The notes beneath the pieces were generated by a model. That model had not been told where the DNA came from and did no database searches. It saw only the letters and a list, made by a program, of their open reading frames with translations. A stretch of DNA of 64,000 bases, from positions 62,001-126,000 of the forward strand of contig NZ_JAAHIH010000007.1 in the NCBI RefSeq assembly GCF_010671925.1. Direction: 5' to 3'. The DNA comes from Moorena sp. SIOASIH. GTDB taxonomy: Bacteria > Cyanobacteriota > Cyanobacteriia > Cyanobacteriales > Coleofasciculaceae. Positions 1 through 64,000 of the stretch are shown here, piece after piece. The translations under genes were made by a program, and so were the position numbers. Within the stretch, counting starts at the first letter, position 1. Every line of letters begins with the position of its first letter.

Positions 1-3000
1 CCACTTGACCAGGAACAACTGCGTCATTATCAGTAATGGCAATCTCGGTGGATGGGATCTCGAGAGTCAATGGATATTTGTCTGAATCCCCAGTGCTGGT
101 AATCTCGTAGCTGATGGTGCTGCTGTGCTCACCTTCGACAACCGTGTCATCCACCGCCTGTACTGTAATGGTTTTGGGGGTGGTATCCCCTAGGCTCACC
201 ATCACTTCGTTCGAGAAGGTCTCCCCATCAACACGGATTTCACTGTTCTCATCGGCAGTAATCTTGATCTCTACTGGTCCATCTGGAACAGTGTTTAGAG
301 CAATGGTATACTCCCCAGGTTCTCCTCCTTCGGTCAGAGGGGAAATCGGGGTGATGATCACTTGAGCAGGGTCGGTAATATTGGTAGTGAGTTCTCCAAC
401 TAAGCCAACAGTATAGTTTTCATCCTCGGAAACTGTAACTTCGTAGCTGATTTGACTGGTGTGCTCCCCTTCAACTTGGTCATCATCTACCGGCTGCACC
501 GTGATTTCTTTTTCCAGAGTCTCAGCGTTGAAAGTAATGACTTGCTCCAAAGCAAACTCTTGATCATCTACCTTGATTAGACTCTGGTCATCAGCAGTCA
601 GCTTAACCGTTACATCCCCAGTGGGTCGGATACTTAAAGCAACTGTGTAGATTCCCTCTTGACCCTCTTGGACAGACACAGGACCATCGATGAACAGGAT
701 TCCAGGGTCATCGTCTGCAATATTGGCAGTAAATGATGGACCTTCTCCGATAGGATAGTTCTCAAGATCTTCTGTATCGCTAACTCTGTGAGTGATGGTG
801 CTAGTGTGAACCCCTTCTACCAGAGCATCCTGAGCTGCTCGTACCGTAATGGTTTGTTCGAGTTTTTCTGGGTTGAGGGTAATGATTTGCTGAGAGTTAA
901 AGTTGGTGCCATCAAGACTAATTGTACTCTGGTTATCAGCTTGGATAGTAATCTCTACTGCTCCGGTGGGAGGAGTGTTCAAAGAAACTGTGTAAGTGCC
1001 TGAACCATTGTCTTCAGTGATAGTGATGGCCTGGCTGAAGATTAGCCCAGAGTCATTATCAGTAATATCGACAGTGATCTCTTCTGCTAGCTCGCCCAGG
1101 TCATAGTCTAGGTCTTCGGAAGCAATTTCATGGCTAATTTTGCTAGTGTGATCACCTTCGACCTGATCATCATCTAACCCCTGTACTGTAATTTCTTTTT
1201 CCAGGGTTTCAGCGTTGAGGATAATTTCTTGCTCAGGGGCAAACTCTCCGTCACCGACTTTGATTAGACTCTGGTCATCGGCTTTGATAGTGACTGTTAC
1301 GTCACTAGTCGGCACGGTGCTTAAGCCAATTGTGTAAGTATCTTCTTGACCTTCTTCCACAGACAAGGTAGTCTTGCTGAAAAGAATCCCAGGGTTATTA
1401 TCTGTAATTGTGGCACTGAACGAGCCACTAATTCCTATAGGATAGTTAGTGTTATCCTCGGTCTGAGTCACTTCGTGGCTGATAGTGCTGGTGTGAGTTC
1501 CTTCAACCAGATCGTCATCAGGGGCTTGTACAGTGATGGTTTCTTGGAGTTTTTCTGGGTTGAGAGTAATAACTTGCTCTTTGGCAAACTCCCCTTCACC
1601 TACCTTGATCTCACTATCGTCATCAGCGGTCAGAGTAACGGTCACCTCTCCAGTAGGCAGAGTATTTAAAGCAACTGTGTAAGTCCCTTCATCACCGCCT
1701 TCTGTGATTGCGATCGCATCACTAAAGATTAGTCCAGGGTCATTGTCAGTAATGTCGATAGTAACATCCTCGATCTCCTGGTCTAGAGGATAATTGGTGG
1801 TATCACTTGAACCAGTAATTTTATGGCTGATAGTGCTGCTGTGGGGGCCTTCCACAGCGGTGTCATCAACGACCTGGACTGTGATAGTTTGCCGTATAGT
1901 TTCCCTGAGCTGGATCGGAAAGCTAGAAGCAAAGTTAATACCACCGTCTATACTGATTCTAGTCTGTGGATCAGCGGTGATAGTGACTTCTACTGAACCA
2001 CCCCCCACAGGAGGAGTGTTTAAACCAATTTCATAAGTCCCGATATCCCCTTCAGTGAGATCGAGATTACTGATGATGACTACTCCGGGCTCATCATCAG
2101 TAATCTCAGCTATAACATCTGGAATTTCGAGCTCTAGGGGATAGTTTGTGATGTCTTGGGATTCAGTAATCTCGTGGGTGATGGTGCTGTCGCGAAGACT
2201 CCTAAATTCACTATCATCCTTACCTCGCACGGTAATGGTTTGAAGGGTGAGGTCACTGAATGTAACATCTTGAGTGGAAGCAAAGCTAGTACCATCAATA
2301 CTGATTTCAGTCTCATCATCAGCTGTGATAGTAACTTTGACATCGCCAGTAGGCTGAGTGCTTAAACCAATTTCGTAGGTATCAGTACTGCCTTCAGTGA
2401 CCTGAGGAGTACCGATAATAACTACTCCGATATCATTATCAGTAATTGTGGCAGTGACGTCCTCAATGGGTGTGTTCTGATCGGAATAGTTTGTATCCGC
2501 TGAAGCAATGCTGTGGGTAATGATGCTGCTGTGAATCCCTTCCGGCGGCTGATCATCTACCGCCTGCACCTTGATTTCTTTTTCCAGTGTGCTTTGGTTG
2601 AGGGTTATCACCTGCTGTGATGCAAACTCTTGACCATCGACACTGATCAGACCTTGCTCATCCGCTGTAATGGTAACCGTTACATCGTCGGTAGGCTCGG
2701 TGGTTAAACTAATGGTGTAAGTACCCTCTTGACCCTCTAAGAGAGACAAAGATTTATTGGAGATAATCACTCCAGGGGTACCATCCTTAATCTCGATATC
2801 AGTAGACCATGTTCCCTGTCTTTCAGGATAGTTCGGATCCACAGAATCCGTAATTTGGTGGGTGAGGGTACTGGTGTGAAGACCTTCTACCTTGTCGTCT
2901 GTTGTACCTCGCACCGTGACAGTGGTTGGTGTAGTGTCACTAAGTTCGATATTTCGACTGGTGCCAAAGTTTAAGTTGTTCTGATCCAGAGCAAGTTCAC

Positions 3001-4879
3001 TTTCCCCATCTGTGGTGATAGTAACTCTTACAGGGCTAGTGGGGGTGGTACTTAAGGCAACTTCATAGGTTGTCAACTCTCCACCTTCTTCAGTGGGCTC
3101 GGTTGCTGGAGTGATGATCAGACCTGGATCATTGTCAGTAATAGTGACAATTACATCTCCTGCCTTACTGTTTACTTTATAATCTGAGTTCTCTGGAGCT
3201 TCAGTAATGGTGTGGGAGATGGTGCTGGTGTGAGCTCCTTCGACGGTTGAGTCATCCTTAGGCTTGACGGTGATAGTTTTTGCCGATGTGTCACTGAATC
3301 TAACCTCTTGGGTCTCGGCAAATGTGGTACCTCCGTCAATACTGATCAGACTCTGGTCATCAGCCTGAATAGTAACTCTTACATCTCCACCAGGATTCTG
3401 TAGTAATCGAAGTGTGTAGTTACCTTCATTACCCTCTTCAACAGATGGGGCAGTACCAAAATCGAAAAGGCTGGAGCTATCATCAATAATTTCAATGGTA
3501 GCGCTATCAATTATTGTGCTTGCAGGATAGTTGCCAGTATCGTCTGTAGCAGTGATTGTGTGGGTGATTGTACTTTCGTGAGGAGTCCCTTCTGATGGGT
3601 CGTTATCTTCTGTAGCCTGTACCTTAATGGTTTGGGGTGTAGTATCGCTGAGTGTGATAGTTAGCTGGTCTTCAAACTGAGTCCCATCCGGCAATTTGAT
3701 CTCACTATCGTCATCAGAAGCAAGGGTGATTGTTACGTCCCCAGTAGGATTGGTGCTTAAAGCAATGGTGTATTCATTTTCGTCACCTTCTTGAATCTGA
3801 CCAGTAGGTTGGGTTATGATTACCCCAGGATCATTGTCAGCAATATTAACAGTGACATCCCCAACTTTGCTAACTGGAAAGTTTGAACTGTTTGAATTAG
3901 TAATTTCGTGGCTAATGCTAACTGTTTGAGCTCCGGTGACATCTGAGTCTTCAGTAGCCTGCACCGTGATAGTTTTTTCGGATGTGGTGCTGTTGAGGTT
4001 GATGACTTGCTCGGAAGCAAATTCTTGGTCATCTTCTACCTTGATTAGACTCGACCCATTGGCTTTGATGGTGACTGTTATGTCTGCATCAAGCCCGTCT
4101 GCTTTAATGGTGTAGGTACCCTCTTGACCTTCTGTAATAGACAAGGTTTGGTTATCGAAGGTGAGCAGATCTGGGTTATTGTCAGTAATCGTGGCAAAGA
4201 CCTGTCTAGTTTGACCTTGAGAATATTGTGGTTGTGTTGCCTCGGACTCAGTAATGGTGTGGGTAATGGTGCTGCTGTGCGTACCTTCTAGGATGTTGTC
4301 CTCAATCCCTTGCACCGTGATTTCGGTGGTGAAGTCGGTTTCGTTAAAGGTTATCTCTCCGGAAGAGACAAAGGTGTTGCCCCCATCTAAACTAAATTCA
4401 CTCTGACCATCGGTAGTTTCGATTTCGACTGTTACGTTTCCATCCGGCGCGGTACTCAACCCAAATTCATAGGTACTATTTTCACCCCCTTCAATGGGTG
4501 TGGGCGTGCCTTGGATATATAGCCCTGGGTCATTATCGGTAATTTCAAGGCTGACACCAGTAAGTTCAGTATTTACAGGATAGTTGGTTTCGTCATCTGT
4601 GGCTGTAACAGTGTGAGTGATGGTGCCCGGGTGAACACCTTCAGGAGTGCCATCATCTATAACCCGCACCGTCACAGTTTTTGCTGAGGTGTCATTGATT
4701 ACGACGGTGTGTTGGGTCCTGAAGCCCTGACCATCCACATTGATTTGACTCTGCCCATCAGTGCTGAGTCTAACAGTGACGTCTCCAGTTGGTGGGGTGT
4801 CTAAGGCAATAGTGTATGACTGGTCAGCACTAGTTTCAGTAAGCTGGATATTTGTCTGTGAGAGAGTAACGTTTGCCAT
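1..4879 (-). CDS. giant Calx-beta-like tandem-repeat protein (N-terminal part, runs off left edge)
   Basis: This frame is open from the ATG at 4877-4879 to the window edge, giving 1,626 codons with no stop seen where I translated it. The protein starts MANVTLSQTNIQLTE and has no obvious signal peptide. It is a tandem array with a period of about 350 bp (115-117 residues). Each unit ends in a D-N-D-P-G-like turn after ITDND and contains YTIxLxTxPTGDVTV, an ITVQA strand and VEGxHTSTITHxI. I count 14 such boundaries, near 4530, 4180, 3830, 3480, 3130, 2780, 2430, 2090, 1740, 1397, 1050, 712, 370 and 25. The acidic turns fit Calx-beta-type calcium-binding beta sandwiches, usually found in secreted adhesins or RTX-like proteins. 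Any secretion signal would lie in the missing C-terminus. No clear Shine-Dalgarno precedes the ATG. The repeat fold is fairly secure. The function (surface or extracellular adhesion) is inferred. Confidence 0.85.
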   Translation of the reverse strand, partial: MANVTLSQTNIQLTETSADQSYTIALDTPPTGDVTVRLSTDGQSQINVDGQGFRTQHTVVINDTSAKTVTVRVIDDGTPEGVHPGTITHTVTATDDETNYPVNTELTGVSLEITDNDPGLYIQGTPTPIEGGENSTYEFGLSTAPDGNVTVEIETTDGQSEFSLDGGNTFVSSGEITFNETDFTTEITVQGIEDNILEGTHSSTITHTITESEATQPQYSQGQTRQVFATITDNNPDLLTFDNQTLSITEGQEGTYTIKADGLDADITVTIKANGSSLIKVEDDQEFASEQVINLNSTTSEKTITVQATEDSDVTGAQTVSISHEITNSNSSNFPVSKVGDVTVNIADNDPGVIITQPTGQIQEGDENEYTIALSTNPTGDVTITLASDDDSEIKLPDGTQFEDQLTITLSDTTPQTIKVQATEDNDPSEGTPHESTITHTITATDDTGNYPASTIIDSATIEIIDDSSSLFDFGTAPSVEEGNEGNYTLRLLQNPGGDVRVTIQADDQSLISIDGGTTFAETQEVRFSDTSAKTITVKPKDDSTVEGAHTSTISHTITEAPENSDYKVNSKAGDVIVTITDNDPGLIITPATEPTEEGGELTTYEVALSTTPTSPVRVTITTDGESELALDQNNLNFGTSRNIELSDTTPTTVTVRGTTDDKVEGLHTSTLTHQITDSVDPNYPERQGTWSTDIEIKDGTPGVIISNKSLSLLEGQEGTYTISLTTEPTDDVTVTITADEQGLISVDGQEFASQQVITLNQSTLEKEIKVQAVDDQPPEGIHSSIITHSIASADTNYSDQNTPIEDVTATITDNDIGVVIIGTPQVTEGSTDTYEIGLSTQPTGDVKVTITADDETEISIDGTSFASTQDVTFSDLTLQTITVRGKDDSEFRSLRDSTITHEITESQDITNYPLELEIPDVIAEITDDEPGVVIISNLDLTEGDIGTYEIGLNTPPVGGGSVEVTITADPQTRISIDGGINFASSFPIQLRETIRQTITVQVVDDTAVEGPHSSTISHKITGSSDTTNYPLDQEIEDVTIDITDNDPGLIFSDAIAITEGGDEGTYTVALNTLPTGEVTVTLTADDDSEIKVGEGEFAKEQVITLNPEKLQETITVQAPDDDLVEGTHTSTISHEVTQTEDNTNYPIGISGSFSATITDNNPGILFSKTTLSVEEGQEDTYTIGLSTVPTSDVTVTIKADDQSLIKVGDGEFAPEQEIILNAETLEKEITVQGLDDDQVEGDHTSKISHEIASEDLDYDLGELAEEITVDITDNDSGLIFSQAITITEDNGSGTYTVSLNTPPTGAVEITIQADNQSTISLDGTNFNSQQIITLNPEKLEQTITVRAAQDALVEGVHTSTITHRVSDTEDLENYPIGEGPSFTANIADDDPGILFIDGPVSVQEGQEGIYTVALSIRPTGDVTVKLTADDQSLIKVDDQEFALEQVITFNAETLEKEITVQPVDDDQVEGEHTSQISYEVTVSEDENYTVGLVGELTTNITDPAQVIITPISPLTEGGEPGEYTIALNTVPDGPVEIKITADENSEIRVDGETFSNEVMVSLGDTTPKTITVQAVDDTVVEGEHSSTISYEITSTGDSDKYPLTLEIPSTEIAITDNDAVVPGQV

Positions 4880-5413
4880 AGTGATTCAAAATGGTTAGTT
4901 AGCCGTAGCAATAGCTAGTGCCAATTGCTAATTAGGGATAGCTGCATCAGAATTGGCTTCGGGTTTGGGTAAATAGGAATTGGCTAAAGGGATTTCGGAC
5001 ACCCACTGGTATAGCGCTACGCGCAATGGCATTGGCAAGAGGCAAGAGGCAAAAGTTAACAGCGACAGCTTTTGCTGCCTGTATCAATGTCCTAAGCTGA
5101 ATGCGTAGTGCCATACATATAGGTATCGATGTGAGTTATCCATCCTTTGGCAATACAAATCCCCGACCGGGTTTCAATTTGTCTTAAAACCTTTCCCCAA
5201 TTAATTTGACCCAGCGATTTTATTGTCTTCCCCTTGACCTACTACTGTTCACCGGGAAAGTACCGAACTTACTGTGGCGCTGACTAGGGATTTTACATAG
5301 ACTTATCGAAAACTTTGCCTTTATAATAAATTACTGGCTTACGCCCCTTGAAAACTGCCCCAAACCCATCAGAGACTGGAGTTGTTCAGGCATGAGCATT
5401 TCAGAGGTGTTTT
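4880..5413. other. intergenic region between the repeat protein and glgC
   Basis: This 534-bp divergent intergenic region should hold the promoters of both flanking genes. It contains the 106-bp family B element at 5010-5115. A TATAAT hexamer at 5322-5327 could be the glgC -10 box, but no good -35 box sits 17 bp upstream. I see no ORF or structural RNA. Confidence 0.6.
5010..5115 (+). repeat. family B MITE-like element, copy 1 (106 bp)
   Basis: It begins TATAGCGCTACGC and ends GCGTAGTGCCATA, an imperfect 13-bp terminal inverted repeat. The reverse complement of 31163-31268 has the same length and about 11 mismatches by eye. It has no coding capacity. The TA at each end would fit insertion at TA, as for IS630/Tc1-type MITEs, but no transposase is present here to confirm this. 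Confidence 0.8.
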
Positions 5414-6703
5414 GTGAAGAAAGTTTTAGGAATCATTCTCGGCGGTGGCGCAGGAAGCCGGTTATATCCATTAACCAAGCCCCGGGCTAAACCAGCGGTG
5501 TCATTGGCAGGCAAATACCGCTTGATCGATATTCCTGTCAGTAACTGCATTAATTCTGAGATTTACAAAATCTATGTCCTAACCCAATTTAACTCAGCAT
5601 CTCTCAATCGCCACATTACCCGTGCCTATAATTTCTCTGGCTTCACAGAAGGGTTTGTTGAAATTCTACCAGCCCAAAAAACTGCGGAAAACCCAAGCTG
5701 GTTTCAGGGCACAGCAGACGCGGTTCGTCAGTATCTCTGGCTATTTAATGGCTGGGATGTTGATGAATACCTAATTCTATCAGGAGACCACCTCTACCGG
5801 ATGGACTATCGCTTATTTGTCCAACGTCACCGGGACACTAGAGCGGATATTACTCTTTCGGTTGTGCCTATTGATGAGAAACGAGCATCTAGCTTTGGCT
5901 TGATGCAAATTGATGATCGGGGCAAGGTGATTGACTTTCGGGAGAAACCCACAGGGGAATTGCTCAAACAAATGCAAGTGGATACTACTGTGCTTGGACT
6001 TACACCAGAACAAGCCAAAAATAGTCCTTATATTGCTTCTATGGGGATTTATGTCTTTAGTAAAGCAGTGATGAAAGAACTGCTCGAAGCTAATTCTGAG
6101 CACACAGACTTTGGTAACGAAGTTATCCCAGCCTCGATGCAAAAGTATAATATTCAAGCTTATTTATTTAATGATTATTGGCAAGATATCGGCACTATTG
6201 AGGCATTCTACAATGCTAATTTATCCCTGACTCGTCAACCTAAGCCATCCTTTAGCTTTTATCAGGAAGATGCTCCGATTTACACCAGGGCCCGTTATCT
6301 ACCGCCCTCAAAGCTTTTAGACTGTCGGGTAACAGAGTCAATTATTGGGGAAGGGTGTATTCTCAAAGACTGCCGCATTAATAACTCGGTATTGGGATTG
6401 CGATCGCGAGTGGAAGCTGGAACAGTGATCGAGGACTCTTTAATTATGGGGGCTGACTACTATCAATCTTTAACAGAACGTCTCTCAGCCCAAGAACAAG
6501 GCCAAGTGACTTTAGGAATTGGTAAGGATACTGTTATTCGTCGTGCAATTATCGACAAAAATGCTTGTATCGGTAACAATGTCAAAATCTTCAACAAGGA
6601 TCGTGTAGAAGAGGCCAACTGCGAAAGTGAGGGATTTTATATTCGTAATGGCATTGTTGTAGTGCTCAAAAATGCAGTAATTCCCCATGGAGCAGTGATT
6701 TAG
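5414..6703 (+). CDS. glgC: glucose-1-phosphate adenylyltransferase
   Basis: ADP-glucose pyrophosphorylase makes ADP-glucose and pyrophosphate from glucose-1-phosphate and ATP, the committed step of glycogen synthesis in the cytoplasm. The 429-residue length is normal for the cyanobacterial enzyme. The N-terminal nucleotidyltransferase motif [20 protein letters not shown] covers residues 10-29, [10 protein letters not shown] lies near 125, and the C-terminal third is a left-handed beta-helix ending in the typical [11 protein letters not shown]. The start is GTG at 5414, chosen because translation from it gives the family N-terminus [25 protein letters not shown] upstream can serve as a ribosome site. 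It appears monocistronic. The plant and cyanobacterial enzyme is activated by 3-phosphoglycerate, but nothing in the sequence tests that here. Confidence 0.97.
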
Positions 6704-6750
6704 TATGGGGTGGAAAGGGTAAGCTAATCTACATCAAAATTAGCCACACT

Positions 6751-6790
6751 GTAAGCATTCAGCCGTCAGCTATCAGCCGTCAGCGCTTAC
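6751..6790 (+). repeat. short GTAAGC...GCTTAC inverted-end heptamer repeat
   Basis: Forty bases start GTAAGCATTCAGC and end CAGCGCTTAC around CCGTCAG/CTATCAG heptamers. It looks like a minimal relative of the family A elements further along. The flanking 8-mers (GCCACACT and ACCCTTAC) do not match, so no target duplication is visible. The rest of the 386-bp glgC-dnaJ gap shows only a HIP1 site near 6956. Confidence 0.55.
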
Positions 6791-7089
6791 ACCCTTACCC
6801 TAGACAGGCTTAGCCTAAGGATTAGGGCTTAGACATGCTTAGGGTAGGCATTAATTACTAAAACCATTAGCCATTAGCCTAACACCTTGCTACCGAAGAC
6901 CTTGCCCTAACCCTGAAAACAGCCTTGACAGAGTATTGAACATGTACGGAAATTGCGATCGCACCAGTGAGGAAGAACCGAACTAAGTTTAGTTGAAACC
7001 TTTGTTACCCTAGCGTTGAGGTAGATAAACCATAATCCAAGGGCAATAACTTACCCGTTACGATCTTAGACGATTAGGAGAAACTCTTG

Positions 7090-8115
7090 ATGGCTGCGAC
7101 CGACTTCAAAGACTATTACTCCATCCTAGGAGTCAGCAAAACTGCTAGTGCTGATGAGATTAAAAAGTCCTTTCGCCGTTTGGCCCGGAAGTACCACCCA
7201 GACCTGAATCCTGGGGACAAACAAGCCGAGGCTCGCTTTAAGGAAGTCAATGAAGCCTACGAAGTGTTATCTGACTCGGACAAACGGAAGAAATACGATC
7301 AATTTGGTCAGTACTGGAAGCAAGCGGGACAAGGATGGTCTGGTGGTAGTGGAGTCGGTGTTGATGTTGGTGGCTTTGATTTTAGCCAGTACGGCAGCTT
7401 TGACGAGTTCATTAATGAATTGTTAGGTCGCTTTAGCACTGGTGCGCCCGGTGGTGGAAGCAGAAGTAGTCATAGCTACTCCTACCGTACAAGTACTTCT
7501 AACTCTAATGGGTTTAATGATTTTGGTGGTTTTAGTGGCTATAGCAGCACCTCAGGCTTTAACAACACTACGGGAGCAAGTGCTGACCGGGAAGCAACCA
7601 TTAGCCTCAGTTGGTCTGAAGCCTTTAATGGTGTCCAAAAACGTTTCAGCCTAGGTAGTGAAACTATAACTGTTAGGATTCCCCCTGGTGCCAAACCCGG
7701 TAGTCGTATTCGGGTGCGAGGCAAGGGTCAGGTCAACCCCCTGAATGGGCAAAAGGGAGATTTGTATTTGAAAGTAGAACTCAAATCTCACTCTTTCTTT
7801 GAGTTCGATGGTGAGAATCTGGTTTGCGAAGTGCCAATCACACCAGATGAAGCGGTTTTGGGTGGGTCAATTGAGGTTCCAACTCCAGATGGCTCTGTGA
7901 GTATGAATATTCCTGCTGGTATTCGTTCTGGTCAATCTCTGCGGCTGCGGGGTAAAGGCTGGTCTTTACCTAAGGGTGGACGTAGTGATCAGTTAGTGCG
8001 AATTACGATAGTAACTCCGAAAAACCTCACCAATCAGGAGCAGGAGTACTATGAAAAAATCCGTGAAAGTCGTCGCTTCAATCCCCGCAGTCACTTGTCC
8101 CAAGTTCGACTATGA
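7090..8115 (+). CDS. DnaJ-type co-chaperone without zinc finger (CbpA class)
   Basis: A J-domain co-chaperone that would stimulate DnaK ATPase and deliver client proteins. The J domain is at about residues 4-75 with the invariant HPD in [10 protein letters not shown] Gly/Ser-rich linker follows (about residues 80-160), then two DnaJ C-terminal beta domains ([10 protein letters not shown] and LRLRGKGW). No CxxCxGxG zinc-finger repeats are present, so it is a class B/CbpA-like protein and not canonical DnaJ. ATG at 7090 is preceded by AGGAG at 7076-7080 with a 9-base spacer. A TTG three bases earlier would add only one residue. Cyanobacteria carry several dnaJ paralogues, so no specific symbol is assigned. 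Confidence 0.93.
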
Positions 8116-8116
8116 T

Positions 8117-8282
8117 TATAGCAATTCTCATAGCTATGAGGTACACAATTTCGGGATTTTAGGGAACAGGGAACAGGGAACAGGGAACAGGGAACAGATA
8201 AGAGGGAATAGCGATGCGCTGCATCAAGACAGGGAATCAACGTCAAAGAAGACTGTACCTCATAACTGCGAGAAACGCTATA
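8117..8282 (+). repeat. family C MITE-like element with GGGAACA heptamer cargo
   Basis: A 166-bp unit bounded by 28-bp inverted ends: left TATAGCAATTCTC..ATGAGGTAC (8117-8144), right GTACCTCAT..GCGAGAAACGCTATA (8255-8282). Inside are five AGGGAAC-type heptamers (about 8161-8196) and a nested palindromic repeat, GCGATGCGCTGCATCAAGAC (8211-8230). It starts one base after the dnaJ-like stop codon, so it replaces that gene's natural 3' flank. Confidence 0.8.
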
Positions 8283-8299
8283 TATCTAGCAGTGCTCAA

Positions 8300-8380
8300 T
8301 GGGGCTAGGGACTTTCCTCCTGGGTTCATGGGAGTAGGGAGTAGGGAGTAGGCAGTAGGGGTAAGACAATTGAAGGTACC
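8300..8380. repeat. degenerate family C arm plus GGGAGTA array
   Basis: CAGTGCTCAATGGGGCTAGG..CCTCCTGGGTTCATGGGAG resembles the left interior of the other family C copies. It is followed by GGGAGTA/GGCAGTA heptamers and then GAAGGTACCTCAT near 8374, which resembles a right-arm piece. It is too decayed to give exact ends. Confidence 0.45.
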
Positions 8381-8926
8381 TCATAAGAGGGTGTCGATGG
8401 CATTTAGCAGTGTCTCTACTTCGGCATTTGAATTTAGGAAAGAAAATAGATGTTGAAAGCGGAGTTTTCCTAGCTGATCTAAAAGAAATTGGCCTGGTAG
8501 GGGAGCACCAAGTGCTTGACCAAGGTTATAGGCGCGAAAGGTTCTACAGTTGGGGTCGCTCAGAAGTGGCATTTGTAAACTGAGATCGTTAACTACTTGT
8601 TGACTTTGCCTGATATCTGTACTTGTAATCATTAACACCTCAACCCCTTTCTCAGTGAAACGTTGGTAGTTCTCATTGATGTTTTTGATGTGAGGGAAGC
8701 ACAGGGGACAGTAATGCTTTTCTGTGAAAATTCGGGTGAATGCCAAGATGACTGGTTGTTTGCCCTGATAATCGGATAATTTGGTCTGACGGTTATTGGT
8801 AATATCTGGTAGCTCAAAATCAGGTGTCCTTGCTCCGAGTTGTAGCGCGTTAGTTGCTGGTACAGGCACAAAATTGTGGAAGAAGCGCTGGTTGATTAAG
8901 CCACTAAAGTTCAGGTCTCTGAGCAT
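8381..8926 (-). CDS. AhpC/TSA-family redoxin (peroxiredoxin-like)
   Basis: A 181-aa thioredoxin-fold protein. GARTPDFELPDITN (about residues 31-44) and KLSDYQGKQPVILAFTR are the typical AhpC/TSA opening. The candidate peroxidatic site is Y-C73-P-L-C76, a CxxC arrangement unlike the TxxC of typical 2-Cys peroxiredoxins and closer to Bcp/PRX-like redoxins. It probably reduces hydroperoxides or acts as a disulfide redoxin in the cytoplasm; the substrate is unknown. It is transcribed toward the dnaJ-like gene and separated from it by decayed family C repeats. AGGAG lies about 13 bases before the ATG, a weak spacing. It is not obviously part of the polysaccharide cluster that lies upstream of it on the same strand. 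Confidence 0.8.
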   Translation of the reverse strand: MLRDLNFSGLINQRFFHNFVPVPATNALQLGARTPDFELPDITNNRQTKLSDYQGKQPVILAFTRIFTEKHYCPLCFPHIKNINENYQRFTEKGVEVLMITSTDIRQSQQVVNDLSLQMPLLSDPNCRTFRAYNLGQALGAPLPGQFLLDQLGKLRFQHLFSFLNSNAEVETLLNAIDTLL

Positions 8927-9078
8927 CAGGGGTTCAATTCTCCTGGAGAGGGAATAGTTTATGGTTACTGTTATAGTTTACCTGTAGGCACCCTCAACTG
9001 TAGCTAGTTCAGGCAAAGAAGAGCGATCGCTACCCATAAACCAGCAGGACTTACGCAAAACTGAACCCCATCTTCCCA

Positions 9079-10086
9079 TCAGGACCGATTCACAATTTCA
9101 ATGGGTGACAGCTGATAGTGATTAACCGGACTTAATTTTAATGAACTTAATTTTAATGATTCGATTAAACGCTGTAAACCTGACTCTACTGACCACTGAG
9201 GTGTAAAATCTAAACAGGAAGATACCCTTGAAATATCAGCTTGGGAATGTTGAATATCTCCTGGACGGGCAGGGGCAAATTTAGTTTCTGATTTCCACTG
9301 AGGAAAGCACGTTTTTAGACTATCAACGAGCTGAAGTAAAGAAGTAGATTTTCCGGTGCCTAAGTTACAAATTAAGCATGAGCCGGATTCTAGGGGTGTT
9401 GTTAAAGCTTTGGCAAAAGCCCTGGCAACATCCTTAACATAGATAAAGTCTCGTGTTTGAGTCCCATCTCCGTAAATAGTGATGGGTAAATTGTGCTGCA
9501 TGGCATTAACAAAGATAGAAATTACACCGGAGTATGGGGAGTTAGGTACTTGTCGAGGACCAAATACATTAAAAAACCGTAATCCCACAAATGAAAAATC
9601 TATTTGTTTGGCAACTAAACTGGCATATTGCTCGCTCACCAGTTTTTGTAAGCCATAGGGAGAAATAGGAGAAGTCTGTTGATTTTCTGAAATAGGTACT
9701 TGGGTTGGATTGCCATATACAGCGGCTGAGCTGGCAAAGACTAGTTTAGGAATGTTTAAGGTTTTGCAAAGTTCAATAACAGCAATCGTTGCCGAAAGAT
9801 TATTGTGATGAGACTCTAGAGGTTGCAGCCAAGATGCTGTAACCGAGGGGGTGGCTGCTAAATGGGCAATGCCATCAATTTTACTTGTAAATTTAGTTGT
9901 AAAATCCTCTGGTTTACAGGTGGATATGTCTTTTTGCAGGAATTTGAGATTAGGATGCTTAGGTAGGTTTTGTAAGCTACCGGTGGCAAGGTTATCAACT
10001 ACTGTGATCTGATGACCTTCTGATAGAAGTTGTTCGGTAAGATGAGAGCCAATAAAACCAGCTCCGCCAGTGACAATGAAATGCAT
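9079..10086 (-). CDS. NAD-dependent sugar epimerase/dehydratase (GalE/WbpP-like)
   Basis: A 335-aa extended SDR enzyme predicted to epimerise a nucleotide sugar such as UDP-glucose or UDP-GlcNAc(A). The NAD-binding GGAGFIGS is at residues 7-14 and D31-N32 ends strand 2. The catalytic Y144-G-L-Q-K148 is preceded by a serine-rich FASSAAVYG. The sequence RDFIYVKDVARA is typical of UDP-sugar 4-epimerases. The length is normal. It is the last gene of the minus-strand polysaccharide block and lies 38 bp downstream of a GT4 gene, which fits a role in supplying that transferase. The exact substrate cannot be read from the sequence. Confidence 0.9.
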   Translation of the reverse strand: MHFIVTGGAGFIGSHLTEQLLSEGHQITVVDNLATGSLQNLPKHPNLKFLQKDISTCKPEDFTTKFTSKIDGIAHLAATPSVTASWLQPLESHHNNLSATIAVIELCKTLNIPKLVFASSAAVYGNPTQVPISENQQTSPISPYGLQKLVSEQYASLVAKQIDFSFVGLRFFNVFGPRQVPNSPYSGVISIFVNAMQHNLPITIYGDGTQTRDFIYVKDVARAFAKALTTPLESGSCLICNLGTGKSTSLLQLVDSLKTCFPQWKSETKFAPARPGDIQHSQADISRVSSCLDFTPQWSVESGLQRLIESLKLSSLKLSPVNHYQLSPIEIVNRS

Positions 10087-10124
10087 GATTGTGAAGTGCT
10101 AAACAGAACAGTTGGTTTTATTTT

Positions 10125-11327
10125 CTAACCCATTGCATTTAATCCTATATAAATTGCTGCCAATCTTGAGCCTTGAATCTGGGCATCATATTCTGCTTCT
10201 ATATGCTTACGCCCTGCCTGAACCAAGTCATACCATTGCTCAGGATGAGCGACTAGCTGTTGCAAATGGCTCACTAGCCCTTCTACATCTCGTTCCTCTG
10301 CGAGTAAACCTGTAACACCATCAATAATTACTTCAGGAATGTCACAGTGCTTGGTACTAATAATCGGCATACCTGTAGCAGCCATTTCAATTAGAGATAC
10401 CGGTGCGCCTCCTTCAGTATCACCGTCACTCGCTGTGACGCTGGGGGATAGAAATATATGGTGTTTATAAGCCTCTTCAAATAAGACTTTATACGGTTGA
10501 TAGCCAAGCAAGTTAACTTTTGAATGGAGATTGTGTTTCTCGATAGTTGCTAGAATTTTTTTCTTCTCATCCTGACTACTTTTTTCACGATTAGCATCAC
10601 CAATAATAGTAACTTCTAAAGAAACCTGATGCTGAAGTTGTCCTAGAGCTTCCAGAGCGTAAGGGATACCCTTCTTTTCTCTGAATGATGATGCAATAAG
10701 TACACGCAGAGGCTCACCAGTATTCCAAACCCTGGGCTTAAAGGCAATTTCCTCTATACTAATACCCAGATGCTGAACTTTAACTTTATCGGCTGGGCAT
10801 CCCAGATTGACAATACACTGTGCCATATGGGGGCCCTCACAGAGAATCCTATCCACCTTGGCAAACAGTTCCTGATACCTTCTAAGCCAGCGTGGTTTTT
10901 TCTTGGGAAGATAGTTTACATCCCGACCATAAAAGGTCACTACTTGCTTGAGTCCTGCCTTTTTAGCTGCGTCTAGGTCTACCCAGCCGATATGTCCAAA
11001 GTGAGAGTGCAAAATGCTTACATTCTCCCGTTTAGCAACGTCTACCAAAAGTCCCTGATGACGACGAAACTGCCGTTCGCGTAAAACTTTATCTAAGAAT
11101 AATACCTCATCCCAGAAGTAGGGCCATTTGGATTTATCACTTAGAGCGTGGATATTTGGTAGCCAGAACTGATCCAGATTTTCTTGGCGTCCACAAACTA
11201 TATGATTTTCTATTTCATCAGGCAGGTAGTACACCTGGTTATACATCCAGGTTTGCGTCTGTGTTAGCCATGTAGGGTGGCTATGGATAACTTTTACTCT
11301 TGTTTTTACCAACTGTTTATTTTTCAT
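10125..11327 (-). CDS. GT4-family glycosyltransferase
   Basis: A 400-aa GT-B transferase for exopolysaccharide assembly at the inner face of the plasma membrane. The C-terminal donor-binding half has VLIASSFREKKGIPYALEAL and SPSVTASDGDTEGGAPVSLIEMAATG (about residues 295-325), which contains the E-x7-E-like motif of family 4. It resembles the WcaL/AmsK type that acts on colanic-acid-like repeat units. AAGGAT lies 6 bases before the ATG. It is probably cotranscribed with the epimerase gene downstream. Donor and acceptor are unknown. Confidence 0.88.
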   Translation of the reverse strand: MKNKQLVKTRVKVIHSHPTWLTQTQTWMYNQVYYLPDEIENHIVCGRQENLDQFWLPNIHALSDKSKWPYFWDEVLFLDKVLRERQFRRHQGLLVDVAKRENVSILHSHFGHIGWVDLDAAKKAGLKQVVTFYGRDVNYLPKKKPRWLRRYQELFAKVDRILCEGPHMAQCIVNLGCPADKVKVQHLGISIEEIAFKPRVWNTGEPLRVLIASSFREKKGIPYALEALGQLQHQVSLEVTIIGDANREKSSQDEKKKILATIEKHNLHSKVNLLGYQPYKVLFEEAYKHHIFLSPSVTASDGDTEGGAPVSLIEMAATGMPIISTKHCDIPEVIIDGVTGLLAEERDVEGLVSHLQQLVAHPEQWYDLVQAGRKHIEAEYDAQIQGSRLAAIYIGLNAMG

Positions 11328-11382
11328 GTTTTTATCCTTGTAATAATCAACAATCCCTGCATTTGTTAATTAAAATTTCAAA

Positions 11383-11479
11383 ATACAGCGTTACCATTGC
11401 TGGTGAGGTACACCTGAGTCTTAGAAGATAGGGGTTTCATTCCTGAATTTGTACCTCACGGGAGCTAGAAACGCTGTAT
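11383..11479 (+). repeat. family C MITE-like element, minimal 97-bp copy
   Basis: Inverted ends of 29 bp: ATACAGCGTT..GTGAGGTAC on the left and GTACCTCAC..AACGCTGTAT on the right, separated by about 39 bp with no heptamer array. The end sequences match the other family C copies in AGCG/AACGCT and GAGGTAC. It lies between the GT4 gene and the membrane-protein gene, so any transcript crossing it could form a long hairpin. Confidence 0.75.
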
Positions 11480-11484
11480 GCCTA

Positions 11485-12678
11485 TTAATTGACAGTTTGT
11501 CGTGAGGGTTTGTTCAAGAATATCTGAGCGATAAAATATGTAAATAATCCAGATATCAAAAATGGCACAACTAAACCATCGAAAAATAGACCAAATAACA
11601 ATATCAATGGAATGATATATAAAATAATAGTATATTTAATACATTTTCCTGGATAGAAATTAAAATAGAAAAAAGCTATGATCAAAAATTTACAAATATG
11701 CAATAAATAAAAGATTGCAAATGACTCTCCCGAACCGAAAACTGCTCTATCACAAATAACCGCTGAAAAAATCAGAAAGCTAACTGAAAGTAATAGCCAA
11801 GCTTGAGGATTATTATTCCCTAGATTCAATGCTTTACGAGATGAGGCGCAAAAAAGCATAAAAAAGATAGTCATTGGATACCAGATTGCAGGAATTCCAC
11901 CATTAGAGAGACTAGGGACAATTGGATTTAAAAAGCTAGGGAGATGTTGAACTAAAAAACTAGCTGCTATGTGGATAACCATTCCACCAAGTAAAAATAT
12001 AGGTAAATCTTTCATAAGTAGTGGATTGGGTAGCCAAGATATTAATGAATCTGAATCGTTGTGTTTCTGTGATTGAATCGTAATACCGAAAAGACACAAT
12101 AATGTTCCGAGAAGCTCTGATCCTTCTTCAATAGCTGCTCTTATTCCTAGTAGTGAATCAGACCACTCTGTCGTAACTTCTATATACTCTTGAAAGACAA
12201 CAGAACCAAACAAAATAAATCCAGATAATATTAATATTACTGATTTTCTCGTATTTTGTTGTGAAAATAGTTTAAGCAAAGAATAGGTAAGTAAGATTAT
12301 GCCCACCAATGCAAAAGGAATGTAGTTCGACCAGGAGTCTTCTTGTAGTACTTCATGTATAGAACCAATTTCATCCAAAGATAATAATAGCATTACACTG
12401 GAAATTATCAGCCAAGAAGTTGAATACCCTCTTCGTTTTTCTGACACAAAATTTTCATAAGACAAAAAAGCAGCTATGAACAAAAGTATTGAACTCCACC
12501 AGACAGCAATATTCATTTCTCCAGCAAGATTAAAGTGATAAACCTTAAATAAGGTGTTTAACCAGGGAGAGTTAATCGCGGATAGAAATGTGGCAACTAT
12601 AAATAAAATATCTATAATGACAATCCACTTCCACCAAGAAAGAGTCATCAGTTGTTTTTTTAGAGAATTTAAAAGCAT
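11485..12678 (-). CDS. multi-pass membrane protein of unknown function in the polysaccharide cluster
   Basis: About 397 residues with roughly ten hydrophobic segments. I do not recognise the family with certainty. Conserved-looking acidic/histidine patches lie beside membrane segments: LLLSLDEIGSIHEVLQE, VVFQEYIEV and AAIEEGSELLG. A D-E...H-E...E-E-x-x-E pattern could be a metal or hydrolase site, as in CREST-type membrane hydrolases, but this is only a suggestion. The ATG at 12676-12678 has TGGAG 9 bases upstream and gives MLLNSLKKQLM. A TTG at 12732 would add 18 residues and looks less likely. The A+T content is higher than its neighbours, a possible sign of separate acquisition. Its location suggests a role in modifying or exporting the polymer. 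Confidence 0.7.
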   Translation of the reverse strand: MLLNSLKKQLMTLSWWKWIVIIDILFIVATFLSAINSPWLNTLFKVYHFNLAGEMNIAVWWSSILLFIAAFLSYENFVSEKRRGYSTSWLIISSVMLLLSLDEIGSIHEVLQEDSWSNYIPFALVGIILLTYSLLKLFSQQNTRKSVILILSGFILFGSVVFQEYIEVTTEWSDSLLGIRAAIEEGSELLGTLLCLFGITIQSQKHNDSDSLISWLPNPLLMKDLPIFLLGGMVIHIAASFLVQHLPSFLNPIVPSLSNGGIPAIWYPMTIFFMLFCASSRKALNLGNNNPQAWLLLSVSFLIFSAVICDRAVFGSGESFAIFYLLHICKFLIIAFFYFNFYPGKCIKYTIILYIIPLILLFGLFFDGLVVPFLISGLFTYFIAQIFLNKPSRQTVN

Positions 12679-12777
12679 TTTTTTAATCTCCAGCTCTAAT
12701 ACCTGAGTGCAACATAAATAACCATAGTACAAAGCTTCTATATATCTGTTAACCTAACGCCTCCAGAATATGAGTTT

Positions 12778-14217
12778 TCATTTATTTAACCCTAACATGG
12801 CTAATAATTGCTGTATCTGTTCTCGATTGATACACCAGCTTGCCAACAGGTAATAAATACCTCCTATAGGTATCAGTATGCCTAACACCCAGCCACTAGC
12901 TAGACCCGTGGGTAACAAAAACTTCAGCCCTACAAGCACAAGTAGCATTAGGAGGCTAGCAACAAGGGGTCCCCAAAGTACTGTGCCAAAGTCAAGCATC
13001 CGTAAATGGATCAGACGAAAAGGAATAGCAAAACTTGGATAAGTCACGATAAAAGATAAGATTGCGTAGGCAACAGCAACCCCAACAATCCCCCATTGTA
13101 AGCCAATCAAAAAAGTGATTGTTATTGTTATTCCATAACCAAATTCCCATCGCAACAACCAGTCTGTACGACCCTTTGCCTGATAGATTGTCCCTATCGT
13201 TGTTTCCAGAGATTGTATCATTCCTACAGGAGCCAGAATCATCAGGATCAAAATGACAGGTTGCCATTGTGAACCGAATAATGCCAGAATAAATGGCTCA
13301 GCCAGTACCCAAATACCACCCATTATTGGAAAGCTAACCATGGCAATTGAACTGATGACTTTCAGATAAGCATTTCTAAATTTTGCATTATCATCTTGTA
13401 TTTTGGAAAATACAGGAAACATCACCCGAGCAATCACATGAGAGATATTCTGCAAAGGGTAAAGCATCAGGCGATATGCCAAAGTGTAGTATCCCAATGC
13501 TTGGCTGCCTAAAAATCGTCCAACTAGTAGATAATCCACATTTCTAGCCAAATAGTTAAAGATACTAAATCCGGTTAAATTCAAGCTGTAAGTGCTAACC
13601 TCTTTCAACTCACTCAAACGCAAAATCATTTCTGGTTTCCAGGGGGTGAAAATCAAAAGTAACGCAGTTGTCACTGTTACTAATGTTAGGGTTTGATAAA
13701 CTAAGCTCCATACTCCAAATCCTAGCAGCGCTGCTCCAATGCCAACGACAGAACCAGATAGGATAGCACTAATCTCTATTTTGGCTAAGGCATTGAAGGC
13801 TAAATTTCGTTCTAAAATGGCTTTCTGTAAGATGCTGATACCAGAAATACAAAAGGTTAATGAGAGGACTTTAAGGATTGAAGTTAATCTCGGTTCCTGG
13901 TAAAAACTAGCAACCAGTGGGGAAAGAAGGAAAAGGATAACCGTTGATAGGATACCAAAGATTACATTGACCCAAAAGATACTAGACAGAAGTGAATCAG
14001 AAACATTTTTCCGGTGGATTACTGCTGCTGAGGTGCCTAAATCCTTAAACAGCCCTATAAATCCGATCACAATCGTCGCCATACCCACTAAGCCAAAGTC
14101 GGAGGGGGAGAGTAGGCGGGCAAGAATAGCGGCAGTAACAAATTGCATCACCTGCCGCCCAACTTGGGACACTGTAGACCATTTGACGCCAGATACTGCT
14201 TGTTGTTTTAGAGACAT
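12778..14217 (-). CDS. Wzx/WzxC-type polysaccharide flippase (MOP superfamily)
   Basis: A 479-aa integral membrane protein with about 12-14 predicted helices. It starts MSLKQQAVSGVKWSTVSQVGRQ, with ARLLSPSDFGLVGMA in helix 1-2, which is the hallmark of the PST/WzxC branch of the MOP superfamily. It would move undecaprenyl-linked repeat units across the plasma membrane for Wzy-dependent polymerisation. It lies between the unknown membrane-protein gene and the methyltransferase gene in the minus-strand cluster, and a Wzy-like and a Wzc-like gene lie upstream, completing a Wzx/Wzy pathway. No Shine-Dalgarno is obvious. Confidence 0.92.
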   Translation of the reverse strand: MSLKQQAVSGVKWSTVSQVGRQVMQFVTAAILARLLSPSDFGLVGMATIVIGFIGLFKDLGTSAAVIHRKNVSDSLLSSIFWVNVIFGILSTVILFLLSPLVASFYQEPRLTSILKVLSLTFCISGISILQKAILERNLAFNALAKIEISAILSGSVVGIGAALLGFGVWSLVYQTLTLVTVTTALLLIFTPWKPEMILRLSELKEVSTYSLNLTGFSIFNYLARNVDYLLVGRFLGSQALGYYTLAYRLMLYPLQNISHVIARVMFPVFSKIQDDNAKFRNAYLKVISSIAMVSFPIMGGIWVLAEPFILALFGSQWQPVILILMILAPVGMIQSLETTIGTIYQAKGRTDWLLRWEFGYGITITITFLIGLQWGIVGVAVAYAILSFIVTYPSFAIPFRLIHLRMLDFGTVLWGPLVASLLMLLVLVGLKFLLPTGLASGWVLGILIPIGGIYYLLASWCINREQIQQLLAMLGLNK

Positions 14218-14279
14218 CTATTTTTTTACATGGCACAACTATGGTTTATAAGCAATCCAACTCTAGCAATATATGACAA

Positions 14280-14945
14280 TCAATTTGATTTCCTACCAGC
14301 CATAATTGAAATACATTCCCCAAGGTCAAAATAATCATGAAGATGGACTAATAAAACAGATTTAAACATTTTATTGTAATTAATTTTACTTCTAAAAAAC
14401 CATTGTTGTGTATCTGGTTTATTAGAAGTATTTTCTACTAAAAATAATAGACCATCATCTTTTAATACTCGAATAATTTCCTCCGTTGTCCTCTCCAAAA
14501 CTGGGGATTTGATTCCTCCCAAAACTAAGCACACCCAGACAACATCTACAGAATTATCTGGTAGAGGTATTTGACCTTCTTCCATGAGCTTATACTCTAC
14601 AGTTTTATCCTTGGGTGCAATTTCTAATAACGCCTCTATTGGGTCAACACCTATAGCTTTTCCGCCTATTGTAGAGGCTAAATCAATCGTGAATCTCCCC
14701 GGACCACAACCAAAATCAAGAATTAACTTTTCATCTCCTTTTAAAGATTGCCGTAAGTAGGGTAAAATTTCTCGCTTTTGTTTCTCAGTAACAGCCTCAA
14801 ATTCAGCATTAGAATGACCAATATTTAAAACCGATCGTTTTCCATATTTATTCGCTCGCTTTTTCCAATATTCCATAGCCGGAAGGTTTTTACCATCTGA
14901 GGTAATCAATAGTCGTTTGGCATATTTAATCAACAAGTTATTCAT
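14280..14945 (-). CDS. class I SAM-dependent methyltransferase
   Basis: A 221-aa methyltransferase. Motif I is ILDFGCGPG (residues 75-83), followed by the acidic residue of strand 2 in GVDPIEAL (D101), and VDVVWVCLVLGGI as motif IV. It is of the Methyltransf_11/25 type. It ends 5 bp after the aminotransferase gene stops (same strand), so the two are likely translated from one mRNA. The pairing suggests methylation of an amino-sugar or a sugar hydroxyl of the polysaccharide. The substrate is inferred from context only. Confidence 0.85.
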   Translation of the reverse strand: MNNLLIKYAKRLLITSDGKNLPAMEYWKKRANKYGKRSVLNIGHSNAEFEAVTEKQKREILPYLRQSLKGDEKLILDFGCGPGRFTIDLASTIGGKAIGVDPIEALLEIAPKDKTVEYKLMEEGQIPLPDNSVDVVWVCLVLGGIKSPVLERTTEEIIRVLKDDGLLFLVENTSNKPDTQQWFFRSKINYNKMFKSVLLVHLHDYFDLGECISIMAGRKSN

Positions 14946-14950
14946 CCTAT

Positions 14951-16123
14951 TTATCCTATTACTTTTTTAACAGTCAAAATCACATCCTTAACATCCTTAT
15001 CCGTCAACTTGGCTGACAAGGGCAAGCTCACCGTCTGCCTTCCAATAGCCATAGCTTTTGGATAATCTTTTGGCTGCCAACCAAAGGTTTGTTGATAGTA
15101 AGGATGTTCAGGAATACTTAGATAATGCACCCCAACCCCAATATTTTCAGCCGTCATACCATCAAGAAACTCATCCCGGCTGATGCCCGCTTTCGCCTGA
15201 TCTACCAAGATTGTGTACAGGTGATAAGCATGGCGAGTTTCAGGTTCTGGATCTGCTGGCAAGCCAATTGGTAGATTAGCAAACGCCTCATTGTAGCGTT
15301 GCCAAATTTCCTGGCGTCGCTGCCAATATGGCTCAATTCGCTGCAACTGATGAATGCCAATCGCCCCTTGTAAATCCATCATGTTGTACTTAAAGCCACA
15401 CTCCACCACTTTGTAATGCTTGTAGCCTTCGTCACCAAAGCGCTTCCAGGCATCTTTACTCATGCCATGTAGCCCCAGCATCTTAATCTGGGCTGCGTCT
15501 TCTTCACGATCAGTCAGAACCATCCCTCCCTCACCAGTGATAATGTTCTTGGTGACATAGAAACTGAAGCAGCCAAAATTCCCAAAAGTTCCTGCCTTGC
15601 GTCCTTTGTACTCCGTCTCAATAGCATGGGCACAATCTTCAATTAGTTTCAGGTTGTGGCGCTTAGCAATCTCACACAGAGCATCCATGTCACAGGCACG
15701 ACCGGCAAAATGGACAGGAATAATTGCCTTAGTCTTCGGTGTAATCTTGGCTTCCACCTGCACAGGGTCAATATTCATGGTGACTGGGTCAATATCAGCC
15801 AATACTGGTGTCGCCCCGGCATGGATAATGGCATTAACAGTGGCACAGAAGGTAACAGCGGTGGTAATCACCTCATCCCCTGGTTGTAACCCAGCAGCCA
15901 AAATGCTCAGGTGCAATCCTGCTGTGCATGAGTTGACCGCGACTGCATATTTAGCTCCCTTGTAGGTTCTGAAGTCGTTTTCAAACTGTGCTACTTTGGG
16001 ACCAGTACCCAACCAACCTGTTTTCATACTGGCAACAACTTCCTGAATTTCTGCATCTTCGATAGCAGGAGAGCCAAATACTAAGAAGCGTTCTTTGGGT
16101 CGAATAGGAAGAGAATTTTTCAT
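14951..16123 (-). CDS. DegT/DnrJ/EryC1/StrS-family PLP aminotransferase
   Basis: A 390-aa sugar aminotransferase that would convert a keto nucleotide sugar into an amino sugar using PLP. The sequence shows NSCTAGLHLSILAAGLQPGD (substrate loop), EDCAHAIE (residues 162-169) whose Asp contacts the PLP pyridine, and FSFYVTKNI with K192 as the expected Schiff-base lysine, followed by GEGGMV. The length is normal. It is next to the methyltransferase gene, with a GT4 gene 27 bp upstream on the same strand. With the epimerase it points to a modified amino sugar in the polymer. Confidence 0.93.
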   Translation of the reverse strand: MKNSLPIRPKERFLVFGSPAIEDAEIQEVVASMKTGWLGTGPKVAQFENDFRTYKGAKYAVAVNSCTAGLHLSILAAGLQPGDEVITTAVTFCATVNAIIHAGATPVLADIDPVTMNIDPVQVEAKITPKTKAIIPVHFAGRACDMDALCEIAKRHNLKLIEDCAHAIETEYKGRKAGTFGNFGCFSFYVTKNIITGEGGMVLTDREEDAAQIKMLGLHGMSKDAWKRFGDEGYKHYKVVECGFKYNMMDLQGAIGIHQLQRIEPYWQRRQEIWQRYNEAFANLPIGLPADPEPETRHAYHLYTILVDQAKAGISRDEFLDGMTAENIGVGVHYLSIPEHPYYQQTFGWQPKDYPKAMAIGRQTVSLPLSAKLTDKDVKDVILTVKKVIG

Positions 16124-16150
16124 AAATTTTATCAGCTTTGTACCTAATTT

Positions 16151-17323
16151 TTAAACCTTAATCATCTGCATAATTAAATCGCGATAGCTTAGGGCAATAC
16201 TATCCCAGCTAAAACGCATGGCGTTTTGTCTAGTTTGCACTTTCCAATCTCTGTTTAAGACATTTGCGATCGCTTCAGCATAAGCATCTAAATTTGTTAC
16301 ATCACATAAAATTCCGCTATCAGCTATAAGGTAACGCCGCATCTCATCATCAGTAGCAACTACTGGTAAACCGCAGGCCATTGACTGTATGTAGGCTTGT
16401 CCGAATGGTTCATCAAGGGAAGGGAGGGTAAATGCATCTGCGCACCGATAAACCTCAGGCATTTGATTGAATGGGAAACTCTGTATGGCAAAGCGATTAG
16501 CTCCCAGCAATTCCTCACCTAATGCTTGAAAATACGCACGGTCAGGTCCATCGCCACAAATGAGAAGACTCCCATAGGGAAGCTTTGCGATCGCTCGAAT
16601 TGCCAGTTCCACCCGTTTGTGATCATTACGGTTTAAAGAAGCAACACACAAGACAATTGGCTTGTTCAAACCTAGGTCAATATGATTTCCCTCTGGCTTG
16701 AATCGATCCATATCTACGCCGTTGGGAATAATTGTGACAGGCTGATTAGGACGCTGTTTATCAACAAAGTCAGCCATTGTCTCAGAGAAAACCACCAGAT
16801 GATTGGGACGAAATCGCAGGCTTCGCGCCAGTGATTGTCCACCGCCAGTCAAACCAGTGTGTGCCTTAAACAGAATGGGTGTGCCCATCACTCCTCGTAC
16901 AAAAGCTGCCATGGCCAAACCGCCATAGTCATTGCAAGGAAAGATTAAGTCGGCTGGCTTCCTTAACAGTCGCATCGCACAGGGAAGAAAACTACTCAAG
17001 TGTTCAATCACCATATCAGGGTGAGTAGAGAAGCTCCTGAACACTGAGTTAACTAAAGGATTACGTAGGAGGTGACGAGCTTTTGTACGAGGGATGCCAC
17101 CAGCAGGATAGTAAAAAGGACTACAGGGAGCTCCTGCTAACAATTCCACCTCAAAATAAGAACTAAGGTGATGAGTAAGCTCAATGGCAAAATTTTCGGT
17201 TCCACCACTCCAATTCACTCCCGCACTGGGATGCACTATGGCAACTTTGTAAGAGCGTTCAGTTTTCGTTATCATCTGAGGTTTGACATCAGAACCCAAA
17301 AGTTTTTGAGTCATACTATTCAT
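16151..17323 (-). CDS. GT4-family glycosyltransferase
   Basis: A 390-aa GT-B glycosyltransferase. The N-terminal acceptor domain opens VAIVHPSAGVNWSGGTENFAIEL with the Gly-rich loop. The C-terminal donor domain has VLCVASLNRNDHKRVELAI and FTLPSLDEPFGQAYIQSMACGLPVVAT, in which E-P-F-G-Q-A-x-x-Q replaces the usual E-x7-E, with Gln in place of the second Glu. It probably adds one sugar to the lipid-linked repeat unit. The start is ATG at 17323 (MNSMTQ); a second ATG three codons later is possible. A 192-bp very A+T-rich gap separates it from the polymerase-like gene upstream and may hold an internal promoter. Confidence 0.88.
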   Translation of the reverse strand: MNSMTQKLLGSDVKPQMITKTERSYKVAIVHPSAGVNWSGGTENFAIELTHHLSSYFEVELLAGAPCSPFYYPAGGIPRTKARHLLRNPLVNSVFRSFSTHPDMVIEHLSSFLPCAMRLLRKPADLIFPCNDYGGLAMAAFVRGVMGTPILFKAHTGLTGGGQSLARSLRFRPNHLVVFSETMADFVDKQRPNQPVTIIPNGVDMDRFKPEGNHIDLGLNKPIVLCVASLNRNDHKRVELAIRAIAKLPYGSLLICGDGPDRAYFQALGEELLGANRFAIQSFPFNQMPEVYRCADAFTLPSLDEPFGQAYIQSMACGLPVVATDDEMRRYLIADSGILCDVTNLDAYAEAIANVLNRDWKVQTRQNAMRFSWDSIALSYRDLIMQMIKV

Positions 17324-17515
17324 AATTTACAGTACAAAAATAGTTAAATAATTAAATAAAATAATTTAATTATTTAAAATAAACAGTTGGTTTAAAAATC
17401 CAAATTTAAAATAAAGAAAATTATCTAAATAAAAACTTAAATATTAAATAAAACTAAGATTTTTATATAAAAAGGTGTATTAAATAAAAATATCGCCCTA
17501 ATTCAAGATAAAAAT

Positions 17516-18967
17516 TTATATTGTTTTGTCAATTGTATTTTGTTCAGTGTTTGGTTGATCCCAGTTCCAACCAGCTACCGCCAACAGAGTCCACCAGTAG
17601 AAAAAGAGAGTGGTATGAGTCCAAATATTATCGGTAAACATTCCCACAGGTATTGCTAGAAGAATGGGCAACAGTGTTGAACACAAGGTACGTTGTTGAC
17701 TACCAGAAGGGGCTGATCTAATTAACTGAACAAGACGCACAATCTGAATACCAAAAAAGGTGAAAAAAGTAAGCAGACCAACAATTCCTCCCTCCACTAG
17801 CGCACGGACGTAGTCGTTGTGGGGTTCCAGCCCATTACTACTGATCAGTTTGTTAGTTCCGAGACCATAACCAAGGATTGGGAAGTGTTTCCATTGCTCT
17901 AGGAGATAGGTCCATTGAGCCAGCCGCCAGTTGAAACTATTGCCATCTCCCTGGGACAGCAAAATTGCCTTCCAAATATCGATATCTGGATTACCCAGTG
18001 GTGTTTGAGCGATGGAGCCGAGGCGTTCTTGTCCAAACTCTGTGCTGCCAAACAAGCCGATAATTAGGGCAAACAGGACGATTCCTGCGATCAGGTTAAG
18101 CAGGCTCAATCTGGGGGCAATCAAAAAGACGATAAAAGCAGCCAGCATCATCAACCCAAATAGAGCCTTGGTACTCACGAAGAAAAAAGCTAGTACACCT
18201 AACAGGAGAAGCCAAGGCTTAGATTGCTGTGCTTGATTCTGCTTCCAGTAGGTCAAGCCAAGGAACAAAAACAGGAAGGTGGTAAAGGTATTGGAGTGAC
18301 CGAGAGTGCCGTTGATGCGAGCAGTTACTTCTAAGGAAGCAGAAAGGCTATACCCTGATGGCTTGAGCAGGTCAGGAAGAAGTGAGTCAGGCAAGACCAT
18401 CTGGATTGATGCGACGCTAAGGGGCATGACCAGACCAAGAAACAGGAGATTTATAACTGTTTGAGCTGGAAGCCTGTCCTTTAGCTGCATCACTAGTAGG
18501 TAGACCATCGGCCAAGAAAATAGGCGTACCCACTCCCGGATAGCAGTGGAAAAATAGGAGCCATCTAGTCCTAGTCCTCCTAACGGTAGCAGTATTACCC
18601 ATAAGCCTTGTAGCACCACCCAGCTTGCGAGGAACCACCAAAACCGATCAGTCTGAACAATCTGACCGGTTAATAACCTTACGGTCACATAGACCAAAGT
18701 CAGACCAATAACCCCAACGGCGAAGGCAGCTGGTACCCCCTGATCTGAGAAAGTATCAAGGGAGCTACGCAAGATCAATAGCCCCAGTACAGCTTGCTCA
18801 AACCGAGCAAAGAAGTAGACCACCACAGCTACTGCAACCAACCCTAAACCAAGCAAACTCGGCTGAGTACCTGCGAGAAAGCCAACGGCTAGACCAATGG
18901 GCACACCTGCCAGTCCCAGCCAAAAGGTCAGAGCAGAGGAAGAATTCCAGGGGTTATGAATCTGCAT
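17516..18967 (-). CDS. O-antigen polymerase/ligase-like membrane protein (Wzy_C family)
   Basis: A 483-aa protein with about 10-12 membrane segments and a large external loop (about residues 300-410). The region GHSNTFTTFLFLFLGLTYW, the loop NWRLAQWTYLLEQWKHFPILGYGLGT and EPHNDYVRALVEGGIVGLL are signatures of the O-antigen ligase/polymerase family. It would polymerise repeat units, or attach chains, at the outer face of the plasma membrane. The start is set by GGAGG at 18974-18978, six bases before the ATG at 18967 (MQIHNPW). A longer frame from 19018 lacks such support. The gene overlaps the end of the Wzc-like gene by 14 bp, indicating translational coupling. Confidence 0.9.
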   Translation of the reverse strand: MQIHNPWNSSSALTFWLGLAGVPIGLAVGFLAGTQPSLLGLGLVAVAVVVYFFARFEQAVLGLLILRSSLDTFSDQGVPAAFAVGVIGLTLVYVTVRLLTGQIVQTDRFWWFLASWVVLQGLWVILLPLGGLGLDGSYFSTAIREWVRLFSWPMVYLLVMQLKDRLPAQTVINLLFLGLVMPLSVASIQMVLPDSLLPDLLKPSGYSLSASLEVTARINGTLGHSNTFTTFLFLFLGLTYWKQNQAQQSKPWLLLLGVLAFFFVSTKALFGLMMLAAFIVFLIAPRLSLLNLIAGIVLFALIIGLFGSTEFGQERLGSIAQTPLGNPDIDIWKAILLSQGDGNSFNWRLAQWTYLLEQWKHFPILGYGLGTNKLISSNGLEPHNDYVRALVEGGIVGLLTFFTFFGIQIVRLVQLIRSAPSGSQQRTLCSTLLPILLAIPVGMFTDNIWTHTTLFFYWWTLLAVAGWNWDQPNTEQNTIDKTI

Positions 18968-21161
18968 GATCAACCTCCCTGGATACCACAGCACAATTGT
19001 TGCTGGCTTCGTTGCCATGGGTCTGCCTGGATTGGGATTGAGGCTGGTAACTATCCAAGGAATAGGAATAGTACTGTCGAGTCCGATCGCTTATGCCATT
19101 GACAACAAACCCCAGTATAGGAGTGCTACTATCTTTCAATTCTGATACTGTCTGTAGTAGGATATCTTTCTTAGTAAAGTTGGGACGTGTCACCATCACC
19201 AACCCATCACTATACCGACTCAAGCTATGGGCATCAGCAAAACTACTAACTGGTGGCGTGTCTACAATCACTAGGTCATAATAATCTGCGGCTGCTGCCA
19301 AAATAGACTTCATCACCTGTGACTCTAGGAAGCTAGCCGAACCAGAGGGCAGGTCACTACAGGTCAAAATCTCAAGGTTTGCGATCGCTGTGGGTTGCAC
19401 CGCCGACCGCCAGGTTTGATTGCTGCCCATTAAATCTGTAACCTTTGGCTGAGGGGGTAAGCCAAACAAATCCTGCTGCATTGGGTGACGCCAGTCGGCA
19501 TCAATAATCAATGTCCGCCGGGAAAATGTTACTGAAACCGCAGCCAAGTGGGAAGCTACCACTGACTTACCCTCTCCGGAAACAGCACTGCTGACCACAA
19601 TCAGCTGTAACCTCTTCTGAGCACGCAACTCCATGGTTGTCAGGAGCAGGCGGTAAGGCTCCATTAACCTAATATCTGCTAAGAATCGCTTCGGTTGTTC
19701 AAGACTTAGTGCCTGAGCAGGTATCTTCGGTAATACCCCCAGCCTAGGCAGCTTCAGCAGTGCCTCCGCTTCCGAGGCATCGTGTAAGGTATTATCCATC
19801 ACCTCCAGCAGCAGCACCATACCGACAGCTAGGGCAATTCCAGCAGCAGTAGCAATCACCAGCACCAGTTTTGGATTGGGTTGCTTGGGTGATGAAGGAA
19901 GTTTTGCCCGCTCAATAATTTGAATATTGCTAACTAGTTGGGCTTCGGCAATCCGTGCTTCTTCCAGTTTGTTTTGGAGGAGTTTAAGAGAGGCAATAGC
20001 TTCTTCTTGTCGGCGAACTAAGTTAGCAAAGGGTTGCCGTAGAACTGGTATTTGACCAAGACGATTCTGGAGTTTAATGCGCTCAGTCTGCACCAGGTAG
20101 AGCTTTTGTTCCAGTACCGACCGTTCTGTTTCAGATAAAATAAACCTAGAGGTAAAGTCCTGGCTCAACTGATCAGAGGCCACATCACCAGGGGGAATAA
20201 TTTGATTAGTGAACTGATTAGTGGGCTGATTAGTGGGCAACAGACGAGACAGTTTTTGATTGTAGAGGGTAAGGAGTTCATACCGCTCCTGAACCAGTGA
20301 TATCACCGCTGGATTCTGATCAGTTAGACGCGATCGCATTTTGGCTAACTCCCGATCCAAATCTACTAGCTGAGCTCGTAAGGCTTGGAGTTCTTGATCT
20401 TGACCAATGCGTCCAGCGATGTAAGCATTCTGAGTATTATTCAGACTGGTTATTGTCTGGAGTTCTTGGCTACGGGTTTTAGCGTCTTGGAGTTGAATAG
20501 ACACAGCACGTTCTTGGTCTTCTAAAGTAGCTAAACTCCTGACTAAGAGTTGTGTTTGTTCCTCGGGAGAAACTAAACCAGTGGTCTGTTTAAATTTGTT
20601 TAACGCTGCTTCTGCTGCTGCTACCTCCAAACGCCGTAATGGTACTTCTTTCTCCAAAAATTCCCGCACAGCTTTAGCTTCTGAACGAATCCCTTCAGCA
20701 CTTTCAGTAACCATTGCGTTGGCGACAGCATTGAGCACCGTGGTTGCCAATTCTGGATTTTGACCCTGATAGCTCAGCTCAAGAATATTGGTGGCAGGCA
20801 CAATTTTTACCTTTAAATCCTGACGGAGTTTGTCTATGGTCAGTCCTTCTGGTGAACTGCTTAGTAGAGCAATCTGGTAAAGTGCTCCCTGAAGAACTCG
20901 TTCTGACCCCACTAGTTCGGCTTGAGTTGCGATTGGGTCAGCTCCACCGGGTATATTAGCAGGGACTTGGCTGAGGTTGTCACCCAACTCAGATACACTC
21001 ACCTTTTTATTGTCCAGCATCAGCCGTGCTTTCACTTGGTACACTGGTGGGGTAACAACCAAATAGGCAATCGCTCCACCAATTACGGATGTCAAGGTAA
21101 CAAGGGCTGGCAAAAGCCGCCGCTTTAAGGCTAATGGTAGTGATGAAAGGCTTGTGTCCAT
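18954..21161 (-). CDS. Wzc-like polysaccharide co-polymerase with BY-kinase domain
   Basis: A 735-aa inner-membrane protein that sets chain length and drives export through autophosphorylation. The N-terminal Wzz domain has a first membrane helix at about residues 18-36, a long periplasmic coiled coil, and a second helix near 430-450 (LVLVIATAAGIALAVGMVLL). The cytoplasmic BY-kinase part has Walker A VSGEGKSVVASHLA (near 528), Walker A' LIIDADWRHP and Walker B LVIVDTPPV. The C-terminal tail carries a tyrosine cluster (QYYSYSLDSYQ) expected to be the phosphorylation site. It overlaps the Wzy-like gene downstream, and a GT4 gene lies 23 bp upstream. Confidence 0.95.
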   Translation of the reverse strand: MDTSLSSLPLALKRRLLPALVTLTSVIGGAIAYLVVTPPVYQVKARLMLDNKKVSVSELGDNLSQVPANIPGGADPIATQAELVGSERVLQGALYQIALLSSSPEGLTIDKLRQDLKVKIVPATNILELSYQGQNPELATTVLNAVANAMVTESAEGIRSEAKAVREFLEKEVPLRRLEVAAAEAALNKFKQTTGLVSPEEQTQLLVRSLATLEDQERAVSIQLQDAKTRSQELQTITSLNNTQNAYIAGRIGQDQELQALRAQLVDLDRELAKMRSRLTDQNPAVISLVQERYELLTLYNQKLSRLLPTNQPTNQFTNQIIPPGDVASDQLSQDFTSRFILSETERSVLEQKLYLVQTERIKLQNRLGQIPVLRQPFANLVRRQEEAIASLKLLQNKLEEARIAEAQLVSNIQIIERAKLPSSPKQPNPKLVLVIATAAGIALAVGMVLLLEVMDNTLHDASEAEALLKLPRLGVLPKIPAQALSLEQPKRFLADIRLMEPYRLLLTTMELRAQKRLQLIVVSSAVSGEGKSVVASHLAAVSVTFSRRTLIIDADWRHPMQQDLFGLPPQPKVTDLMGSNQTWRSAVQPTAIANLEILTCSDLPSGSASFLESQVMKSILAAAADYYDLVIVDTPPVSSFADAHSLSRYSDGLVMVTRPNFTKKDILLQTVSELKDSSTPILGFVVNGISDRTRQYYSYSLDSYQPQSQSRQTHGNEASNNCAVVSREVDHADS

Positions 21162-21184
21162 AACGTTGACGAAACTCTGTAGTT

Positions 21185-22357
21185 TTACTGGTTCTTGAAA
21201 AAGGGGAGCGTGACACTGAATTTGGCATCAGAGGACGCACAGAGTTTTTGATAGAGTCTCAAGTTATCAGCAGTAATTTTGTCCCAGTTATAGTAAGTGG
21301 CTACATGGTCTTGTGCCTTCTTTGCCATGTCCGCTAACTTTTGAGGTTGGCGGATCGCCGTTTCTAGAGCTCGGACACAAGAGTCTACGTCTCCTGCTCG
21401 GAACAGTAGACCTCGTTCTTCACCAATCAATTGCTGATGGGGAGGGATATCACTAGCGAGCACTGGAATCCCTTCTTGCATTGCCTCTAGCATCACCAGC
21501 GGTAATCCTTCTAAATCCGAAGGCAGAACAAACAACCCTGCCCCCCGAACAATCTCGGCTAAGCGACTTCCATAGAGTTCACCAACGAATAACACGTCTT
21601 GATTTGTGCCTGCCAACTCATGTAGGTTGGCGATGTAGTTATGAGTGTCACTATCACCACCAGCAATCACCAGTTTCCAACCGTTAGATTTAAGCCGTTG
21701 GAAAGCTTTGATGAGTAGATCAGGTCGTTTTTCCGGTACAAGCCTGCCCAAGAACAGAATGTAACGCCCCGGGTTTAGACCTAGGAATTTACCATAGGGA
21801 AATTTGGGGTCTGACTCTGGGTAAATCCCTGGAGCATTGGGAATATTGATTGTATTTTTGCTATATGTGTTGAGAAAGTAATTTTGGAGTGCTTGTGAGA
21901 CTACGACTAACTCATGGGCAGAGTAGACCGCGTTCCTCTCCCCCAAACGAATTAACCCACTCGACCATTTCCCCCACTTGGCTCGTTGCCAGTCCAATCC
22001 CTGACAGGTAACCACAATCTTTGCAGAAGAGGCAATTCTGGAGAGCCAGGAGAACACAGCTGGACCTAGGGCATGGAAATGAATGATGTCGTAGCGTTTG
22101 CCACTGGAGATAATCGCTGCCAGGGCAGCATTAGCAAAAGCATCTATTCCTCTCAAGCGTATCGAGGGTAGAGAGATTACTCGAACACCTTTGTAGTCAG
22201 AGGATGAAAAACCGGTAGACTTGGTGTAAGACGAGCGTGCAAATAGGTCTACCGAATGACCTTGGGCAACCATTCTGGGATAGAGTTCTGTGCAGTAACG
22301 TTCAATGCCACCTTGCTTAACAGGTACTCCTTTGGCTCCAATTACAGCAATTTTCAT
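21185..22357 (-). CDS. GT4-family glycosyltransferase (PglA/WcaI-like)
   Basis: A 390-aa transferase. MKIAVIGAKGVPVKQGGIERYCTEL is the typical Gly-rich start, followed in the C-terminal half by ILFLGRLVPEKRPDLLIKAF and FVLPSDLEGLPLVMLEAMQEGIPVLAS with a complete E-G-L-P-L-V-M-L-E motif. It is similar to the rhamnosyl/GalNAc-type transferases of capsule loci. GAGGAAA lies about 11 bases before the ATG. It is the second gene of the presumed operon that starts at 23674. Donor and acceptor are not predictable from the sequence. Confidence 0.9.
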   Translation of the reverse strand: MKIAVIGAKGVPVKQGGIERYCTELYPRMVAQGHSVDLFARSSYTKSTGFSSSDYKGVRVISLPSIRLRGIDAFANAALAAIISSGKRYDIIHFHALGPAVFSWLSRIASSAKIVVTCQGLDWQRAKWGKWSSGLIRLGERNAVYSAHELVVVSQALQNYFLNTYSKNTINIPNAPGIYPESDPKFPYGKFLGLNPGRYILFLGRLVPEKRPDLLIKAFQRLKSNGWKLVIAGGDSDTHNYIANLHELAGTNQDVLFVGELYGSRLAEIVRGAGLFVLPSDLEGLPLVMLEAMQEGIPVLASDIPPHQQLIGEERGLLFRAGDVDSCVRALETAIRQPQKLADMAKKAQDHVATYYNWDKITADNLRLYQKLCASSDAKFSVTLPFFKNQ

Positions 22358-22474
22358 TACTTCTAGTTTCCTCTTTTACAATACTCTTCGGCAGACTAAT
22401 TAAGTGGTGATGACATCCTGAGTATGTAAGTTTGACTGCTCTATCTTGATTAAAGGCAGCCGATTAGACAGAGA

Positions 22475-23674
22475 TTACAGAGACCGTTGGTGAGCACGGT
22501 GTAGCATTTGCTCATAAACACTCGTGACAACTGTGCGAGCACTATAGGGTTGAGCCGTGCGCACACAGGAGGAGGCTGGATAATTCTCTGGATGGTGCAG
22601 GATTGTACCCAAAGCATCTGCGATCGCAACTTTGGTACGCTCCTTGCAAACAATCCCACTGTCAGCACCGAGAAATTTGGGGGTTTCACCACAATTCGTG
22701 GTCACTACAGGTGTCCCACAGGCGAGAGCCTCAAGGACAGTCAAGGGCAGTCCCTCGTAAACGCTACTCAAAACAAAGATACTACAGACACGGTATAAGT
22801 CTGCTAGTTTTTCCTGACCTACTGCTCCAAGCATAGTCACTCGCTTAGACAACCCAAGAAAGCAAATTTCAGCACGGAGTTCATCTTTTAACTCCCCATC
22901 CCCAGCAATCAGTAAGTGAACATTGGCAATATATAAACCTGCCATTGCCCGTATCAGTAACATCGGGTCTTTTTGAGGATGCAGACGACCGGCGAAGAGG
23001 ATAAAACGGGTCTGTTCAGGCAAATTATGCTCCTGTGCTAGAGCTTTGCGTCTTTGTTCTCGTTCCTTTTGGTCTAGGGCATAGAACACCTCCTCATCAA
23101 CGGTGTTTTTCAGGTAAGCAACACGATTTGCGATCGCTGGATAACGCTGTTGATAAAACTTAGCTGATTCAGTATTGCAGGAAAAAATTTGGCTAAATTG
23201 CTTGACCAGTAAGCGTTCGAGGGCAAAATAGCTTGCAGAAAAACGCTGCCAAAGAATGCCATTATTACCCGTTGCAGGATTCATCTGCTTGGCAATGTCA
23301 TTGTGTACAAACAGCGTCTTCTCTCCAGACCAATTGAGGGCTGCTAAGCTAGGTTCGATGCGATGAAAATGCATGAAATCCGATGCCAAGGAACGACCTA
23401 ACAACGCAGTCGTATACTTTATCGTCGTGGGTATTAAGCGCCTAACATTGTCATCTTCGAGAGGAAACAAGGGCATAAATTGAATGGCTCGACCAGCTAG
23501 TTCCCCTTCTTGCCATACACCGGAAGCTGAAGCCAGGTCTCCTGTTCCCACCAACCGCACCTCGAACTCACTCGGAGCATATTTGATAAAGGAGCGGATG
23601 ACGGTCTGAATCCCACCAATGCTGCTATGCCAAGGATTAAACTGATAGAAAATAGTTAGAATTAGTTTCTGCAT
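22475..23674 (-). CDS. GT4-family glycosyltransferase
   Basis: A 399-aa GT-B transferase with LTIFYQFNPWHSSIGGIQTVIRSF at the N-terminus and ILFAGRLHPQKDPMLLIRAM and FVLSSVYEGLPLTVLEALACGTPVVTT at the C-terminus, including the E-G-L-P-L-T-V-L-E catalytic motif. The most upstream gene of the minus-strand polysaccharide block, it is followed by the next GT4 after 117 bp. Upstream lies 2.3 kb of repeat-rich DNA, so the cluster promoter must lie in the first few hundred bases beyond 23674; I cannot pick it out with confidence. Confidence 0.88.
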   Translation of the reverse strand: MQKLILTIFYQFNPWHSSIGGIQTVIRSFIKYAPSEFEVRLVGTGDLASASGVWQEGELAGRAIQFMPLFPLEDDNVRRLIPTTIKYTTALLGRSLASDFMHFHRIEPSLAALNWSGEKTLFVHNDIAKQMNPATGNNGILWQRFSASYFALERLLVKQFSQIFSCNTESAKFYQQRYPAIANRVAYLKNTVDEEVFYALDQKEREQRRKALAQEHNLPEQTRFILFAGRLHPQKDPMLLIRAMAGLYIANVHLLIAGDGELKDELRAEICFLGLSKRVTMLGAVGQEKLADLYRVCSIFVLSSVYEGLPLTVLEALACGTPVVTTNCGETPKFLGADSGIVCKERTKVAIADALGTILHHPENYPASSCVRTAQPYSARTVVTSVYEQMLHRAHQRSL

Positions 23675-23755
23675 TACTTGAATTAATAAGAATTAAAACT
23701 GTTTGATAGTCAGTCATTTATGGTTTATATTTCATATAACTTACTATCAAGAATA

Positions 23756-23934
23756 TATAACCGTTCTCAATTGATTGAGGTACCTCTTCCTGGGTTTTAG
23801 GGAGTCGGGAGTCGGGAGTCGGGAGTCGCGATGCAGGGCAGTCCCATGACCGCCCTGCATCAAGACAATCCGAGGATTTTTTGGTGTGCTGATAAATCAG
23901 TATTGGGTTTTATGATCTATTTGGAAATGCTATA
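23756..23934 (+). repeat. family C MITE-like element with GGGAGTC heptamers
   Basis: The left arm reads TATAACCGTTCTC..TTGAGGTAC (23756-23783). Four GGGAGTC heptamers and a nested palindrome GCGATGCAGGGC..GCCCTGCATCAAGAC (23828-23866) follow. The right arm is decayed but ends GGAAATGCTATA (to 23934). The boundaries on the right are approximate. Confidence 0.6.
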
Positions 23935-24296
23935 TAGTTAAGCTGTGTTCACCAACTAACTAGTATTATTGGAATCGTTACCCTTGATTACCTATAGATA
24001 GTAAGTCGATGGCATTGATCAAATTCCCTAACCTAGGATAGAACTATATTTTTTTTACCAAAGGAATTATGGGAATTTTTTAAATCATAAAAACTTGGTT
24101 AATTTGAGTTTCATAACTAATTATTAACTACACCTTCAAAACTATAAATCCGGAGATTTATTAAAAATGGATCAGCTCCTGGATTTAGAAATATCTAACA
24201 ATAGTTAGTGAATACTTTGTGAATATTAGAAAATGAAAAAAGCGTGAAATTTTTCCCAGACAAATTTTTCAGACAACACTTAACAATAGCGAAACC

Positions 24297-24325
24297 ACCG
24301 GACATGATATTAGATCATGTCCGGT
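24297..24325. terminator. perfect 12-bp hairpin, no U-tract
   Basis: The arms are ACCGGACATGAT and ATCATGTCCGGT with a 5-base loop ATTAG. No T-run follows on either strand, so it is not a standard rho-independent terminator. It may be an operator, a processing signal or the relic of a palindromic repeat, about 620 bp upstream of the glycosyltransferase operon. Confidence 0.5.
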
Positions 24326-24888
24326 TAATCAAGTCCCAACCCAAATAGTCCCTGGATTTTTGATAATGGGTAATGGGTAATGGGTAATTGTCAACTACTT
24401 TTTACGAATTAAGCACTCGGAGATAATTTTTTTTAATTGTGTTAAGAAACTTAACGTTGCTCAAACCCTGTCTTGATGAGCTACCTCGCTGCATGGCTTT
24501 CTGTTCCCTGTTCCCTTGTCCGAAATTCCCTGGTGTGAACAGTCAACTTGAATTGTGTCCGACTACTTACCAATTACCAATTACCCGGGAAGGGATCTGA
24601 TAATTAGTCAACGAAATAAAATATAATTTATTAATTTTGGAATCTGATAGTCTTGGTAAAAAAACCCAGCACAATATTGATGGGAACCATAATTCCAATC
24701 AAGATGGTAGTGCTAACTAGTAGATAGGGATTGTTTGGTATCCCACATTCCGCACTTCAAAGTGTAGTTTGGAAGCTACTGCGTCCGGCTACGGGAACGC
24801 AAACACCGAGAACAGCCTAATTTATAACACCTTAAGTATTTCTAATCAAAAATATCGCCAGCATCCCCAGAGTATAGATACTAGAGTC

Positions 24889-25119
24889 GTAAGTATTCAG
24901 CTATCACCTATCAGTTATCAGTTATCAGCTTTTGAATCAAACAAGTAAGCATTGGAATAATGCTGAGTGAAATCCCAGCGTCGTTCGCACAGCGTGGCCA
25001 TTCGCGTAGCGTGGCCAAAGGCCAAGGCCAAAGCCTGTGCCAAAAAGCACCTCAAGCAGCGTGAGCCTTTAGCTGACGGCTGACGGCTGACGGCTGACGG
25101 CTGACGGCTGAATGCTTAC
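24889..25119 (+). repeat. family A element, intact copy with exact 8-bp target duplication
   Basis: A 231-bp element starting GTAAGTATTCAGC and ending GGCTGAATGCTTAC, flanked by CTAGAGTC on both sides (24881-24888 and 25120-25127). The interior has CTATCAG/TTATCAG heptamers, an internal GTAAGCATT, a CACCTCAAGCAGCGTG stretch with GCGTGGCC palindromes, and five CTGACGG heptamers. No ORF is present. Confidence 0.85.
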
Positions 25120-25756
25120 CTAGAGTCTACATACTACACTTAATATTACAAACTGACGTGGGGAATATCGGTTCACAGTCTATCGCTCTGAATCTGATCC
25201 CTGACTCCCAGAGCCACTGCATCTAGACCGTGATACACCCATGATTTTGCACCCGAAACCTATATTTGCAAATGTGACCTTGCACTGTCAATAAAAAGCC
25301 AATAAAAAGCTGTAGCCAATGTCTCAGAGGATTTGGCTACATCGTGGCGGCTATCTGCTGGGCATTTAGCCCACTAATCTACCGCTTTATTGAGACTATT
25401 ATCAATTAACCCGAAATTTGACGGCAAAATTTGCCCAAAACTTATTTTAATCATAATATCATACTTGATTTAGTGAATTTGTCAAGTGTTCAATGTAACT
25501 AATTGACTAGCGTGGAACCTAAATATCCATTCCTTGCTATACTGGAATAAACCTACCTGATCTGATCAGGTTACTGATCCCGAAAAGGCTGTGTGACACT
25601 TAACTATAGAATTTCCATTTGAGTTGTGAACGTAATTGCTTAGGGAAAGGCAAGAGGCAAGAGTCAAGAAGCAAGAGCCAAGAGCTAATAAAGTGTATAA
25701 AGATTTTTGGTAATCGAAAAAACTGTCATCCTTGTTTACAACTCATTTGTAAATTC

Positions 25757-25896
25757 TATAGCAGTTCTCAATTGGGTTAGGTACTTCCGTCCTGGGTTGC
25801 GCGGGAGTAGAGAGTAGGGAGTAGGAAGTAGGAATCCCCGCGCCCAAGGGGGTAATAAAATTGAATGGACTTCATCGGTATAATCAACGCTCTATA
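25757..25896 (+). repeat. degenerate family C element with GGGAGTA heptamers
   Basis: The left arm TATAGCAGTTCTCAATTGGG..AGGTAC (25757-25784) is clear and is followed by CCTGGGTT and GGGAGTAG/GGAAGTAG heptamers. The right arm, ending AACGCTCTATA at 25896, is only loosely matched. It lies within 100 bp of the AAA_35 gene start. Confidence 0.5.
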
Positions 25897-25985
25897 TTCT
25901 TTATAATTATTCAAACAATTGATATACCTTGGTTTTGGTCATCTCTGACCCAAGACCATCAGCAAAAGGTGCACAGAGTAAGACG

Positions 25986-27305
25986 ATGACAGTAGATCAG
26001 CTCATAGATGTACTCACAGTTATGGGGTACGCTAAATTGACTTCCCTTCAGGAATGGATTCTGTACCAAGCTTGGGAAGAAAAAACCTATGCCGAGATGG
26101 CGGAGGACATACACTACGGTAGTGAATATCTCAGGAGAATCGCTTCTAAGTTATGGCTATTGCTCAGCAAGTTTTTTGACAAACCAATTACCAAGGGCAA
26201 CTTCAAACCAGTTTTAGCTAGCATTCCTCTGAGTCCTTTACACGAAGAGCGAATTGAGCAATATTACCAATCCTTGAGCCAATCCCGAACCTTTCCGATT
26301 GGAGTAGTCCCCCTGTCATCAGCCTTTTACATTAAACGTCCCCCTGTCGAAGAAATGGCTTACCAAGCCATTGAACAACTCGGAAGCCTAATCCTGATTA
26401 GATCCCCGAAAGAGACCGGTAAAACCTCTTTGATGCTGCGGATAGTAGACCGGGCAAAATCCCTGGGTTACAGAACAGTATGGATTAATTTTGCCCAAGC
26501 AGAAAGAGGGATTTTAAGTAATTTAGATCGGCTATTACGTTGGTTGTGTGCTAATCTATCTAATCAACTGGTGCTTGCCAAGCAACTGGATGACTATTGG
26601 GATGAGGACATCGGCAGTAAAGCAAGCTGTAGCTGTTTTTTTCAAGGACATATCTTAGAGTCCCTTGAACAGCCCCTAGTTTTGGCGGTGGATGAAGTGA
26701 ATCGGCTGCTTGAGCATACCGAAACAGCTCTTGACTTTTTTCCTCTGTTGCGATCTTGGTCTGAGGCTGCCAAACACGTGAGACCTTGGCAAAAGCTACG
26801 GCTTGTGGTTGCTTACTCCACAGAAGTTGATATTCCTGTTACAATAGCTGACTATTTATCGAATTTAGGATTGCCGATTGAATTACCCCAGTTTAACCCT
26901 CAACAAATTCAGCAGTTAGCCCAGCTTTATCGACTCGATTGGTTGAGAGGTCAAGCTAGCGAGAAATTAATGGCTATGGTGGGGGGACATCCGAAATTAG
27001 TGCAGCTTGCTCTCTATCACTTGGCTTGCGAAAACCTTAGCCTAGAAAAACTTCTTGAGCAAGCACCTACCCGAGAAGGAATTTATAAGGATCATCTGCT
27101 GCTAAAATTAACTAGACTTAGGCAAAATCCTGAGTTAGCCACTTTCTTCAACAAGGTGATTCAAACCGATAGAGGTGTTGAGTTAGATTCAATCTTAATC
27201 AATAGATTAAAGAATCTAGGTTTGATAACCTTTGACGGAAATCACGTCATACCAAGTAGTGATTTATATCGTCAGTATTTCTTAGCACAGCTTAAGGAGG
27301 CGTGA
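25986..27305 (+). CDS. AAA_35-type ATPase with N-terminal helix-turn-helix-like effector domain
   Basis: The 439-aa protein begins MTVDQLIDVLTVMG. The N-terminal 80 residues (LTSLQEWILYQAWEEKTYAEMAEDIHYGSEYLRRIASKLWLLLS) match the small domain that cyanobacteria place ahead of AAA_35, WD40 or CHAT modules. The ATPase part has a Walker A-like SPKETGKTS (about residues 139-147), preceded by LILIR, and Walker B LVLAVDEVN. C-terminal helices resemble the winged end of STAND-type ATPases (GGHPKLVQLALYHL). The family is thought to act in signalling or conflict systems, but its role is unproven. The ATG at 25986 is preferred over the TTG at 25929 because family members start at this MT(V/I)D. It reads alone, with repeats on both sides. 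Confidence 0.85.
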   Translation: MTVDQLIDVLTVMGYAKLTSLQEWILYQAWEEKTYAEMAEDIHYGSEYLRRIASKLWLLLSKFFDKPITKGNFKPVLASIPLSPLHEERIEQYYQSLSQSRTFPIGVVPLSSAFYIKRPPVEEMAYQAIEQLGSLILIRSPKETGKTSLMLRIVDRAKSLGYRTVWINFAQAERGILSNLDRLLRWLCANLSNQLVLAKQLDDYWDEDIGSKASCSCFFQGHILESLEQPLVLAVDEVNRLLEHTETALDFFPLLRSWSEAAKHVRPWQKLRLVVAYSTEVDIPVTIADYLSNLGLPIELPQFNPQQIQQLAQLYRLDWLRGQASEKLMAMVGGHPKLVQLALYHLACENLSLEKLLEQAPTREGIYKDHLLLKLTRLRQNPELATFFNKVIQTDRGVELDSILINRLKNLGLITFDGNHVIPSSDLYRQYFLAQLKEA

Positions 27306-27351
27306 TTTTAGCCCACGCTAATTGGGACAGCTATTGAACATCTAATTTGCT

Positions 27352-27564
27352 GTAAGCATTCAGCCGTCAGCCGTCAGCCGTCAGCCGTCAGCCGTCAGCA
27401 TTCAGCTGACGTAACAAAGATTAAACGAATGCTTACTTGTTGTCTTGATGCAATAGCGAGTGGGGGAAACCCCCAAGACCGCGCTGCATCGCTTATTTAA
27501 AAGCTCAAAGCTGAGAGCTGAGAGCTGAGAGCTGAGAGCTGAGAGCTGAGAGCTGAATGCTTAC
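27352..27564 (+). repeat. family A element with exact 8-bp target duplication and nested palindrome
   Basis: A 213-bp element, GTAAGCATTCAGC..GCTGAATGCTTAC, flanked by AATTTGCT at 27344-27351 and 27565-27572. It carries five CCGTCAG heptamers, an internal GAATGCTTAC, a nested palindrome GTCTTGATGCA..GGGGGAAACCCCC..CTGCATCGC (27442-27492) and about six GCTGAGA heptamers. It lies in the 347-bp gap between the AAA_35 gene and tmk. Confidence 0.88.
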
Positions 27565-27652
27565 AATTTGCTTATTACCTGAGCTTGTTCAACCCATGGT
27601 TTAAGCTGTAGGCTATCAAACATTAGCGCCATGAGTATAAGAGGAGGTCGGC

Positions 27653-28315
27653 TTGAGCGGTAAGCTAATTGTTTTCGAGGGAGTGGAAGGCGGTGGTAAA
27701 ACTACCCAACTACAGCGATGCTCAAATTGGCTTCGAGCTGGTGGCTTACAAGACTGTCTAGGTACTGTTTGTTCGGGAAATCAAACAAGACCCCTTGTAG
27801 TCACAAGAGAACCGGGGGGAACATTATTAGGCGCTAAGGTTCGCCAACTGCTACTGGATAGAGATTCCTCACCCATTCACCCTCGGGCTGAACTTTTACT
27901 CTATGCTGCTGATCGGGCTGAACATGTTGAAGAGTTGATTAAGCCACAGTTGGTCAACGGAGCAATTATTTTATGCGATCGCTACACGGATTCCACAATT
28001 GCCTACCAGGGTTATGGGCGAGGTATTGACTTGAAATTGATTGAGCAGCTTAATCAAATTGCTACCGGTGGACTGGAAAGTGACCTCACCCTGTGGCTGG
28101 ATATTGATGTCGAAATTGGTCTGGAACGGGCGCGACAGCGGGGAACCGTTGACCGCATGGAGCAAGCTGACTTAGCATTTCACCGACGAGTGCAGCAGGG
28201 ATTTCAGCAGTTGTATCAACAAAATCCTGATCGGATTGTTCGGGTAGATGCTAGCTACAGTGAGGAGGAGGTGCATAATGCCATTCAGAAGATTTTGCGT
28301 GAACGGTTTAGCTGA
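27653..28315 (+). CDS. tmk: thymidylate kinase
   Basis: The enzyme phosphorylates dTMP to dTDP with ATP for DNA synthesis. The 220-aa protein has the P-loop FEGVEGGGKTTQ (residues 8-19), the DR(Y/F) motif CDRYTDSTIAYQGYGRG, and the lid region ERARQRGTVDRME. It starts at TTG 27653; GAGGAGG at 27641-27647 five bases upstream supports this start strongly, and no ATG fits. An insertion of about 15 residues between the first helix and TREPGGT (GLQDCLGTVCSGNQT) is slightly longer than usual. tmk is commonly next to holB in cyanobacteria; here an insertion sequence separates them. Confidence 0.96.
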   Translation: MSGKLIVFEGVEGGGKTTQLQRCSNWLRAGGLQDCLGTVCSGNQTRPLVVTREPGGTLLGAKVRQLLLDRDSSPIHPRAELLLYAADRAEHVEELIKPQLVNGAIILCDRYTDSTIAYQGYGRGIDLKLIEQLNQIATGGLESDLTLWLDIDVEIGLERARQRGTVDRMEQADLAFHRRVQQGFQQLYQQNPDRIVRVDASYSEEEVHNAIQKILRERFS

Positions 28316-28336
28316 ACCCGCGAGAAGCCCCACGTC

Positions 28337-28510
28337 TCAATCCGTAGGATGAGCGTGGGATGAATCGCGGACAGAGTCTTTTGGTATGGGGAGGCGAGCT
28401 ATAAAGCTTCTAACCAACTCAGAGGGAGTCATACCTCTCCTGTCAGCCTCCTGTCTTAACTGCCTTTTTTCAAAATCAGTCACTCTAACTATCAATTTTT
28501 TGTCTTTCAT
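28337..28510 (-). CDS. 57-aa ribbon-helix-helix-like small protein divergent from tnpB
   Basis: ATG at 28508-28510 to TGA at 28337-28339 gives MKDKKLIVRVTDFEKRQLRQ and ends HAHPTD. The pattern, a basic start, a beta strand KKLIVRVTDFEKRQL, then a helix with RQEADRRGMTPSELVRSFI, matches CopG/Arc-type or MobC-like ribbon-helix-helix proteins (inferred from the pattern, not from a search). It is transcribed away from tnpB, with 79 bp between the two starts. Its 3' end runs into the left-end hairpin of the element. A role as repressor of the element or as accessory DNA-binding factor is plausible. It is shorter than 60 codons and so is easily missed. Confidence 0.65.
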   Translation of the reverse strand: MKDKKLIVRVTDFEKRQLRQEADRRGMTPSELVRSFIARLPIPKDSVRDSSHAHPTD

Positions 28511-28589
28511 TTTTTTTGCTATTATGGGTTTTCAATCGGGTACACACATGCTAGCCTAGTTGTAGGTCGATATACAGGAGAACTGCAAG

Positions 28590-29822
28590 ATGAGATCAGC
28601 CTATCAATACCGGTTACGCCTAACAAAAAAACAGGTAGCCAAAATCGACAAGTGGCTAGACATGTTGCGCTGTCAATATAATTACTTGCTAGCTGACAGG
28701 TTGAACGGGTATGAGCAAAATCGCTGTTCTATTAACTCTTGTCCGCTTACTTGTAATTTACCACATTTAAGGAATAACCCAGACTATTTTTCTCAGAAAA
28801 AGACACTCCCTGAATTAAAGAAAAGCAGACCGTGGTATGCTGACATACACTCTCAAGTCTTGCAAGACTGCGTAAAGAGGGTAGACCTGTCCTTTAAACG
28901 GTTACTAAAGGGAGATTGCAATGGGAATAGGAGCGGAAAACCAAGATTCAAGAGCAAAAACAGGTATCGCTCTTTTACTTTCCCCTCTTTGCCCAAAGAC
29001 CCAATTAGTGGTAAGAGCCTGACCCTGCCAAAATTTGGGAAGGTGAAAGTGATATATCACCGACCTATACCTGATGGGTTCAAAGTAAAGACTGCCACGA
29101 TTACCCGAAAAGCTGATGGTTACTACGTTACATTGTCGATTCAGGACGACTCTGTCCCAAATATTATCCCAATCGACAGTGTAGCCAATCCAGTTGGTAT
29201 AGACATGGGTCTTAAGTCTTTCCTGGCCAAGTCTGATGGGACTGAAGTACCAATTCCTCAGTACTATAGAAAAGCTCAGAAGAGACTTAAGAAAATACAG
29301 AAAGCTGTTAGCCGTTCCAAGAAAGGAAGCAATAACATAAAAAAGGCAATTTTAAAACTGGGTAAAGCTCACAAAAAGGTAGCTGATACTAGGAAAAATT
29401 TTCATTTTAAGACGGCGATTGATCTGCTAGATAATCATGATCTAGTAGCTCATGAAAAGCTCAATATAAAAGGTCTGGCCAAGACCAGAATGGCGAAATC
29501 AGTTTTAGATGCTGGTTGGGGGCAATTTCTGTCTATCTTGTCAGTCAAAGCCAAAAATGCTGGACTGATAACAAAAGCAGTGAATCCTCGCAACACCAGT
29601 CAAAACTGTTCCAATTGTGGAAAAAAGGTTCCAAAGAAATTAAAAGACCGCATTCATTCCTGTCCTCATTGCGGTTATGTGGAGGATAGGGATATAAATG
29701 CGGCAAAGAATATATTAAAGTTGGCGGTGGGGCATCCCGTCCGAAGTAAAGCTTGTCGAGCATCCGAACCGTTAGGTGGAGTTGGCAAGAAGCCTACACT
29801 GAACCTGATCAGGTCAGTGTAG
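28590..29822 (+). CDS. tnpB: TnpB, RNA-guided endonuclease of an IS200/IS605-family element
   Basis: The 410-aa protein is a Cas12 ancestor that cuts DNA guided by an RNA from the element's right end, favouring element retention. The RuvC catalytic set looks intact: D in PVGIDMGLKSFLA (about 205), E in LVAHEKLNIKGLA (about 289), and D in DRDINAAKN (about 369). A zinc ribbon CSNCGKK..CPHCG (about 340-365) lies between the last two. The N-terminus starts MRSAYQYRLRLTKKQ with the usual HTH. AGGAGAACTGCAAG precedes the ATG. The stop codon lies inside the right-end hairpin, as is usual where the guide RNA overlaps the 3' end of the gene. The length is normal. Confidence 0.95.
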   Translation: MRSAYQYRLRLTKKQVAKIDKWLDMLRCQYNYLLADRLNGYEQNRCSINSCPLTCNLPHLRNNPDYFSQKKTLPELKKSRPWYADIHSQVLQDCVKRVDLSFKRLLKGDCNGNRSGKPRFKSKNRYRSFTFPSLPKDPISGKSLTLPKFGKVKVIYHRPIPDGFKVKTATITRKADGYYVTLSIQDDSVPNIIPIDSVANPVGIDMGLKSFLAKSDGTEVPIPQYYRKAQKRLKKIQKAVSRSKKGSNNIKKAILKLGKAHKKVADTRKNFHFKTAIDLLDNHDLVAHEKLNIKGLAKTRMAKSVLDAGWGQFLSILSVKAKNAGLITKAVNPRNTSQNCSNCGKKVPKKLKDRIHSCPHCGYVEDRDINAAKNILKLAVGHPVRSKACRASEPLGGVGKKPTLNLIRSV

Positions 29823-29823
29823 G
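29793..29823 (+). ncRNA. probable 3' hairpin of the TnpB guide (omega/re) RNA
   Basis: The arms CCTACACTGA (29793-29802) and TCAGTGTAGG (29814-29823) are perfect, and the 11-base loop holds a second palindrome, CCTGATCAGG. It overlaps the tnpB stop codon. In known TnpB elements the omega RNA covers the tnpB 3' end, and its guide is read from the sequence just past the right end, which here is the start of holB. The RNA's 5' limit is not visible. Confidence 0.55.
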
Positions 29824-29836
29824 AGTATGTCACAAC

Positions 29837-30817
29837 ATGGTTCCAGGAGCGTTCGACTATATCCTAGGGCAAGACCAAGCGATCGCATTATTGCACGGAG
29901 CAATTACAACCAAGCGTATTGCCCCTGCCTACCTGTTTGCTGCTCCATCTGGGGTGGGGCGGAGTCTGGTAGCACGGGCTTTTATTGAACAGTTGTTTTG
30001 TCAAGGTATCCCAGCTGATGGGCAAGTCTCAATCAAAAAACGACTTATTCAGGGCAATCACCCGGATGTATTGTGGGTAGAGCCAACCTATCTGCATAAT
30101 GGTACACTGGTTACTGCTACAGAAGCTGTCCAAAAAGGAATTCAGCGTCAGGCACCCCCCCAAATTCGGTTGGAACAAATTCGGGAAATTGCTCGGTTCC
30201 TGAGTAATTCTCCTCTAGAAGCATCGCGCAAGGTGGTGGTACTAGAGCAGGCAGAAACTATGGCAGAGCCAGCAGCCAATGGTTTGCTGAAGACTCTCGA
30301 AGAACCGGGAAATGCTACGTTGATTGTGATCGCACCTAGCACTGAGTCTTTGTTGCCGACCCTAGTGTCTCGCTGTCAGCGGATTCCATTTTCTCGGCTG
30401 GGGCCCGAAACTATGACAACAGTGCTGCGGCAAACCGGTCATGAACAGATTTTACAGGAACCATCAGTACTCGCCATTGCCCAGGGAAGTCCGGGGGAAG
30501 CGATCGCTGCTTTTGAACAACTCCAAGCTATGCCCCCAAAGTTACTCACCCAACTTACCCAGTTACCCCACACATCCCGTCAAGCGTTGGAACTGGCAAA
30601 GGAAATCGACAAAAACCTGGATACCAACACTCAGCTTTGGTTAGTGAAGTATTTACAACACTGCTACTGGCAATCACACACTCAACCAGACATGATTAAA
30701 AAGCTAGAGCAAGCTCGGCGATACCTGCTCAGTTATGCTCAGCCGCGATTAGTTTGGGAGGTAACCCTGTTGGAATTGAGTTTTCTTGAAGAATCAAGGA
30801 TTAAGGATAAATTATAA
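29837..30817 (+). CDS. holB: DNA polymerase III delta-prime subunit
   Basis: A 326-aa clamp-loader subunit. FDYILGQDQAIALLHGAI, APSGVGRSLVARAFIEQLFC with Arg in place of the P-loop Lys (normal for delta-prime, which does not hydrolyse ATP), KVVVLEQAETMAEPAANGLLKTLEEPG (Walker B region) and PTLVSRCQRIPF (SRC sensor) are diagnostic. The ATG at 29837 (MVPGAFDY) is chosen. The same frame stays open up to 29753 inside tnpB, which is not expected to be translated. The TnpB element's right end lies about 13 bp before this ATG, so the element now supplies the 5' leader. Confidence 0.94.
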   Translation: MVPGAFDYILGQDQAIALLHGAITTKRIAPAYLFAAPSGVGRSLVARAFIEQLFCQGIPADGQVSIKKRLIQGNHPDVLWVEPTYLHNGTLVTATEAVQKGIQRQAPPQIRLEQIREIARFLSNSPLEASRKVVVLEQAETMAEPAANGLLKTLEEPGNATLIVIAPSTESLLPTLVSRCQRIPFSRLGPETMTTVLRQTGHEQILQEPSVLAIAQGSPGEAIAAFEQLQAMPPKLLTQLTQLPHTSRQALELAKEIDKNLDTNTQLWLVKYLQHCYWQSHTQPDMIKKLEQARRYLLSYAQPRLVWEVTLLELSFLEESRIKDKL

Positions 30818-31383
30818 AGTATAAACTCTAAAGGATGAAGTGCTAAGAATCAAGGAGCAAGTGGGAAAGATCAAGGAGCAAATGGGAAGGATCAAGGATA
30901 AAGCCCCATCAAGTATGTCCTAATACTGGATACTTAGGTGCGCTTGACCCATTAAGAATTAAATTCGCACCTTCGGGTCGCACCTTCGGGAAACCCTGCT
31001 AATCAAAATCGTTATGACTATGATATAATTGTAAAGGTTCGTAAATAATCAATTAGATTTGATACCATTTGTGTGGTTGGTTACAGATAATGTCATGGTC
31101 TCAGCATGGACATGGGATATTGGGTAGATCATTTTCTTATCCATGAACTCCCTCTGAACATGTATAGCACTATGCATTAAAGTTAGGACATTGATACAAG
31201 CAGCAAAAGCTGTTTTAGTCAACTTTTGCCTCTTGCCTCTTGCCAATGCCATTGCGCGTAGCGCTATATGTATTTAGCCAGCACTTTGAGAAATAGTATG
31301 GGTAGCACGGTTTGAGGTGACCACCACTTGATCAGCAATCTGTAGCCAACTGACACCCTAGACACTTTAAGGAGCATAACTAT
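30818..31383. other. intergenic region holB to peroxiredoxin
   Basis: It contains AAGGATCAAGGAGCAA-type degenerate heptamers just after holB, a 30-bp dispersed repeat at 30938-30967 that recurs at 32282-32311, a TATAAT hexamer near 31023, and the second copy of the family B element at 31163-31268. No gene is seen. Confidence 0.6.
31163..31268 (-). repeat. family B MITE-like element, copy 2 (106 bp)
   Basis: In this orientation the ends are TATAGCACTATGC and GCGTAGCGCTATA. The reverse complement matches 5010-5115 over the full 106 bp. It lies about 115 bp upstream of the peroxiredoxin ATG and may overlap its promoter region. Confidence 0.8.
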
Positions 31384-31986
31384 ATGACTACAACAGAAGG
31401 ATGTCTCCGGGTAGGCCAACTGGCTCCCGACTTCACGGCCACTGCTGTATTCGAGCAAGAGTTCAAGACAATTAAACTGTCTGACTATCGTGGTAAATAC
31501 GTCGTTCTGTTTTTCTATCCCCTAGACTTCACATTTGTTTGCCCTACTGAAATTACTGCATTTAGCGATCGCTTTGAAGAATTCAAAGAACTAGGCACCG
31601 AAGTCCTTGGCGTCTCTGTTGACAGTGAATTCTCTCACCTGGCTTGGATTCAGACTGACCGCAAGGATGGAGGTGTAGGCGATCTAGCTTATCCTCTGGT
31701 TTCTGATATCAAAAAAGACATCAGCACAGATTACAACGTTCTTGACCCGGAAGCTGGTATTGCCTTACGTGGTTTATTCATCATGGACAAGGAGGGCATA
31801 ATCCAGCATGCTACTGTCAATAACCTCTCCTTTGGTCGTAGCGTTGACGAAACCCTGCGTACCTTGAAAGCGATTCAATACGTTCAAGCTCATCCCGATG
31901 AAGTTTGCCCAGCAGGGTGGCAACCAGGTGACAAAACTATGAACCCTGACCCTGTTAAATCAAAGGTTTACTTTGCTGCGGTATAA
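31384..31986 (+). CDS. typical 2-Cys peroxiredoxin
   Basis: A 200-aa thiol peroxidase that reduces H2O2 and organic peroxides with thioredoxin. The peroxidatic cysteine is in FTFVCPTEI (about residue 56) and the resolving cysteine in DEVCPAGW (about 177). Both [10 protein letters not shown] and a C-terminal YF (VYFAAV) are present; these are the motifs that make the peroxidatic cysteine prone to over-oxidation in eukaryotic-type enzymes, also found in many cyanobacterial 2-Cys Prx. AAGGAG lies 10 bases before the ATG. It is monocistronic and flanked by dispersed repeats on both sides. Confidence 0.96.
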
Positions 31987-32038
31987 CGGAATCACGAATA
32001 TCTCCGCCCTCCTACCTTGAAGACGGAGCTTTGATACT

Positions 32039-32075
32039 GGGAAATTGAGTGGGTTTAATACCTATTCAATTTCCC
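32039..32075 (+). terminator. stem-loop after the peroxiredoxin gene
   Basis: GGGAAATTGAGTGGG and CCTATTCAATTTCCC form a 15-bp stem with two mismatches and a 7-base loop, 52 bp after the stop codon. The sequence after it is A+T rich, but it is not a pure T-run. It is a probable transcript end. Confidence 0.5.
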
Positions 32076-32126
32076 ATTAATATTTATGAGACGATTTTGA
32101 GGGTAGTGATAAATCGGTAGTTATAC

Positions 32127-32254
32127 AACAGCAGTTTTCAATTAGATGAGGTACTTTCGTCTTGGGTTAATGGGAGCAGGGATTAGCGATTAGCGATTAG
32201 CGATGAGGGAGTAGCGAAAATTTCCTGTACCTTACCAAAATGAGAATTGCTATA
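32127..32254 (+). repeat. family C MITE-like element with GCGATTA heptamers
   Basis: A 128-bp unit with a left arm ACAGCAGTTTTCA..GATGAGGTAC (32127-32154) and a right arm GTACCTTACC..GAGAATTGCTATA (32227-32254). The interior has TTGGGTTAATGGGAGCAGGG and three GCGATTA heptamers. It lies in the 503-bp gap between the peroxiredoxin gene and the next gene. The rest of that gap holds the dispersed repeat at 32282-32311. Confidence 0.72.
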
Positions 32255-32489
32255 GCACGGAAGTACCGGAAAACAACATAGGCGCGCTTGACCCATTAAG
32301 AATTAAATTCGCCACGGGTCGCACCTGTTGCTGTCCCCCGGCAGTACCCCAGTAAAGAATGCTCGTTCTTTGTGGCAAAATGGTCAAGAAGTATGTGTCA
32401 GTACCTACACATGTTGCTCCGCATATAGTGAGTAGGGAGGAGTGTTAATCCATTGAATCAACAAATGGCGCTGCCTGGGAGGAAGTATA

Positions 32490-33254
32490 ATGTCAGAAGA
32501 GCAAAAACAGCAGCCAGAAGCGGCAAATGATCAACCAATTCAAAAGCCGCCGACACCATCAGTGACAGATAAATCCGAAGACAGCTTGGAAACAACAAGT
32601 CCATCACCTCAGACCACTGGCAAGGGAAAGTTATCGTCTTCTGAGCCTAAGTCTGGATTAATGAATCGCTTGCTGCCGATTCTTAGTACTCTTGGCCGGT
32701 TGTGGGATGGCACCTCAAAAAAAGTCCGCTCCTTGCTACCGGCAGCTTGGAATGAAAAACTGTCTGATTGGATGTTGACTGGTGCGATCGCAAGCGTGGT
32801 AGTAGTCATTCTATGGACAACAATGGCGCTTCTACCAAAGACACCAGCACAGGTGGCACAAGTTCCTGCTGATACCATTAATTCTCCACAAAATTTGGAA
32901 GTTCCTCAGGAATCACAACTTGTGGAATCGGAACCCATACCCACACCAGAGTTAACTCCTGAACAAAGCCTGATCGTCGCAATTCAAAATCAAATTGCGG
33001 CTATTACGGCTCAGTACGGTAATGACCTGATTCAAGCAATTGAGGCGAACTTTCTCAGAAGTATGCTCTTGGTCAAGGTCAGTGATGAGTGGTACCAACT
33101 CAACGATGCTCAGCAGAATACCTTAGCTCAAAGGATGCTGAGTCAGTCTCAAGAATTAGACTTTAGCAAGTTGGAAATTACTGACCTAGAGGGAAAGTTA
33201 GTTGCCCGTAGTCCTGTGGTGGGGTCAAGTATGGTCATTTTTACCCAACATTAA
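32490..33254 (+). CDS. conserved cyanobacterial single-pass membrane protein, function unknown
   Basis: A 254-aa protein. A Pro/Ser/Gln-rich acidic N-terminus of about 60 residues is followed by one membrane helix, WMLTGAIASVVVVILWTTMALL (about residues 95-116), a Pro-rich linker, and a C-terminal alpha/beta segment of about 90 residues starting LTPEQSLIVAIQNQIAAITAQYG. That last part includes FLRSMLLVKVSDEWYQLNDAQQ and looks like a small conserved domain, probably facing the periplasm. GGAGG lies 9 bases before the ATG. I do not recognise a defined function. Confidence 0.8.
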   Translation: MSEEQKQQPEAANDQPIQKPPTPSVTDKSEDSLETTSPSPQTTGKGKLSSSEPKSGLMNRLLPILSTLGRLWDGTSKKVRSLLPAAWNEKLSDWMLTGAIASVVVVILWTTMALLPKTPAQVAQVPADTINSPQNLEVPQESQLVESEPIPTPELTPEQSLIVAIQNQIAAITAQYGNDLIQAIEANFLRSMLLVKVSDEWYQLNDAQQNTLAQRMLSQSQELDFSKLEITDLEGKLVARSPVVGSSMVIFTQH

Positions 33255-33361
33255 TGGTATTATCGGTTGAGGGTTGAGGGTTGACAGTCAAGCGTCCACC
33301 CTCAACAACCCCAACTATTTACGTGATAAGATACCAGAAAAGATTAATTATCCTATCACCA

Positions 33362-34477
33362 TTATCCCCCGCTTAATGGGTTCAAGCGCTTCATGGCACG
33401 ATTTACTACTTCGGAGTAGCGTAATTGCCCACACAGAATGTTGAGCATGATTTGAGTAGCAACGGGTTTTTTAACGCCGACTTTGTACCCAATTCCGGGA
33501 AAGCTGTAGAACGCACCAGCGAGCTTAGCAGCCCAACTCATATCAGTTCCCCGTTCTTGCTGCATCACCTGGGTATAGTTTTCTAAGGCATCAGCTTGAC
33601 CTGCCAAAGCTTGTTGAATGGCCTCAGCTGCTTTCATGCCACTGAACATGGAGGGTCGAATTCCCTCAGCAGTCATGGGATCGACCACACAAGCAGCTTC
33701 CCCAGCTAATACAGCATTTTGTGTATGCAGCTTTTCCTGACCTTCCCAGACACAGATGGCACCTTCGTGCTGTTTACAGCTACTCAGGTCTAAGCCGGAT
33801 TTCTCCGCATAACCTTTGACTATCTTTTCCATGTCTTTCAGGTCACCACCCCGTAAGGAGCCAAGACCAATGGAATAACCTTCGGCTTTAGGGATATTCC
33901 AGATAAAGCCATTTTTGACCTGACCAAAGTCAAAATGGATCTCCTTACTATTGGTGTCCGATTTGGGCACCTCTAGGGCTAATGCCAGACGTGATTTACG
34001 TTCTTTGAATCCCAACCATTTTGCCATCGGTCCAGTAGCACCGTCAGCCGCAATCACGTAGCGACCTTCAACAGTCCCATTGACAGTGTTTACCTGCCAG
34101 TGGTCTCCCTTAAACTCCACCCCTGTAACTGCTGTATTATCTCGAATTTCAGCACCTTGTTTTTGGGCTTGTTGGATGAGATAGTGATCGAAAACATCCC
34201 GTTGCACCATCCAAACCGGTTCTTGAGTGTCCAGTTTCACTTCTACTGGGTCATCCATTTTCCAGGTGTAGCGTACACTCTCAGCTTTCAGAGATATGGC
34301 AGGTGTAAAGTCGAAATCAAACCACTGTTGCACTTGTGGGGAAACCGCCCCACTACAAGCCTTGTACCGGGGTAAGGATTCTTTTTCTAGAACCACCACA
34401 GACTTTCCACCTTTAGCCAGGTGATAAGCAGCAGTTCCACCAGCCGGTCCCGCACCAACGATTATGCAGTCAAACAT
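33362..34477 (-). CDS. geranylgeranyl-reductase-family FAD-dependent oxidoreductase
   Basis: A 371-aa flavoprotein. FDCIIVGAGPAGGTAAYHLAKGG (residues 2-24) is the dinucleotide-binding fold, LPRYKACSGAVS is the family's conserved loop, and VLAGEAACVVDPMTAEGIRPSMFSG is the second FAD motif (GD-like). It belongs to the geranylgeranyl reductase superfamily but is shorter than, and different from, ChlP, so it is probably a second reductase acting on an isoprenoid or lipid. No partner gene is adjacent. The start is ATG at 34477. The substrate is unknown. Confidence 0.88.
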   Translation of the reverse strand: MFDCIIVGAGPAGGTAAYHLAKGGKSVVVLEKESLPRYKACSGAVSPQVQQWFDFDFTPAISLKAESVRYTWKMDDPVEVKLDTQEPVWMVQRDVFDHYLIQQAQKQGAEIRDNTAVTGVEFKGDHWQVNTVNGTVEGRYVIAADGATGPMAKWLGFKERKSRLALALEVPKSDTNSKEIHFDFGQVKNGFIWNIPKAEGYSIGLGSLRGGDLKDMEKIVKGYAEKSGLDLSSCKQHEGAICVWEGQEKLHTQNAVLAGEAACVVDPMTAEGIRPSMFSGMKAAEAIQQALAGQADALENYTQVMQQERGTDMSWAAKLAGAFYSFPGIGYKVGVKKPVATQIMLNILCGQLRYSEVVNRAMKRLNPLSGG

Positions 34478-35556
34478 GATTTTTCTACTTTACTCCTCAA
34501 AGATTTATCGATTGAAGTTCACAGACTAACAGCCCAGTGTGTCAGCCTACTATCCAAATTGAGTGACCACATTGAGTGACCAATTTACCAGGACTTACTC
34601 ACGCTTGATGCCCAGCAATTGAGACAAAGTAACATTCGGACATTGTAAAATCACTATCAATTCATAATAATGACCCTACAAACATTGCAGGGTCGAGATT
34701 AGGCTATTAGCAAAATGCTTACCCTTAATCAATAACATCCTGAAAACGCCTAATCAGTTATTATCTGGATGCACCTCTATACTGATAGTTTTTGTCTCTT
34801 GTTCATTCAATTTTTCAGTGATTAGACTCGTTAATCCGGATAGTTTGTTGGCTAATTACTAGGGGAATCATTAGCTTATAGAACCATTATCGACCTAGAA
34901 TTTTTGAAACATGTGGATTTCTGAGCAATCTTTATTAAAATTTCACGAAGTCACAGCCAAAACTATTGCCAAAACTATTGCCAAAACTATTGCCAAAACT
35001 ATTGCCAAAACTATTGCCAAAACTATTAGTGTATTTTTTTCCTCCCCATCCTCTTTCCCTATGGGCTTCTTATCAATCCTCAGTCTATCTCAAATCTGTT
35101 GGTATCGGTATTGAGCAGTTCAACCAAGGTAGGGGAGATGTAGTTATGTCAGATTTGAGTAGACTTGGTAATTTATATCAGATTGCCATGATCTTATAGC
35201 AGTCGCCAGGGCAGTTAGGACATGACAAAAGTCTCAAACCTAAGTAAGCGCAAGAGTTTGACTTCTGACTTCTGCTATAGAAATCTCATGGTGTCAGAAA
35301 CAATATGACCCAATCCCCTAATTGTTCTCCCTGGCAAACTCAAATCCACTAATCAAGCTATTATCTCTATAACTTGGTTAAACTCTTTAGGAATTGTTAG
35401 GGTCTTGGTGACTCCTAGTGTGACCTGAATTAACTAATTAACCAAACCCCTGGCATAATACCACTAACCTGACTAAGGAAAAGTAAGTCATGGCAATGAC
35501 TTATTTGACCCAAATCAGACCGTTCGGTGCTCAAGTCCCGCCTAGTATGGATTTTG
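34478..35556. other. non-coding region with a 12-bp minisatellite upstream of pipX
   Basis: About 1.1 kb with no convincing gene. It contains six perfect copies of GCCAAAACTATT (34956-35027) and a perfect 8-bp inverted repeat TAAGTCAT-GGCA-ATGACTTA (35484-35503) about 54 bp before the pipX ATG. I see no NtcA-type GTA-N8-TAC box that I would trust. Confidence 0.6.
34956..35027 (+). repeat. 12-bp minisatellite, six perfect units
   Basis: GCCAAAACTATT is repeated six times head to tail without mismatch. Because the unit is a multiple of three, two frames stay open across it (AKTI and PKLL repeats), but neither frame has a ribosome site or conserved flanks, so it is treated as non-coding. Confidence 0.85.
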
Positions 35557-35826
35557 ATGAGTTCTGAAAACTACCTCAATCACCCCAATTTTGGTCTACT
35601 GTTTCGGGTTTGCATTGTTGAACCACAACAAGAGTTGTTCACTACGATCTATGCCCAGAGACTTTTCTTTTTAGTGAAAAGTACTACCAATGGCATTGCC
35701 TTTGAGCCAATCAGTCGTTCTGAGGCTCGGCTGTTGGTAGAAAATCGCCTTCGCTTACTTAGGCGCAGTGGTTCATCGGCTGAATATGATCAGCTTCGAA
35801 TTATCCACGAGCGAACCTTCCAATAA
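35557..35826 (+). CDS. pipX: PipX, PII-interacting protein and NtcA co-activator
   Basis: The 89-aa protein is MSSENYLNHPNFGLLFRVC followed by ELFTTIYAQRLFFLV, FEPISRSEARLLVENRLRLLRR and a C-terminal helix. This matches the cyanobacterial PipX layout, with an N-terminal Tudor-like domain (about residues 1-53) and two C-terminal helices. PipX swaps between PII (GlnB) and the nitrogen regulator NtcA according to 2-oxoglutarate and ADP/ATP. The ATG at 35557 is chosen because it gives the family start M(A/S)SENYLNHP. A GTG at 35527 would add 10 unrelated residues. The downstream neighbour should be pipY, but only a relic is found. Confidence 0.92.
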   Translation: MSSENYLNHPNFGLLFRVCIVEPQQELFTTIYAQRLFFLVKSTTNGIAFEPISRSEARLLVENRLRLLRRSGSSAEYDQLRIIHERTFQ

Positions 35827-35847
35827 GTTCGTACACGAAACCTTCCC

Positions 35848-35938
35848 ATGATTGGTTTAATTACAGAACCCATTACCAAAATTCGCGCTTCAGCTCCCAC
35901 CAAATGTACTGCTGAAGGCAGTTACTAAAACTATGTAG
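35848..35938 (+). pseudogene. pipY: relic of pipY (PLP-binding protein, YggS/PLPBP family), frameshifted and truncated
   Basis: ATG at 35848 opens MIGLITEPITKIRASAP, like a PipY/YggS N-terminus (ITxRIxxIRxxxP), and stops at 35926-35928. In the next frame, GCAGTTACTAAAACTATG (35918-35935) encodes AVTKTM, like the family's AV(S/T)K motif with the PLP lysine, then stops at 35936-35938. The spacing between the two pieces is 19 nt where 18 would keep frame, consistent with a single-base insertion. Nothing recognisable as the remaining 200 codons follows. Gene order knowledge (pipX-pipY-sepF-proC) supports the reading. The identification is by eye only. Confidence 0.6.
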
Positions 35939-36770
35939 CTGTCCCTAGAATCGAGGCGAGGGGCTGATGCTGCCCCATCTGCGGGATTGCCTCCGAAAGG
36001 GATGCAGTGGCCTCACGGGGAGGCAGTGCCTAGGGTGTGGGGTGTGGGGTGTGGGGTGTGGGGTGTGGGGTGTGGGGTAGGCTGTTTATTATGGGCCTTT
36101 TTCGGGGGAGATCGTTCACACCGGGTACGCGTACGGCGATAACGCCCAGAATGGATATCTAGCAAGAGATACACTGTCTCATACTATCAGACAAAAAGTG
36201 CATGAAGTTTAAGCTATGGCCATCGCACAAAGTGAACAGCCTAGGCAGTGCCGCCAAAGGGGGTTCCCCCCTTTGGCGGCACTGCCTTGATTTGCCCCAC
36301 TCGCGCTTTGCATCAAGAAGGGGTTAGGATGTGGGGCTTCTAGCAAGTTTAGCTAAATTTGAAGTACCCATAACGAAATCGAAGGTTATTCAATGGGCTG
36401 ATATTACCGCCAGAAGTAGGTATAAACGATGATTGTGAGGGTTTGCTGAAATTAGGTTATGGGTAGAGCCAAGTAATGGGGTAGTATATACCCAACCACA
36501 TCCATCATCAATATTGCCCTCTTATATATAATGGCATAACCTTCTTCTAAGTGTTTGTTTCCACAACTACACCCCAAGCAGAAGGCAGATATATATTCTA
36601 TATTGATAACCTTGTGGTGTTCTCAAGGGTGAAAATTATTAAGTAAGCTTATGGGGTAAGTTAGACTGTTTACGTTCTAGTCTAAGCATCTACTCAAGAC
36701 TGCTGCCCTAGAGAAGGTCGATTATCGGTTTTGCAGAAGCTTACACTAAAGTTGTGATGGAGAGTTGACT
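35939..36770. other. decayed non-coding region between the pipY relic and sepF
   Basis: About 830 bp that hold at least six GTGGGGT heptamers (about 36030-36080), a perfect 20-bp-stem hairpin (36244-36286), a nested palindromic-repeat piece CTTGATTTGCC..GCGCTTTGCATCAAG (36286-36316) and the presumed sepF promoter region. No pipY remainder is recognised. Confidence 0.6.
36244..36286. repeat. perfect 20-bp-stem hairpin repeat
   Basis: GGCAGTGCCGCCAAAGGGGG and its exact complement are separated by the 3-base loop TTC. No T-run follows. It looks like a REP-type palindrome, not a terminator. Confidence 0.8.
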
Positions 36771-37358
36771 ATGAGCGGTATTTTTAATAAGCTGCGCGAT
36801 TTCGTCGGTCTGAATGAGCCAGTGGAATACGAATACGAATATGAAGATATGGAGGGGGATGCTTACCCAACTCCCTACCCACAAGAGCAACCGGTGCAAC
36901 CGCCACCAGAGGAGGAACGTCCGACAAGACGTCGTTCTCGGGAGCGGACAACGGTATCAGAAGCAGGCGTAGGGCCATCTCCGATCAATAATGTGATTGG
37001 CATGCCTGGAGCAGCCAATGGGATTTCAGAGGTGGCAGTGATTGAACCTCGTTCGTTTGAAGAAATGCCCCAAGTGATTCAGGCACTGCGGGAACGGAAG
37101 TCGGTGGTCTTAAACCTGACTATCATGGATCCAGACCAAGCACAACGAGCGGTGGACTTTGTGGCTGGTGGGACTTACGCTATTGATGGTCATCAAGAGC
37201 GTATTGGTGAAAGTATTTTCTTGTTCACACCAAGCTGTGTTCAGGTAAGTACTCAGTCTGGTGTGATTCATGAGATACCTACTCCCCAAGTCCCTAATCC
37301 CCGTCAGACAGCTCCGTCACCAGCCTGGGGTTCTGAGCCAGATCAGATGGCTCAGTAA
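36771..37358 (+). CDS. sepF: SepF-type cell division protein
   Basis: The 195-aa protein anchors FtsZ at the division site. The N-terminal [16 protein letters not shown] is the amphipathic membrane helix. An acidic and Pro/Arg-rich linker (about residues 17-75) follows. The SepF core has [65 protein letters not shown], diagnostic of the family. Start ATG 36771 has GGAG 8 bases upstream. A TTG two codons earlier is less likely. It lies in the usual cyanobacterial neighbourhood between the pipX/pipY pair and proC and is probably cotranscribed with proC. Confidence 0.95.
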
Positions 37359-37426
37359 GCGTCAGGACTTGACAAGTGTATAGTGTTTCATGAATAACAT
37401 TAATAGTTGAAAAGAGAGGTGTTGGG

Positions 37427-38251
37427 TTGCCTATAAAACTTGGCATAATTGGTGGCGGTGTCATGGGAGAAGCCCTCCTATCCCGTCTACTTGCCCAACA
37501 ACTTTACCAGCCTGATCAGGTCTTGGTGAGTGAGCTGCTGGAGCAGCGGCGTGATGGTTTGGCGCAAAAATACGGCATAAGGGTCACTGCCAATAACCAA
37601 GCGGCAGCGGCAGCATCAGAGGTTTTGTTACTGGCAATTAAACCTCAGGTATTTGAAGCGGTAGCGGCAGAACTGGGAATGGGTAGAGGTGACAACGGTC
37701 ACAGCTTAGGAACGTTGCCAATGGTGATTTCAATTCTAGCTGGAGTGCCTCTGGAACGACTGGAAACCGCTTTTGCCTCCCAGCCAGTGATCCGGGCAAT
37801 GCCTAATACTCCTGCAACAGTTGGGGCGGGGATGACAGCGCTAGCGGCTGGAAAATGGGTTTCGCCTGATCAAATGGAGCAAGCAAAGACAATTTTTAGG
37901 GCTGTTGGTGAAGTAGTCGAGATTCCGGAACACCTGATGGATGCGGTGACCGGTTTATCTGGGTCAGGCCCAGCTTATGTGGCGATTTTGGTGGAAGCCC
38001 TAGCAGATGGGGGCGTAGCAGCTGGATTACCCAGAGCGATCGCATTGCAATTGGCACTCTCTACAGTATTGGGTACAGCCCAGCTATTGCAGGAAACTCA
38101 AATGCATCCAGCTCAATTGAAGGATAGGGTTACTAGTCCTGGGGGAACCACGATTGCTGCGATCGCTAAGTTGGAGAAGGCTGGTTTTCGCTCAGCTTTG
38201 ATTGAGGCGGTTTTGGGGTCTTATCAGCGTTCTCGGGAGTTGGGGGGTTGA
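37427..38251 (+). CDS. proC: pyrroline-5-carboxylate reductase
   Basis: The enzyme reduces 1-pyrroline-5-carboxylate to L-proline with NAD(P)H, the last step of proline synthesis. The 274-aa protein has KLGIIGGGVMGEALL (residues 4-18) as the Rossmann motif, VIRAMPNTPATVGAGMTAL and the proC signature region VTGLSGSGPAYVAILVEALADGGVAAGLPRAIA. The C-terminus LKDRVTSPGGTTIAAIAKLEKAGFRSALIEAV is complete. The start is TTG at 37427 with AGAGGTG upstream; no ATG fits the family N-terminus. It ends directly into a GGTTGAA heptamer array. Confidence 0.96.
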   Translation: MPIKLGIIGGGVMGEALLSRLLAQQLYQPDQVLVSELLEQRRDGLAQKYGIRVTANNQAAAAASEVLLLAIKPQVFEAVAAELGMGRGDNGHSLGTLPMVISILAGVPLERLETAFASQPVIRAMPNTPATVGAGMTALAAGKWVSPDQMEQAKTIFRAVGEVVEIPEHLMDAVTGLSGSGPAYVAILVEALADGGVAAGLPRAIALQLALSTVLGTAQLLQETQMHPAQLKDRVTSPGGTTIAAIAKLEKAGFRSALIEAVLGSYQRSRELGG

Positions 38252-38375
38252 AGGTTGAAGGTTGAAGGTTGGAGGTTGAAGGTTAAAGGTTGAAAGTTAA
38301 AGGTTGAAAGTTAAAGGTTGAAAGTTAAAGGTTGAAAGTTAAAGGTTGAAAGTTAAAAGTTGAAGGTTGAAGGTT
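38248..38375 (+). repeat. GGTTGAA heptamer array
   Basis: About 18 copies of a GGTTGAA/GGTTAAA/AGTTAAA heptamer run from the proC stop codon for roughly 128 bp. It replaces the natural 3' flank of proC. Confidence 0.85.
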
Positions 38376-38689
38376 GTTAAGCGTTGGCTTCCCTTGTAGG
38401 GTAGATTGAACATGGATCAGAACTGATTGATCATGTGAATCTTAAGATCCATTAGGCTAGGCCGTTGTTAGTTGGTCTTGGCTAACCCCATCTGCATCTG
38501 TAGTCCTATGGGGGTGTGATTTCAATGGGCAAAAAACTATTGTGGGCGTCATCTAGTTCTGTCATCTAGTTCTATAATGAATGGCAGCTAAAGGATTTAT
38601 GCCATTGGCCGCAATCGTTTAAAAGTACCGGATCTGAACTACAATAATCACAAAATATTCATAATTTAGTCTGAATGTAAATTTGTGGA

Positions 38690-38936
38690 CTCCTAGTAAA
38701 AGCCTTGGTAATTTCCGGCAAGACCCGGAAGTTATCTAACTAGGATGCAGGTTTAGGATTAGCTTCCTACGTTGATTTGGTCATGACACCCAGGGATGAA
38801 CTCCAGTCTCTGGCTCTGTAGCCAACCATTAAGGTCAAGGCAAAATGTGTGGTTGGCTTGACAAGCCTTTTCAACATTACCGTTCGCGTAGCGGGACGAA
38901 GTCCGGAACACGTTACCGATTTGAGATGCACTAAAA
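38690..38936 (+). ncRNA. candidate omega RNA of the adjacent IscB
   Basis: The 250 bp just before iscB are rich in nested stems. An outer pair, CCTAGT (38692-38697) and ACTAGG (38739-38744), encloses TTCCGG..CCGGAA (38713-38730). GGCT-CTGT-AGCC and GCCAACC..GGTTGGC follow (about 38810-38860), and a GCGTAGC-type palindrome comes before the ATG. IscB omega RNAs are encoded directly upstream of iscB, so position and structure both fit. The 5' end and guide segment are not defined. Confidence 0.6.
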
Positions 38937-40217
38937 ATGCCAAATTACGTATTTGTCATTGACACAAACAAACAGCCATTAAACCCCATATCCCCCAAAA
39001 AAGCACGACGTTTATTGGACAAAGGGAAAGCTGCGGTTTTTAGGATGTATCCATTTACGATCATCCTCAAGACTGCGATTCGGCAAAGCCGACGCTGCGC
39101 GAACGCAAATCCGACTATCTCGCCTTGTCAAATCAAGATAGATCCGGGTAGTAAGACCACTGGGTTTGCTCTAGTCCAAAACGACCAAGTCATTTGGGCA
39201 ATGGAGTTAGAACACAAAGGATCACTCATTAAGAAAAAACTAGAATCTAGAAGCGCCGTTAGACGTGGGAGACGCAACCGTAACACCCGTTACAGAAAGC
39301 CAAGGTTCCTTAATCGTAGGCGTCCTGAAGGTTGGATTGCTCCTAGCTTAGAGCATAGAGTCTTGACTACTGAAACCTGGGTTAAACGACTAATCAAGTT
39401 TTGTCCAGTCAATGAGATTGGGATTGAACGAGTTAAGTTTGATACCCAAAAAATGCAGAATCCTGAAGTTAATGGCGTCGAGTACCAACAAGGGGATCTA
39501 GCCGGGTATGAAGTGAGGGAATATTTGCTTGAGAAATGGGGAAGGGAGTGTGCCTATTGTAGCAAGCAAAATACTCCCCTACAGATTGAGCATATCCACC
39601 CAAAATCTAAGGGTGGGAGCGACCGAGTTAGTAATCTTTGTCTGGCTTGCGAGAAATGCAATCAGAAAAAAGGAAATAAACCTATAGAGGAATTCCTAAA
39701 AAAGAAACCAGACTTGTTGCGGAAGATCCTAGCCATTGCCAAACAACCATTAACAGATGCAGCGGCAGTGAATACAACTCGGAACAAGATAGTCAAAGTT
39801 CTTAAAGCTATAAAACCTGTAGTTACTGGTACAGGTGCTCAGACAAAATACAACCGGACTAGGTTGGGATTACCTAAGCAGCATTGGATTGATGCCGCTT
39901 GTGTCGGAGACATCAAAGACTTGGTGCTAAAGACGTCTCAACCGCTACTAGTAACCTGCAAGGGACAAGGAGGCAGACAAAAGGCTGCACTCAATAAATA
40001 TGGCTACCCCATCAGACACAACCCATTGAGGCCGATCAAGGGTTGGAGTACTGGCGATATTGCCAGACATCAAAAATTAGGGATAGGTAAAGTGACTCCC
40101 AGAAGCAAGGGCAGTTTTGGATTTACTCCATTAGGAGCGAAGGGCTACAAGAGTTGTAAACCTCAAGATATATTTGCCGTACACAGAAAAGATGGATATA
40201 TTTACAGCTTTTGCTGA
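38937..40217 (+). CDS. iscB: IscB, RNA-guided nuclease (Cas9 ancestor)
   Basis: The 426-aa protein is encoded by an IS200/IS605-related element and would cleave DNA guided by an omega RNA. An N-terminal PLMP-like domain (MPNYVFVIDTNKQPLNPISP) is followed by RuvC-I KIDPGSKTTGFAL (D about 68), an Arg-rich bridge helix RSAVRRGRRNRNTRYRKPR, RuvC-II EIGIERVKFD (E about 163), HNH CAYCSKQN..QIEHIHPKSKGG..SNLCLACEKCNQKKGN (about 205-245) and RuvC-III HWIDAACVG. All catalytic residues appear intact. Between PLMP and RuvC-I an in-frame insert RQSRRCANA is encoded by a dispersed palindromic repeat. No tnpA is nearby. Confidence 0.95.
   Translation: MPNYVFVIDTNKQPLNPISPKKARRLLDKGKAAVFRMYPFTIILKTAIRQSRRCANANPTISPCQIKIDPGSKTTGFALVQNDQVIWAMELEHKGSLIKKKLESRSAVRRGRRNRNTRYRKPRFLNRRRPEGWIAPSLEHRVLTTETWVKRLIKFCPVNEIGIERVKFDTQKMQNPEVNGVEYQQGDLAGYEVREYLLEKWGRECAYCSKQNTPLQIEHIHPKSKGGSDRVSNLCLACEKCNQKKGNKPIEEFLKKKPDLLRKILAIAKQPLTDAAAVNTTRNKIVKVLKAIKPVVTGTGAQTKYNRTRLGLPKQHWIDAACVGDIKDLVLKTSQPLLVTCKGQGGRQKAALNKYGYPIRHNPLRPIKGWSTGDIARHQKLGIGKVTPRSKGSFGFTPLGAKGYKSCKPQDIFAVHRKDGYIYSFC
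39076..39107 (+). repeat. dispersed palindromic repeat inserted in frame within iscB
   Basis: CGGCAAAGCCG next to GCTGCGCGAACGC forms two small palindromes and resembles, in reverse complement, the GCGTTCGC-GCAGCG/GCGTAGCG-TGGCC repeats at about 24985-25020, 38880-38910 and 48365-48400. Here it adds roughly nine codons without breaking the frame. Confidence 0.6.
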
Positions 40218-40283
40218 TATCTGCCGGATTTTACCTGGAAAAAATTCTCCTAAGCTTTCCTGCATCTACTTGATCACAGACAG

Positions 40284-41738
40284 ATGACAGAATCTTCAAT
40301 TCCGATTCGAGCCTTACCAAAAGCACGCCAACGTTCTCGACCCAATGGGTTGAAATGGTTTTCCTACATAAGTTTGGGGATTTTGAGCAATGCTGCTATT
40401 TTGGGTTTAGCTTTTTTTGTGCTCAAGCAAATCCCTCCAACTTACACCAGTAAGGCAGCAGCCATTATACCTGGTGTGGGTTCTCAAGGATCTGTTCAAC
40501 TCCCTGGAGTCGGTCAAGCTTCCTCCAATCCAGGTGAGAAATCTCCTTACGGATATCTTTTAAAGGTAGATCCACGAGAAAACTACCAGTATATCGCCAT
40601 GAGTGAAGTAGTTTTAAAGGAAGCTGCTGCTGCTGTTAATACCTCAGTCAAAGATTTTGAAGAGTTTGCCAAGCCAAGGGTTTATTTGGATAGAGGTACC
40701 ACTATCATAGAATTTGAAGCGGATGGCAAAAGCAAACTGGAAGCTCAGCGAAATACTCGGGCTTTTTATGAAGCGTTAGTCAAGCGGATTGATTACTTAA
40801 GAGCAGAAGAATCAGCTCGTCAGGATAACAAGACGTTGCTAGCGTTAGACTCTGCTAATAGTAACTTAAAAAACGCCCAAACAAAGCTTTCTCAATTCAA
40901 AAAGAAGTCACTGCTCAAAATTTCTGAACAAATCAAGAACCTTTCAGAAGAAGTAGAGAGGTTGCGAGTGCAGCGTGCTAATTTATTGGCTCAGCAGCAA
41001 GCGGCTACCTCTGGATTAAGGCAGCTAGAAGCTAACCTCAGGTTGTCAACTGACCAAGCAGCCGATGCTCTGATGCTTCAGGATGATGAAGTCTTTAAAA
41101 AACTTTGGCAAAACTATAGCGATATCAGCGCTAACCTAACGATACTTAATTCACAATGGACACCAAACAGCCCTCAGGTGATTAATCAGAAAGCTAAGAA
41201 GCAAGCGGCTCTTGAGGCATTACTTGCTCGTAGCCAACAGCTATTGGGCAAGGGGATGGATCTTCAACGTTTGGATAATCTTAATTTGGGCTTAGATGCC
41301 CAGACAGGTCGAGCAAATCTGGCACAATTGTTAATCAACCAGAGAGCTCAACAGCAAGGACTAACAGGTCAAGTTAACGCCTTGGCAGAACAAATTGCTC
41401 AGTTAGAGTCTAGACTTCAGACGTTGATTCAGGAGCAGTTAACCCTGGCTGAGCTTGAGCGAGAGGTGCAAATCTCCGAAGCTATATTTACGGCCAAGTC
41501 GGCTCAATTAAACGTGAATAAATCGGATCATGCTAGTGCTTATCCAACCCTGCAATTGTTAGTAGAGCCGAACTTACCGAAAGAACCTGTTGGTAATACC
41601 AAAAAAACGGTGATGCTGGGAGCTGTGGCGCTTTCCCTTTTAATGACAACTGGGCTGGTTATCCTGGCCTGGGAAAAACCAAGTTCTAAGACAGACGCTC
41701 CTAAAGATTCCACTCCGGTACTTCAACCTGAGTCTTAA
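40284..41738 (+). CDS. Wzz/GumC-type polysaccharide co-polymerase without kinase domain
   Basis: A 484-aa chain-length/co-polymerase protein. An N-terminal membrane helix (FSYISLGILSNAAILGLAFFVL, about residues 31-52) is followed by a Wzz domain (PPTYTSKAAAIIPGVG), an extended periplasmic coiled coil (about 185-400) and a second helix TVMLGAVALSLLMTTGLVILAW near the C-terminus. No Walker motifs follow, in contrast to the Wzc-like protein at 18954. It heads the second polysaccharide cluster, with the flippase and sulfotransferase genes after it. The IscB element lies 66 bp upstream and probably provides or disrupts its promoter region. Confidence 0.88.
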   Translation: MTESSIPIRALPKARQRSRPNGLKWFSYISLGILSNAAILGLAFFVLKQIPPTYTSKAAAIIPGVGSQGSVQLPGVGQASSNPGEKSPYGYLLKVDPRENYQYIAMSEVVLKEAAAAVNTSVKDFEEFAKPRVYLDRGTTIIEFEADGKSKLEAQRNTRAFYEALVKRIDYLRAEESARQDNKTLLALDSANSNLKNAQTKLSQFKKKSLLKISEQIKNLSEEVERLRVQRANLLAQQQAATSGLRQLEANLRLSTDQAADALMLQDDEVFKKLWQNYSDISANLTILNSQWTPNSPQVINQKAKKQAALEALLARSQQLLGKGMDLQRLDNLNLGLDAQTGRANLAQLLINQRAQQQGLTGQVNALAEQIAQLESRLQTLIQEQLTLAELEREVQISEAIFTAKSAQLNVNKSDHASAYPTLQLLVEPNLPKEPVGNTKKTVMLGAVALSLLMTTGLVILAWEKPSSKTDAPKDSTPVLQPES

Positions 41739-41765
41739 AGCAGTCAATTCAAAAGTAGCAAAAAT

Positions 41766-41924
41766 TTAAGCATATGCCCATAGCGCACGCTACTTGAGGT
41801 GCGGTCAGCGGTCAGCGGTCAGCTGATTTTATTCAAAAGCTATTCGTACCTCAAGTAGCGTGGCCACAGGCCAATGGCTGATAGCTGATGGCTGATAGCT
41901 GATGGCTGATAGCTTAATGCTTAC
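41766..41924 (+). repeat. family A element with near-exact 8-bp target duplication
   Basis: 159 bp from TTAAGCATATGCC to AGCTTAATGCTTAC, flanked by GCAAAAAT (41758-41765) and GCAACAAT (41925-41932), 7 of 8 identical. The interior has GCGGTCA heptamers, CACGCTACTTGAGG/CCTCAAGTAGCGTGGCC and GCTGATAGCTGATG arrays. It lies in the 286-bp gap before the flippase gene. Confidence 0.7.
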
Positions 41925-42027
41925 GCAACAATTTAGATCTAATTGTTGGAAACTACCAGCACGGAAAACTAAGCGGGAAAAACTCCAAGTCTGCTAGCTT
42001 AATCAGGTCTATGGAGTAAGTAATGTG

Positions 42028-43371
42028 ATGAACCTATCCAACCGTATAATCAAAGGGTGGAAATCTCCCACGCTGCGAGTGATGTCTCTGACCTTCTTGG
42101 GTATGCTACTGGCGTGGGTTGCGGACATTTTGATGGCGGCGAAACTGGGGACTAGTCAAACCACAGATGCCTTGATTGTTGCCCTGAGCTTACCACGACT
42201 AATTGATACCGTGAGCCGGGAGGGAACCAGACAAAGCTTGGTTCCAATGTTCATGGAGCGCCGAGATGCTCTGAGTCACAGGGAATATCATCGCTTGGTC
42301 AGTGGCATTGTCAATTTAGCTTTAGTACTAGGCGTTAGTCTAACTGTTCTGTTGGAAATTCTAGCGCCATTGATAATAACTGGGTTAGCCCCAGGATTTT
42401 CTCCAGAGGGTAGAGCACAAGCAACGTTTTTATTTCGGGTCTGTGCGCCAATGGTTTTGTTTGCTCCTGGGATTGCGGTCTTCAGTGTGATCCTCAACAG
42501 CCAAAGGCGCTTTAGTGCGGTAGCTCTGCGGAATGCGATCGCACCAGGTTTCGTGGTGGCTGCCATTGGGTTGGCATGGCAACAGTCTAGTATTGCTCTG
42601 TGGATAGCGTACGCTTATACCTTGGGATTTGGTGGATTCTTTGTGCTGGTATTTCTAGATGCTTTTAAAGCGGGACACCAGCATCAATGGTTGGCGTGGG
42701 CTGGCAAAGATGACCTTGCGCGTCTGTGGCAAGCAGGTTCTTTACCCACTATTGGTTTTGTTATTAAGCTCGCATCTAATCTAGTCAAGAGCCAGATGCT
42801 GCCTTCCTTAGTAGCAGTTGGCGGGGTGTCCACATTCTACTTTGCGATTCGGATCGTCTCCGCTGCTCAAACAATTATTGGTGTCAGTATTGCTACCACC
42901 AGCTTGCCTGCCATGACAGAGCATGACTTAGCTGGGCATAAATCCCGGTTGGGATCGGCTTTGCGCAAAAACTTGACCAAAACCCTATTAGTAAGCTTAC
43001 CTGCAGTACTTTTCATTGTGGTATCCCATGGGGAAATCATTCGTTTGCTATACGGACACGGTTCTTTTGAAGCTACCTCTATTGATCAGACTTCTCAAGT
43101 CTTCTTTTGGTTAGGGCTGTCGTTGGCATTTATTTCTCTAATCCCCGTGCTTGAAGCTGGTTTGTATGCTCAGAGAGCTTATGGTTTGGTTGTCTGGAGT
43201 ATGGTGACCATGGCATTTGTAGGGGTTGCTCTGAGTTGGTTATTTTGGCAAATTTGGGGATTGATTGGTATTGCTATGAGTTGGCCTGTTATGGCTCTTA
43301 TCTATGTGATACTTATCATCTATCTACTCCATCAAAAGGGTGTTTCTGTCCTCACAAACCATCCTAGTTAA
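42028..43371 (+). CDS. MurJ/MviN-type lipid flippase in a polysaccharide cluster
   Basis: A 447-aa membrane protein with about 13-14 helices. LTFLGMLLAWVADILMAAKLGTSQTTDALIVALSLPRLI and REGTRQSLVPMFMER are characteristic of the MurJ/MviN branch of the MOP superfamily. RLLYGHGSFEATSIDQTSQVFFW matches the family's RLLFxxGxF motif. Its position between the Wzz-like and sulfotransferase genes suggests export of polysaccharide precursors and not lipid II, though MurJ itself cannot be excluded. ATG 42028 or GTG 42025 could be the start; GGAG upstream fits either. Confidence 0.85.
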   Translation: MNLSNRIIKGWKSPTLRVMSLTFLGMLLAWVADILMAAKLGTSQTTDALIVALSLPRLIDTVSREGTRQSLVPMFMERRDALSHREYHRLVSGIVNLALVLGVSLTVLLEILAPLIITGLAPGFSPEGRAQATFLFRVCAPMVLFAPGIAVFSVILNSQRRFSAVALRNAIAPGFVVAAIGLAWQQSSIALWIAYAYTLGFGGFFVLVFLDAFKAGHQHQWLAWAGKDDLARLWQAGSLPTIGFVIKLASNLVKSQMLPSLVAVGGVSTFYFAIRIVSAAQTIIGVSIATTSLPAMTEHDLAGHKSRLGSALRKNLTKTLLVSLPAVLFIVVSHGEIIRLLYGHGSFEATSIDQTSQVFFWLGLSLAFISLIPVLEAGLYAQRAYGLVVWSMVTMAFVGVALSWLFWQIWGLIGIAMSWPVMALIYVILIIYLLHQKGVSVLTNHPS

Positions 43372-43389
43372 TCAGGGGTAATAAACTCT

Positions 43390-44334
43390 ATGAATAGTTC
43401 AAGTGTTAAACAGAACTCTTACTTGATTATTGGAGGCACGACAAAAGCGGCAACAACATCACTATTTTATTATCTAGCTGATCATCCTGAAGTTTGTACC
43501 TCTAACCTCAAAGAAATTCGCTTCTTTTTGGATAAAGATTATCCAGAAGCTTCCAACTATCGCTATGAAGATGGTCTAGAAAAATATGATGATATTTTCC
43601 GTTATGCTCAGTGTTACCATTGCGAAAAAATTCGGATGGAGGCAACACCAGACTATCTTTACTCATCAGGGACACCCCATAAAATCAAACTATCTCTACC
43701 AAATGTGAAACTTATATTTATCCTAAGGGAACCGGTTTCTCGCTTAATTTCTTGGTATAAGTTTGCTAAACAGAAAGAGTATCTTCCTCAAGACATAACC
43801 TTTGATAACTATGTTGACCAGCAATTAATTAAGGATAATTTTGAGCAGGAAAATACCCATACCTATATGCGTTCCCTTGAGCAAGGCCGTTATTCTGTAT
43901 ACTTAAAGCCTTACTTTGAGTTATTCGGCTCCGATAGAATTTATGTGGCTTTTTATGAAGAATTATCCCATAATCCCAAATCTGTGCTTGAAAAAATTTG
44001 TCGATTTGCGGGAATTGATCCTAGCTTCTATGGGGATTATCTATTTAAAGTATATAATCCGAGCAAGGCAGTAAAAAATTGGTGGTTTCACCGGAATTAT
44101 GAGCAGTTTTTAAAGTCGATGCGCCAATATACGCAAGACAAACCCATTCACAAAGTTTTGAGAAAAATTCGACGGTCGCTCGATCCAATCTATTTACGCC
44201 TTAACGTGCAGCCTCAGGAAAAGGTGTCGATTTCACCAGCTATCAAAAATGCCCTTACTAAGTATTATAAACAGGAAGTGACAGCATTGGAAGAACTACT
44301 TGGTCGCTCAGTTCCATGGGAGTCATGGAATTAA
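43390..44334 (+). CDS. PAPS-dependent sulfotransferase
   Basis: A 314-aa cytoplasmic or membrane-associated sulfotransferase. The 5'-phosphosulfate loop is [17 protein letters not shown] (TKAATTSL replaces the usual PKxGTTxL), and the 3'-phosphate-binding motif is [15 protein letters not shown]. It transfers sulfate from PAPS to a sugar hydroxyl in related heparan-type enzymes. Placed 18 bp after the flippase gene, it suggests that the polymer made by this cluster is sulfated, as is common in marine cyanobacterial sheaths. The polymer itself is inferred. Confidence 0.9.
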
Positions 44335-44429
44335 TTTATAAAAAAACAACAACAAAGAACACTACCGAAGCAACGGGACAGGATATGATCAAACTCATGA
44401 GAGAAGAACACTCATTGAGGATAATATCG

Positions 44430-44594
44430 ATGAAGAAATATGTCTGTACCGCTTGCGGCTATGTATATGACCCAGAGGTAGGGGATCCAGATAGCGGCAT
44501 TGCACCGGGAACACCCTTTGAAGATATTCCAGATGACTGGGTATGTCCGGTTTGTGGAGTCGGCAAAGAAGATTTTGAACCGGAAGAAGAGTAA
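44430..44594 (+). CDS. rubredoxin
   Basis: A 54-aa iron protein with two metal knuckles, [20 protein letters not shown] and [15 protein letters not shown], which hold one Fe in a Cys4 site. It is the classic soluble form, without the C-terminal membrane anchor of cyanobacterial RubA. It serves as a one-electron carrier, for example to an oxidoreductase or peroxide-reducing enzyme. The ATG at 44430 is chosen because it gives the standard [10 protein letters not shown]. The same frame is open upstream to 44316, overlapping the sulfotransferase gene end, but that part is unlike any rubredoxin. GAGG lies 10 bases before the ATG. Confidence 0.95.
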
Positions 44595-44624
44595 CATTTT
44601 TATTGTCGTATTGATTGTCGTAAT

Positions 44625-44649
44625 CGGTGGCAGTGCCACCGTTTTTTTT
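44625..44649 (+). terminator. rho-independent terminator after rubredoxin
   Basis: CGGTGGC-AGT-GCCACCG makes a perfect 7-bp GC-rich stem followed by eight T, 30 bp after the rubredoxin stop codon. This is the cleanest intrinsic terminator in the window, and it faces the oppositely oriented helicase gene. Confidence 0.9.
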
Positions 44650-44728
44650 GACAAAAAATAGTGGTAGGCAATAAAAACCCGTGCCTTACCAAACCCGGAG
44701 TGCTAATTGCCAATCGCATTCTTGGCAA

Positions 44729-46237
44729 TTAATAATCTGACACTCCATAGCGCTGCTGAATTTCCAGCAATTTTACCCTGGCCTGCCCGGCATTATCGGC
44801 CAACTCAGCAAACTCCAAAAATCGCTTCAACTCCTTTTTCAACAAACTCCGTTCCACTTCCCAAGTTTCCCGTCCCAAATCTGGGGGCAAAACAATCATG
44901 TCAAATAACGTTGCCCGTTCCTTACCTGGGTGCGGTCGCAACACTCGCCCCCGCCGCTGAATAAATTGGCGGGGATTGCTACTACTTGCCAGAATCACCG
45001 CAGTTTCAATGGATGGAATATCCACCCCTTCATCCAAACATCGAATTGCTACTAAGCCCTGCAACTCCCCCCGCTCAAATTGACGACGTAATTCCTCCCG
45101 TTCTGCCAACGGTGTCTGAGCAGTGTACGTGTTCACCCGATACCCCAGTTGAGAACCTAGTAACTGGGTTACTGCTGCTAACTGACGGTTGCTTTCATTA
45201 CTCACTTGCCCATCTACCGAACCATCCCCACAATAAAACAAGGTATGGTAGGTGTTCAGACGCTTAGCCATTAACCGCTGCAACGCCCTTAACTTGTTAG
45301 CAGCCGCCCCAACTAACCGAGCTCGTTGCATCAATAACGATGTTAAAGTAGTGTCATTTTCTATATCGTCTGCTTCCCCTAATGCCCAACCAATCCGTTG
45401 AGTTAATTTAGCATAGGCAATATTTTCCGCCTCAGTTAATTCCACGAACACCGGATAGTATAGGTAACGCACCAGCGCTCCTTGGCGAATCGCATCGGCT
45501 AAGGTCAGTTCTGGTTGTAATACTGAACCAAAATAGTCAAACAAGGCTTCTGTGCCATCTTCATCAAAATACCGTTCTGGTGTAGCTGACAGAGCAAGGC
45601 GCAGTCCAATGTTACGGGGTAAACTCTTTTCGATGCGGGTAGTCCCCAAATTATGGGCTTCATCTCCCACTATCAGGGTTTTTTCAGGAAAATACTTCAG
45701 CTGAGACTGGAAACCTTCCTTGATCAGGGTAGAATTGGTAGTGATTAAGGTAATAAACGATTGTTGCCCAACCTGGAGGTTGTATAGCTGAGCAGATAGT
45801 TTACTCTGCCAGCTGTAGACACTCTCGAAGGCTAAAATCGGTTCTAGATTAAAGTGTTCGCATTCTCGTGCCCACTGGGTGACCAAGTGGCGGTAAGGGC
45901 AAACCACCAGCAACACCTGTAAGCCGATTTTTTGATACAGTTCCGTTGCGATCGCTAAAGCAGTAATAGTTTTACCACTACCCGTTGCCATTTTCAGGGT
46001 TCCTCGTCCCCGATGGGCAAACCAATTTGCCACCGCTTGCCGCTGATACTGCCGCAACTGAATATCAGGTGGTATCCTAGGACATCCCTTGGGTGAGTCA
46101 GTGTCAAAGGAGAGGGGTAATTGGTAAGCTCCCCCCGATTCAGCTACTTTGATATTACGGGAGGGCTGATAGTATCCTCGTGCTGCTACACTTTCCCAGT
46201 CCACTGATACCATGAATGGGAATTTGTTCTTCCTCAT
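44729..46237 (-). CDS. superfamily II DEAD/DEAH-box helicase (XPB-like)
   Basis: A 502-aa ATP-dependent nucleic-acid translocase or helicase. QLRQYQRQAVANWF (Q-like), LKMATGSGKTITAL (motif I), VVCPYRHLVTQW (Ia), LIVGDEAHNLG (II), ALSATPERY (III), a C-terminal LQGLVAIRCLDEGVDIPSIETAVILASSSNPRQFIQRRGRVLRP (V-VI). The layout matches the helicase subunits of type III/I-like restriction and phosphorothioation-linked systems as well as XPB-type repair helicases. No nuclease, methylase or dnd gene lies beside it, so a defence role is only a possibility. It appears to be a stand-alone gene. Confidence 0.88.
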   Translation of the reverse strand: MRKNKFPFMVSVDWESVAARGYYQPSRNIKVAESGGAYQLPLSFDTDSPKGCPRIPPDIQLRQYQRQAVANWFAHRGRGTLKMATGSGKTITALAIATELYQKIGLQVLLVVCPYRHLVTQWARECEHFNLEPILAFESVYSWQSKLSAQLYNLQVGQQSFITLITTNSTLIKEGFQSQLKYFPEKTLIVGDEAHNLGTTRIEKSLPRNIGLRLALSATPERYFDEDGTEALFDYFGSVLQPELTLADAIRQGALVRYLYYPVFVELTEAENIAYAKLTQRIGWALGEADDIENDTTLTSLLMQRARLVGAAANKLRALQRLMAKRLNTYHTLFYCGDGSVDGQVSNESNRQLAAVTQLLGSQLGYRVNTYTAQTPLAEREELRRQFERGELQGLVAIRCLDEGVDIPSIETAVILASSSNPRQFIQRRGRVLRPHPGKERATLFDMIVLPPDLGRETWEVERSLLKKELKRFLEFAELADNAGQARVKLLEIQQRYGVSDY

Positions 46238-46372
46238 TGGTCATTGGTCATTTGGTATTTAATAATTGGTAATTGGTAATTGGTAATTGGTATTTAGTAT
46301 TTGCTATTTGCTATTTCCTAGTTGCTATTTTCTATTTTACTGGATCCAAGCAAGTCTTTTTAATTTTACTTT

Positions 46373-47455
46373 TTACTGTTTACCTTGGTCAGCGAACACC
46401 TCAATTTCTCCTGTCCTAGAGGCTTGGCATTCCACATTACCAATTGGTTGAGAACCTAACCCTGATCGCCCATCCACCTGCTTAATTCGACAAGACTTGG
46501 TGAAGGAATAATAGTCAGGTTTGGTGTCAGGGTTTGAACGGGGGCCGTTCCAATTGGCCTGCAAGTCTAAGTTATAGTCAGACCCAGACTTCCTGGATGA
46601 AAATTTATAGGTCACTTTCCATAGAGGATCTTCAGCAACCGGTGAGCTTTGCTTGGCTTGATATTCAATTCCCTTCAGGAACTTTTGGTGATTTACTTTA
46701 AGCAGGGATTTCTCAACCTCTGACCAAGATTTTTCATTCAACTCTTCTTTCAATTGAACTTCCATCCCCTCTAATATCGATACACCTCTAGATAGGACAG
46801 TGACTTGGGCAGAGGGCAATTTCCACACAAAGGAACTATGGATAAAATCATCGCTCAGTAAGCTAGGATATTGCACTAGCCAGTTTTGAATCACGAAATA
46901 AAACTGTATCCAGCAGCTAATCAGGAGCTGGCTACCGAATAAGATAACTAGATATTGACGTTCTGCTGGAGACGGTTTTTTTACCTTCAATCTTACTGCT
47001 AAAATATAGGGTAAAGCCGCAATTCCGGCTGATATCAATGGCCAACTAATGAACGTCAAGGATGATACGTCCCCTGAGTCGATGCCCAATAAATAGGTAC
47101 TGATCCCATCAATTCTGAGCTGGTATTCCCCAACGTTCAAACTGATGCCGAATAGATAAATACTAGTTAATGCGCCAGTAATCCAGGCACCTAGGGGCAA
47201 GCTCTTCTTGGCAATTCTTAGCTTAGCCGCCGCTGCCGTTACCCAGTAGACAAATAAAATAAACAAAATACCACCACAGCTTGCTATCAGCCGTTGTACA
47301 AATCCCGTGGCTAACCCTGCCATTACATAGGAAAACACAGTTAGCCACATTAGAGCCTGCCAGGAAAATGCCTTGGGAGGTTTCAGTACCTTTACCAGCG
47401 AGTCTACCACCGCTAAGCCAATGACAAATTCGAATAGGGATGTGAAAAATTTCAC
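46373..47455 (-). CDS. fraD: FraD-like septal-junction/filament-integrity protein
   Basis: A 360-aa membrane protein with about five N-terminal helices (residues 1-190) and a large C-terminal domain of about 150 residues that has a short coiled coil (EGMEVQLKEELNEKSWSEVEKSLLK) and is predicted to face the periplasm. The size and topology match FraD, a component of septal junctions that join cells in Anabaena filaments. The gene starts at GTG 47455, only 8 bp after the fraC-like stop, so the two are an operon. fraE, the third gene of the Anabaena operon, is not adjacent. The call rests on topology, gene order and remembered family features, not on a search. Confidence 0.72.
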   Translation of the reverse strand: MKFFTSLFEFVIGLAVVDSLVKVLKPPKAFSWQALMWLTVFSYVMAGLATGFVQRLIASCGGILFILFVYWVTAAAAKLRIAKKSLPLGAWITGALTSIYLFGISLNVGEYQLRIDGISTYLLGIDSGDVSSLTFISWPLISAGIAALPYILAVRLKVKKPSPAERQYLVILFGSQLLISCWIQFYFVIQNWLVQYPSLLSDDFIHSSFVWKLPSAQVTVLSRGVSILEGMEVQLKEELNEKSWSEVEKSLLKVNHQKFLKGIEYQAKQSSPVAEDPLWKVTYKFSSRKSGSDYNLDLQANWNGPRSNPDTKPDYYSFTKSCRIKQVDGRSGLGSQPIGNVECQASRTGEIEVFADQGKQ

Positions 47456-47463
47456 GACGCTAG

Positions 47464-48024
47464 TTATCCACTAATGGGGTTGACATAAAGGAAACGCAGA
47501 AACAAAAGCAGTAAGATAGCGCTATAGCTACAGGAATTAGCAATGAGGACGACCATAGCTCGATTTTCCCCACCCGATCCTCTCTGACCAGAGCGCCTCA
47601 AGGATAACGACTTTTCCTCGTCGGAAGCCGATGTGGAACCAGTTGCCTGATCTTCAGCTAGTTCTAAAAAGATTTTGAGTAACCTCAGCCCTGCCAGCTT
47701 AATAATAAAGGAAAGAAAGAAAATTGTGATCACACTCATAGCGATAAGAGTATAAAAATTGTCAGGCTTATCCTCTGAAAAGTGATCGAAAAAGATATAA
47801 CTAATCATCTGGCCTTGAAATTCCGTAGGGAGTTGGTCGTGAAGGGCAAAAAAACACCACCAACCTACAATAGTGGAAAGTAGATTAATCGATGTAGCTT
47901 GCTGCATGCTGGTTTTGCGGTTGAGTTTTAGCCCTCGTTGCAGGACTACCCCTTCCACCGCAATTACCACCAGCAGGAAGATAGTTTGAAACACGACCGT
48001 CTGTAGGGGCCATACAGGTGCCAT
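47464..48024 (-). CDS. fraC: FraC-like filament-integrity membrane protein
   Basis: The 186-aa protein has about four hydrophobic segments. FLLVVIAVEGVVLQRGLKLNRKTSMQQATSINLLSTIVGWWCFF and GQMISYIFFDHFSEDKP closely follow the cyanobacterial FraC pattern (LKxxxKTSxxxAxxxNxxSxxxGWxxFF..ELMSYIFFxxF). FraC with FraD is needed for septal junctions and for keeping long filaments intact. The start is ATG at 48024; no Shine-Dalgarno is evident. Upstream lie three TTGACA(C)-containing 15-bp repeats (about 48113-48165) that could include -35 elements. Presence of this pair implies a filamentous organism. Confidence 0.78.
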   Translation of the reverse strand: MAPVWPLQTVVFQTIFLLVVIAVEGVVLQRGLKLNRKTSMQQATSINLLSTIVGWWCFFALHDQLPTEFQGQMISYIFFDHFSEDKPDNFYTLIAMSVITIFFLSFIIKLAGLRLLKIFLELAEDQATGSTSASDEEKSLSLRRSGQRGSGGENRAMVVLIANSCSYSAILLLLFLRFLYVNPISG

Positions 48025-48659
48025 AATTTTCGGTTTGCTCCAACGTAAGAATTTGCATTAAAAACCGTTTGAGCCACATTTTACCTGCACGATTCGGTGA
48101 AACTTGGTTTTGTTGACACTTTATGTTGACACCTTATGTTGACACTTTATAGTTGATTATTTTGTGTCAACCGTCAACAGAAATGGAGCAACTAAACTAT
48201 GCAGGTCTTATGTTCATTAAATTAGACTACCAGTAATTTTCGGATACTGGTAGTGAATTTGAATGAGGGGTGTTACCCCCAAGCATCTTCTGGCGGGTTT
48301 CCTGTTAAACTCCTTAACCACAGGCTATACATTGAAGCACTACTAGGAACATCTGTAAAGATGCGATTGGCCGTAGGCCACGCGGGGCGCGTTCGCATTT
48401 TGTTACATATTTTTTCTCTTAGATACCTGTTTGACCTGCGGTCACCCTTCGCGAACAGAATTTAGGGTTTAGGCTCTAGGGTTTAGGCTCTAGGAAGGGT
48501 TCTGTTGAAAGTTGGCTAGCCCCTCAGTTAGGACGGAGGTGCTCAAGTGTCCCTGTTGTAGCTCATACCTAATACCATTCGCCTAATACCTAGAATTTAT
48601 CGATTATTGCTGTATGGCTTTGCGGTCAGTGTCTGGTAGTTGACTCCTGGGGCAATGCT
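48025..48659. other. non-coding region upstream of fraC and the GUN4 gene
   Basis: It holds a threefold TTGACACYTTATG repeat (48113-48165), a small GGGGTGTTACCCC hairpin near 48268, a dispersed palindromic repeat GGCCGTAGGCCACGCGGGGC next to GCGTTCGC (about 48370-48397) and TTTAGGCTCTAGGG repeats (48466-48500). No gene is seen. Confidence 0.6.
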
Positions 48660-49274
48660 ATGGTTGATGGGTGTACCCCACACCAGACAGACAAGCCAAA
48701 ACTTTATCTTTACTGTATCTTTGCAGATCAACTCCCATCACCATGGCGCAAACCTATGACACGACATCACTATGAACCTGAACTCAAACTGCGTTCTGAA
48801 AAAGGAGTAGACTACACTAAACTGCGAGACGTACTAGCAGCAGGAAAGTGGAAAGAAGCCGACTTAGAGACAGCCAGGGTACTCCTGGAAGCAGCAGGTC
48901 GAGAAGCTGAAAAATGGCTAGATGTAGAGTCGCTCAAAACATTTCCCTGTGCTGACCTGCTGACCATTGACCAGCTTTGGGTAAGATACAGCCAAGGACA
49001 CTTTGGGCTTAGTGTTCAGCAGTCCATTTATCAAGAGGTGGCAGGAGACTGCGTCAGGCTAGGTGAACGCATCGGTTGGAGAGTGAGGGGAGATTGGATA
49101 GCCTATAGTAAAATCAAATGGAATCTAGATGCCCAGATGGGACACCTACCCGTCTGTATGGCATTCATCTGGAGTAATCATCGGTCTGTATCCGGTATCG
49201 TGTGGTTATCTCGGGTAGGGTGTGAGGCGTGGTATACTTCATTTATGCAAAGACTTGTAAAGTGTAGCATATAA
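48660..49274 (+). CDS. GUN4-domain protein, possibly truncated
   Basis: A 204-aa frame. Residues about 40-160 are a clear GUN4 domain: RSEKGVDYTKLRDVLAAGKWKEADLETARVLLEAAGREAEKWL, FPCADLLTIDQLWVRYSQGHFGLSVQQSIYQEV, GWRVRGDWIAYSK and GHLP. GUN4 binds protoporphyrin and Mg-protoporphyrin; the true Gun4 aids Mg-chelatase, and many cyanobacterial paralogues join it to kinase or other modules. The first 33 residues look unrelated and translation may begin at ATG 48759. The sequence after GHLP departs from the family, which could reflect a frameshift. It may be a decaying paralogue. Confidence 0.75.
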   Translation: MVDGCTPHQTDKPKLYLYCIFADQLPSPWRKPMTRHHYEPELKLRSEKGVDYTKLRDVLAAGKWKEADLETARVLLEAAGREAEKWLDVESLKTFPCADLLTIDQLWVRYSQGHFGLSVQQSIYQEVAGDCVRLGERIGWRVRGDWIAYSKIKWNLDAQMGHLPVCMAFIWSNHRSVSGIVWLSRVGCEAWYTSFMQRLVKCSI

Positions 49275-49404
49275 GCGTTACAGCTCAAGGAAATAATTCT
49301 TTCAACAAAAATTTTCAACAAAAATCTTTGCTACGAATTCTATAAAGATTTTATCAAGATTAGTTTGAGAACTCAAAACTCCCAGGTCTATTGTTTGGAG
49401 CACT

Positions 49405-49623
49405 GTCAGCTATCAGCTATCAGCTATCAGCTATTAGCTATCAGCTATTAGCTATCAGCTTATGGCCACGCTACTTCAGGTATTTTTTTAATAAAAGAGG
49501 TAAGCATTAGTTTAATCTGAGTGAAGTCACAGGCATTAAGCCTGTCCCACAAAGCACCTCAAGTAGCGTGGCCATAGGCCTTGGCCTTGGCCAACGGCTG
49601 ACCGCTAAGGGCTGAATGCTTAC
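49405..49623 (+). repeat. family A element with near-exact 8-bp target duplication
   Basis: 219 bp from GTCAGCTATCAGC to GGGCTGAATGCTTAC, flanked by GGAGCACT (49397-49404) and GGAGCAGT (49624-49631). The interior has CTATCAG/CTATTAG heptamers, an internal GTAAGCATTAG and CACCTCAAGTAGCGTGGCC. The core is shared with the copy at 24889-25119. Confidence 0.75.
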
Positions 49624-49631
49624 GGAGCAGT

Positions 49632-50253
49632 GTTGTACAAACTAGGGATAATTTGTTAGTCTGTGGGTTACTCTCCATGCCCTACTGCTGGTGGTGGAAG
49701 CCGATAAATCTTTTGGGTAGTTTACCATAAACAAACATAATTCTCTACAGCTATGAGATAGGCTGTATCTGGATAGACAACAATGCAGTATTGAAACTCT
49801 GCGCTCTTGCATAGGCGCAGATTCTTCGGAGGAGTTAACTAACAAATGTTAGCCATCGCTCGAAACAACCACATCAACCTAACCTTCCGTAAAACCAATA
49901 GGCTTGCAGTCCACCAGGCAGCGCTAATTACCGCTACTCTCTCACGGTGGTGGGGGTTGAGGTTAGCTTTAAGTCTGTGGTTTGTAAGTCTTTGGTTTGA
50001 TTCACTAGCCTTAAAGCCTTTGCTTGTAGGGGCTAAAACTAGACTACGTGGCTGTAGCCAATCAATCATTGCGATTGATTGTCTTTTCAGTGGAATTTCC
50101 CACCACTGGGAGTCCCAGCCAACCTTAAAGTTTTTTTTGTATAACTATTATTGTAGGACTTTGACAGCAGTTAAAATCGCCTCCTCGCGTTTCCTCCACC
50201 ACATAAATGACCACATAAATAATAGTAGTTTCCACTCTCCCGTGAGGCTTTAG
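49632..50253. other. intergenic region before the DUF3084 gene
   Basis: A 135-codon frame at 49846-50253 runs up to the DUF3084 ATG but has biased, low-complexity composition (CCTTAAAGCC, LWFVSLWFDSLAL) and no ribosome site, so I do not call it. Small inverted repeats (CAATCA..TGATTG near 50060-50080 and CCCACCACTGGGAG near 50098) may belong to the DUF3084 leader. Confidence 0.5.
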
Positions 50254-51810
50254 ATGACCAGCGCTTATATCCTGATTGCCTCAATTTTGGTGTTGGGGGG
50301 GTTACTCGCTACCTTAGGCGATCGCATGGGTACACGAGTAGGAAAAGCACGGCTGAGTTTATTTAATCTACGTCCCCGTACTACTGCCACGGTAGTAACA
50401 ATTATCACCGGTGGCTTAATTTCCGCCTCGACCTTGGGGATTTTGTTTGCCACTAGTGAGTCTCTAAGGGATGGGATTTTTGAACTTGATAATATCCTCA
50501 AAAAACTTAGAAGTGCTCGCCGGGAGGTCAGCCAATTAGAGGATGAGAAAAATCGAGTAGAGCGGCAGTTAGAGGACGCCAGAGCAGAGCAAATAGAGGT
50601 TCAGAAGCGTTTGGATGAAACCAATCGAAATTTCCAACAGGCTCAAAATCAACTGAAAGACGTCTCTGCTCAGGTTGGGGTGCTGCGTACTGAAATTAAG
50701 TCACTCCTAAGGGAACGTCAGCTGCTAATCCAACAGCGGAATCAACTCAATGAACAAATTACCCAACTCCAGAGCCAAATCACTCAATTAAAAGAATTGG
50801 TGAAGAAACGGGATCAGGAAATGCTTGAGCGAGACCAAGCTATCCAAGAGCGAGACCAAGCTATCCAAGAGCGAGACCAAGCTATCCTCAAACAAGACCA
50901 AACGATCCAACAGCGGGAGCAGGAGCTGGCTGAGAAAGACCAAGCTATAAAACAATTTGACCAGAAAATTGCTGAACGAGATCAAGTCATTGCTCAGCGT
51001 GAAACTTTCCTAAAAAAACTCGAACAAGAACTTAAAGAACTTGAACAAAAACTTAAACAAAAGGAGAGTCAACTTGCTGAACGTAATAAACAACTTGAAT
51101 CACAAGAAAAACAACTGGCTTTTTTAAAACGGGAACTCGCAATTCTAGAACAGTACTATCAGAATTATCGAGTACTGCGTCAGGGAAATGTTGCTTTATT
51201 TCGTGGTCAGGTACTCACCTCTGGAGTAGTACGAATTGTCGATCCAACAGCTGTAAATCAAGCCGTTGATCAACTGTTGAGCCAAGCCAATAAGACAGCC
51301 GTAGACATTACCCGTGCTAGTAGCGGTAATTCCCAAGAGCCACTGGTGCAAATTACTCAAGCACAAGTAGATCAGTTAATCCAGCAGATTAAAGATGGTA
51401 GAGACTACGTGGTGCGAATTCTCTCAGCGGGTAACTACGTTGAGGGGGAAAAACCAATACAAGTATTTGCAGATGCAGCCCTCAATCAGGTTGTCTTTAA
51501 GGGGGGTGATGTGCTTGCTACCATCTCGACTAATCCCTCAACTATGACCAATGAGCAAATTCGCAAGCGGCTCGATCAGTTGTTGGCAGCCTCTGAGTTC
51601 CGTGCTCGTCGCGCTGGGATTTTGGGTGATATCCAAGTCGGAGATGGTCGGCTGACCACCCTAACCAACTTTATTGAGCAGCTGGAGCAGTATAGTCAAC
51701 CCCTTAATGTCAAAGCTATTGCCCAAGAAACTGCCTACACAGCTGGTCCTTTAAAAATGCAGCTGGTAGCGAGCTACAATGGAGAAGATGTTTTTAAAAC
51801 TATTGTTAAC

Positions 51811-51813
<3 letters not shown>
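50254..51813 (+). CDS. DUF3084 membrane-anchored coiled-coil protein
   Basis: A 519-aa protein conserved in cyanobacteria. Two N-terminal membrane helices (about residues 3-22 and 46-68) flank a basic loop with GDRMGTRVGKARLSLFNLRPRTTATVVTI, which is the DUF3084 signature. A long coiled coil (about 75-305) follows, with a 21-bp tandem repeat encoding RDQAIQE/RDQAILK. A C-terminal globular part (about 306-519) starts YRVLRQGNVALFRGQVL. The function is unknown; a cell-envelope or division-associated scaffold has been assumed only from its architecture. The start is ATG at 50254. Confidence 0.9.
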
Positions 51814-52060
<247 letters not shown>

Positions 52061-52063
52061 TTG

Positions 52064-52411
52064 TTAAGTAGCTAGCTCCTCCACAATTTGCCAATCGGGA
52101 TTGTTATTAACTGCCTCTTGAAGTAGCTCAAACATTTGCCGACAATGGTTATTAACCTGTAGAGGTAACTCTTCATTTTTGACGACAAAATTTATGGGCA
52201 CTTGTTGCTCAGTGGCTTTCGATTTGTCAATCAATACGTCCACTGTAACCAGCTTGGTAAAGGATATATTATCCGGACTCTCTCTTGCCATTATATAGTC
52301 ATCACTCTCGTAGAGAATCTCAAAATGGCAGGATTTTAGAACCTCAATCAGTAATGGTAGAAGACGATCAAGGGAAATAGTGATTTTAATGGAACGATTG
52401 TAGCGAGCCAT
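52064..52411 (-). CDS. conserved cyanobacterial hypothetical protein
   Basis: A 115-aa soluble protein, MARYNRSIKITISLDRLLPL.., ending DWQIVEELAT. It has an alternating alpha/beta pattern: strand SIKITISL, helix LLPLLIEVLKSC, strand FEILYESDDYIMARE, strand VTVDVLIDK, strand VPINFVVKN, helix NNHCRQMFELLQEAV. I do not recognise a named family. No RBS is clear. It converges with the DUF3084 gene across the repeat array, so the two do not form an operon. Confidence 0.7.
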   Translation of the reverse strand: MARYNRSIKITISLDRLLPLLIEVLKSCHFEILYESDDYIMARESPDNISFTKLVTVDVLIDKSKATEQQVPINFVVKNEELPLQVNNHCRQMFELLQEAVNNNPDWQIVEELAT

Positions 52412-52439
52412 ATAGACCTGGGGCTTGCTGATAGCTAAA

Positions 52440-53030
52440 CTTTTCTATCTTGACATTCCCCGCTCTAAACGGACGGGGATTCTAGGTTGATCGACTCGCC
52501 ATAACCTGACGGGTTTATACCAACCAAGCTAGAGGGCAAATCTACCGAAGGGTTTTAGGTCTTATTGACCCAGTTTTCCGCATTCCCTGCTGTAACTTGT
52601 TTCTCAAAACGGCTTTTGATAGCTAACTAGTTTTTTGCTTCTAAGCCGACCTAGGTGACCAAATTGTTAGGCAAGGATTACGCAGTACCCTATCTCTGGC
52701 GATACTTCTTACTTTACTCTACGGACGAAGGATTTGGGCAATAACTTATTGTTTTTTTAACTTATTTTTAAATTATTGTTTGAAATTATTGGTTTAACTT
52801 GTTGGTTTATTACTTTATTAGTTTATTAACTTATTTTATTTTTAACTTTTGTTACTTGCTAAATTTTGCGTTCCTACTCTTGTTAAAACTTTACTGTAAT
52901 CCAGGATTATTTTAACGCCATTAGACCCAGATGTCAAGAAAACTATCCACGGCGGTTAAAACCGCCCCACACGCTCACGTTTGTTTCATCCCCCCTTGAA
53001 AAAGACGGGGTTTTCAAGGAAAGACCCAAG
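52440..53030 (-). mobile_element. probable relic of an IS200/IS605-type element (ends only)
   Basis: In reverse complement the region begins with GGGGTTTTC-type and GCGGTTAAAACCGC palindromes (about 52950-53010) and ends with the hairpin CCCCGTCCGTTTAGAGCGGGG plus AATGTCAAG (52458-52478), which resembles the right end of TnpB elements. The middle is A+T rich, with no recognisable coding sequence. It may be a solo remnant or a non-autonomous derivative. Confidence 0.4.
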
Positions 53031-53215
53031 GGGTAGGGTGCATCTCATATTTGTAAAAAAGATCGCAAGTGTGGGGCGGGGGCGCGGGAAGTGTGGGAAG
53101 TGTGGGGCGGGGGCGCGGGAATTTTTGCCTAATTTCATGCATTGAGATACACCCGGGTAAAGCTTGCGCGAAGGTAAGATTTTTTATAATAATCGAATTT
53201 TCAAACATACGAGCT

Positions 53216-54040
53216 ATGAATGTAGCAATCATTGGTTGTGGATACGTGGGTAGTGCCGTTGCTCACCTTTGGCATCAAGACTTAGGGTTATTCACTACAG
53301 TAACCACTACTACCCCTGAGCGTGTCCCAGAACTAGAAACAATTGCTGACCGAGTGGTTGTGGTTAAAGGAAACGACCCTATTGGTCTCGAATCGGTAGT
53401 GAAAAACCAGGAGATTATTCTTTTGTCTGTGGGTGCTGCCAATGGCAAGGTCTATCAAGAAGCCTACTTAGACACAGCCCAAACCTTAGTTTCTGTGCTC
53501 AAAACCACTCCTACGGTACGACAGCTAATTTACACCGGAAGCTATGCTGTTTACGGTGATCGACAGGGAGGCTGGGTAGACGAAACATCACCGATTGCTC
53601 CCCCTAATCCCAATTATGAAATTATGGCGGAAACTGAGCAGGTATTACTATCAGCATCCAATCCTAATCTGAAGGTTTGTATCCTGCGTCTGGGAGGAAT
53701 TTATGGTCCGAAGCGGGAACTAGTCAAAATATTTGGTCGATTCGCAGGTACTACTCGTGAGGGTTCGGGTAAAGAAGTCACCAATTGGATTCATCTAGAT
53801 GACATAGTTGGTGCAATAGAATTTGTCCGTTCTCACCAACTGCAAGGGATTTCTAATCTAGTAGATGACCAAATACTGACTTATCAAGAATTGCTTGAAA
53901 AAGTATTTAAACAGCACAACTTACCCCCCGTATCCTGGGATTCATCCGTTACTAAAGCCCGACCTTACAATGCCCGAGTGTCAAATAAAAAGATAATTGA
54001 TGCAGGTTACCAGTTTATTCATCCAGAAAAAATTTTCTAA
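53216..54040 (+). CDS. NAD(P)-binding SDR/epimerase-like protein
   Basis: A 275-aa atypical extended SDR. MNVAIIGCGYVGSAVAHLW is a GxGxxG Rossmann start. It continues IYTGSYAVYGDRQGGWVDETSPI and RLGGIYGPKRE, similar to YeeZ/SDR_a5-type proteins. The usual YxxxK is reduced to Y-E-I-M-A at NPNYEIMAETEQVL, so classical epimerase activity is doubtful. The start at ATG 53216 follows the family; the frame is open upstream through GC-rich repeats (GTGTGGGGCGGGGGCGCGGGAA twice, 53079-53120) that are clearly not coding. The substrate is unknown. Confidence 0.85.
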   Translation: MNVAIIGCGYVGSAVAHLWHQDLGLFTTVTTTTPERVPELETIADRVVVVKGNDPIGLESVVKNQEIILLSVGAANGKVYQEAYLDTAQTLVSVLKTTPTVRQLIYTGSYAVYGDRQGGWVDETSPIAPPNPNYEIMAETEQVLLSASNPNLKVCILRLGGIYGPKRELVKIFGRFAGTTREGSGKEVTNWIHLDDIVGAIEFVRSHQLQGISNLVDDQILTYQELLEKVFKQHNLPPVSWDSSVTKARPYNARVSNKKIIDAGYQFIHPEKIF

Positions 54041-54187
54041 TCTGATTACTCGGTGGGATTAGTTTACTGAAAATTAGCCTAAACATAAGTAACGAGGCGA
54101 TTGGTGCATGAATCGCCTCTAGCCAAGATTCAACAAATACACTATCTAAAACAAGTGTGAATTTTTTGTGATAGATAGGATTTGGGA

Positions 54188-54345
54188 TTTTAGGGAGTAG
54201 GGAGTAGGGAGTAGGGAGTAGGGAGTAGGGAATCGGGAGTAGGGAGTAGGGAGTAGGGAATCGGGAGTAGGGAGTAGGGAGTAGGGAGTAGGGAGTAGGG
54301 AATTGGGAGTAGGGAATCGGGAATCGGGAATCGGGAATTGGGAAA
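54188..54345 (+). repeat. GGGAGTA heptamer array
   Basis: More than twenty GGGAGTA/GGGAATC/GGGAATT heptamers in tandem. It is the longest array of this type in the window and follows a GATTTTAGGGAG stretch. Confidence 0.92.
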
Positions 54346-54395
54346 AAATCTTGTTTACCTGATTACTATGAGAACCGATAATTACCCTTAATAAA

Positions 54396-54520
54396 AATCT
54401 CCCCATCTCCCTATCTCCCTATCTCCCCATCTCCCTATCTCCCCATCTCCCTATCTCCCCATCTCCCCATCTCCCCATCTCCCCATCTCCCCATCTCCCC
54501 ATCTCCCCACACTCCCCTCT
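54396..54520 (+). repeat. ATCTCCCC/ATCTCCCT octamer array
   Basis: About fifteen 8-bp units alternating CCCC and CCCT. It differs from the neighbouring heptamer array in unit length and strand bias, and it lies just before the end of the MidA-like gene. Confidence 0.9.
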
Positions 54521-54548
54521 CTTTCCCTATTCCCCGCTCCCAGCCCTA

Positions 54549-55808
54549 TTAGCTGATCGGTGGTACCGTCAACCCCTTAAGCGCCACCCGTTCTGCTGAT
54601 GGCGTTAATCCCTTACTTTGAATTAAAACCCCAAAGCCACCCAATCCGGTTGGATCGATCAACTGGTGTAACCGTTGGCGACGCTGCATAATCTTGATCA
54701 CATCCTGTGCTGTTGCGTTCGCATTTCCCCTTTCTCTAGGATCAGAAAGAGCAGCTATGCGATCGCCTAATCCCAATGCCATTAGAAACAACCCTTGCTT
54801 GGTCAAACCTACTTTACCCAAACCACATAACTCTCCTTGTCGCTCTAAGGCAGTAAAATCCACATGAGCAGTAATGTCTTGTTCGCCGATATAACTATAG
54901 GGGTTATTATGGTGCCGGTGGCGATAATAACACTGCAATGTTCCCTGATCACGGGCTGGCAAATAATACTTTTGGGCTGGATAGCCATAATCAATAGTTA
55001 GGACAAACCCCTGGTTTAACCGTTTCGCAACAGTTTTAATCCAATCTAGTGCTGCTAGATTCACCTCAGAGCGATAGCCCTCTGGATAGGAACCAGAGAA
55101 CAAATTAATACCTACCAAATCAAAATACTGTCTCAGTTGCGGTGTAGAAGGGGTATCTAAAACTTCTACAAACTTAATGTCATCCTGCTCAACGGTTGCG
55201 ATATAGATTTCTTTCAGATCTCCTGCTTGCAGCACAACTTGATGTACGGGTAACGCATCAACCAATTCGTTAGAAAAACAGCAACCAGTCAGGGAATTGT
55301 CTTGTATTTCTTCCCAAGAACACCACCGCACAGGTAACGAGTGCTGGTGATGGTCGAGTCTGGGTAGGTTTAGTTTCAACAACAGCTGCTTCTGTTGAGC
55401 AATCATTGCTGTTGCCTTTTCCACAATGATGTAATTTACGGCACCATAGCAATCTGGGTAGTGCTGGTGCAAGTAAACTAGAACATCTGCTGCTAGGAGT
55501 CCCTGTCCTGCTCCCATTTCCATCAGGGTAAAGGGATTAGGTTGTCCGAGGATATCCCACATTTGGGCAAACTGTTCAGCAAGTAACTCCCCAAAGTCTT
55601 TTCCTAGGTGGGGTGAGGTGAAAAAGTCTCCTGATGAACCAATGTTAACTGCACCATTGGCGTAGTAACCTAGCTGTGGATGGTATAGTGCTAAGTCCAT
55701 GTACTGGGCAAAGGTAATTCGCTGGTTAGGTGCTGTAGCAATGTGATTAGCAATTACCTGGGGTAGGGGTTGAGTAGATGGAAGGTTTGAATTCAAGAAA
55801 TTAGTCAT
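54549..55808 (-). CDS. MidA/NDUFAF7-type SAM-dependent methyltransferase
   Basis: A 419-aa protein of the DUF185 family, whose eukaryotic member NDUFAF7 methylates a complex I subunit arginine. It shows ITFAQYMDLALYHPQLGYYANG, GDFFTSPHLGKDFGELLAEQFAQMWD, LMEMGAGQGLLAADVL (SAM motif I), CCFSNELVDALPVHQV and FVLTIDYGYPAQKYY, all diagnostic. ATG 55808 (MTNFLNSN) is chosen. The longer frame starting at 55877 reads through GGGAACA heptamers and is not real. In cyanobacteria it could act on NDH-1, but this is inferred. Confidence 0.9.
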   Translation of the reverse strand: MTNFLNSNLPSTQPLPQVIANHIATAPNQRITFAQYMDLALYHPQLGYYANGAVNIGSSGDFFTSPHLGKDFGELLAEQFAQMWDILGQPNPFTLMEMGAGQGLLAADVLVYLHQHYPDCYGAVNYIIVEKATAMIAQQKQLLLKLNLPRLDHHQHSLPVRWCSWEEIQDNSLTGCCFSNELVDALPVHQVVLQAGDLKEIYIATVEQDDIKFVEVLDTPSTPQLRQYFDLVGINLFSGSYPEGYRSEVNLAALDWIKTVAKRLNQGFVLTIDYGYPAQKYYLPARDQGTLQCYYRHRHHNNPYSYIGEQDITAHVDFTALERQGELCGLGKVGLTKQGLFLMALGLGDRIAALSDPRERGNANATAQDVIKIMQRRQRLHQLIDPTGLGGFGVLIQSKGLTPSAERVALKGLTVPPIS

Positions 55809-55824
55809 TAGACTTCTTGCAGAA

Positions 55825-56036
55825 GTCGGGAACAGGGAACAGGGAACAGGGAATAGGGAACAGGGAACAGTGGACAAGAATTGACGGAAACACGATCAGA
55901 AAACTAATTTTGTAAGAGGTTTATTATACATATATACCATTTCTGGTACTTATGAGGTACAGACAATTTAATTCTACCTACTCCCTACTCCCTACTCCCT
56001 ACTCCCTACTCCCTACTCCCTACTCCCTTTCCTATA
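55825..56036. repeat. GGGAACA and CTCCCTA heptamer arrays flanking a family C-like arm
   Basis: GGGAACAGGGAACA units (55830-55870) start just after the MidA ATG. The sequence ATTTCTGGTACTTATGAGGTAC (about 55938-55960) resembles the family C left arm and is followed by CTCCCTA heptamers (55978-56030). The whole spacer between the MidA and hydrolase genes is repeat-derived. Confidence 0.65.
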
Positions 56037-56038
56037 GC

Positions 56039-57742
56039 TTACGTATACACTTTTTTATTAGCCGTGAATACGCCATTGGGTTGAGTAATCACTGCTTGAG
56101 TCACCACCCCACCATTATCGGTAGTGAAGTTAATACTAAATCCTGATAAATCTTTAAGATTAAATTCGGTTCCTTGGTAAAGAACTAACTCTATCTCTGG
56201 CTGACCAGCTAATAACGCAACTAGTTGATTATCTTTGATAAAGATAATCAAAGAGTGACCATAAAAGTCATACTCACCCACAAATTTTTCCATAAAACTA
56301 GTGGTTAAAATGCTTTGGTCAGGGATTCGTTCAAATACAATATCCTTCACCGTCGGTTCTAGAGGTATGGACAGTCTCTGAATAGTTCCTTTGGGGTCAT
56401 TAAAGAATGATAATAGTTGAAAATTATCATCAAGTATTTCTGATAGTAATTCAAAACTATCATAGTGGTAGTGCTTTAGTTCGTAAACGATGGAATTATT
56501 ATAAGTTGCCGTTAACTGCTGATCTTTGAGCGCAATGGAAACTATTCCGTATCCGGGATGCTCAAAATCTCCTGTGTAATCTTCTAGGGGATGTGATGGT
56601 TGAGTGCCAGTTTTAGGCTGTGCTTTGGTGTTCTGTTTGCCTTGTTCAGCAGCTTGTTTAGCTTCCTCAACCTTACTCTTAATCCTTTCATTCCAAGGAA
56701 CTTCGTCGAGACCAAGCAAGCGATCGCAAATGTGATAAGTTATAATATTTGGCAATAGGGTTCCTTGGAGATTGGTGAGAACTACCACAGCAATTTTATC
56801 TTGAGGCATCAACGTTGTCAGGGCAGAAAATCCGTCAATACCACCCCCATGCTCAACGTGATTATGACCTCGGTAGGCAGTGATAATCCATCCTAATCCA
56901 TAAGAGGAATGCCAGATTTCCGGATACTCAAGGGGTGACGGCATCACGATTTGTGGTGTATACATCTGAGTCAGAATACCAGGATTAATAATCTGCTTAT
57001 CCTCATAGTTTCCCTGATTTTGATGGAGTAGAAGCCACTTCGCCATATCAGTAACATTAGAATTAATAGAGCCAGCAGAACCAATGGTGTCGATATTGCG
57101 AAATGGGATGGCTTTAACTACGTCATCTTTCTCTCGATAAGGAAGGGAAAAATCGTCAGTCTCCTGGGATTTGACAACGGAAAAATTGCTGTCTACCATC
57201 GACAATGGATTAAAAATTTCCTGCTGAACAAATTCTTCCCAGCTGCTCTCGGCAATTTCACCAACTAAGTAGCCAGCCGTCATGTACATCAAATTTTGAT
57301 ACTGAAAGACAGTTCGCAATTCATCACTAGGTTCGAGATACTGTAAGCGCTCAACTATTTCTTTACGAGTTAAAGGACTGTTATACCAGATAGCATCGTG
57401 ACGGGGTAAGCCAGAACGATGAGTGACTAGGTCACGGAGAGTCATGTGTTCACTAGCATAGGCATCATATAGTTTAAAGGTGGGCAGATAATGTCTAACT
57501 GGTTTATCCCAATCTAATTTTCCTCGCTCAGCCAAGATGCCCATAGCCATTGTGGTAAAGGCTTTAGTGCAAGACCCAATCCCAAAGATGGTTTTAGATG
57601 TTACTTTTAAGCCTTTTTCTACATCCCTAAAACCAAAGCCCTCACAAAAGATGATCTGGCTATCGTGAACAATAGCGATAGCCAGCCCTGGGACTTTCCA
57701 CTCTTCCATTCTCTCGTTGATAAAGTCACTCAGACCTTCCAT
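56039..57742 (-). CDS. serine beta-lactamase-fold hydrolase (class C/PBP4*-like)
   Basis: A 567-aa protein with the class C beta-lactamase/D-peptidase fold: S57-C-T-K60 (SxxK) in FGIGSCTKAFTTMAMG, Y148-Q-N150 (YxN), and EHGGGIDGFSALTT as the KTG-equivalent HGG. The C-terminal 180 residues look like a DUF3471-type beta barrel. It lacks an obvious signal peptide, so it may be cytoplasmic. It could be an esterase, a D-amino peptidase or a lipase-like enzyme; true beta-lactamase activity is not implied. The start at ATG 57742 gives MEGLSDFINERM. Confidence 0.9.
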   Translation of the reverse strand: MEGLSDFINERMEEWKVPGLAIAIVHDSQIIFCEGFGFRDVEKGLKVTSKTIFGIGSCTKAFTTMAMGILAERGKLDWDKPVRHYLPTFKLYDAYASEHMTLRDLVTHRSGLPRHDAIWYNSPLTRKEIVERLQYLEPSDELRTVFQYQNLMYMTAGYLVGEIAESSWEEFVQQEIFNPLSMVDSNFSVVKSQETDDFSLPYREKDDVVKAIPFRNIDTIGSAGSINSNVTDMAKWLLLHQNQGNYEDKQIINPGILTQMYTPQIVMPSPLEYPEIWHSSYGLGWIITAYRGHNHVEHGGGIDGFSALTTLMPQDKIAVVVLTNLQGTLLPNIITYHICDRLLGLDEVPWNERIKSKVEEAKQAAEQGKQNTKAQPKTGTQPSHPLEDYTGDFEHPGYGIVSIALKDQQLTATYNNSIVYELKHYHYDSFELLSEILDDNFQLLSFFNDPKGTIQRLSIPLEPTVKDIVFERIPDQSILTTSFMEKFVGEYDFYGHSLIIFIKDNQLVALLAGQPEIELVLYQGTEFNLKDLSGFSINFTTDNGGVVTQAVITQPNGVFTANKKVYT

Positions 57743-57799
57743 TAGTTGCTCTCCATTGATGTTAATTTCAGAAGTTTCGACGCCAGTTGCTCATCTGAC

Positions 57800-57890
57800 T
57801 CCCCACACTTCCCACACTCCCCACACTCCCCACACTTCCCACACTTCCCACACTCCTCCCACTCCCCTTTCCCCAACTCCTCCTTGTCCT
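57800..57890 (+). repeat. CCCACACTC/CCCACACTTC short tandem array
   Basis: About eight units of CTCCCCACA/CTTCCCACA in tandem between the hydrolase gene and the LuxR-type gene. Confidence 0.8.
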
Positions 57891-57996
57891 GTTTACTGAT
57901 AATCACTTAATTTCCCCATGGCAAATTAAGTGAAGCGGGTCACCATTGGCGGTAAAATTAGATAAGATAGGTATATCTACTAGAGAAAAATTACTT

Positions 57997-58266
57997 ATGG
58001 CTAGTGGTAAATCCCAGAATCCCGCAACTCTGTCTTACCGCGAATTGCAAATCATCGAACATGTAGCGGCTGGTTTAACCAATCTCGAGATCGCCCAGGA
58101 GCTGGCAATCAGTAAGCGCACTGTTGATAATCATATCAGTAACATTTTGACCAAAACCTCCACTGATAACCGGGTGGGTTTGGTTCGTTGGGCCTTAAAG
58201 TGGGGCAAAGTTTGCTTGAATGATGTCAATTGCTGTCCTTTACCAGCCCCTGGTCAAACCCAGTGA
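57997..58266 (+). CDS. LuxR/GerE-type HTH transcriptional regulator
   Basis: The 89-aa protein is almost entirely one LuxR-type HTH: LSYRELQIIEHVAAGLTNLEIAQELAISKRTVDNHISNILTKTSTDNRVGLVRWALKWG (about residues 12-70), followed by CLNDVNCCPLP. No receiver domain is present. It resembles a small orphan LuxR regulator widespread in cyanobacteria. ATG 57997 is chosen because the motif start follows closely. A TTG at 57946 would add 17 residues and is less likely. The target genes are unknown. It is divergent from the hydrolase gene. Confidence 0.88.
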   Translation: MASGKSQNPATLSYRELQIIEHVAAGLTNLEIAQELAISKRTVDNHISNILTKTSTDNRVGLVRWALKWGKVCLNDVNCCPLPAPGQTQ

Positions 58267-58716
58267 GACCACTGACTTATCCAGTCCCGGAGATTATTGA
58301 ATCATTAACTTACTGATAGTTTTCAGAACTGATAGCTTTGAGAGTTGGCTTGAAGCTAGGATTAGGCAGTTTTGCTCAGGTTTATTTAATTAAGTTGGTT
58401 TAACTAATTTTATTTTTTAAAGCCACCAGTTCAGCACCTCAGGGGCTCTCTTAACCGCCCAGCTACAGAGCAAGAAACCCATGATTATGTACGTCCCACC
58501 GGCATAATTACTTTAGTTGTCCAGGGTGACTTCTAGGCTTTTGGCTGACTACTGATAACTAAAACCTGATAACTAAAACCTGACAACTCAAAGTTGACCG
58601 CTCAAGGCATATCTTAAGTATATCTTAAGATATTTTTAGCGATCGCGGACAATCTTTCTCTAGGATGTCCCATACCTGTTTAGGGGTTAGGGTAGATATC
58701 TACGATATCTAGACTG
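58267..58716. other. non-coding region with a terminator-like hairpin
   Basis: ATATCTTAAG-TATAT-CTTAAGATAT (58609-58633) is a perfect 10-bp A+T-rich stem followed by TTTTT on the plus strand, and a HIP1 site lies just after it. AAAACCTGATAACT units repeat near 58560. No gene is evident. Confidence 0.55.
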
Positions 58717-59034
58717 CTATTCCTTTCGTTCCACCACTACTTTCAATCGAGCCGCCAATGCCCCGATCGCTCCCAGGGCGACTAACCAAGGAGCCAAGAA
58801 AATAGCAGTAAATCCTCCTAATACGCCAAAAGTTAGCGGAATCTCCAACAAAATCCGATCCTGGTCATTTTTGATCATAATTCGGCGAATATTCCCCTGA
58901 TTAATTAGGTCTTTAACTTTGTCAATCAGGTCATTACCACTAATACTGAATTCTTCGACACTGACCTTTGGTTGAACATCTGCCTCTACGGAATTGGAGT
59001 GATTGTTAATTTGTTGATCAGTTGGTTCATTCAT
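58717..59034 (-). CDS. DUF4342-domain protein
   Basis: A 105-aa protein. SVEEFSISGNDLIDKVKDLINQGNIRRIMIKNDQDRILLEIPLTFGVLGGFTAIFLAPWLVALGAIGALAARLKVVVER matches DUF4342: a helix, two strands (RRIMIKN and ILLEIPL) and a hydrophobic hairpin (FGVLGGFTAIFLAPWLVALGAIGAL). The N-terminal 25 residues are polar and low complexity. It is probably membrane-associated. No function is known for the family. The gene is divergent from trpB, with 152 bp between starts. Confidence 0.85.
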   Translation of the reverse strand: MNEPTDQQINNHSNSVEADVQPKVSVEEFSISGNDLIDKVKDLINQGNIRRIMIKNDQDRILLEIPLTFGVLGGFTAIFLAPWLVALGAIGALAARLKVVVERKE

Positions 59035-59186
59035 GGTAAGTTAGCTATGCACCGGCTTGGTCATTATGGTCATTACTTTTCTACATTAGCTCGAAAAAAA
59101 TAGTTAGTGTTGAGACAAAATGCTACAGGACTGGTGGTAAAGCATTTTGGGTTTTATAATATATATTCGAGATGTTCGTTCTATAA

Positions 59187-60467
59187 TTGTTTGACACCGC
59201 TGTGACTAAAACCCCCCTACCCCTTAGTATCGGCGACCAGAGGGACCAAGCGACCCAACAACCGGACGCTTTGGGACGTTTTGGGAAATTTGGTGGCAAG
59301 TATGTTCCAGAAACCCTGATGCCTGCTCTAAGTGAACTAGAACAGTCTTTTGAGCAATACCGTAATGACCAGGATTTTCAACAGGAACTACAACAACTGC
59401 TGCGAGACTATGTAGGACGTCCTAGTCCTCTGTATTTTGCTGAACGTCTGAGTAACTACTATACCAAATCTGATGGTAGTGGACCACGGATTTATTTAAA
59501 ACGGGAAGATTTAAATCACACCGGTGCTCACAAGATTAATAATGCTCTGGCTCAGGTATTGCTAGCCCAGCGCATGGGTAAGCGGCGCATCATTGCTGAA
59601 ACGGGAGCGGGTCAGCATGGTGTGGCTACCGCAACAGTATGTGCTCGATTTGGTCTCGAATGCGTCATTTATATGGGCGTTCAGGACATGGAACGGCAAT
59701 CCCTGAATGTGTTTCGGATGCGGCTACTGGGAGCAACGGTGCAACCGGTATCGGCTGGGACCGGTACTCTCAAGGATGCTACCTCGGAAGCGATTCGAGA
59801 TTGGGTGACAAATGTGGAAACCACTCACTATATCCTTGGGTCAGTGGCAGGTCCTCATCCTTACCCAAAAATGGTACGGGATTTCCATGCTGTGATTGGC
59901 CAGGAAACTCGCGCTCAATGCTTGGAAAAGTGGGGCGGTTTGCCGGATATTTTGTTAGCTTGTGTAGGCGGTGGCTCTAATGCCATGGGCCTGTTCCATG
60001 AGTTTGTTAATGAACCCACTGTGCGGTTGATTGGCGTGGAAGCAGCAGGCGCTGGTGTAGATTCTGCTAAACATGCGGCTACCCTAACTAAGGGACGACC
60101 AGGAGTGTTGCACGGGGCAATGAGTTATTTGCTCCAAGATCAGGATGGTCAGGTGCTCGAAGCTCACTCGATTAGTGCTGGCTTGGACTATCCTGGTGTC
60201 GGTCCAGAGCATAGCTATTTGAAGGATAGCAGTCGGGCAGAGTATTATAGTGTTACAGACCAAGAAGCCGTGGCTGCGTTTCAACGGTTGTCTGAGCTGG
60301 AGGGAATTATACCGGCACTGGAAACATCTCATGCGATCGCATATCTCGAAACTCTATGTCCCCAACTAAGTGGTAATCCCCAGATCGTGATTAACTGTTC
60401 CGGTCGCGGTGATAAGGATGTGCAAACTGTTGCTAAATTTATGTCAGCTCAGACGTCAAAAGATTAA
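59187..60467 (+). CDS. trpB: tryptophan synthase beta subunit
   Basis: The 426-aa PLP enzyme condenses indole with L-serine to give tryptophan, in complex with TrpA. Family landmarks are [36 protein letters not shown] with the PLP lysine (about residue 116), [27 protein letters not shown] (phosphate loop) and [17 protein letters not shown] at 59187 or GTG at 59202 are the possible starts; the family N-terminus is variable there. trpA is not adjacent, as is common in cyanobacteria. Confidence 0.96.
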
Positions 60468-60985
60468 AAAAATAAAAAATACATAGGAAATGTGGACTGT
60501 CAAGGGTAAATTGTAAACTACGATACAGTAATTCCTAGAAATTAGAGCCCAGCTTTTAGCCAGCCTGCTCATGCCAACACCATTGGTCAAGATTAGTTTG
60601 GGAATGCTGATCTTTGCTGTGGAATTAACCCAAGTTTTTATCAAGGCTCGTTAACTCTAGTAACCACTGTGATTTATTTGCTAGTTATGGTGCTATAACA
60701 TCGCTTTACAGCGATAACTAACACTACTAACTGACACTACTAACTAACACTACCGGTAGTGGTTAGTCTCAGTGGTTACTGTCATCTTAACGAATAACTA
60801 TGCCGTAGACCTTCTGATCATGGGAACAGAAACGGTACCCCATAGGAGCATCGAATAAACCAAATCCTGGGAGTTATCCCTAACAATACTATCCCATCAC
60901 AAACACTATCCCATCAAAACTATCGCATCAAACATTATCCCATCCAACAAACTTCTAGAACCTACAACCTATAACCTTTGAACCA
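60468..60985. other. non-coding region between trpB and the exonuclease gene
   Basis: It contains a short CTAACTGACACTA repeat (about 60716-60755) overlapping GTAGTGTTAG/CTAACACTAC inverted pieces and an ACTATCCCATCA repeat (60885-60930). No gene or RNA is recognised. Confidence 0.5.
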
Positions 60986-61636
60986 ATGACTAACACAACT
61001 GTAATTGAAGAATTGAAGGATTTTCAAGTTTGCGATCGCGATTTACCCGAATCTATATGCCAAGAGTATCTAAGGGCAGATTCTCTCGCCGTGGATACGG
61101 AAACCATGGGACTGATTTACCAACGCGATCGCTTATGTCTTGTACAGCTGTGTGATCCACAAGGACGAGTCACCTTTGTCCGCATTGACAAAGGACAAAC
61201 AGAAGCACCCCGATTAAAACAGTTGTTAGAAGCGACTAATGTGCTCAAAGTGTTTCACTTTGCTCGGTTTGATGTCGCTATGCTCAGGCAAAATCTCGGT
61301 ATTGAAGTCAATCCTGTATTCTGCACCAAGATTGCTAGTAAGTTAGCCCGCACTTATACTAGTAGCCATGGTCTCAAAGAATTGGTCAAAGAGCTAGAAC
61401 GGATAGATTTGGATAAAAGTGCTCAGAGTTCTGACTGGGGTAATGTTGCTAACCTCTCCGATGAGCAGTTGGAATACGCTGCTAATGATGTACGCTACCT
61501 GTTAAATGTGCGGCAAAAACTGATCAATATGCTGCAACGGGAAGACCGCTGGGAATTAGCTCAACAGTGCTTTGAGGCGTTACCGACTATGGTATCTCTC
61601 GATTTGTTGCACTATCGAGATGTATTTGAACATTGA
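60986..61636 (+). CDS. RNase D-like 3'-5' exonuclease (DEDDy)
   Basis: A 216-aa single-domain 3'-5' exonuclease. VDTETMG gives the catalytic D37 and E39 (Exo I), FHFARFDVAML gives the next Asp (Exo II), and LEYAANDVRYLL gives Tyr and Asp (Exo III). It lacks the HRDC domains of true RNase D, so it corresponds to the small DEDDy nucleases common in cyanobacteria and some bacteria. It probably trims RNA 3' ends. The start is ATG at 60986. Confidence 0.92.
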   Translation: MTNTTVIEELKDFQVCDRDLPESICQEYLRADSLAVDTETMGLIYQRDRLCLVQLCDPQGRVTFVRIDKGQTEAPRLKQLLEATNVLKVFHFARFDVAMLRQNLGIEVNPVFCTKIASKLARTYTSSHGLKELVKELERIDLDKSAQSSDWGNVANLSDEQLEYAANDVRYLLNVRQKLINMLQREDRWELAQQCFEALPTMVSLDLLHYRDVFEH

Positions 61637-62012
61637 ATAATCGGCGTTGGTGAATCTTCTTTTGAATAGGAGTAGAGTGGGCATCCTGCCCGCCTGGGAA
61701 TATATTGAAACTGGCAAGATGCCAGTTCCACCAAGATGCCAGTTCCAGCAAGATGCCAGTTCCACCTCACTCTTAAAATCATTCCATTATTAAGCAACGC
61801 CGAATAATCAGAGACTGTTCAGAAAGTAGATATTAAAACAGTGATTAGTCCCTGACTATTGGTGGGTTACCGGAGATAGCTCCTACAGTCTCGTTGCCTA
61901 ACTTAACCGATGCCAGGAACTAAGCAAAGTTTAACAAACAGTTTCCAAGCTCCAAAATCCAACTTAAACTAGTAGAGGGGGGTGTTACCCATAGCCCCTC
62001 CAGCAGATACCA
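61637..62012. other. non-coding region with a 17-bp tandem repeat
   Basis: CAAGATGCCAGTTCCAC is repeated three times (61715-61765) after CTGGCAAGATGCCAG, so each unit also carries CTGG/CCAG inverted pieces. A GGGGGGTGTTACCC hairpin-like piece near 61978 resembles 48268. No gene is evident. Confidence 0.7.
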
Positions 62013-64000
62013 GTGAAACGTATGTTTAGTTGGAAACGTGCCCAAATCCCCTTGTGTTTGGGTGCTTTTTTGATATCAGTGCTGATTAGCCTATTAACCA
62101 TAGCACCTAGTCAAGCACAATCTCAGGCATCTAAAACCTTGCCGCCATTGAAGATTACCCAAGGATGGCACTATCTCTGGGGTGATGTTTCTATCAATAA
62201 CCTCCATCATGCCAAGGGTTGTACTAAGGTCGAGATTGCCAAGGGCGACCCTTGCTGGCAATCATTTACGTTTCCAGAAAGACTATGGAAGTCACAGCAA
62301 GATCAACAGCAAAACAATGTTTGGTTAGGGGTTAGGTTACCAGACGGGAAATGGCAATCTCCCACTCTTTATCTCGGAGCAGTTCCGAATATACTAGAAG
62401 CTTATTTAGATGAGCAACTGATTTATACCCGATTATCCCCTAACTCATTGCCTCCAGCTAATGGTGAAGGGTATCAATGGCCAATTGTTCCTCTTGATTC
62501 AAATTTTTCCGGCAAATCATTGTTCATTAATGTTTATGTCGGGGGTGATAAGTCTATTTACATCGGATTTTTCGACCGGATAGTTATTGGTTCTAAATTT
62601 AACGTAATTCGTTGTTTGTTCAAAGACGAAATAAGCACCGTTTTAGGATGTATTTTTATTTTAATTGGCTTGTGGTTTAGTTTAACTTGTTTATTCCGGT
62701 CTCAAGACAAACGATTAATTCTAGCCTTTGCATTATTAGCCATAGCTGGTGGCGTTTACAACATTAGTCAATCAACCATTATTCCCTTATTATTTAAGGA
62801 TTCCATGAATTGGGAGTATAGTCGATATACGGCTTTTTGTTTTCTTCCTATTCTGAGCCTTATTGGTTTTGAACAAATATTTGGCTCAGGCTATTTTTCC
62901 ATCATCCAGCGGTTATGGCAAATTCACCTAATTTATTCCGTAATTTCTTTAGGATTAATTGTTATATACAAAAGTTACTGGTTGTATGAGAGATCTATTG
63001 ATCACTACCTGCTCCTGGCTAGTACAATAATTTTATTGCTCCATGCTATTCCTATAGCTATCACTAAGAAAAACTATTATGCTAAACTATTTAGTTTAGG
63101 ATTATCTATCCTGGCTATAGCAGGAATGCATGATATTTTAGTTTATCGCTTTGAACTGGAAAATTGGTATCAACGATTCTATCCTTGGGGAATGTTGCTG
63201 TTTATCCTATCCTTAGGATTAATTTTAGAACGACGATTTGCTGAAACCAGGCGACTGCTACAGGAATATAACCATAAACTAGAAACCAAGAATGCTGCTC
63301 TTCAGAAAATGGATCAGCTCAAAAATGAATTCTTAGCTAATACATCTCATGAACTTAAAACACCTCTGAATGGCATTATCGGCATCGCTGAATCCCTGAT
63401 TGATGGAGCAACAGGTGAGTTATCCCAGCCAACAGCATCTAATCTTTCTCTGATTGTCTCTAGTGGCAAACGGTTAACTCAGCTTGTTAACGATTTACTC
63501 GATTTTTCTGCCCTCAAGCATAAACAAATTAACCTGAGAATCAAGCCAGTGGGGATGCGAGAAATAACAGAAGTTGTTTTATTACTATCCCGTCCCCTTG
63601 TGGGTAATAAAAACCTACAACTGATTAATCAAGTTTCCTCATCGAGTCCCCCTGTGGATGCTGATGAAAACCGACTCCAACAGATTCTCTATAATTTGGT
63701 GGGTAATGCCATTAAATTTACTGAACATGGTACCATTAAAGTGTCAGCAGAGGTGATCAAGTCTTATCTAAAAATTACCGTTTATGATACAGGGATTGGT
63801 ATCCCACCTGATAAATTAGACCGAATTTTTGAAGCTTTTGAACAAGGGGATGGCTCCATTAATAGGAAATATGGAGGAGTGGGGTTAGGTTTAGCTGTTA
63901 CTAAAAAACTGGTGCAGCTCCACGGCGGAGATATTGATGTGGAGTCTACCCCAAACCGTGGCTCACGGTTTAGCTTCACCCTACCGATATCAACAGGTAA
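62013..64000 (+). CDS. membrane sensor histidine kinase (N-terminal part, runs off right edge)
   Basis: At least 662 codons. A signal peptide-like start (IPLCLGAFLISVLISLLTIAPSQAQSQA) leads to an extracytoplasmic region of about 180 residues and then about seven membrane helices (about residues 205-405), a 7TMR-DISM-like layout. A dimerisation helix with NTSHELKTPLNGI (phospho-acceptor His) is followed by a HATPase domain: DENRLQQILYNLVGNAIKFT (N box), DTGIGIP (G1), YGGVGLGLAVTKKL (G2) and GSRFSFTLP. The frame is still open at 64000, so receiver or output domains may follow, as in many cyanobacterial hybrid kinases. The start is GTG 62013 or ATG 62022. The ligand is unknown. Confidence 0.88.
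   Translation, partial: MKRMFSWKRAQIPLCLGAFLISVLISLLTIAPSQAQSQASKTLPPLKITQGWHYLWGDVSINNLHHAKGCTKVEIAKGDPCWQSFTFPERLWKSQQDQQQNNVWLGVRLPDGKWQSPTLYLGAVPNILEAYLDEQLIYTRLSPNSLPPANGEGYQWPIVPLDSNFSGKSLFINVYVGGDKSIYIGFFDRIVIGSKFNVIRCLFKDEISTVLGCIFILIGLWFSLTCLFRSQDKRLILAFALLAIAGGVYNISQSTIIPLLFKDSMNWEYSRYTAFCFLPILSLIGFEQIFGSGYFSIIQRLWQIHLIYSVISLGLIVIYKSYWLYERSIDHYLLLASTIILLLHAIPIAITKKNYYAKLFSLGLSILAIAGMHDILVYRFELENWYQRFYPWGMLLFILSLGLILERRFAETRRLLQEYNHKLETKNAALQKMDQLKNEFLANTSHELKTPLNGIIGIAESLIDGATGELSQPTASNLSLIVSSGKRLTQLVNDLLDFSALKHKQINLRIKPVGMREITEVVLLLSRPLVGNKNLQLINQVSSSSPPVDADENRLQQILYNLVGNAIKFTEHGTIKVSAEVIKSYLKITVYDTGIGIPPDKLDRIFEAFEQGDGSINRKYGGVGLGLAVTKKLVQLHGGDIDVESTPNRGSRFSFTLPISTG

Follow-up and report, generated by a model that had tools for sequence, protein, structure and literature searches.

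A probable IS630-type MITE family with an internal heptamer tract in a Moorena genome

The inverted-end copies in the window (64,000 nucleotides; C7:62001-126000 of the 9.94-Mb Moorena genome) very probably belong to an IS630-type, type-I MITE family, in which a GGGANNN sequence in the middle becomes a tandem heptamer tract, is carried along with the element and then grows or shrinks in place.

Results

Copies in the window

The copy at 8117-8282 (+ strand; 166 bp, counting one TA of the target duplication at either end) has paired 28-bp inverted ends, the left at 8117-8144 (+) with 0 mismatches to TATAGCNNTTCTCANNNNNNTGAGGTAC and the right at 8255-8282 (-) with 1 mismatch. Its heptamer tract, (GGGAACA)5, occupies 8161-8197 (+; TRF and period-7 scan). 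It adjoins an older, decayed copy (8285-8392, +), which in a four-genome comparison was orthologous in the relatives G001, G002 and G003 and holds the tract (GGGAGTA)3 + GGCAGTA at 8330-8360 (+; TRF and sequence reading). This GGGAGTA-type tract has 4 units in this genome, 2 in G001 and 4 in G002, and is eroded in G003. Paired ends also bound a 95-bp copy without a heptamer tract (11384-11478, +) and a 128-bp copy (32127-32254, +) with a GCGATTA-type tract at 32181-32217 (+; TRF). A good left end is combined with a decayed right end at 23756-23934 (+), where the tract is (GGGAGTC)4 (23800-23828, +; TRF) and the G001 orthologue carries a different one, (GGGAGTA)n, and with a weak right end at 25757-25896 (+; read from the sequence and by end scan), with an imperfect GGGAGTA tract at 25803-25834 (+; sequence reading). 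A truncated, one-ended copy (C7:117933) has its end at 55933-55960 (+; end scan) and a (CCTACTC)n tract at 55977-56028 (-; TRF), which is longer than in the G001 orthologue. The long GGGAGTA/GGGAATC tract at 54191-54344 (+; TRF) is followed downstream by a right-end remnant (~54349-54385); its G001 orthologue is longer and consists of two alternating unit types. All five copies of the preliminary description were recovered, one with its limits refined from 11383-11479 to 11384-11478. Its division into three clear copies with two inverted ends and two weaker ones (23756-23934 and 25757-25896, with a good left and a decayed right end) was confirmed, as were the interiors that it gave (GGGAACA, none, GCGATTA, GGGAGTC and GGGAGTA).

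Family size and pairing of the ends

The end pattern TATAGCNNTTCTCANNNNNNTGAGGTAC, searched genome-wide with up to 3 mismatches, gave 827 matches, compared with 1 for the reversed pattern that served as control. Neighbouring ends less than 420 bp apart in 800 kb formed 31 convergent, 1 divergent and 2 tandem pairs; these orientations and the control rule out chance pairing. Among 159 ends with 0 or 1 mismatch in 1.6 Mb (four contigs of the Moorena genome), a partner within 420 bp faced inward in 112 cases and outward in 12, so that the ends are not mostly partnerless, the outcome that was to have spoken against the family as first described. The element set from the same 1.6 Mb (n = 69) spans 89-442 bp with a median of 150, too small for a transposase gene. 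Although long reading frames make up 69% of the DNA, 61 of the 69 elements lie outside them. At least one family end was present in 254 of the 291 genomes of the host order.

Empty sites

Comparison with the three relatives showed that the 8117-8282 copy is absent in G001, G002 and G003, with a single TA at the site. The sequences on either side of this copy meet in G001 as GACTATGAT-TATATCTAGC, leaving GAT-TA-TATCTAGC, and the same empty site is seen in G002 and G003; the occupied site reads GAT-TA[TAGC...GCTA]TA-TATCTAGC. The single TA therefore defines the element as TAGC...GCTA with a TA on either side, and TA stands at both outer dinucleotides in 50 of the 69 elements. The site of C7:47596 is also cleanly empty with one TA (GCAAT-TA-GTAATTT). 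The third junction-mapped site, C7:16036, carries ~3 additional bases that may reflect an excision scar or a later change. TA duplication, proposed earlier as a check, is thus seen at two clean sites. For most of the 22 C7 elements, the G001 stretch compared offered no syntenic flanks. Eight further C4 elements, set against G001, yielded six sites, of which L227, L230 and L231 were informative, L229 partly so, and L228 and L232 uninformative.

IS630 insertion sequences with the same ends

We scanned DDE_3 transposase loci in relatives for family ends. Both ends were found at 25 of 30 loci across the host order, 1.02-1.18 kb apart and mostly 1.02-1.04 kb. At L136 (G003) a 1033-bp element is bounded by TATAGCGTTTCTAGGACTCATGAGGTAC and TATAGCAATTCTACGACTTGTGAGGTTC, and L153 and L154 hold similar insertion sequences. 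The transposase matches PF13358 (DDE_3; E 2e-38) and, above cut-off, the NCBIfam IS630 equivalog NF033545; its gene is spread over two frames, as is common among IS630 elements. This kind of transposase occurs in 161 of the 291 genomes of the order. The Moorena genome itself holds only fragments of the cognate transposase (C10, C3 and C4) and no intact copy, which may leave the family stranded. A further PF13358 match in this genome (L081, C5:237457) was rejected as the transposase source, the repeats that flank it being ATATCAAGTTCGGAT and not the family ends.

MITEs with heptamer tracts, both in G003 and in this genome, also bear the ends seen on the L136 insertion sequence, and a 311-bp element has an 18-unit tract between an insertion-sequence-like left end and the right end of a MITE. 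MITEs and insertion sequences have the ends alone in common; their interiors differ. As far as sequence can tell, the copies were probably moved by an IS630-type enzyme. The notion of a mobile shell is borne out by the empty TA sites in relatives and by the IS630 insertion sequences that share these ends. At L153 in G003, another IS630 element has a MITE with L136 ends on each side (L153:1150-1346 and L153:2471-2770), within 1.7 kb. The loci L111-L120 of G035/G110 hold a 106-bp MITE, free of heptamers and with the same end type, whose ends are near identical between loci.

Seat of the heptamer tract

The consensus of the 69 elements runs from one end through AAATTnTTGGGTTTTAGGGA-nnn-GGGA ... 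GGGAAAAAATCCTGTGTACCTCA to the other end. Conserved linkers, GGGTTTTAGGGA on one side and AAAAAATCCTGTGTACCTCA on the other, enclose the array, which is nearly always GG[GC]ANNN and in the same register; at least 2 such units are present in 59 of the 69 elements. Around 100 ends in 800 kb, an array lay inside in 63 and outside in 3 (chance ~4.5%), which rules out arrays within the ends as random neighbours. Of 122 arrays of other heptamer classes (AGCTATC, ACGGCTG and so on) in this genome, 1 lay inside the ends. Since the GGGANNN array sits in register between linkers and other classes are nearly absent, the interior is not free cargo, and the interchangeable cargo first proposed is only partly right. 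Linker and tract together, sought as GAGGTAC-N(8-14)-TTTTAGGGANNNGGGA, occur in 21 of the 291 genomes and in 14 genera; the reversed control gave 0 in every genome.

Recognisable ends are missing for 102 of the 148 GGGANNN arrays in 800 kb, about two thirds, and the MITE therefore need not be the sole source of such arrays. By eye, ~13 of 43 GGGANNN arrays on C7 had end remnants and ~30 had none. Some arrays without 28-bp ends (C7:117809, C7:135600, C4:366786 and C2:323110) adjoin the palindrome AGACTTCTTGCAGAAGT.

Change of the tract in 7-bp steps

The distant relative G284 holds eight TA-flanked copies with near-identical ends and linkers, whose lengths are 146, 153, 160 (five copies) and 167 bp. 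In G191, copies with nearly one left end hold 2, 3 and 6 units. The interiors of C2:168013 and C7:70117 (position 8117 of the window) are 98% identical save for 21 bp. Orthologous tracts measure 39/18, 50/36 and 87/66 bp in this genome and in G001, respectively, and their dominant units differ; together with the tract at 8330-8360, the array-length comparison between genomes gives differences of 21, 14, 21 and 14 bp. In most orthologous copies the tract differs in unit number and letters, and the ends and linkers are kept. These 7-bp steps, among young copies and among orthologues alike, uphold the array expansion in place that had been proposed. The L230 pair has an unchanged tract of two units. 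The L227 pair (194 versus 146 bp) differs by 48 bp, which is no multiple of 7, and has other changes as well. At L231, compared with C4:234340-234457, the flanks are more than 90% identical and the whole element is different between the genomes, a possible conversion of an entire MITE. Array replacement, the other route considered in the preliminary description, is suggested as a swap of the whole interior at this one orthologous site, and is not proved.

Modular ends

The ends, taken at first to be constant, are so in their outer TATAGC and inner TGAGGTAC; a patch of ~8 bases varies, in matched left and right sets (3.94 versus 4.93 +/- 0.16 shuffled; 0 of 500 shuffles). C1:120193 and C2:76234 share 90-93% of the window-copy interior, yet their patches equal those of the G003 insertion sequence or differ from them by one base at most. 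Against C7:70117, the interior of C1:120193 is 93% alike and the ends agree at only 22/28 and 24/28 positions. In this small test 10 of 56 end positions diverged, versus 8 of 110 interior positions. The patches hint that shells may change their transposase partner, which we regard as a lead and not a result.

Discussion

In the mechanism that we favour, an IS630-family (Tc1/mariner-like, DDE_3) transposase supplied in trans would cut the gene-less element at its ~27-bp imperfect inverted ends and insert it at TA, which would be duplicated. The trans-mobilisation by an IS630 transposase is inferred. The GGGANNN sequence in mid-element would turn into a tandem tract and be transported along with the element; the tract would then gain and lose 7-bp units and become uniform in place. 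Replication slippage is the presumed cause of the 7-bp steps, and the quadruplex-capable four-G-run sequence may aid it. The element would spread heptamer seeds, which the host's own 7-bp repeat instability would enlarge.

Other explanations were weighed against this one. Ready-made arrays might be swapped between shells by recombination (gene conversion), as interchangeable cassettes, and not grow in place. The L231 site, with its nearly identical flanks and entirely different element, would fit such a swap, as would C1:120193, whose interior resembles that of C7:70117 and whose ends match the insertion sequence of another species. We consider this unlikely: most orthologous tracts retain their ends and linkers while the units alone change, the young G284 copies are almost unchanged apart from length steps of 7 bp, and heptamers of other classes hardly occur inside the ends. 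Arrays could also arise by slippage anywhere, with the ends as incidental neighbours. The large share of GGGANNN arrays without recognisable ends, in 800 kb as well as by eye on C7, speaks for this reading, which is nevertheless very improbable in view of the excess of arrays inside the ends over those outside and of a register and linkers conserved across genera, with nothing in the reversed control.

A third explanation assigns a function to the tract: its G-rich strand would form predicted quadruplex switches that tune neighbouring genes, and the transposon would spread the arrays to some use. A four-G-run motif is present in 43 of the 69 elements, folding with quadruplex energies favours the quadruplex, and most elements lie outside long reading frames; for GGGAATC and GGGGATT, heptamers of a similar kind, folding in vitro is on record (PMC4692102). 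Against such switches stand the GGCAAGA, GCGATTA and tract-free elements and the erosion of tracts between species, as in G003 at 8285-8392, and we hold them to be quite improbable.

At least two further inverted-end families of this genome carry heptamer tracts. In the second family, GTAAGCATTCAGC ... GCTGAATGCTTAC, TCAGCNN heptamers start inside the ends; in 1.6 Mb it has 201 ends, with 53 convergent pairs and 1 divergent, and several copies are cleanly absent in G001. Copies lie at 25072-25111 of the window and at C7:10033-10213, C7:184673-184743 and C1:75497-75723. The third family, TATAGCGCTACGC ... GCGTAGTGCTATA, is ~108 bp long, often with GGCAAGA/GGCAAAA (GGCAANA) tracts, and occurs in high number in each of the four Moorena genomes; the window holds it at 5010-5118 and 31160-31268. 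A period of 7 that is common to unrelated inverted-end families points to a property of the host and not of any one element. The further proposal, that a sequence-independent host process with a 7-nt step amplifies seeds from mobile elements and that cyanobacterial heptamer repeats arise mainly in this way, is tentative and, in our judgement, rather doubtful. If it were true, transposition followed by step-7 amplification would produce new intergenic DNA.

Cyanobacteria have long been fingerprinted by their heptamer tandem repeats, whose origin is unsettled. The IS630-type MITE, which bears a seed tract and whose relatives span 14 or more genera of the order, supplies a source for part of them. 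In this system, how a bacterial minisatellite is born, spreads and grows can be traced site by site. The question why the period is 7 becomes testable, because unrelated inverted-end elements in one genome have the same period.

Each part of this picture was known before; the combination of MITE, internal heptamer and cyanobacterium, with an identified IS630 source and measured 7-bp steps, did not appear in the literature searched. We found no heptamer-bearing MITE of cyanobacteria or Moorena in the literature, a weak negative, as Elhai et al. 2008 and Zhou et al. 2008 lay outside the search. The nearest published likeness is to BrickBuilt and MITEPgRS (MITE464) of Porphyromonas gingivalis, MITEs with a central tandem repeat (PMC4596501). 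As in the Moorena family, the BrickBuilt repeat lies between a leader and a tail with inverted ends, and the ends are common to full-length insertion sequences (PMC4596501). BrickBuilt has 23- or 41-bp units, IS5-type ends, 10-20 copies and variable target duplications, whereas the Moorena family has 7-bp units, IS630-type ends, hundreds of copies and a TA duplication. Membership in BrickBuilt was rejected, as the Moorena elements have neither IS5-type ends nor 23-bp units. Among cyanobacteria, MITEs are known in Anabaena sp. 90 (PMC3542288), and the heptamer repeats on record include GGGGA(C/T)T of Nostoc PCC 7120 (PMC4692102) and TAACTGA (PMC4679880). Such STRR repeats resemble the Moorena tracts in being tandem, 7 bp in period, mostly intergenic and variable in unit number, some with four G-runs; they are described as free-standing (PMC4692102, PMC4679880), whereas in Moorena part of them sits within a transposon.

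The cyanobacterial IS630 family shares its ends and TA target with the Moorena MITE; its insertion sequences, of ~1.03 kb, have a DDE_3 transposase, unlike the window elements, which are without a transposase gene. Nezha, the Anabaena/Nostoc MITE of Zhou et al. 2008, reportedly makes a TA duplication and has an ISNpu3-like partner. It resembles the Moorena family as a cyanobacterial MITE, and it is not known to hold heptamer tracts. The small mobile repeats of Nostoc punctiforme (Elhai et al. 2008) are said to be tied to heptamer arrays and minitransposons, as 21-27 nt elements nested in heptamers. In the Moorena family, unlike these small dispersed repeats, the heptamers grow inside an inverted-end element.

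Follow-up and report, generated by a model that had tools for sequence, protein, structure and literature searches.

The window analyzed here, the whole stretch of 64,000 nucleotides corresponding to C7:62001-126000 of a 9.94-Mb Moorena genome (G000), carries a 231-bp unit in which heptamer arrays face each other across a short interior (Table 1). No open reading frame of at least 60 aa overlaps the unit. Its two 13-bp ends differ from one another at a single base, the right terminus reading ...GGCTGAATGCTTAC on the forward strand, and the flanking octamer is the same on both sides; the chance probability of such an exact 8-mer match at a given position is ~1.5e-5. Direct reading of the DNA confirmed the preliminary description of a noncoding unit with inverted ends and an exact 8-bp flanking duplication. 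An Rfam search of the element region returned no family match, and plasmid records contained nothing resembling the 231-bp element. A structured-RNA reading was dropped, because single-strand folding (z = -2.8) was roughly what inverted ends would be expected to give.

Table 1. Features of the 231-bp element and of related copies in the window
Feature	Position	Strand	Remarks
MITE	24889..25119	.	231 bp, noncoding
Target-site duplication (8 bp), left copy, CTAGAGTC	24881..24888	.	Single CTAGAGTC at the empty site of G004
Left terminal inverted repeat, GTAAGTATTCAGC	24889..24901	+	'TA'-type end; first inner unit TATCACC
Left heptamer array, ATTCAGC TATCACC TATCAGT TATCAGT TATCAGC	24895..24929	+	In phase with the terminal repeat
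Interior	24930..25071	.	Without similarity to IS66 DNA or transposase
Right heptamer array, five CGTCAGC units adjoining ATTCAGC	25072..25113	-	In phase; 'CG'-type end
Right terminal inverted repeat, GTAAGCATTCAGC	25107..25119	-	Direct sequence reading
Target-site duplication (8 bp), right copy, CTAGAGTC	25120..25127	.	Direct sequence reading
Second full copy	27352..27564	.	213 bp; duplication AATTTGCT at 27344-27351 and 27565-27572
Probable decayed copy (tentative)	41766..41924	.	Left end TTAAGCAT; flanks GCAAAAAT/GCAACAAT; by eye
Copy with worn left end (GTCAGC...)	49405..49623	.	Duplication GGAGCACT/GGAGCAGT

The unit belongs to a set of several hundred small nonautonomous mobile elements in this Moorena genome. 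With up to one mismatch allowed, the window contains eight occurrences of the end motif GTAAGYATTCAGC, where 0.13 would be expected, and the second full copy there has a CGTCAGC array at one end and a TCTCAGC array at the opposite end. Across G000 we counted 684 exact ends (340 + 344) and none of a reversed control pattern, while four sister genomes of the genus Moorena (G001-G004) held 283, 240, 152, and 92 exact ends with reversed controls of 0 or 1. G000 has the most ends of all genomes searched, and among 291 genomes sampled across the class only a few, all belonging to the same order, had at least 10 ends. Single DNA-pattern matches in Pyrinomonadaceae, Anaerolineae, and Methylomirabilis had no partner end with a duplication and were therefore excluded from membership. 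Two side observations concern repeats in and around the copies. An internal motif, GTAAGCATTGG / GTAAGCATTAG, recurs within several elements (window positions 24945 and 49500; G000 C1:276509), often after AACAA; it looks like a further terminal repeat and is perhaps the trace of nested or recombined copies. Separately, a stretch of ~88 bp at G000 C1 ~484334-484440, flanking the copy at 484228 on its right side, belongs to another dispersed repeat family; a search of four sister genomes matched it dozens of times at 90-99% identity.

Duplication of the target is a property of the family and not of the window copy alone. In 1.264 Mb of G000, taken in stretches of which those beyond C1:540000 were partly picked for ends, so that densities are biased, 22 of the 82 nearest inverted end pairs were flanked by matching exact 8-mers, against an average of 0.2, and never more than 2, in shuffled pairings; allowing one mismatch raised this to 26 of 82, with shuffled pairings at 0.2-0.4. 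Duplications of 4-7 or 9-14 bp were absent from the same 82 pairs, and flank identity per position stood at ~0.5 across exactly eight positions and at ~0.1-0.3 beyond them. With three mismatches tolerated in the ends, 46 elements of G000 had a duplication with no more than one mismatch. The duplicated octamers are richer in AT than the sampled DNA (66% versus 56%), and only 6 of 41 insertions lie inside open frames of at least 150 codons, compared with 213 of 300 random sites, indicating that surviving copies are mainly intergenic.

Comparison with the sister genomes provides evidence of insertion at individual loci. When the element and one duplication were removed in silico and the flanks aligned across the junction, the window copy was matched by empty sites in G004, with one intact CTAGAGTC, and in G001, with CTAAAATC, in alignments that were ungapped or nearly so. 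For 11 of 24 further copies, one or more sister genomes had the empty site, differing in length by 0-3 bp, and one copy was filled in both G000 and G002 and empty in other sister genomes. At another locus the element occupies the identical site in four species with very different interior and array lengths, G004 again being empty. Precise empty sites together with length variation at a common site imply that insertion is precise and that change after insertion is large. The preliminary description had named two results that would overturn its reading, namely flanking 8-mers that match only at chance level in other copies and related strains that lack an empty site; neither was found, given 22 of 82 flank matches against ~0.2 and the empty sites of G004 and G001.

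These observations bear directly on whether the array might be a passive tandem repeat, formed by slippage in place, with its ends and flanking octamer coincidental. Slippage does seem active on the arrays, in which 153 of 238 adjacent units of G000 are identical, as local slippage would produce. However, duplications of one length only are 100 times more frequent than chance predicts, and sister genomes have precise empty sites; these results leave the passive reading with practically no probability, and we reject it on these grounds; the same duplications and empty sites support the earlier proposal that the array sits inside a mobile, MITE-like element. The 231-bp unit is short and noncoding, is bounded by terminal inverted repeats, shares with other copies a target-site duplication of 8 bp only, and belongs to a family with multiple copies and with empty sites in relatives, all of which are properties of a MITE. 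It also consists in part of tandem 7-bp units between genes, as short tandemly repeated repetitive (STRR) sequences do, though within a mobile element.

The arrays are built into the ends of the element. In the 46 elements of G000, the NNTCAGC heptamers run in phase with the final seven bases (ATTCAGC) of the terminal repeat, whose outermost six bases, GTAAGC, are similar to the unit GTCAGC. At least one NNTCAGC unit stands directly behind the terminal repeat at 85 of 92 ends, and at least three units at 62 of 92. Viewed from the arrays, the fetched DNA contains 232 with at least three units, of which 177 begin at a terminal repeat or fall within an element verified by its duplication, and 206 (89%) have an inward-facing end no more than 500 bp away, against 8% of random sites in the same DNA. 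The array is an inward extension of the terminal repeat and not an unrelated passenger. We also observed other tandem arrays near several copies on C1 of G000, made of GGCAAGA and TGACTTC heptamers and of CTGTTCCCTGCTCCC units, which are not of the NNTCAGC type.

Outside Moorena, among copies sampled irrespective of heptamers, 20 of 29 ends carried a unit, and other genera also contain array-free elements of 122 bp with GTAAGTATTCAGC / GTAAGAATTCAG ends and flanks matching at 7-8 of 8 positions (loci L250, L256, L266, and L268), apparently another IS66-type MITE family. Together these indicate that arrays are typical and not required. It is nonetheless conceivable, and compatible with our main explanation, that the arrays function in transposition, for example as repeated binding sites for the transposase, and that selection maintains them. 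The TCAGC core lies beside the same terminal repeat in copies with 8-bp duplications from Moorena, Okeania, Richelia, Anabaena, Dolichospermum, and Cylindrospermum, and the asymmetry of the first units described below is conserved. Yet the array-free 122-bp units have inserted in other genera, so arrays are unnecessary for insertion, IS66 itself has none, and orthologous copies differ in array length, all of which make a function unlikely. We think it most likely that the arrays grew by replication slippage from the first unit of each end, independently at the two ends, and that after insertion slippage and recombination would keep altering array and interior lengths.

The two ends of one element agree in their terminal repeats and TCAGC cores and differ in the NN of the first unit. 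Our comparison covered 46 elements of G000 and 37-39 from other genera, many of the latter being Okeania copies and non-independent. Identical first-unit NN at both ends was found in 1 of 37 elements of G000 against 11.6 expected, and in 0 of 37 from other genera against 14.2 expected (0 of 5000 shuffles in each case). Typically one end has CG and the opposite end TA (20/37 in G000, 29/37 in other genera), so that the heptamers of the two ends differ systematically, CGTCAGC versus TATCAGC, in Moorena and in other cyanobacterial genera, with Richelia, Anabaena, and Dolichospermum copies showing the CG/TA difference as well. In Moorena the difference is kept across whole arrays; in the other genera it is mainly confined to first units.

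Most simply, the element would have an inherited left/right polarity and ends extending to about base 20, each of which has seeded an array of its own. End-specific heptamers might instead result from selection against perfect long palindromes, as would suit the Moorena arrays, which have no unit common to both ends in 33 of 37 elements. Against this, 26 of 37 elements from other genera do have common deeper units while their first unit still differs, and the ends agree at chance frequency by the third unit; these two results favor an inherited or functional polarity and leave palindrome avoidance a somewhat unlikely cause.

A full-length insertion sequence with nearly matching ends, of the kind that the preliminary description suggested looking for, does exist in these genomes and belongs to the IS66 family. 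One copy in G000 (C6) is 1548 bp long with GTAAGCATTCAGGTG ends, the duplication TAATATTC, and a broken frame; a second G000 copy of 1809 bp has GTAAGGATTCAGGT ends and the duplication CTCGAATG; a 1543-bp copy in G003, with GTAAGCATTCAGGTG ends and the duplication TAATTTAG, retains an open frame of 485 codons; and G001 too contains an IS66 element with GTAAGCATTCAGGTG ends and an 8-bp duplication. The 485-codon product is an IS66 transposase by NF033517 (NCBIfam; 295 bits against a cut-off of 180) and PF03050 (Pfam). Within 1.26 Mb of G000, the only end pairs more than 600 bp apart with an exact 8-mer duplication were those enclosing IS66 genes. The consensus MITE end is identical to the Moorena IS66 ends at 12 of 13 bases, terminal repeats starting with GTAA and 8-bp direct repeats are common to both, and readable IS66 ends across the order likewise start with GTAA and have 8-bp duplications, both of which were search conditions. 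The 231-bp unit is best classed as an IS66-related MITE.

The likeness is confined to the ends. Base 13 is C in 98% of Moorena MITE ends and G in Moorena and nearly all other IS66 ends read, and no IS66 element was found to combine C-type ends with heptamers. The match to IS66 inverted repeats does not continue beyond base 13 over the ~20-30 bp of such a repeat, identity ending at base 12, and inverted similarity within the MITE past the terminal repeat is limited to TCAGC cores with differing NN. Neither blastn nor tblastn matched any of the 46 elements to the three Moorena IS66 copies or their transposase, and we rejected internal deletion of a known IS66 copy as the origin of the MITEs because the interiors hold no remnant of IS66 DNA or protein and nothing is similar beyond the ends. 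With no coding capacity and no tblastn match, the 231-bp unit has no PF03050 domain and is not an IS66 insertion sequence itself. Moreover, G000 shows no intact IS66 transposase, all PF03050 matches (C3, C5, and C6) being interrupted, split, or partial, which makes current mobility there doubtful; the source of transposase in this genome may now be silent. Since base 13 differs and nothing beyond the ends is common to both, mobilization in trans by an IS66 transposase is something that we infer, and for which the end sequences and duplications provide good support.

The same differences could point to a transposase yet to be discovered, from another IS66 subgroup (with base 13 C) or from another family, whose site would include asymmetric 20-bp ends, GTAAGCATTCAGC-CG/TA-TCAGC. 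Base 13 and the lack of any intact IS66 transposase in G000 speak for this, as does the CG/TA asymmetry at bases 14-15, which several genera conserve and none of the IS66 ends read displays; in G287, a genome with 50 ends, the Moorena IS66 protein found no more than a very weak match. On the other hand, IS66 elements share 12 of 13 end bases and an equal 8-bp duplication, and none of ~600 end pairs spaced 900-8000 bp apart, from loci that are not a whole-genome sample, bounded a long C-type element with an exact duplication. We consider such a transposase improbable. In our judgment the element is very probably a MITE with IS66-like ends of 12-13 bp and arrays extending from them, moved in trans by an IS66-family transposase with 8-bp staggered insertion. 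The transposase, supplied in trans, would bind ends of the form GTAAG(C/T)ATTCAGC and move the element to mostly intergenic, somewhat AT-rich sites, where cuts staggered by 8 bp would give rise to the CTAGAGTC duplication.

Heptamer arrays have long been catalogued in cyanobacteria without a known origin. In Moorena, most of the arrays of one type can now be assigned to a defined mobile element; its insertion rules have been measured, relatives show its empty sites, and the transposase family to test has a name, so that the old question of how such arrays arise and come to be scattered between genes is open to direct experiment. The family shows a route by which the end of a MITE grows a tandem array and explains part of the repeat load in these large natural-product genomes. 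Beyond the preliminary description, our analysis adds the partner family, the anatomy of arrays in phase with the terminal repeat, and the polarity of the ends, and it also located the empty sites. As a tentative generalization, for which our expectation is less than even, cyanobacterial NNTCAGC arrays might be extended transposon ends, with one MITE lineage of fixed polarity (a CG end, a TA end, and effectively 20-bp asymmetric termini) having spread through Moorena, Okeania, Richelia, Anabaena, and their relatives, and slippage seeding each array. If so, part of the catalogued cyanobacterial tandem repeats would be a by-product or working part of one transposition system, whose transposase would itself still be to be discovered.

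STRR heptamers of cyanobacteria are seven-base tandem arrays between genes; the NNTCAGC arrays of Moorena differ in that most are tied to the ends of mobile elements. Among insertion sequences, ISAva2 of Trichormus variabilis (IS66 family) resembles the MITE in the start of its ends, GTAAG.ATTCAG, and in its 8-bp duplication: its copies are 1547 bp long, with GTAAGGATTCAGGT ends, duplications CGATAAAG and GAATCCAG, and 53% protein identity. Unlike ISAva2 and IS66, the MITE has no transposase gene, is 231 bp long, has C at base 13, and carries heptamer arrays, only the terminal 12 bp being common. IS66 inverted repeats are described as starting with GTAAGCG and being flanked by 8-bp direct repeats (PMC11946415), a description that the observed GTAA ends and 8-bp duplications fit. 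The type II MITEs of Anabaena sp. 90, also cyanobacterial and compared here with the Moorena family by description only, measure 77-541 bp and are said to match no insertion sequence of that genome (PMC3542288), and PMC10969869 cites Nezha as a cyanobacterial MITE. The literature searched, to which most subscription journals did not belong, gave no account of an IS66-related cyanobacterial MITE; nor did it give one of heptamer arrays as extended MITE ends. Older work on STRR and small dispersed repeats fell outside the search, which leaves priority uncertain. A precedent for a MITE containing a tandem-repeat array is BrickBuilt of Porphyromonas gingivalis, which has spread an array genome-wide at intergenic sites and has ends resembling a resident insertion sequence (PMC4596501). 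Its array has units of 23 bp and is bounded by a leader and a tail, in 19 copies of the element (PMC4596501), whereas the units of the Moorena MITE are 7 bp long, occur at both ends, and are in phase and continuous with the terminal repeats in hundreds of copies, with 8-bp duplications and empty sites demonstrated for the Moorena family.

Follow-up and report, generated by a model that had tools for sequence, protein, structure and literature searches.

The 213-bp repeat at positions 27352-27564 of the window, the 64,000-nucleotide stretch of Moorena DNA analysed here, is probably a nest of two mobile elements: an IS66-type MITE, called family A below, and inside it an independent tiny hairpin, E, which entered once or a few times and was then spread by recombination. 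The element is on the plus strand of a 9.94 Mb genome, with a gene for an AAA-like domain on one side and a thymidylate kinase gene on the other. The 8-bp target-site duplication AATTTGCT is found exactly on both sides (27344-27351 and 27565-27572), and the homologous locus in genome G003 (L093) has one AATTTGCT and no element, so that the independent copy recognised in the preliminary description is borne out by an empty site. The ends, GTAAGCATTCAGC...GCTGAATGCTTAC, are inverted repeats of 13 bp (27352-27364, and 27552-27564 on the minus strand). The left arm consists of five CGTCAGC heptamers and one ATTCAGC (27365-27406), and the right arm of GCTGAGA-type heptamers (27509-27551). Between the arms is a conserved core, divided into TAAACGAATGCTTACTTGTT (27422-27441) and TTATTTAAAAGCTCA (27493-27507) by the 51-nt palindrome E (27442-27492; GTCTTGATGCA...TGCATCGC, then T). 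This is the second palindromic repeat that had been noticed in the middle of the copy, and it reads GTCTTGATGCA..GGGGGAAACCCCC..CTGCATCGC.

The stretch corresponding to the locus is replaced by other repeats in G001, which was unusable as an empty site, and in G002 the homologous site, rejected as an excision footprint, has an unrelated local tandem duplication. The window holds a second family A copy of 231 bp (24889-25119, strand not assigned; C7:86889), with the duplication CTAGAGTC and without E. Allowing up to three mismatches, GTCTTGATGCAATAGCGAG occurs once in the window against 0.02 occurrences expected. No RNA family was found with Rfam in the whole window at the gathering cut-offs, nor in two 20-kb stretches; at E-values up to 1, the region 27300-27620 gave two sub-threshold matches only, which were taken as chance. 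A distant-mode search of a plasmid collection gave no match.

Family A was characterised in contigs C6, C7 and C11 of the window's genome, an unbiased sample of 1,547,948 bases (approximately 1.55 Mb). Left and right ends 60-2500 bp apart gave 177 end pairs, 38 of them with an exact 8-bp duplication and 46 with one containing no more than one mismatch. The same 177 pairs read at shifted offsets gave only 0-1 duplications, so those at the family A ends are not due to chance. Forty-four of the 46 pairs bound MITEs of 103-457 bp, which could not accommodate a transposase gene and mostly have heptamer arms; the remaining two are of transposon size and contain remnants of an IS66 transposase. Elements of 1548 bp (C6:558890-560437) and 1809 bp (C6:313291-315099) are flanked by the exact 8-bp duplications TAATATTC and CTCGAATG, respectively. 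The family A end GTAAGCATTCAGC matches GTAAGCATTCAGG of the 1548-bp element and of the sister-genome loci L345 and L347, all of them beginning with GTAA, and the IS66-family elements of the genus have closely similar ends, either GTAAG.ATTCAG or GTAA.CGTTCAG. When 12 sister-genome loci (L336-L347, seven of which are IS66 hits of those genomes) were scanned, GTAA..TTCAG-type ends with exact 8-bp duplications were present at L341, L342, L343, L345 and L347. The ORF at L341 is an IS66 family transposase (NCBIfam, E 4e-89; also PF03050).

Since IS66-family transposons of Moorena genomes have matching ends and 8-bp duplications, family A is, as judged from sequence, an IS66-type MITE with 13-bp ends starting at GTAA, arms of 7-bp tandem repeats and an 8-bp target duplication. 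It has the GTAA ends and exact duplications of the IS66 family and its MITEs, and nearly the same ends as elements with PF03050 in the same genus, but is without a transposase and has 7-bp tandem repeats as arms; heptamer repeat arms can thus be assigned to an IS66-type MITE. Being non-autonomous, it would presumably have depended for its movement on an IS66 transposase acting in trans. Stop-free IS66 ORFs are present in G001. All ten IS66 hits in the window's genome look partial or broken, and the present mobility of family A there is therefore doubtful. The BrickBuilt element of Porphyromonas gingivalis is likewise a MITE with internal tandem repeats and with filled and empty sites, and one of its copies contains another nested MITE; its repeats are 23 nt long, its ends are IS5-like and, in the available part of that report, a hairpin recurring at one nucleotide is not described (PMC4596501).

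E is a repeat separate from family A, since the pattern GTCTTGATGCA-N10-35-TGCATCGC is matched strictly at 112 or more places of the window's genome and most family A cores are empty. In the 1.55-Mb sample, 61 of 70 E copies are outside family A and nine inside. The modal length of E with a single layer is 51 nt, and nearly every copy listed has the tag GTCTT. As a single strand it folds at -13.0 kcal/mol (z -3.6 relative to dinucleotide shuffles). A narrower pattern matched 104 times in the window's genome and 149, 73 and 64 times in three sister genomes, with no copies in 53 further relatives; the strict form is present in four of 57 genomes searched, all of the window's genus. The host range is at least somewhat wider, as a scan of named genomes had E, among the matches listed, also in Okeania, Xenococcus, other Xenococcaceae and Hyella. 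A literature search yielded no published description of E in Moorena, which does not prove that there is none. A 39-nt E-like palindrome adjoins a GGGAGTC heptamer array at 23828-23866 of the window (minus strand; C7:85828).

The insertion of E was studied by comparing the flanks of 167 copies with the collected DNA, and an empty-like homologous site was obtained for 36. In 19 of these pairs (12 distinct sites by our own grouping) the flanks overlap by exactly one T at the empty site, ie the inserted unit is E plus T, 52 nt; the additional T is either part of E or a 1-bp duplication, the two being indistinguishable. The other 17 pairs were not scored as 52-nt events, as their gap was 0 (those in family A and the heptamer arrays) or 1-11 with unaligned ends. 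In family A and these arrays the inserted unit measures 51 nt and not 52, so the rule for the end of E is not uniform. There is no multi-base target duplication. Among 153 copies the target consensus is C-N-Y-T, with C in 72% at -4 and T in 85% at -1, and a T directly follows E in 98%. Reading frames gave an independent measure of the unit. In Okeania, E interrupts tnpB (OrfB_IS605), recurring at one site of the gene, and the frame KRxKR(G/S)LY is restored by removing 52 nt, not 51, at 14 of the 17 loci examined (the exceptions are L231 and L296, which could not be parsed, and L299, which has no continuous frame). In Xenococcaceae and Hyella it interrupts a DDE_5 transposase gene, again recurring at one site, and the frame is restored by removing E plus one nucleotide, not E alone, at three of four loci (the exception, L228, yielded no such frame). 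On these data E would be an independent, tiny mobile hairpin of 51 nt plus one T, entering after a short pyrimidine-rich target without multi-base duplication, and the change in sequence is directly visible at the filled and empty sites.

The claim of a nested insertion at the locus could be examined on 62 family A cores, collected partly from targeted loci, of which 51 are empty and 11 contain E. The unbiased 1.55-Mb sample has 28 empty and nine filled cores among 37; nine other anchor pairs in it, without E, were taken as chance pairs. The inner palindrome is accordingly absent from most copies, at a precise junction, and filled and empty cores exist side by side. Nested insertion is supported by this junction polymorphism, whose lack, according to the preliminary description, would have marked the palindrome as an integral part. 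Genome-wide, the empty core occurs at 46 places with up to three mismatches. Empty cores have a 5-nt middle, mostly xTTTT, and in the filled ones E is always at one nucleotide, between xTT and TT. An element within an element is thus real here, and is of a kind known in outline.

Exact empty junctions are also expected if E was an integral, ancestral part of family A, lost precisely from most copies by excision or replication slippage. Hairpins are prone to deletion, and filled copies are not confined to a single Moorena genome (L256, L277). We nevertheless consider such a history improbable, as the 5-nt middle is the same in each of the 51 empty cores, with none in the shorter form expected from slippage or from excision of 52 nt, and most E copies, as counted above, have no family A around them. 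Slippage between the flanking TTs was in particular ruled out as the source of the empty cores; it would remove two Ts.

It had also been suggested that other repeats use the elements as landing sites. This is supported in so far as 8 of 44 family A copies contain another repeat module, GCGTAGCGTGGCC, whose position varies, ie nesting of other repeats in family A does occur. With regard to E the suggestion is harder to maintain. E might have inserted repeatedly at the same preferred site, family A providing a hot spot similar to that of a homing element, and this we regard as possible but not as the likely course of events. In a tree of the cores the filled copies are on several branches and not in one clade, with at least eight changes, five of them forced by well-supported branches, and a single filled clade is rejected (AU p 7.8e-7), although only 93 columns were available and recombination, which breaks the assumptions of the tree, is likely. 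The nine filled cores of the sample hold anything from a single-layer to a five-layer E, and the variants at the site match in diversity those found elsewhere, as would also be expected from repeated insertion; an identical 95-nt double E is shared by two cores with differences at nearby positions. The repeated occurrence of E at a single site in the transposon genes of Okeania and of Xenococcaceae points the same way. Against repeated insertion, the site TGTT| departs from the usual C-N-Y-T|, the insertion there is of 51 and not 52 nt, the GATCC variant of E is nearly private to family A (four of nine copies there, one of 61 elsewhere; Fisher p 6e-4), and no core examined has E at a second position.

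On account of the off-target site, the 51-nt insertion and the near-private GATCC variant, we consider a few entries of E, with recombination between MITE copies, to be roughly twice as likely as many entries. E would most probably have entered an ancestral MITE at a single point, in one event or a few, and would then have been copied along with the MITE and shuffled among its copies by homologous recombination or gene conversion. Copying and shuffling of this kind would leave near-identical cores that differ precisely in having or lacking E. Over the sequence from which the tree was built, two filled cores, that of the window and that at C7:314940, are the same as two empty ones.

The lack of a duplication, a short target on the 5' side and the hairpin structure suggest that E may move as a single-stranded hairpin through a Y1/HUH-type enzyme, REP- or IS200-like, acting in trans; an RNA-copy route would be an alternative. 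A Y1-domain search of the window's genome gave 25 matches, three of which were tested and were named RAYT by NCBIfam. REP elements have a GTAG or GTGG tag 5' to the foot of the hairpin and are linked to RAYTs. A reading of E as a true REP element, dependent for its mobility on a RAYT encoded in the window's genome, would agree with its palindromic form, its high copy number, the lack of a multi-base duplication, its borders beside pyrimidine-T and the three RAYT genes. We think it unlikely, since the tag is GTCTT and the RAYT genes adjoin other repeats. A motif scan around the three genes (L133, L134 and L135), with the flanks of L133 and L135 also read directly, found no E within 1.5 kb, and the RAYTs were not retained as linked enzymes. 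Searching with the three RAYTs by tblastn gave no hit in 80 named loci and the 1.55-Mb sample. As to a possible origin of E from IS200/IS605 ends, none of the 13 best Y1 ORFs (L111-L123) has an E-like 5' motif (GTCTTGATGCA, one mismatch at most) less than 1.5 kb away, and the ends of the IS605-type loci L111-L114 look, by eye, different from E. Altogether, the Y1-domain search and the flank scans found no transposase for E in the window's genome. The RAYT genes at L133 and L135 are flanked by palindromes of the GTAGGGTGGGCATTGC and GTAGGGTGC types, by eye classical GTAG-tagged REPs, and the RAYT gene at L134 (1405-2016, minus strand) is beside long GGAACAGGCTTCCAGCCTG-type repeat arrays that read as ORFs.

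The closest known kinds of repeat are the small dispersed repeats (SDRs) of cyanobacteria and the REP elements. SDRs of Nostoc are reportedly tiny palindromic repeats that occur inside mini-transposons, in heptamer arrays and within copies of themselves, and are said to measure 21-27 nt. E is also found within mini-transposons and heptamer repeats, is self-nested and inserts precisely, a likeness drawn from descriptions of SDRs; it differs in its target and in its length, 51 nt per single layer against the 21-27 nt given for SDRs. SDR5 is described as inserted precisely inside HIP1 (PMC4390886). With the REP/RAYT (TnpAREP) system E has in common a high copy number of hairpins and the absence of a multi-base duplication, and cleavage at CT, described for known TnpAREPs (PMC8266576), is close to the YT| borders of E. 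E is without the GT[AG]G tag at the hairpin foot and without a linked RAYT. By analogy it resembles a single-strand hairpin of the REP/IS200 type, but as the GTAG tag is missing it was not filed as a REP. The filled locus is an instance of a mini-transposon carrying a smaller passenger, and the many clean filled and empty pairs, a unit length checked by reading frame, a target consensus and graded nesting make the mechanism of E testable.

E also nests concentrically inside itself. Extra joints are present within the loop in 30 of the 70 copies of the 1.55-Mb sample. A full extra layer lengthens the 5' side by about 25 nt and the 3' side by about 19 nt (approximately 44 nt), so the lengths of E peak at 51 and 95. 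The numbers of layers on the two sides are equal in 21 of the 30 nested copies (2000 shuffles gave a mean of 14.2 and a maximum of 21) and are correlated over all 70 copies (r = 0.92). One nested joint occurs at 131 places in G000 with up to three mismatches. A bolder reading, which we put forward tentatively and think rather doubtful, would make E a "homing hairpin" of about 52 nt that uses one fixed site in each of several unrelated transposon families (the IS66-MITE core in Moorena, tnpB in Okeania and, in Xenococcaceae, a gene for a DDE transposase), brings in one T and can insert again within its own loop, to as many as five layers, by an undescribed enzyme or an RNA-templated route.

Concentric palindromes with up to four extra loop layers can be seen at C6:911802, C6:245426 and C6:673491, in a survey of contigs C6, C7 and C11 of G000. 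The window contains other repeats as well: long arrays of heptamers and octamers (GGGAGTA, ATCTCCCC), together with an inverted counterpart, at 54191-54346, 54397-54500 and 55974-56028, and, at 98-4836, a series of repeats spaced about 345 bp apart and roughly 60-73% alike.

Follow-up and report, generated by a model that had tools for sequence, protein, structure and literature searches.

An IscB element of Moorena with an upstream omega RNA and coupled CTG and CAG forms suggestive of a natural TAM switch

Results

A complete IscB gene in the window

The window, a 64,000-nucleotide stretch of DNA from Moorena sp. SIOASIH (positions 62,001 to 126,000 of contig NZ_JAAHIH010000007.1), contains a mobile element of about 1.57 kb on the + strand (38690-40261), within which an omega RNA (38690-38881) is followed by a 426-aa ORF (38937-40217, + strand). 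This ORF is a real, complete IscB. It scored 467.1 bits against NF040563 (NCBIfam guided_IscB), above the curated cut-off of 175, contained the Pfam domains RRXRR (residues 5-186) and HNH, and matched IscB chains in the PDB with a best E value of 5e-40. Moreover, the predicted structure (mean pLDDT 80) matched IscB and IsrB complexes (DtIsrB) over the full length, with Z scores of 21-22. The N-terminus aligned to the IscB chains, with PLNP replacing the PLMP of the N-terminal domain. The catalytic residues of RuvC I-III and the HNH domain (D69, E164, H219, H316, and D319) were kept, as were the Zn cysteines C205/C208 and C238/C241. Conservation was judged across 27 IscBs, from cyanobacteria to Bacillota, and all residues conserved among them are present in the open frame, in agreement with the intact RuvC and HNH motifs described in the initial annotation. 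The protein is 91% identical to that of another intact copy.

An in-frame 24-bp repeat (39080-39103) separates the N-terminal segment from RuvC-I and adds 8 residues, which form a low-confidence loop in the predicted structure. In a 16-copy alignment from the same genome, this repeat was present at that position in the window copy alone, and the insertion might lower the activity of the window IscB. Between the omega RNA and the ORF, a palindromic repeat of about 22 bp (38883-38904) was found, which occurs in 6 of the 16 copies. Repeats of this kind, palindromic and about 22-24 bp long, were seen in the window copy and in L015, L022, L025, and L031, at sites in the region of the omega RNA and, in frame, within the IscB ORF; they are similar to the small mobile repeats known from cyanobacteria (Elhai 2008, cited in PMC4390886).

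The omega RNA is supported by covariation

The omega RNA scaffold (HEARO RNA) comprises 192 bases directly upstream of the IscB ORF and begins at the left end of the element; in the own genome, this RNA and left end were found only beside IscB ORFs. At the gathering threshold, Rfam gave no match across the whole window. A scan by E value brought up HEARO (RF02033) over 134 bases (38748-38881) with 78.1 bits, narrowly missing the gathering score of 83, and the homology is clear at an E value of 1.8e-15 despite this sub-gathering score. A covariance model built from the copies (R1) scored 199 bits over 38690-38881, and both models recovered the structured RNA that had been suspected upstream of the gene. 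In addition, the copy-derived model detected the same RNA upstream of IscBs outside its training set and in 115 of 291 genomes of the order, indicating that the RNA is common in cyanobacteria.

Covariation across homologous loci, as expected of the proposed RNA, was found in two alignments. Compensatory changes were present at 21 of the 43 pairs predicted in an unfitted MAFFT alignment of 31 copies. A fitted alignment comprised 34 matches, 33 of them distinct; in it, 97.3% of cells paired and 35 of 50 pairs had changed on both sides, a number that none of 500 shuffles reached; pairing dropped to 31-45% when partner columns were slid by 1-3. A fitted alignment is biased toward its own structure, and the unfitted alignment, which agreed with it on covariation, and the copy-by-copy folds are the fairer tests. 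Folded alone, the window RNA had only a moderate advantage over shuffles (z = -2.9), and the case for the RNA therefore rests mainly on covariation.

The first stem, P1, is formed by TCCTAGT (38691-38697, + strand), whose first base is the W base that varies with the target and the C-terminal type, and ACTAGGA (38739-38745, + strand), and its outer pair is T-A in 20 copies and A-T in 11. P1 encloses a 12-bp hairpin (38707-38736; 38707-38718 with 38725-38736, + strand). This hairpin formed in 31 of 31 copies, each folded separately, and 8 of its 9 modelled pairs had changed on both sides in the fitted alignment. The MAFFT alignment misplaced it, and it was checked by per-copy folding and the fitted alignment. 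Among the stems originally proposed, CCTAGT/ACTAGG (38692-38697 with 38739-38744) corresponds to P1, which has one further pair (T38691-A38745), and TTCCGG/CCGGAA is the tip of the 12-bp stem; both of these and GCCAACC/GGTTGGC show compensatory changes in 31-34 copies. The proposed GGCT/AGCC stem was not upheld, since its GGC pairs in another conserved stem of the consensus, CCAGGGAU/GUCUCUGG.

Good omega RNA matches lacking a downstream IscB ORF were observed at L233, L234, and L238-L241, which are possible stand-alone omega RNAs. At L023 and L026, in both cases upstream of the ORF, and at L076, the omega RNA is interrupted by a sequence similar to the 3'-terminal part of a group II intron; the two halves at L076 lie at 386-502 and 2790-2945, about 2.3 kb apart.

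Insertion is precise and occurs at C(T/A)G

The ends of the insertion were fixed by comparison with three sister Moorena genomes, as had been suggested at the outset; all three carry the clean, uninterrupted empty site AAATTTGTGGACTGCATCTA. The CT common to both junctions leaves the ends ambiguous by 2 bases (38690-40259 to 38692-40261). The true right end is thus at about 40259-40261, and not at the stop codon (40217) where the initial annotation had closed the locus. There are 34 IscB loci in the own genome (9.94 Mb in 24 contigs). Several of the other copies carry stops, and each of the three same-genus genomes contains further copies. High IscB copy numbers per genome are already known. 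The same kind of ends was found in 15 copies of the own genome; several copies are recent insertions, and insertion is precise, at a C(T/A)G site.

In known IscB systems the guide sits 5' of the omega RNA, and the predicted guide was therefore assigned to the host sequence directly left of the element, TCTGAATGTAAATTTGTGGA (38670-38689, + strand). These bases are identical in the empty sites of the three sister genomes and are followed there by CTG. At the right junction of the window element, CTG (40260-40262, + strand) represents the rest of the target and the predicted TAM of the empty site. All 15 copies have G at this right-junction position, and all 15 share CT or CA between their two ends, a dinucleotide also found in the targets, as in IS607-like elements. 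Besides that of the window copy, the empty sites of twelve more copies from its group were identified. Copies that start with CT had CTG there, as seen in eight of them, and those that start with CA had CAG. One-base exceptions in relatives were GTG at the L002 site and CGG at the L013 site, and the sites of L004, L006, and L011 are less clean, their flanks being altered in relatives. The TAM-like consensus beyond CTG was weak, and promoter-like matches upstream, near the window element, were not clearly above chance.

The stretch 40218-40283 lies between the IscB ORF and the next ORF (40284-41738). The right end of the element falls about 22 bases short of the start codon of the latter, and the element therefore probably interrupts the leader of this gene. 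On the other side, an array of GGTTGAAGGTTGAAAGTTAAAGG-like repeats (38241-38377), which are found in many places in related genomes, lies downstream of the ORF at 37427-38251. The TnpB reported 9 kb away is real (28590-29822; Pfam OrfB_IS605 and Cas12f1-like TNB), at a distance of 9.1 kb. Its gene is situated between those for thymidylate kinase (27653-28315) and DNA polymerase III delta' (29753-30817), and the TnpB ORF overlaps the start of the latter. The IscB and TnpB found here are not the ancestors of Cas9 and Cas12, as initially worded, but modern proteins related to those ancestors.

A sister group inserts 5' of ATGA

A second IscB group in the own genome (L019-L022, L024, L025, L028, L030, and L031) is inserted in each case exactly 5' of ATGA, with empty sites seen for L019, L020, L021, L025, and L031. 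The ATG at the insertion starts an ORF of at least 101 aa in 8 of 9 cases, against a background of 45 of 235 ATGA. The right end of this group is GGGAGGCGGACAG or a similar sequence, which resembles a Shine-Dalgarno motif and lies about 8 bases upstream of the ATG. HEARO elements reportedly insert at ATGA/GTGA.

DNA ends and C-terminal type are coupled

The left-end base, its P1 partner, the right-end base, and the target base were concordant in all copies where they could be read. The left-end T or A has its pairing partner within the omega RNA, and columns 2 and 57 of the RNA alignment, which hold this pair, were the only ones that distinguished the CT and CA types. In the protein, 12 columns separated the two types, all of them within residues 372-411 and none among the first 371; codons 372-411 correspond to 40050-40169 (+ strand). 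The C-terminal type fitted the ends in 18-19 CT and 13 CA copies, and residues 1-355 did not follow them. A tree of residues 1-355 contained 9 label changes, at least 4 of them forced, and a tree of the first 1000 ORF bases contained 7, at least 3 of them forced; the C-terminal tree contained 1, with support of 100/98. The rule also held in copies outside its discovery set (L230, L231, L245, L247, L249, L095, and L096) and beyond Moorena, in Rivularia (CT) and in Calothrix and Xenococcaceae (CA). The right end was unreadable in L082, L086, L088, and L091, and the last of these also had no readable C-terminus.

The C-terminal TAM-interacting domain of IsrB reads the TAM, which is NTGA or NTG, and NTG in the tested cyanobacterial orthologues (PMC9581776). 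The C-terminal region of the window IscB, with residues 372-411, corresponds to this domain and would be the part that reads the TAM. Two sequence searches for the TAM-reading residues of DtIsrB with C-terminal pieces gave chance matches only. An end-to-end structural match (residue 426 to 346) places the region of DtIsrB R323 and Q326 inside the separating block, although this mapping is approximate.

Discussion

On the basis of its sequence and anatomy, the locus is very likely an IscB (OMEGA) mobile element with an omega RNA, a guide taken from the left flank, and a C(T/A)G TAM that would be read by the C-terminal domain. By analogy, the C(T/A)G at the site would be the TAM: insertion of the sister group just 5' of ATGA fits an NTGA TAM, and the same geometry would give a CTG/CAG TAM for the window type. 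In the mechanism that we propose, a transcript would begin in host sequence and enter the omega RNA, so that left-flank sequence forms a guide at its 5' end. Together with this RNA, IscB would cut sister chromosomes at the unoccupied site, where CTG follows the guide match, and the element would be restored at the cut by repair templated on the occupied copy. Self-cutting would be avoided, as the guide in the occupied site is followed by CTC, not CTG. These cutting and repair steps are drawn from known TnpB and IscB elements; the present analysis shows the anatomy. Transposition to new sites would depend on TnpA supplied in trans. A TnpA ORF, such as the Y1 TnpA of IS200/IS605, was found near none of 113 IscB loci, and a search for window-type ends near 35 TnpA genes yielded only short shared repeats and one flank match. 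The absence of a neighbouring TnpA is usual for IscB/HEARO (PMC9755519).

The second base of the TAM would be read by the C-terminal domain, with CTG-type and CAG-type copies each bearing DNA ends that match, and these ends would stay with the C-terminal part when copies exchange the protein body. It is likely that the left-end base and its omega RNA partner, the right end, the insertion site, and the C-terminal domain have switched jointly between CTG and CAG several times by domain exchange, while the nuclease body swaps freely, which would amount to a natural TAM switch.

Alternatively, the same element could be moved in trans by an IS607-like serine recombinase, with CT/CA as the crossover bases, so that the coupling arises from recombination and not from TAM reading. 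IS607 carries identical GG at both ends and in the target, without duplication (PMC6188088), the same dinucleotide is found at both junctions in 15 of 15 own copies and in the targets, and the genome has 29 resolvase-like genes. However, the IS607 elements checked in this genome use GG, no recombinase adjoins any of the IscB loci, and crossover bases leave unexplained why residues 372-411 track the dinucleotide; we regard this explanation as unlikely. The IS607 elements of the own genome were also considered as a partner and rejected, the three near-identical copies examined ending in GG.

Somewhat less probable again is that the link between ends and C-terminal part is one of inheritance only, in which two old lineages each keep one physical block and gene conversion mixes the middle. 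The C-terminus does adjoin the right end, and the C part shows a single tree split. The left-end base and its P1 partner, however, lie about 1.3 kb off, across the mixed part, yet they are concordant in every copy, and chance conversion should have yielded mismatched copies. That the window copy is a dead relic, its ORF open by chance, is the least probable explanation, for although it has the in-frame repeat insertion and several other copies have stops, every conserved catalytic residue is kept, the protein retains 91% identity to another intact copy, and none of the three same-genus genomes searched has the insertion, which is thus fairly recent.

IscB, a compact tool for editing, belongs to the family that gave rise to Cas9. 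If the proposed TAM switch is true, nature would already have altered the TAM of a small IscB by a clean domain swap, and matched protein pairs with a near-identical body and different TAMs would be available; how nuclease specificity and transposon ends stay in step would become directly testable. A literature search covering few subscription papers found no paper on coupled CTG/CAG forms or on the start-codon insertion of the sister group, which is weak evidence of novelty. The IscB, the omega RNA, and the usual lack of a neighbouring TnpA are already known (PMC9755519).

Compared with known systems, the element is like IscB/OMEGA (NF040563; OgeuIscB and TbaIscB) in its PLMP-like N-terminus, its RuvC split by bridge helix and HNH, its upstream omega RNA, and its location in a mobile element; it differs in the small size of the protein (426 aa), the short C-terminal domain, and the insertion at C(T/A)G. 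The HEARO RNA (RF02033) has the same multi-stem structure over 134 bases and the same position upstream of an HNH ORF, whereas the first stem and hairpin have diverged in the window RNA, and the ATGA/GTGA insertion said to characterize HEARO fits the sister group and not the window type. IsrB (DtIsrB and the cyanobacterial CwIsrB and DsIsrB; PMC9581776) shares the C-terminal TAM-interacting domain, the guide 5' of the RNA, and a comparable TAM (NTGA or NTG); IsrB has no HNH, and two TAM-like classes, CTG and CAG, occur within the single family of the window element. Finally, the element resembles IS607 (PMC6188088) in the identical 2 bases at both ends and in the target, with no long duplication, but has neither the serine recombinase nor the GG of that family.
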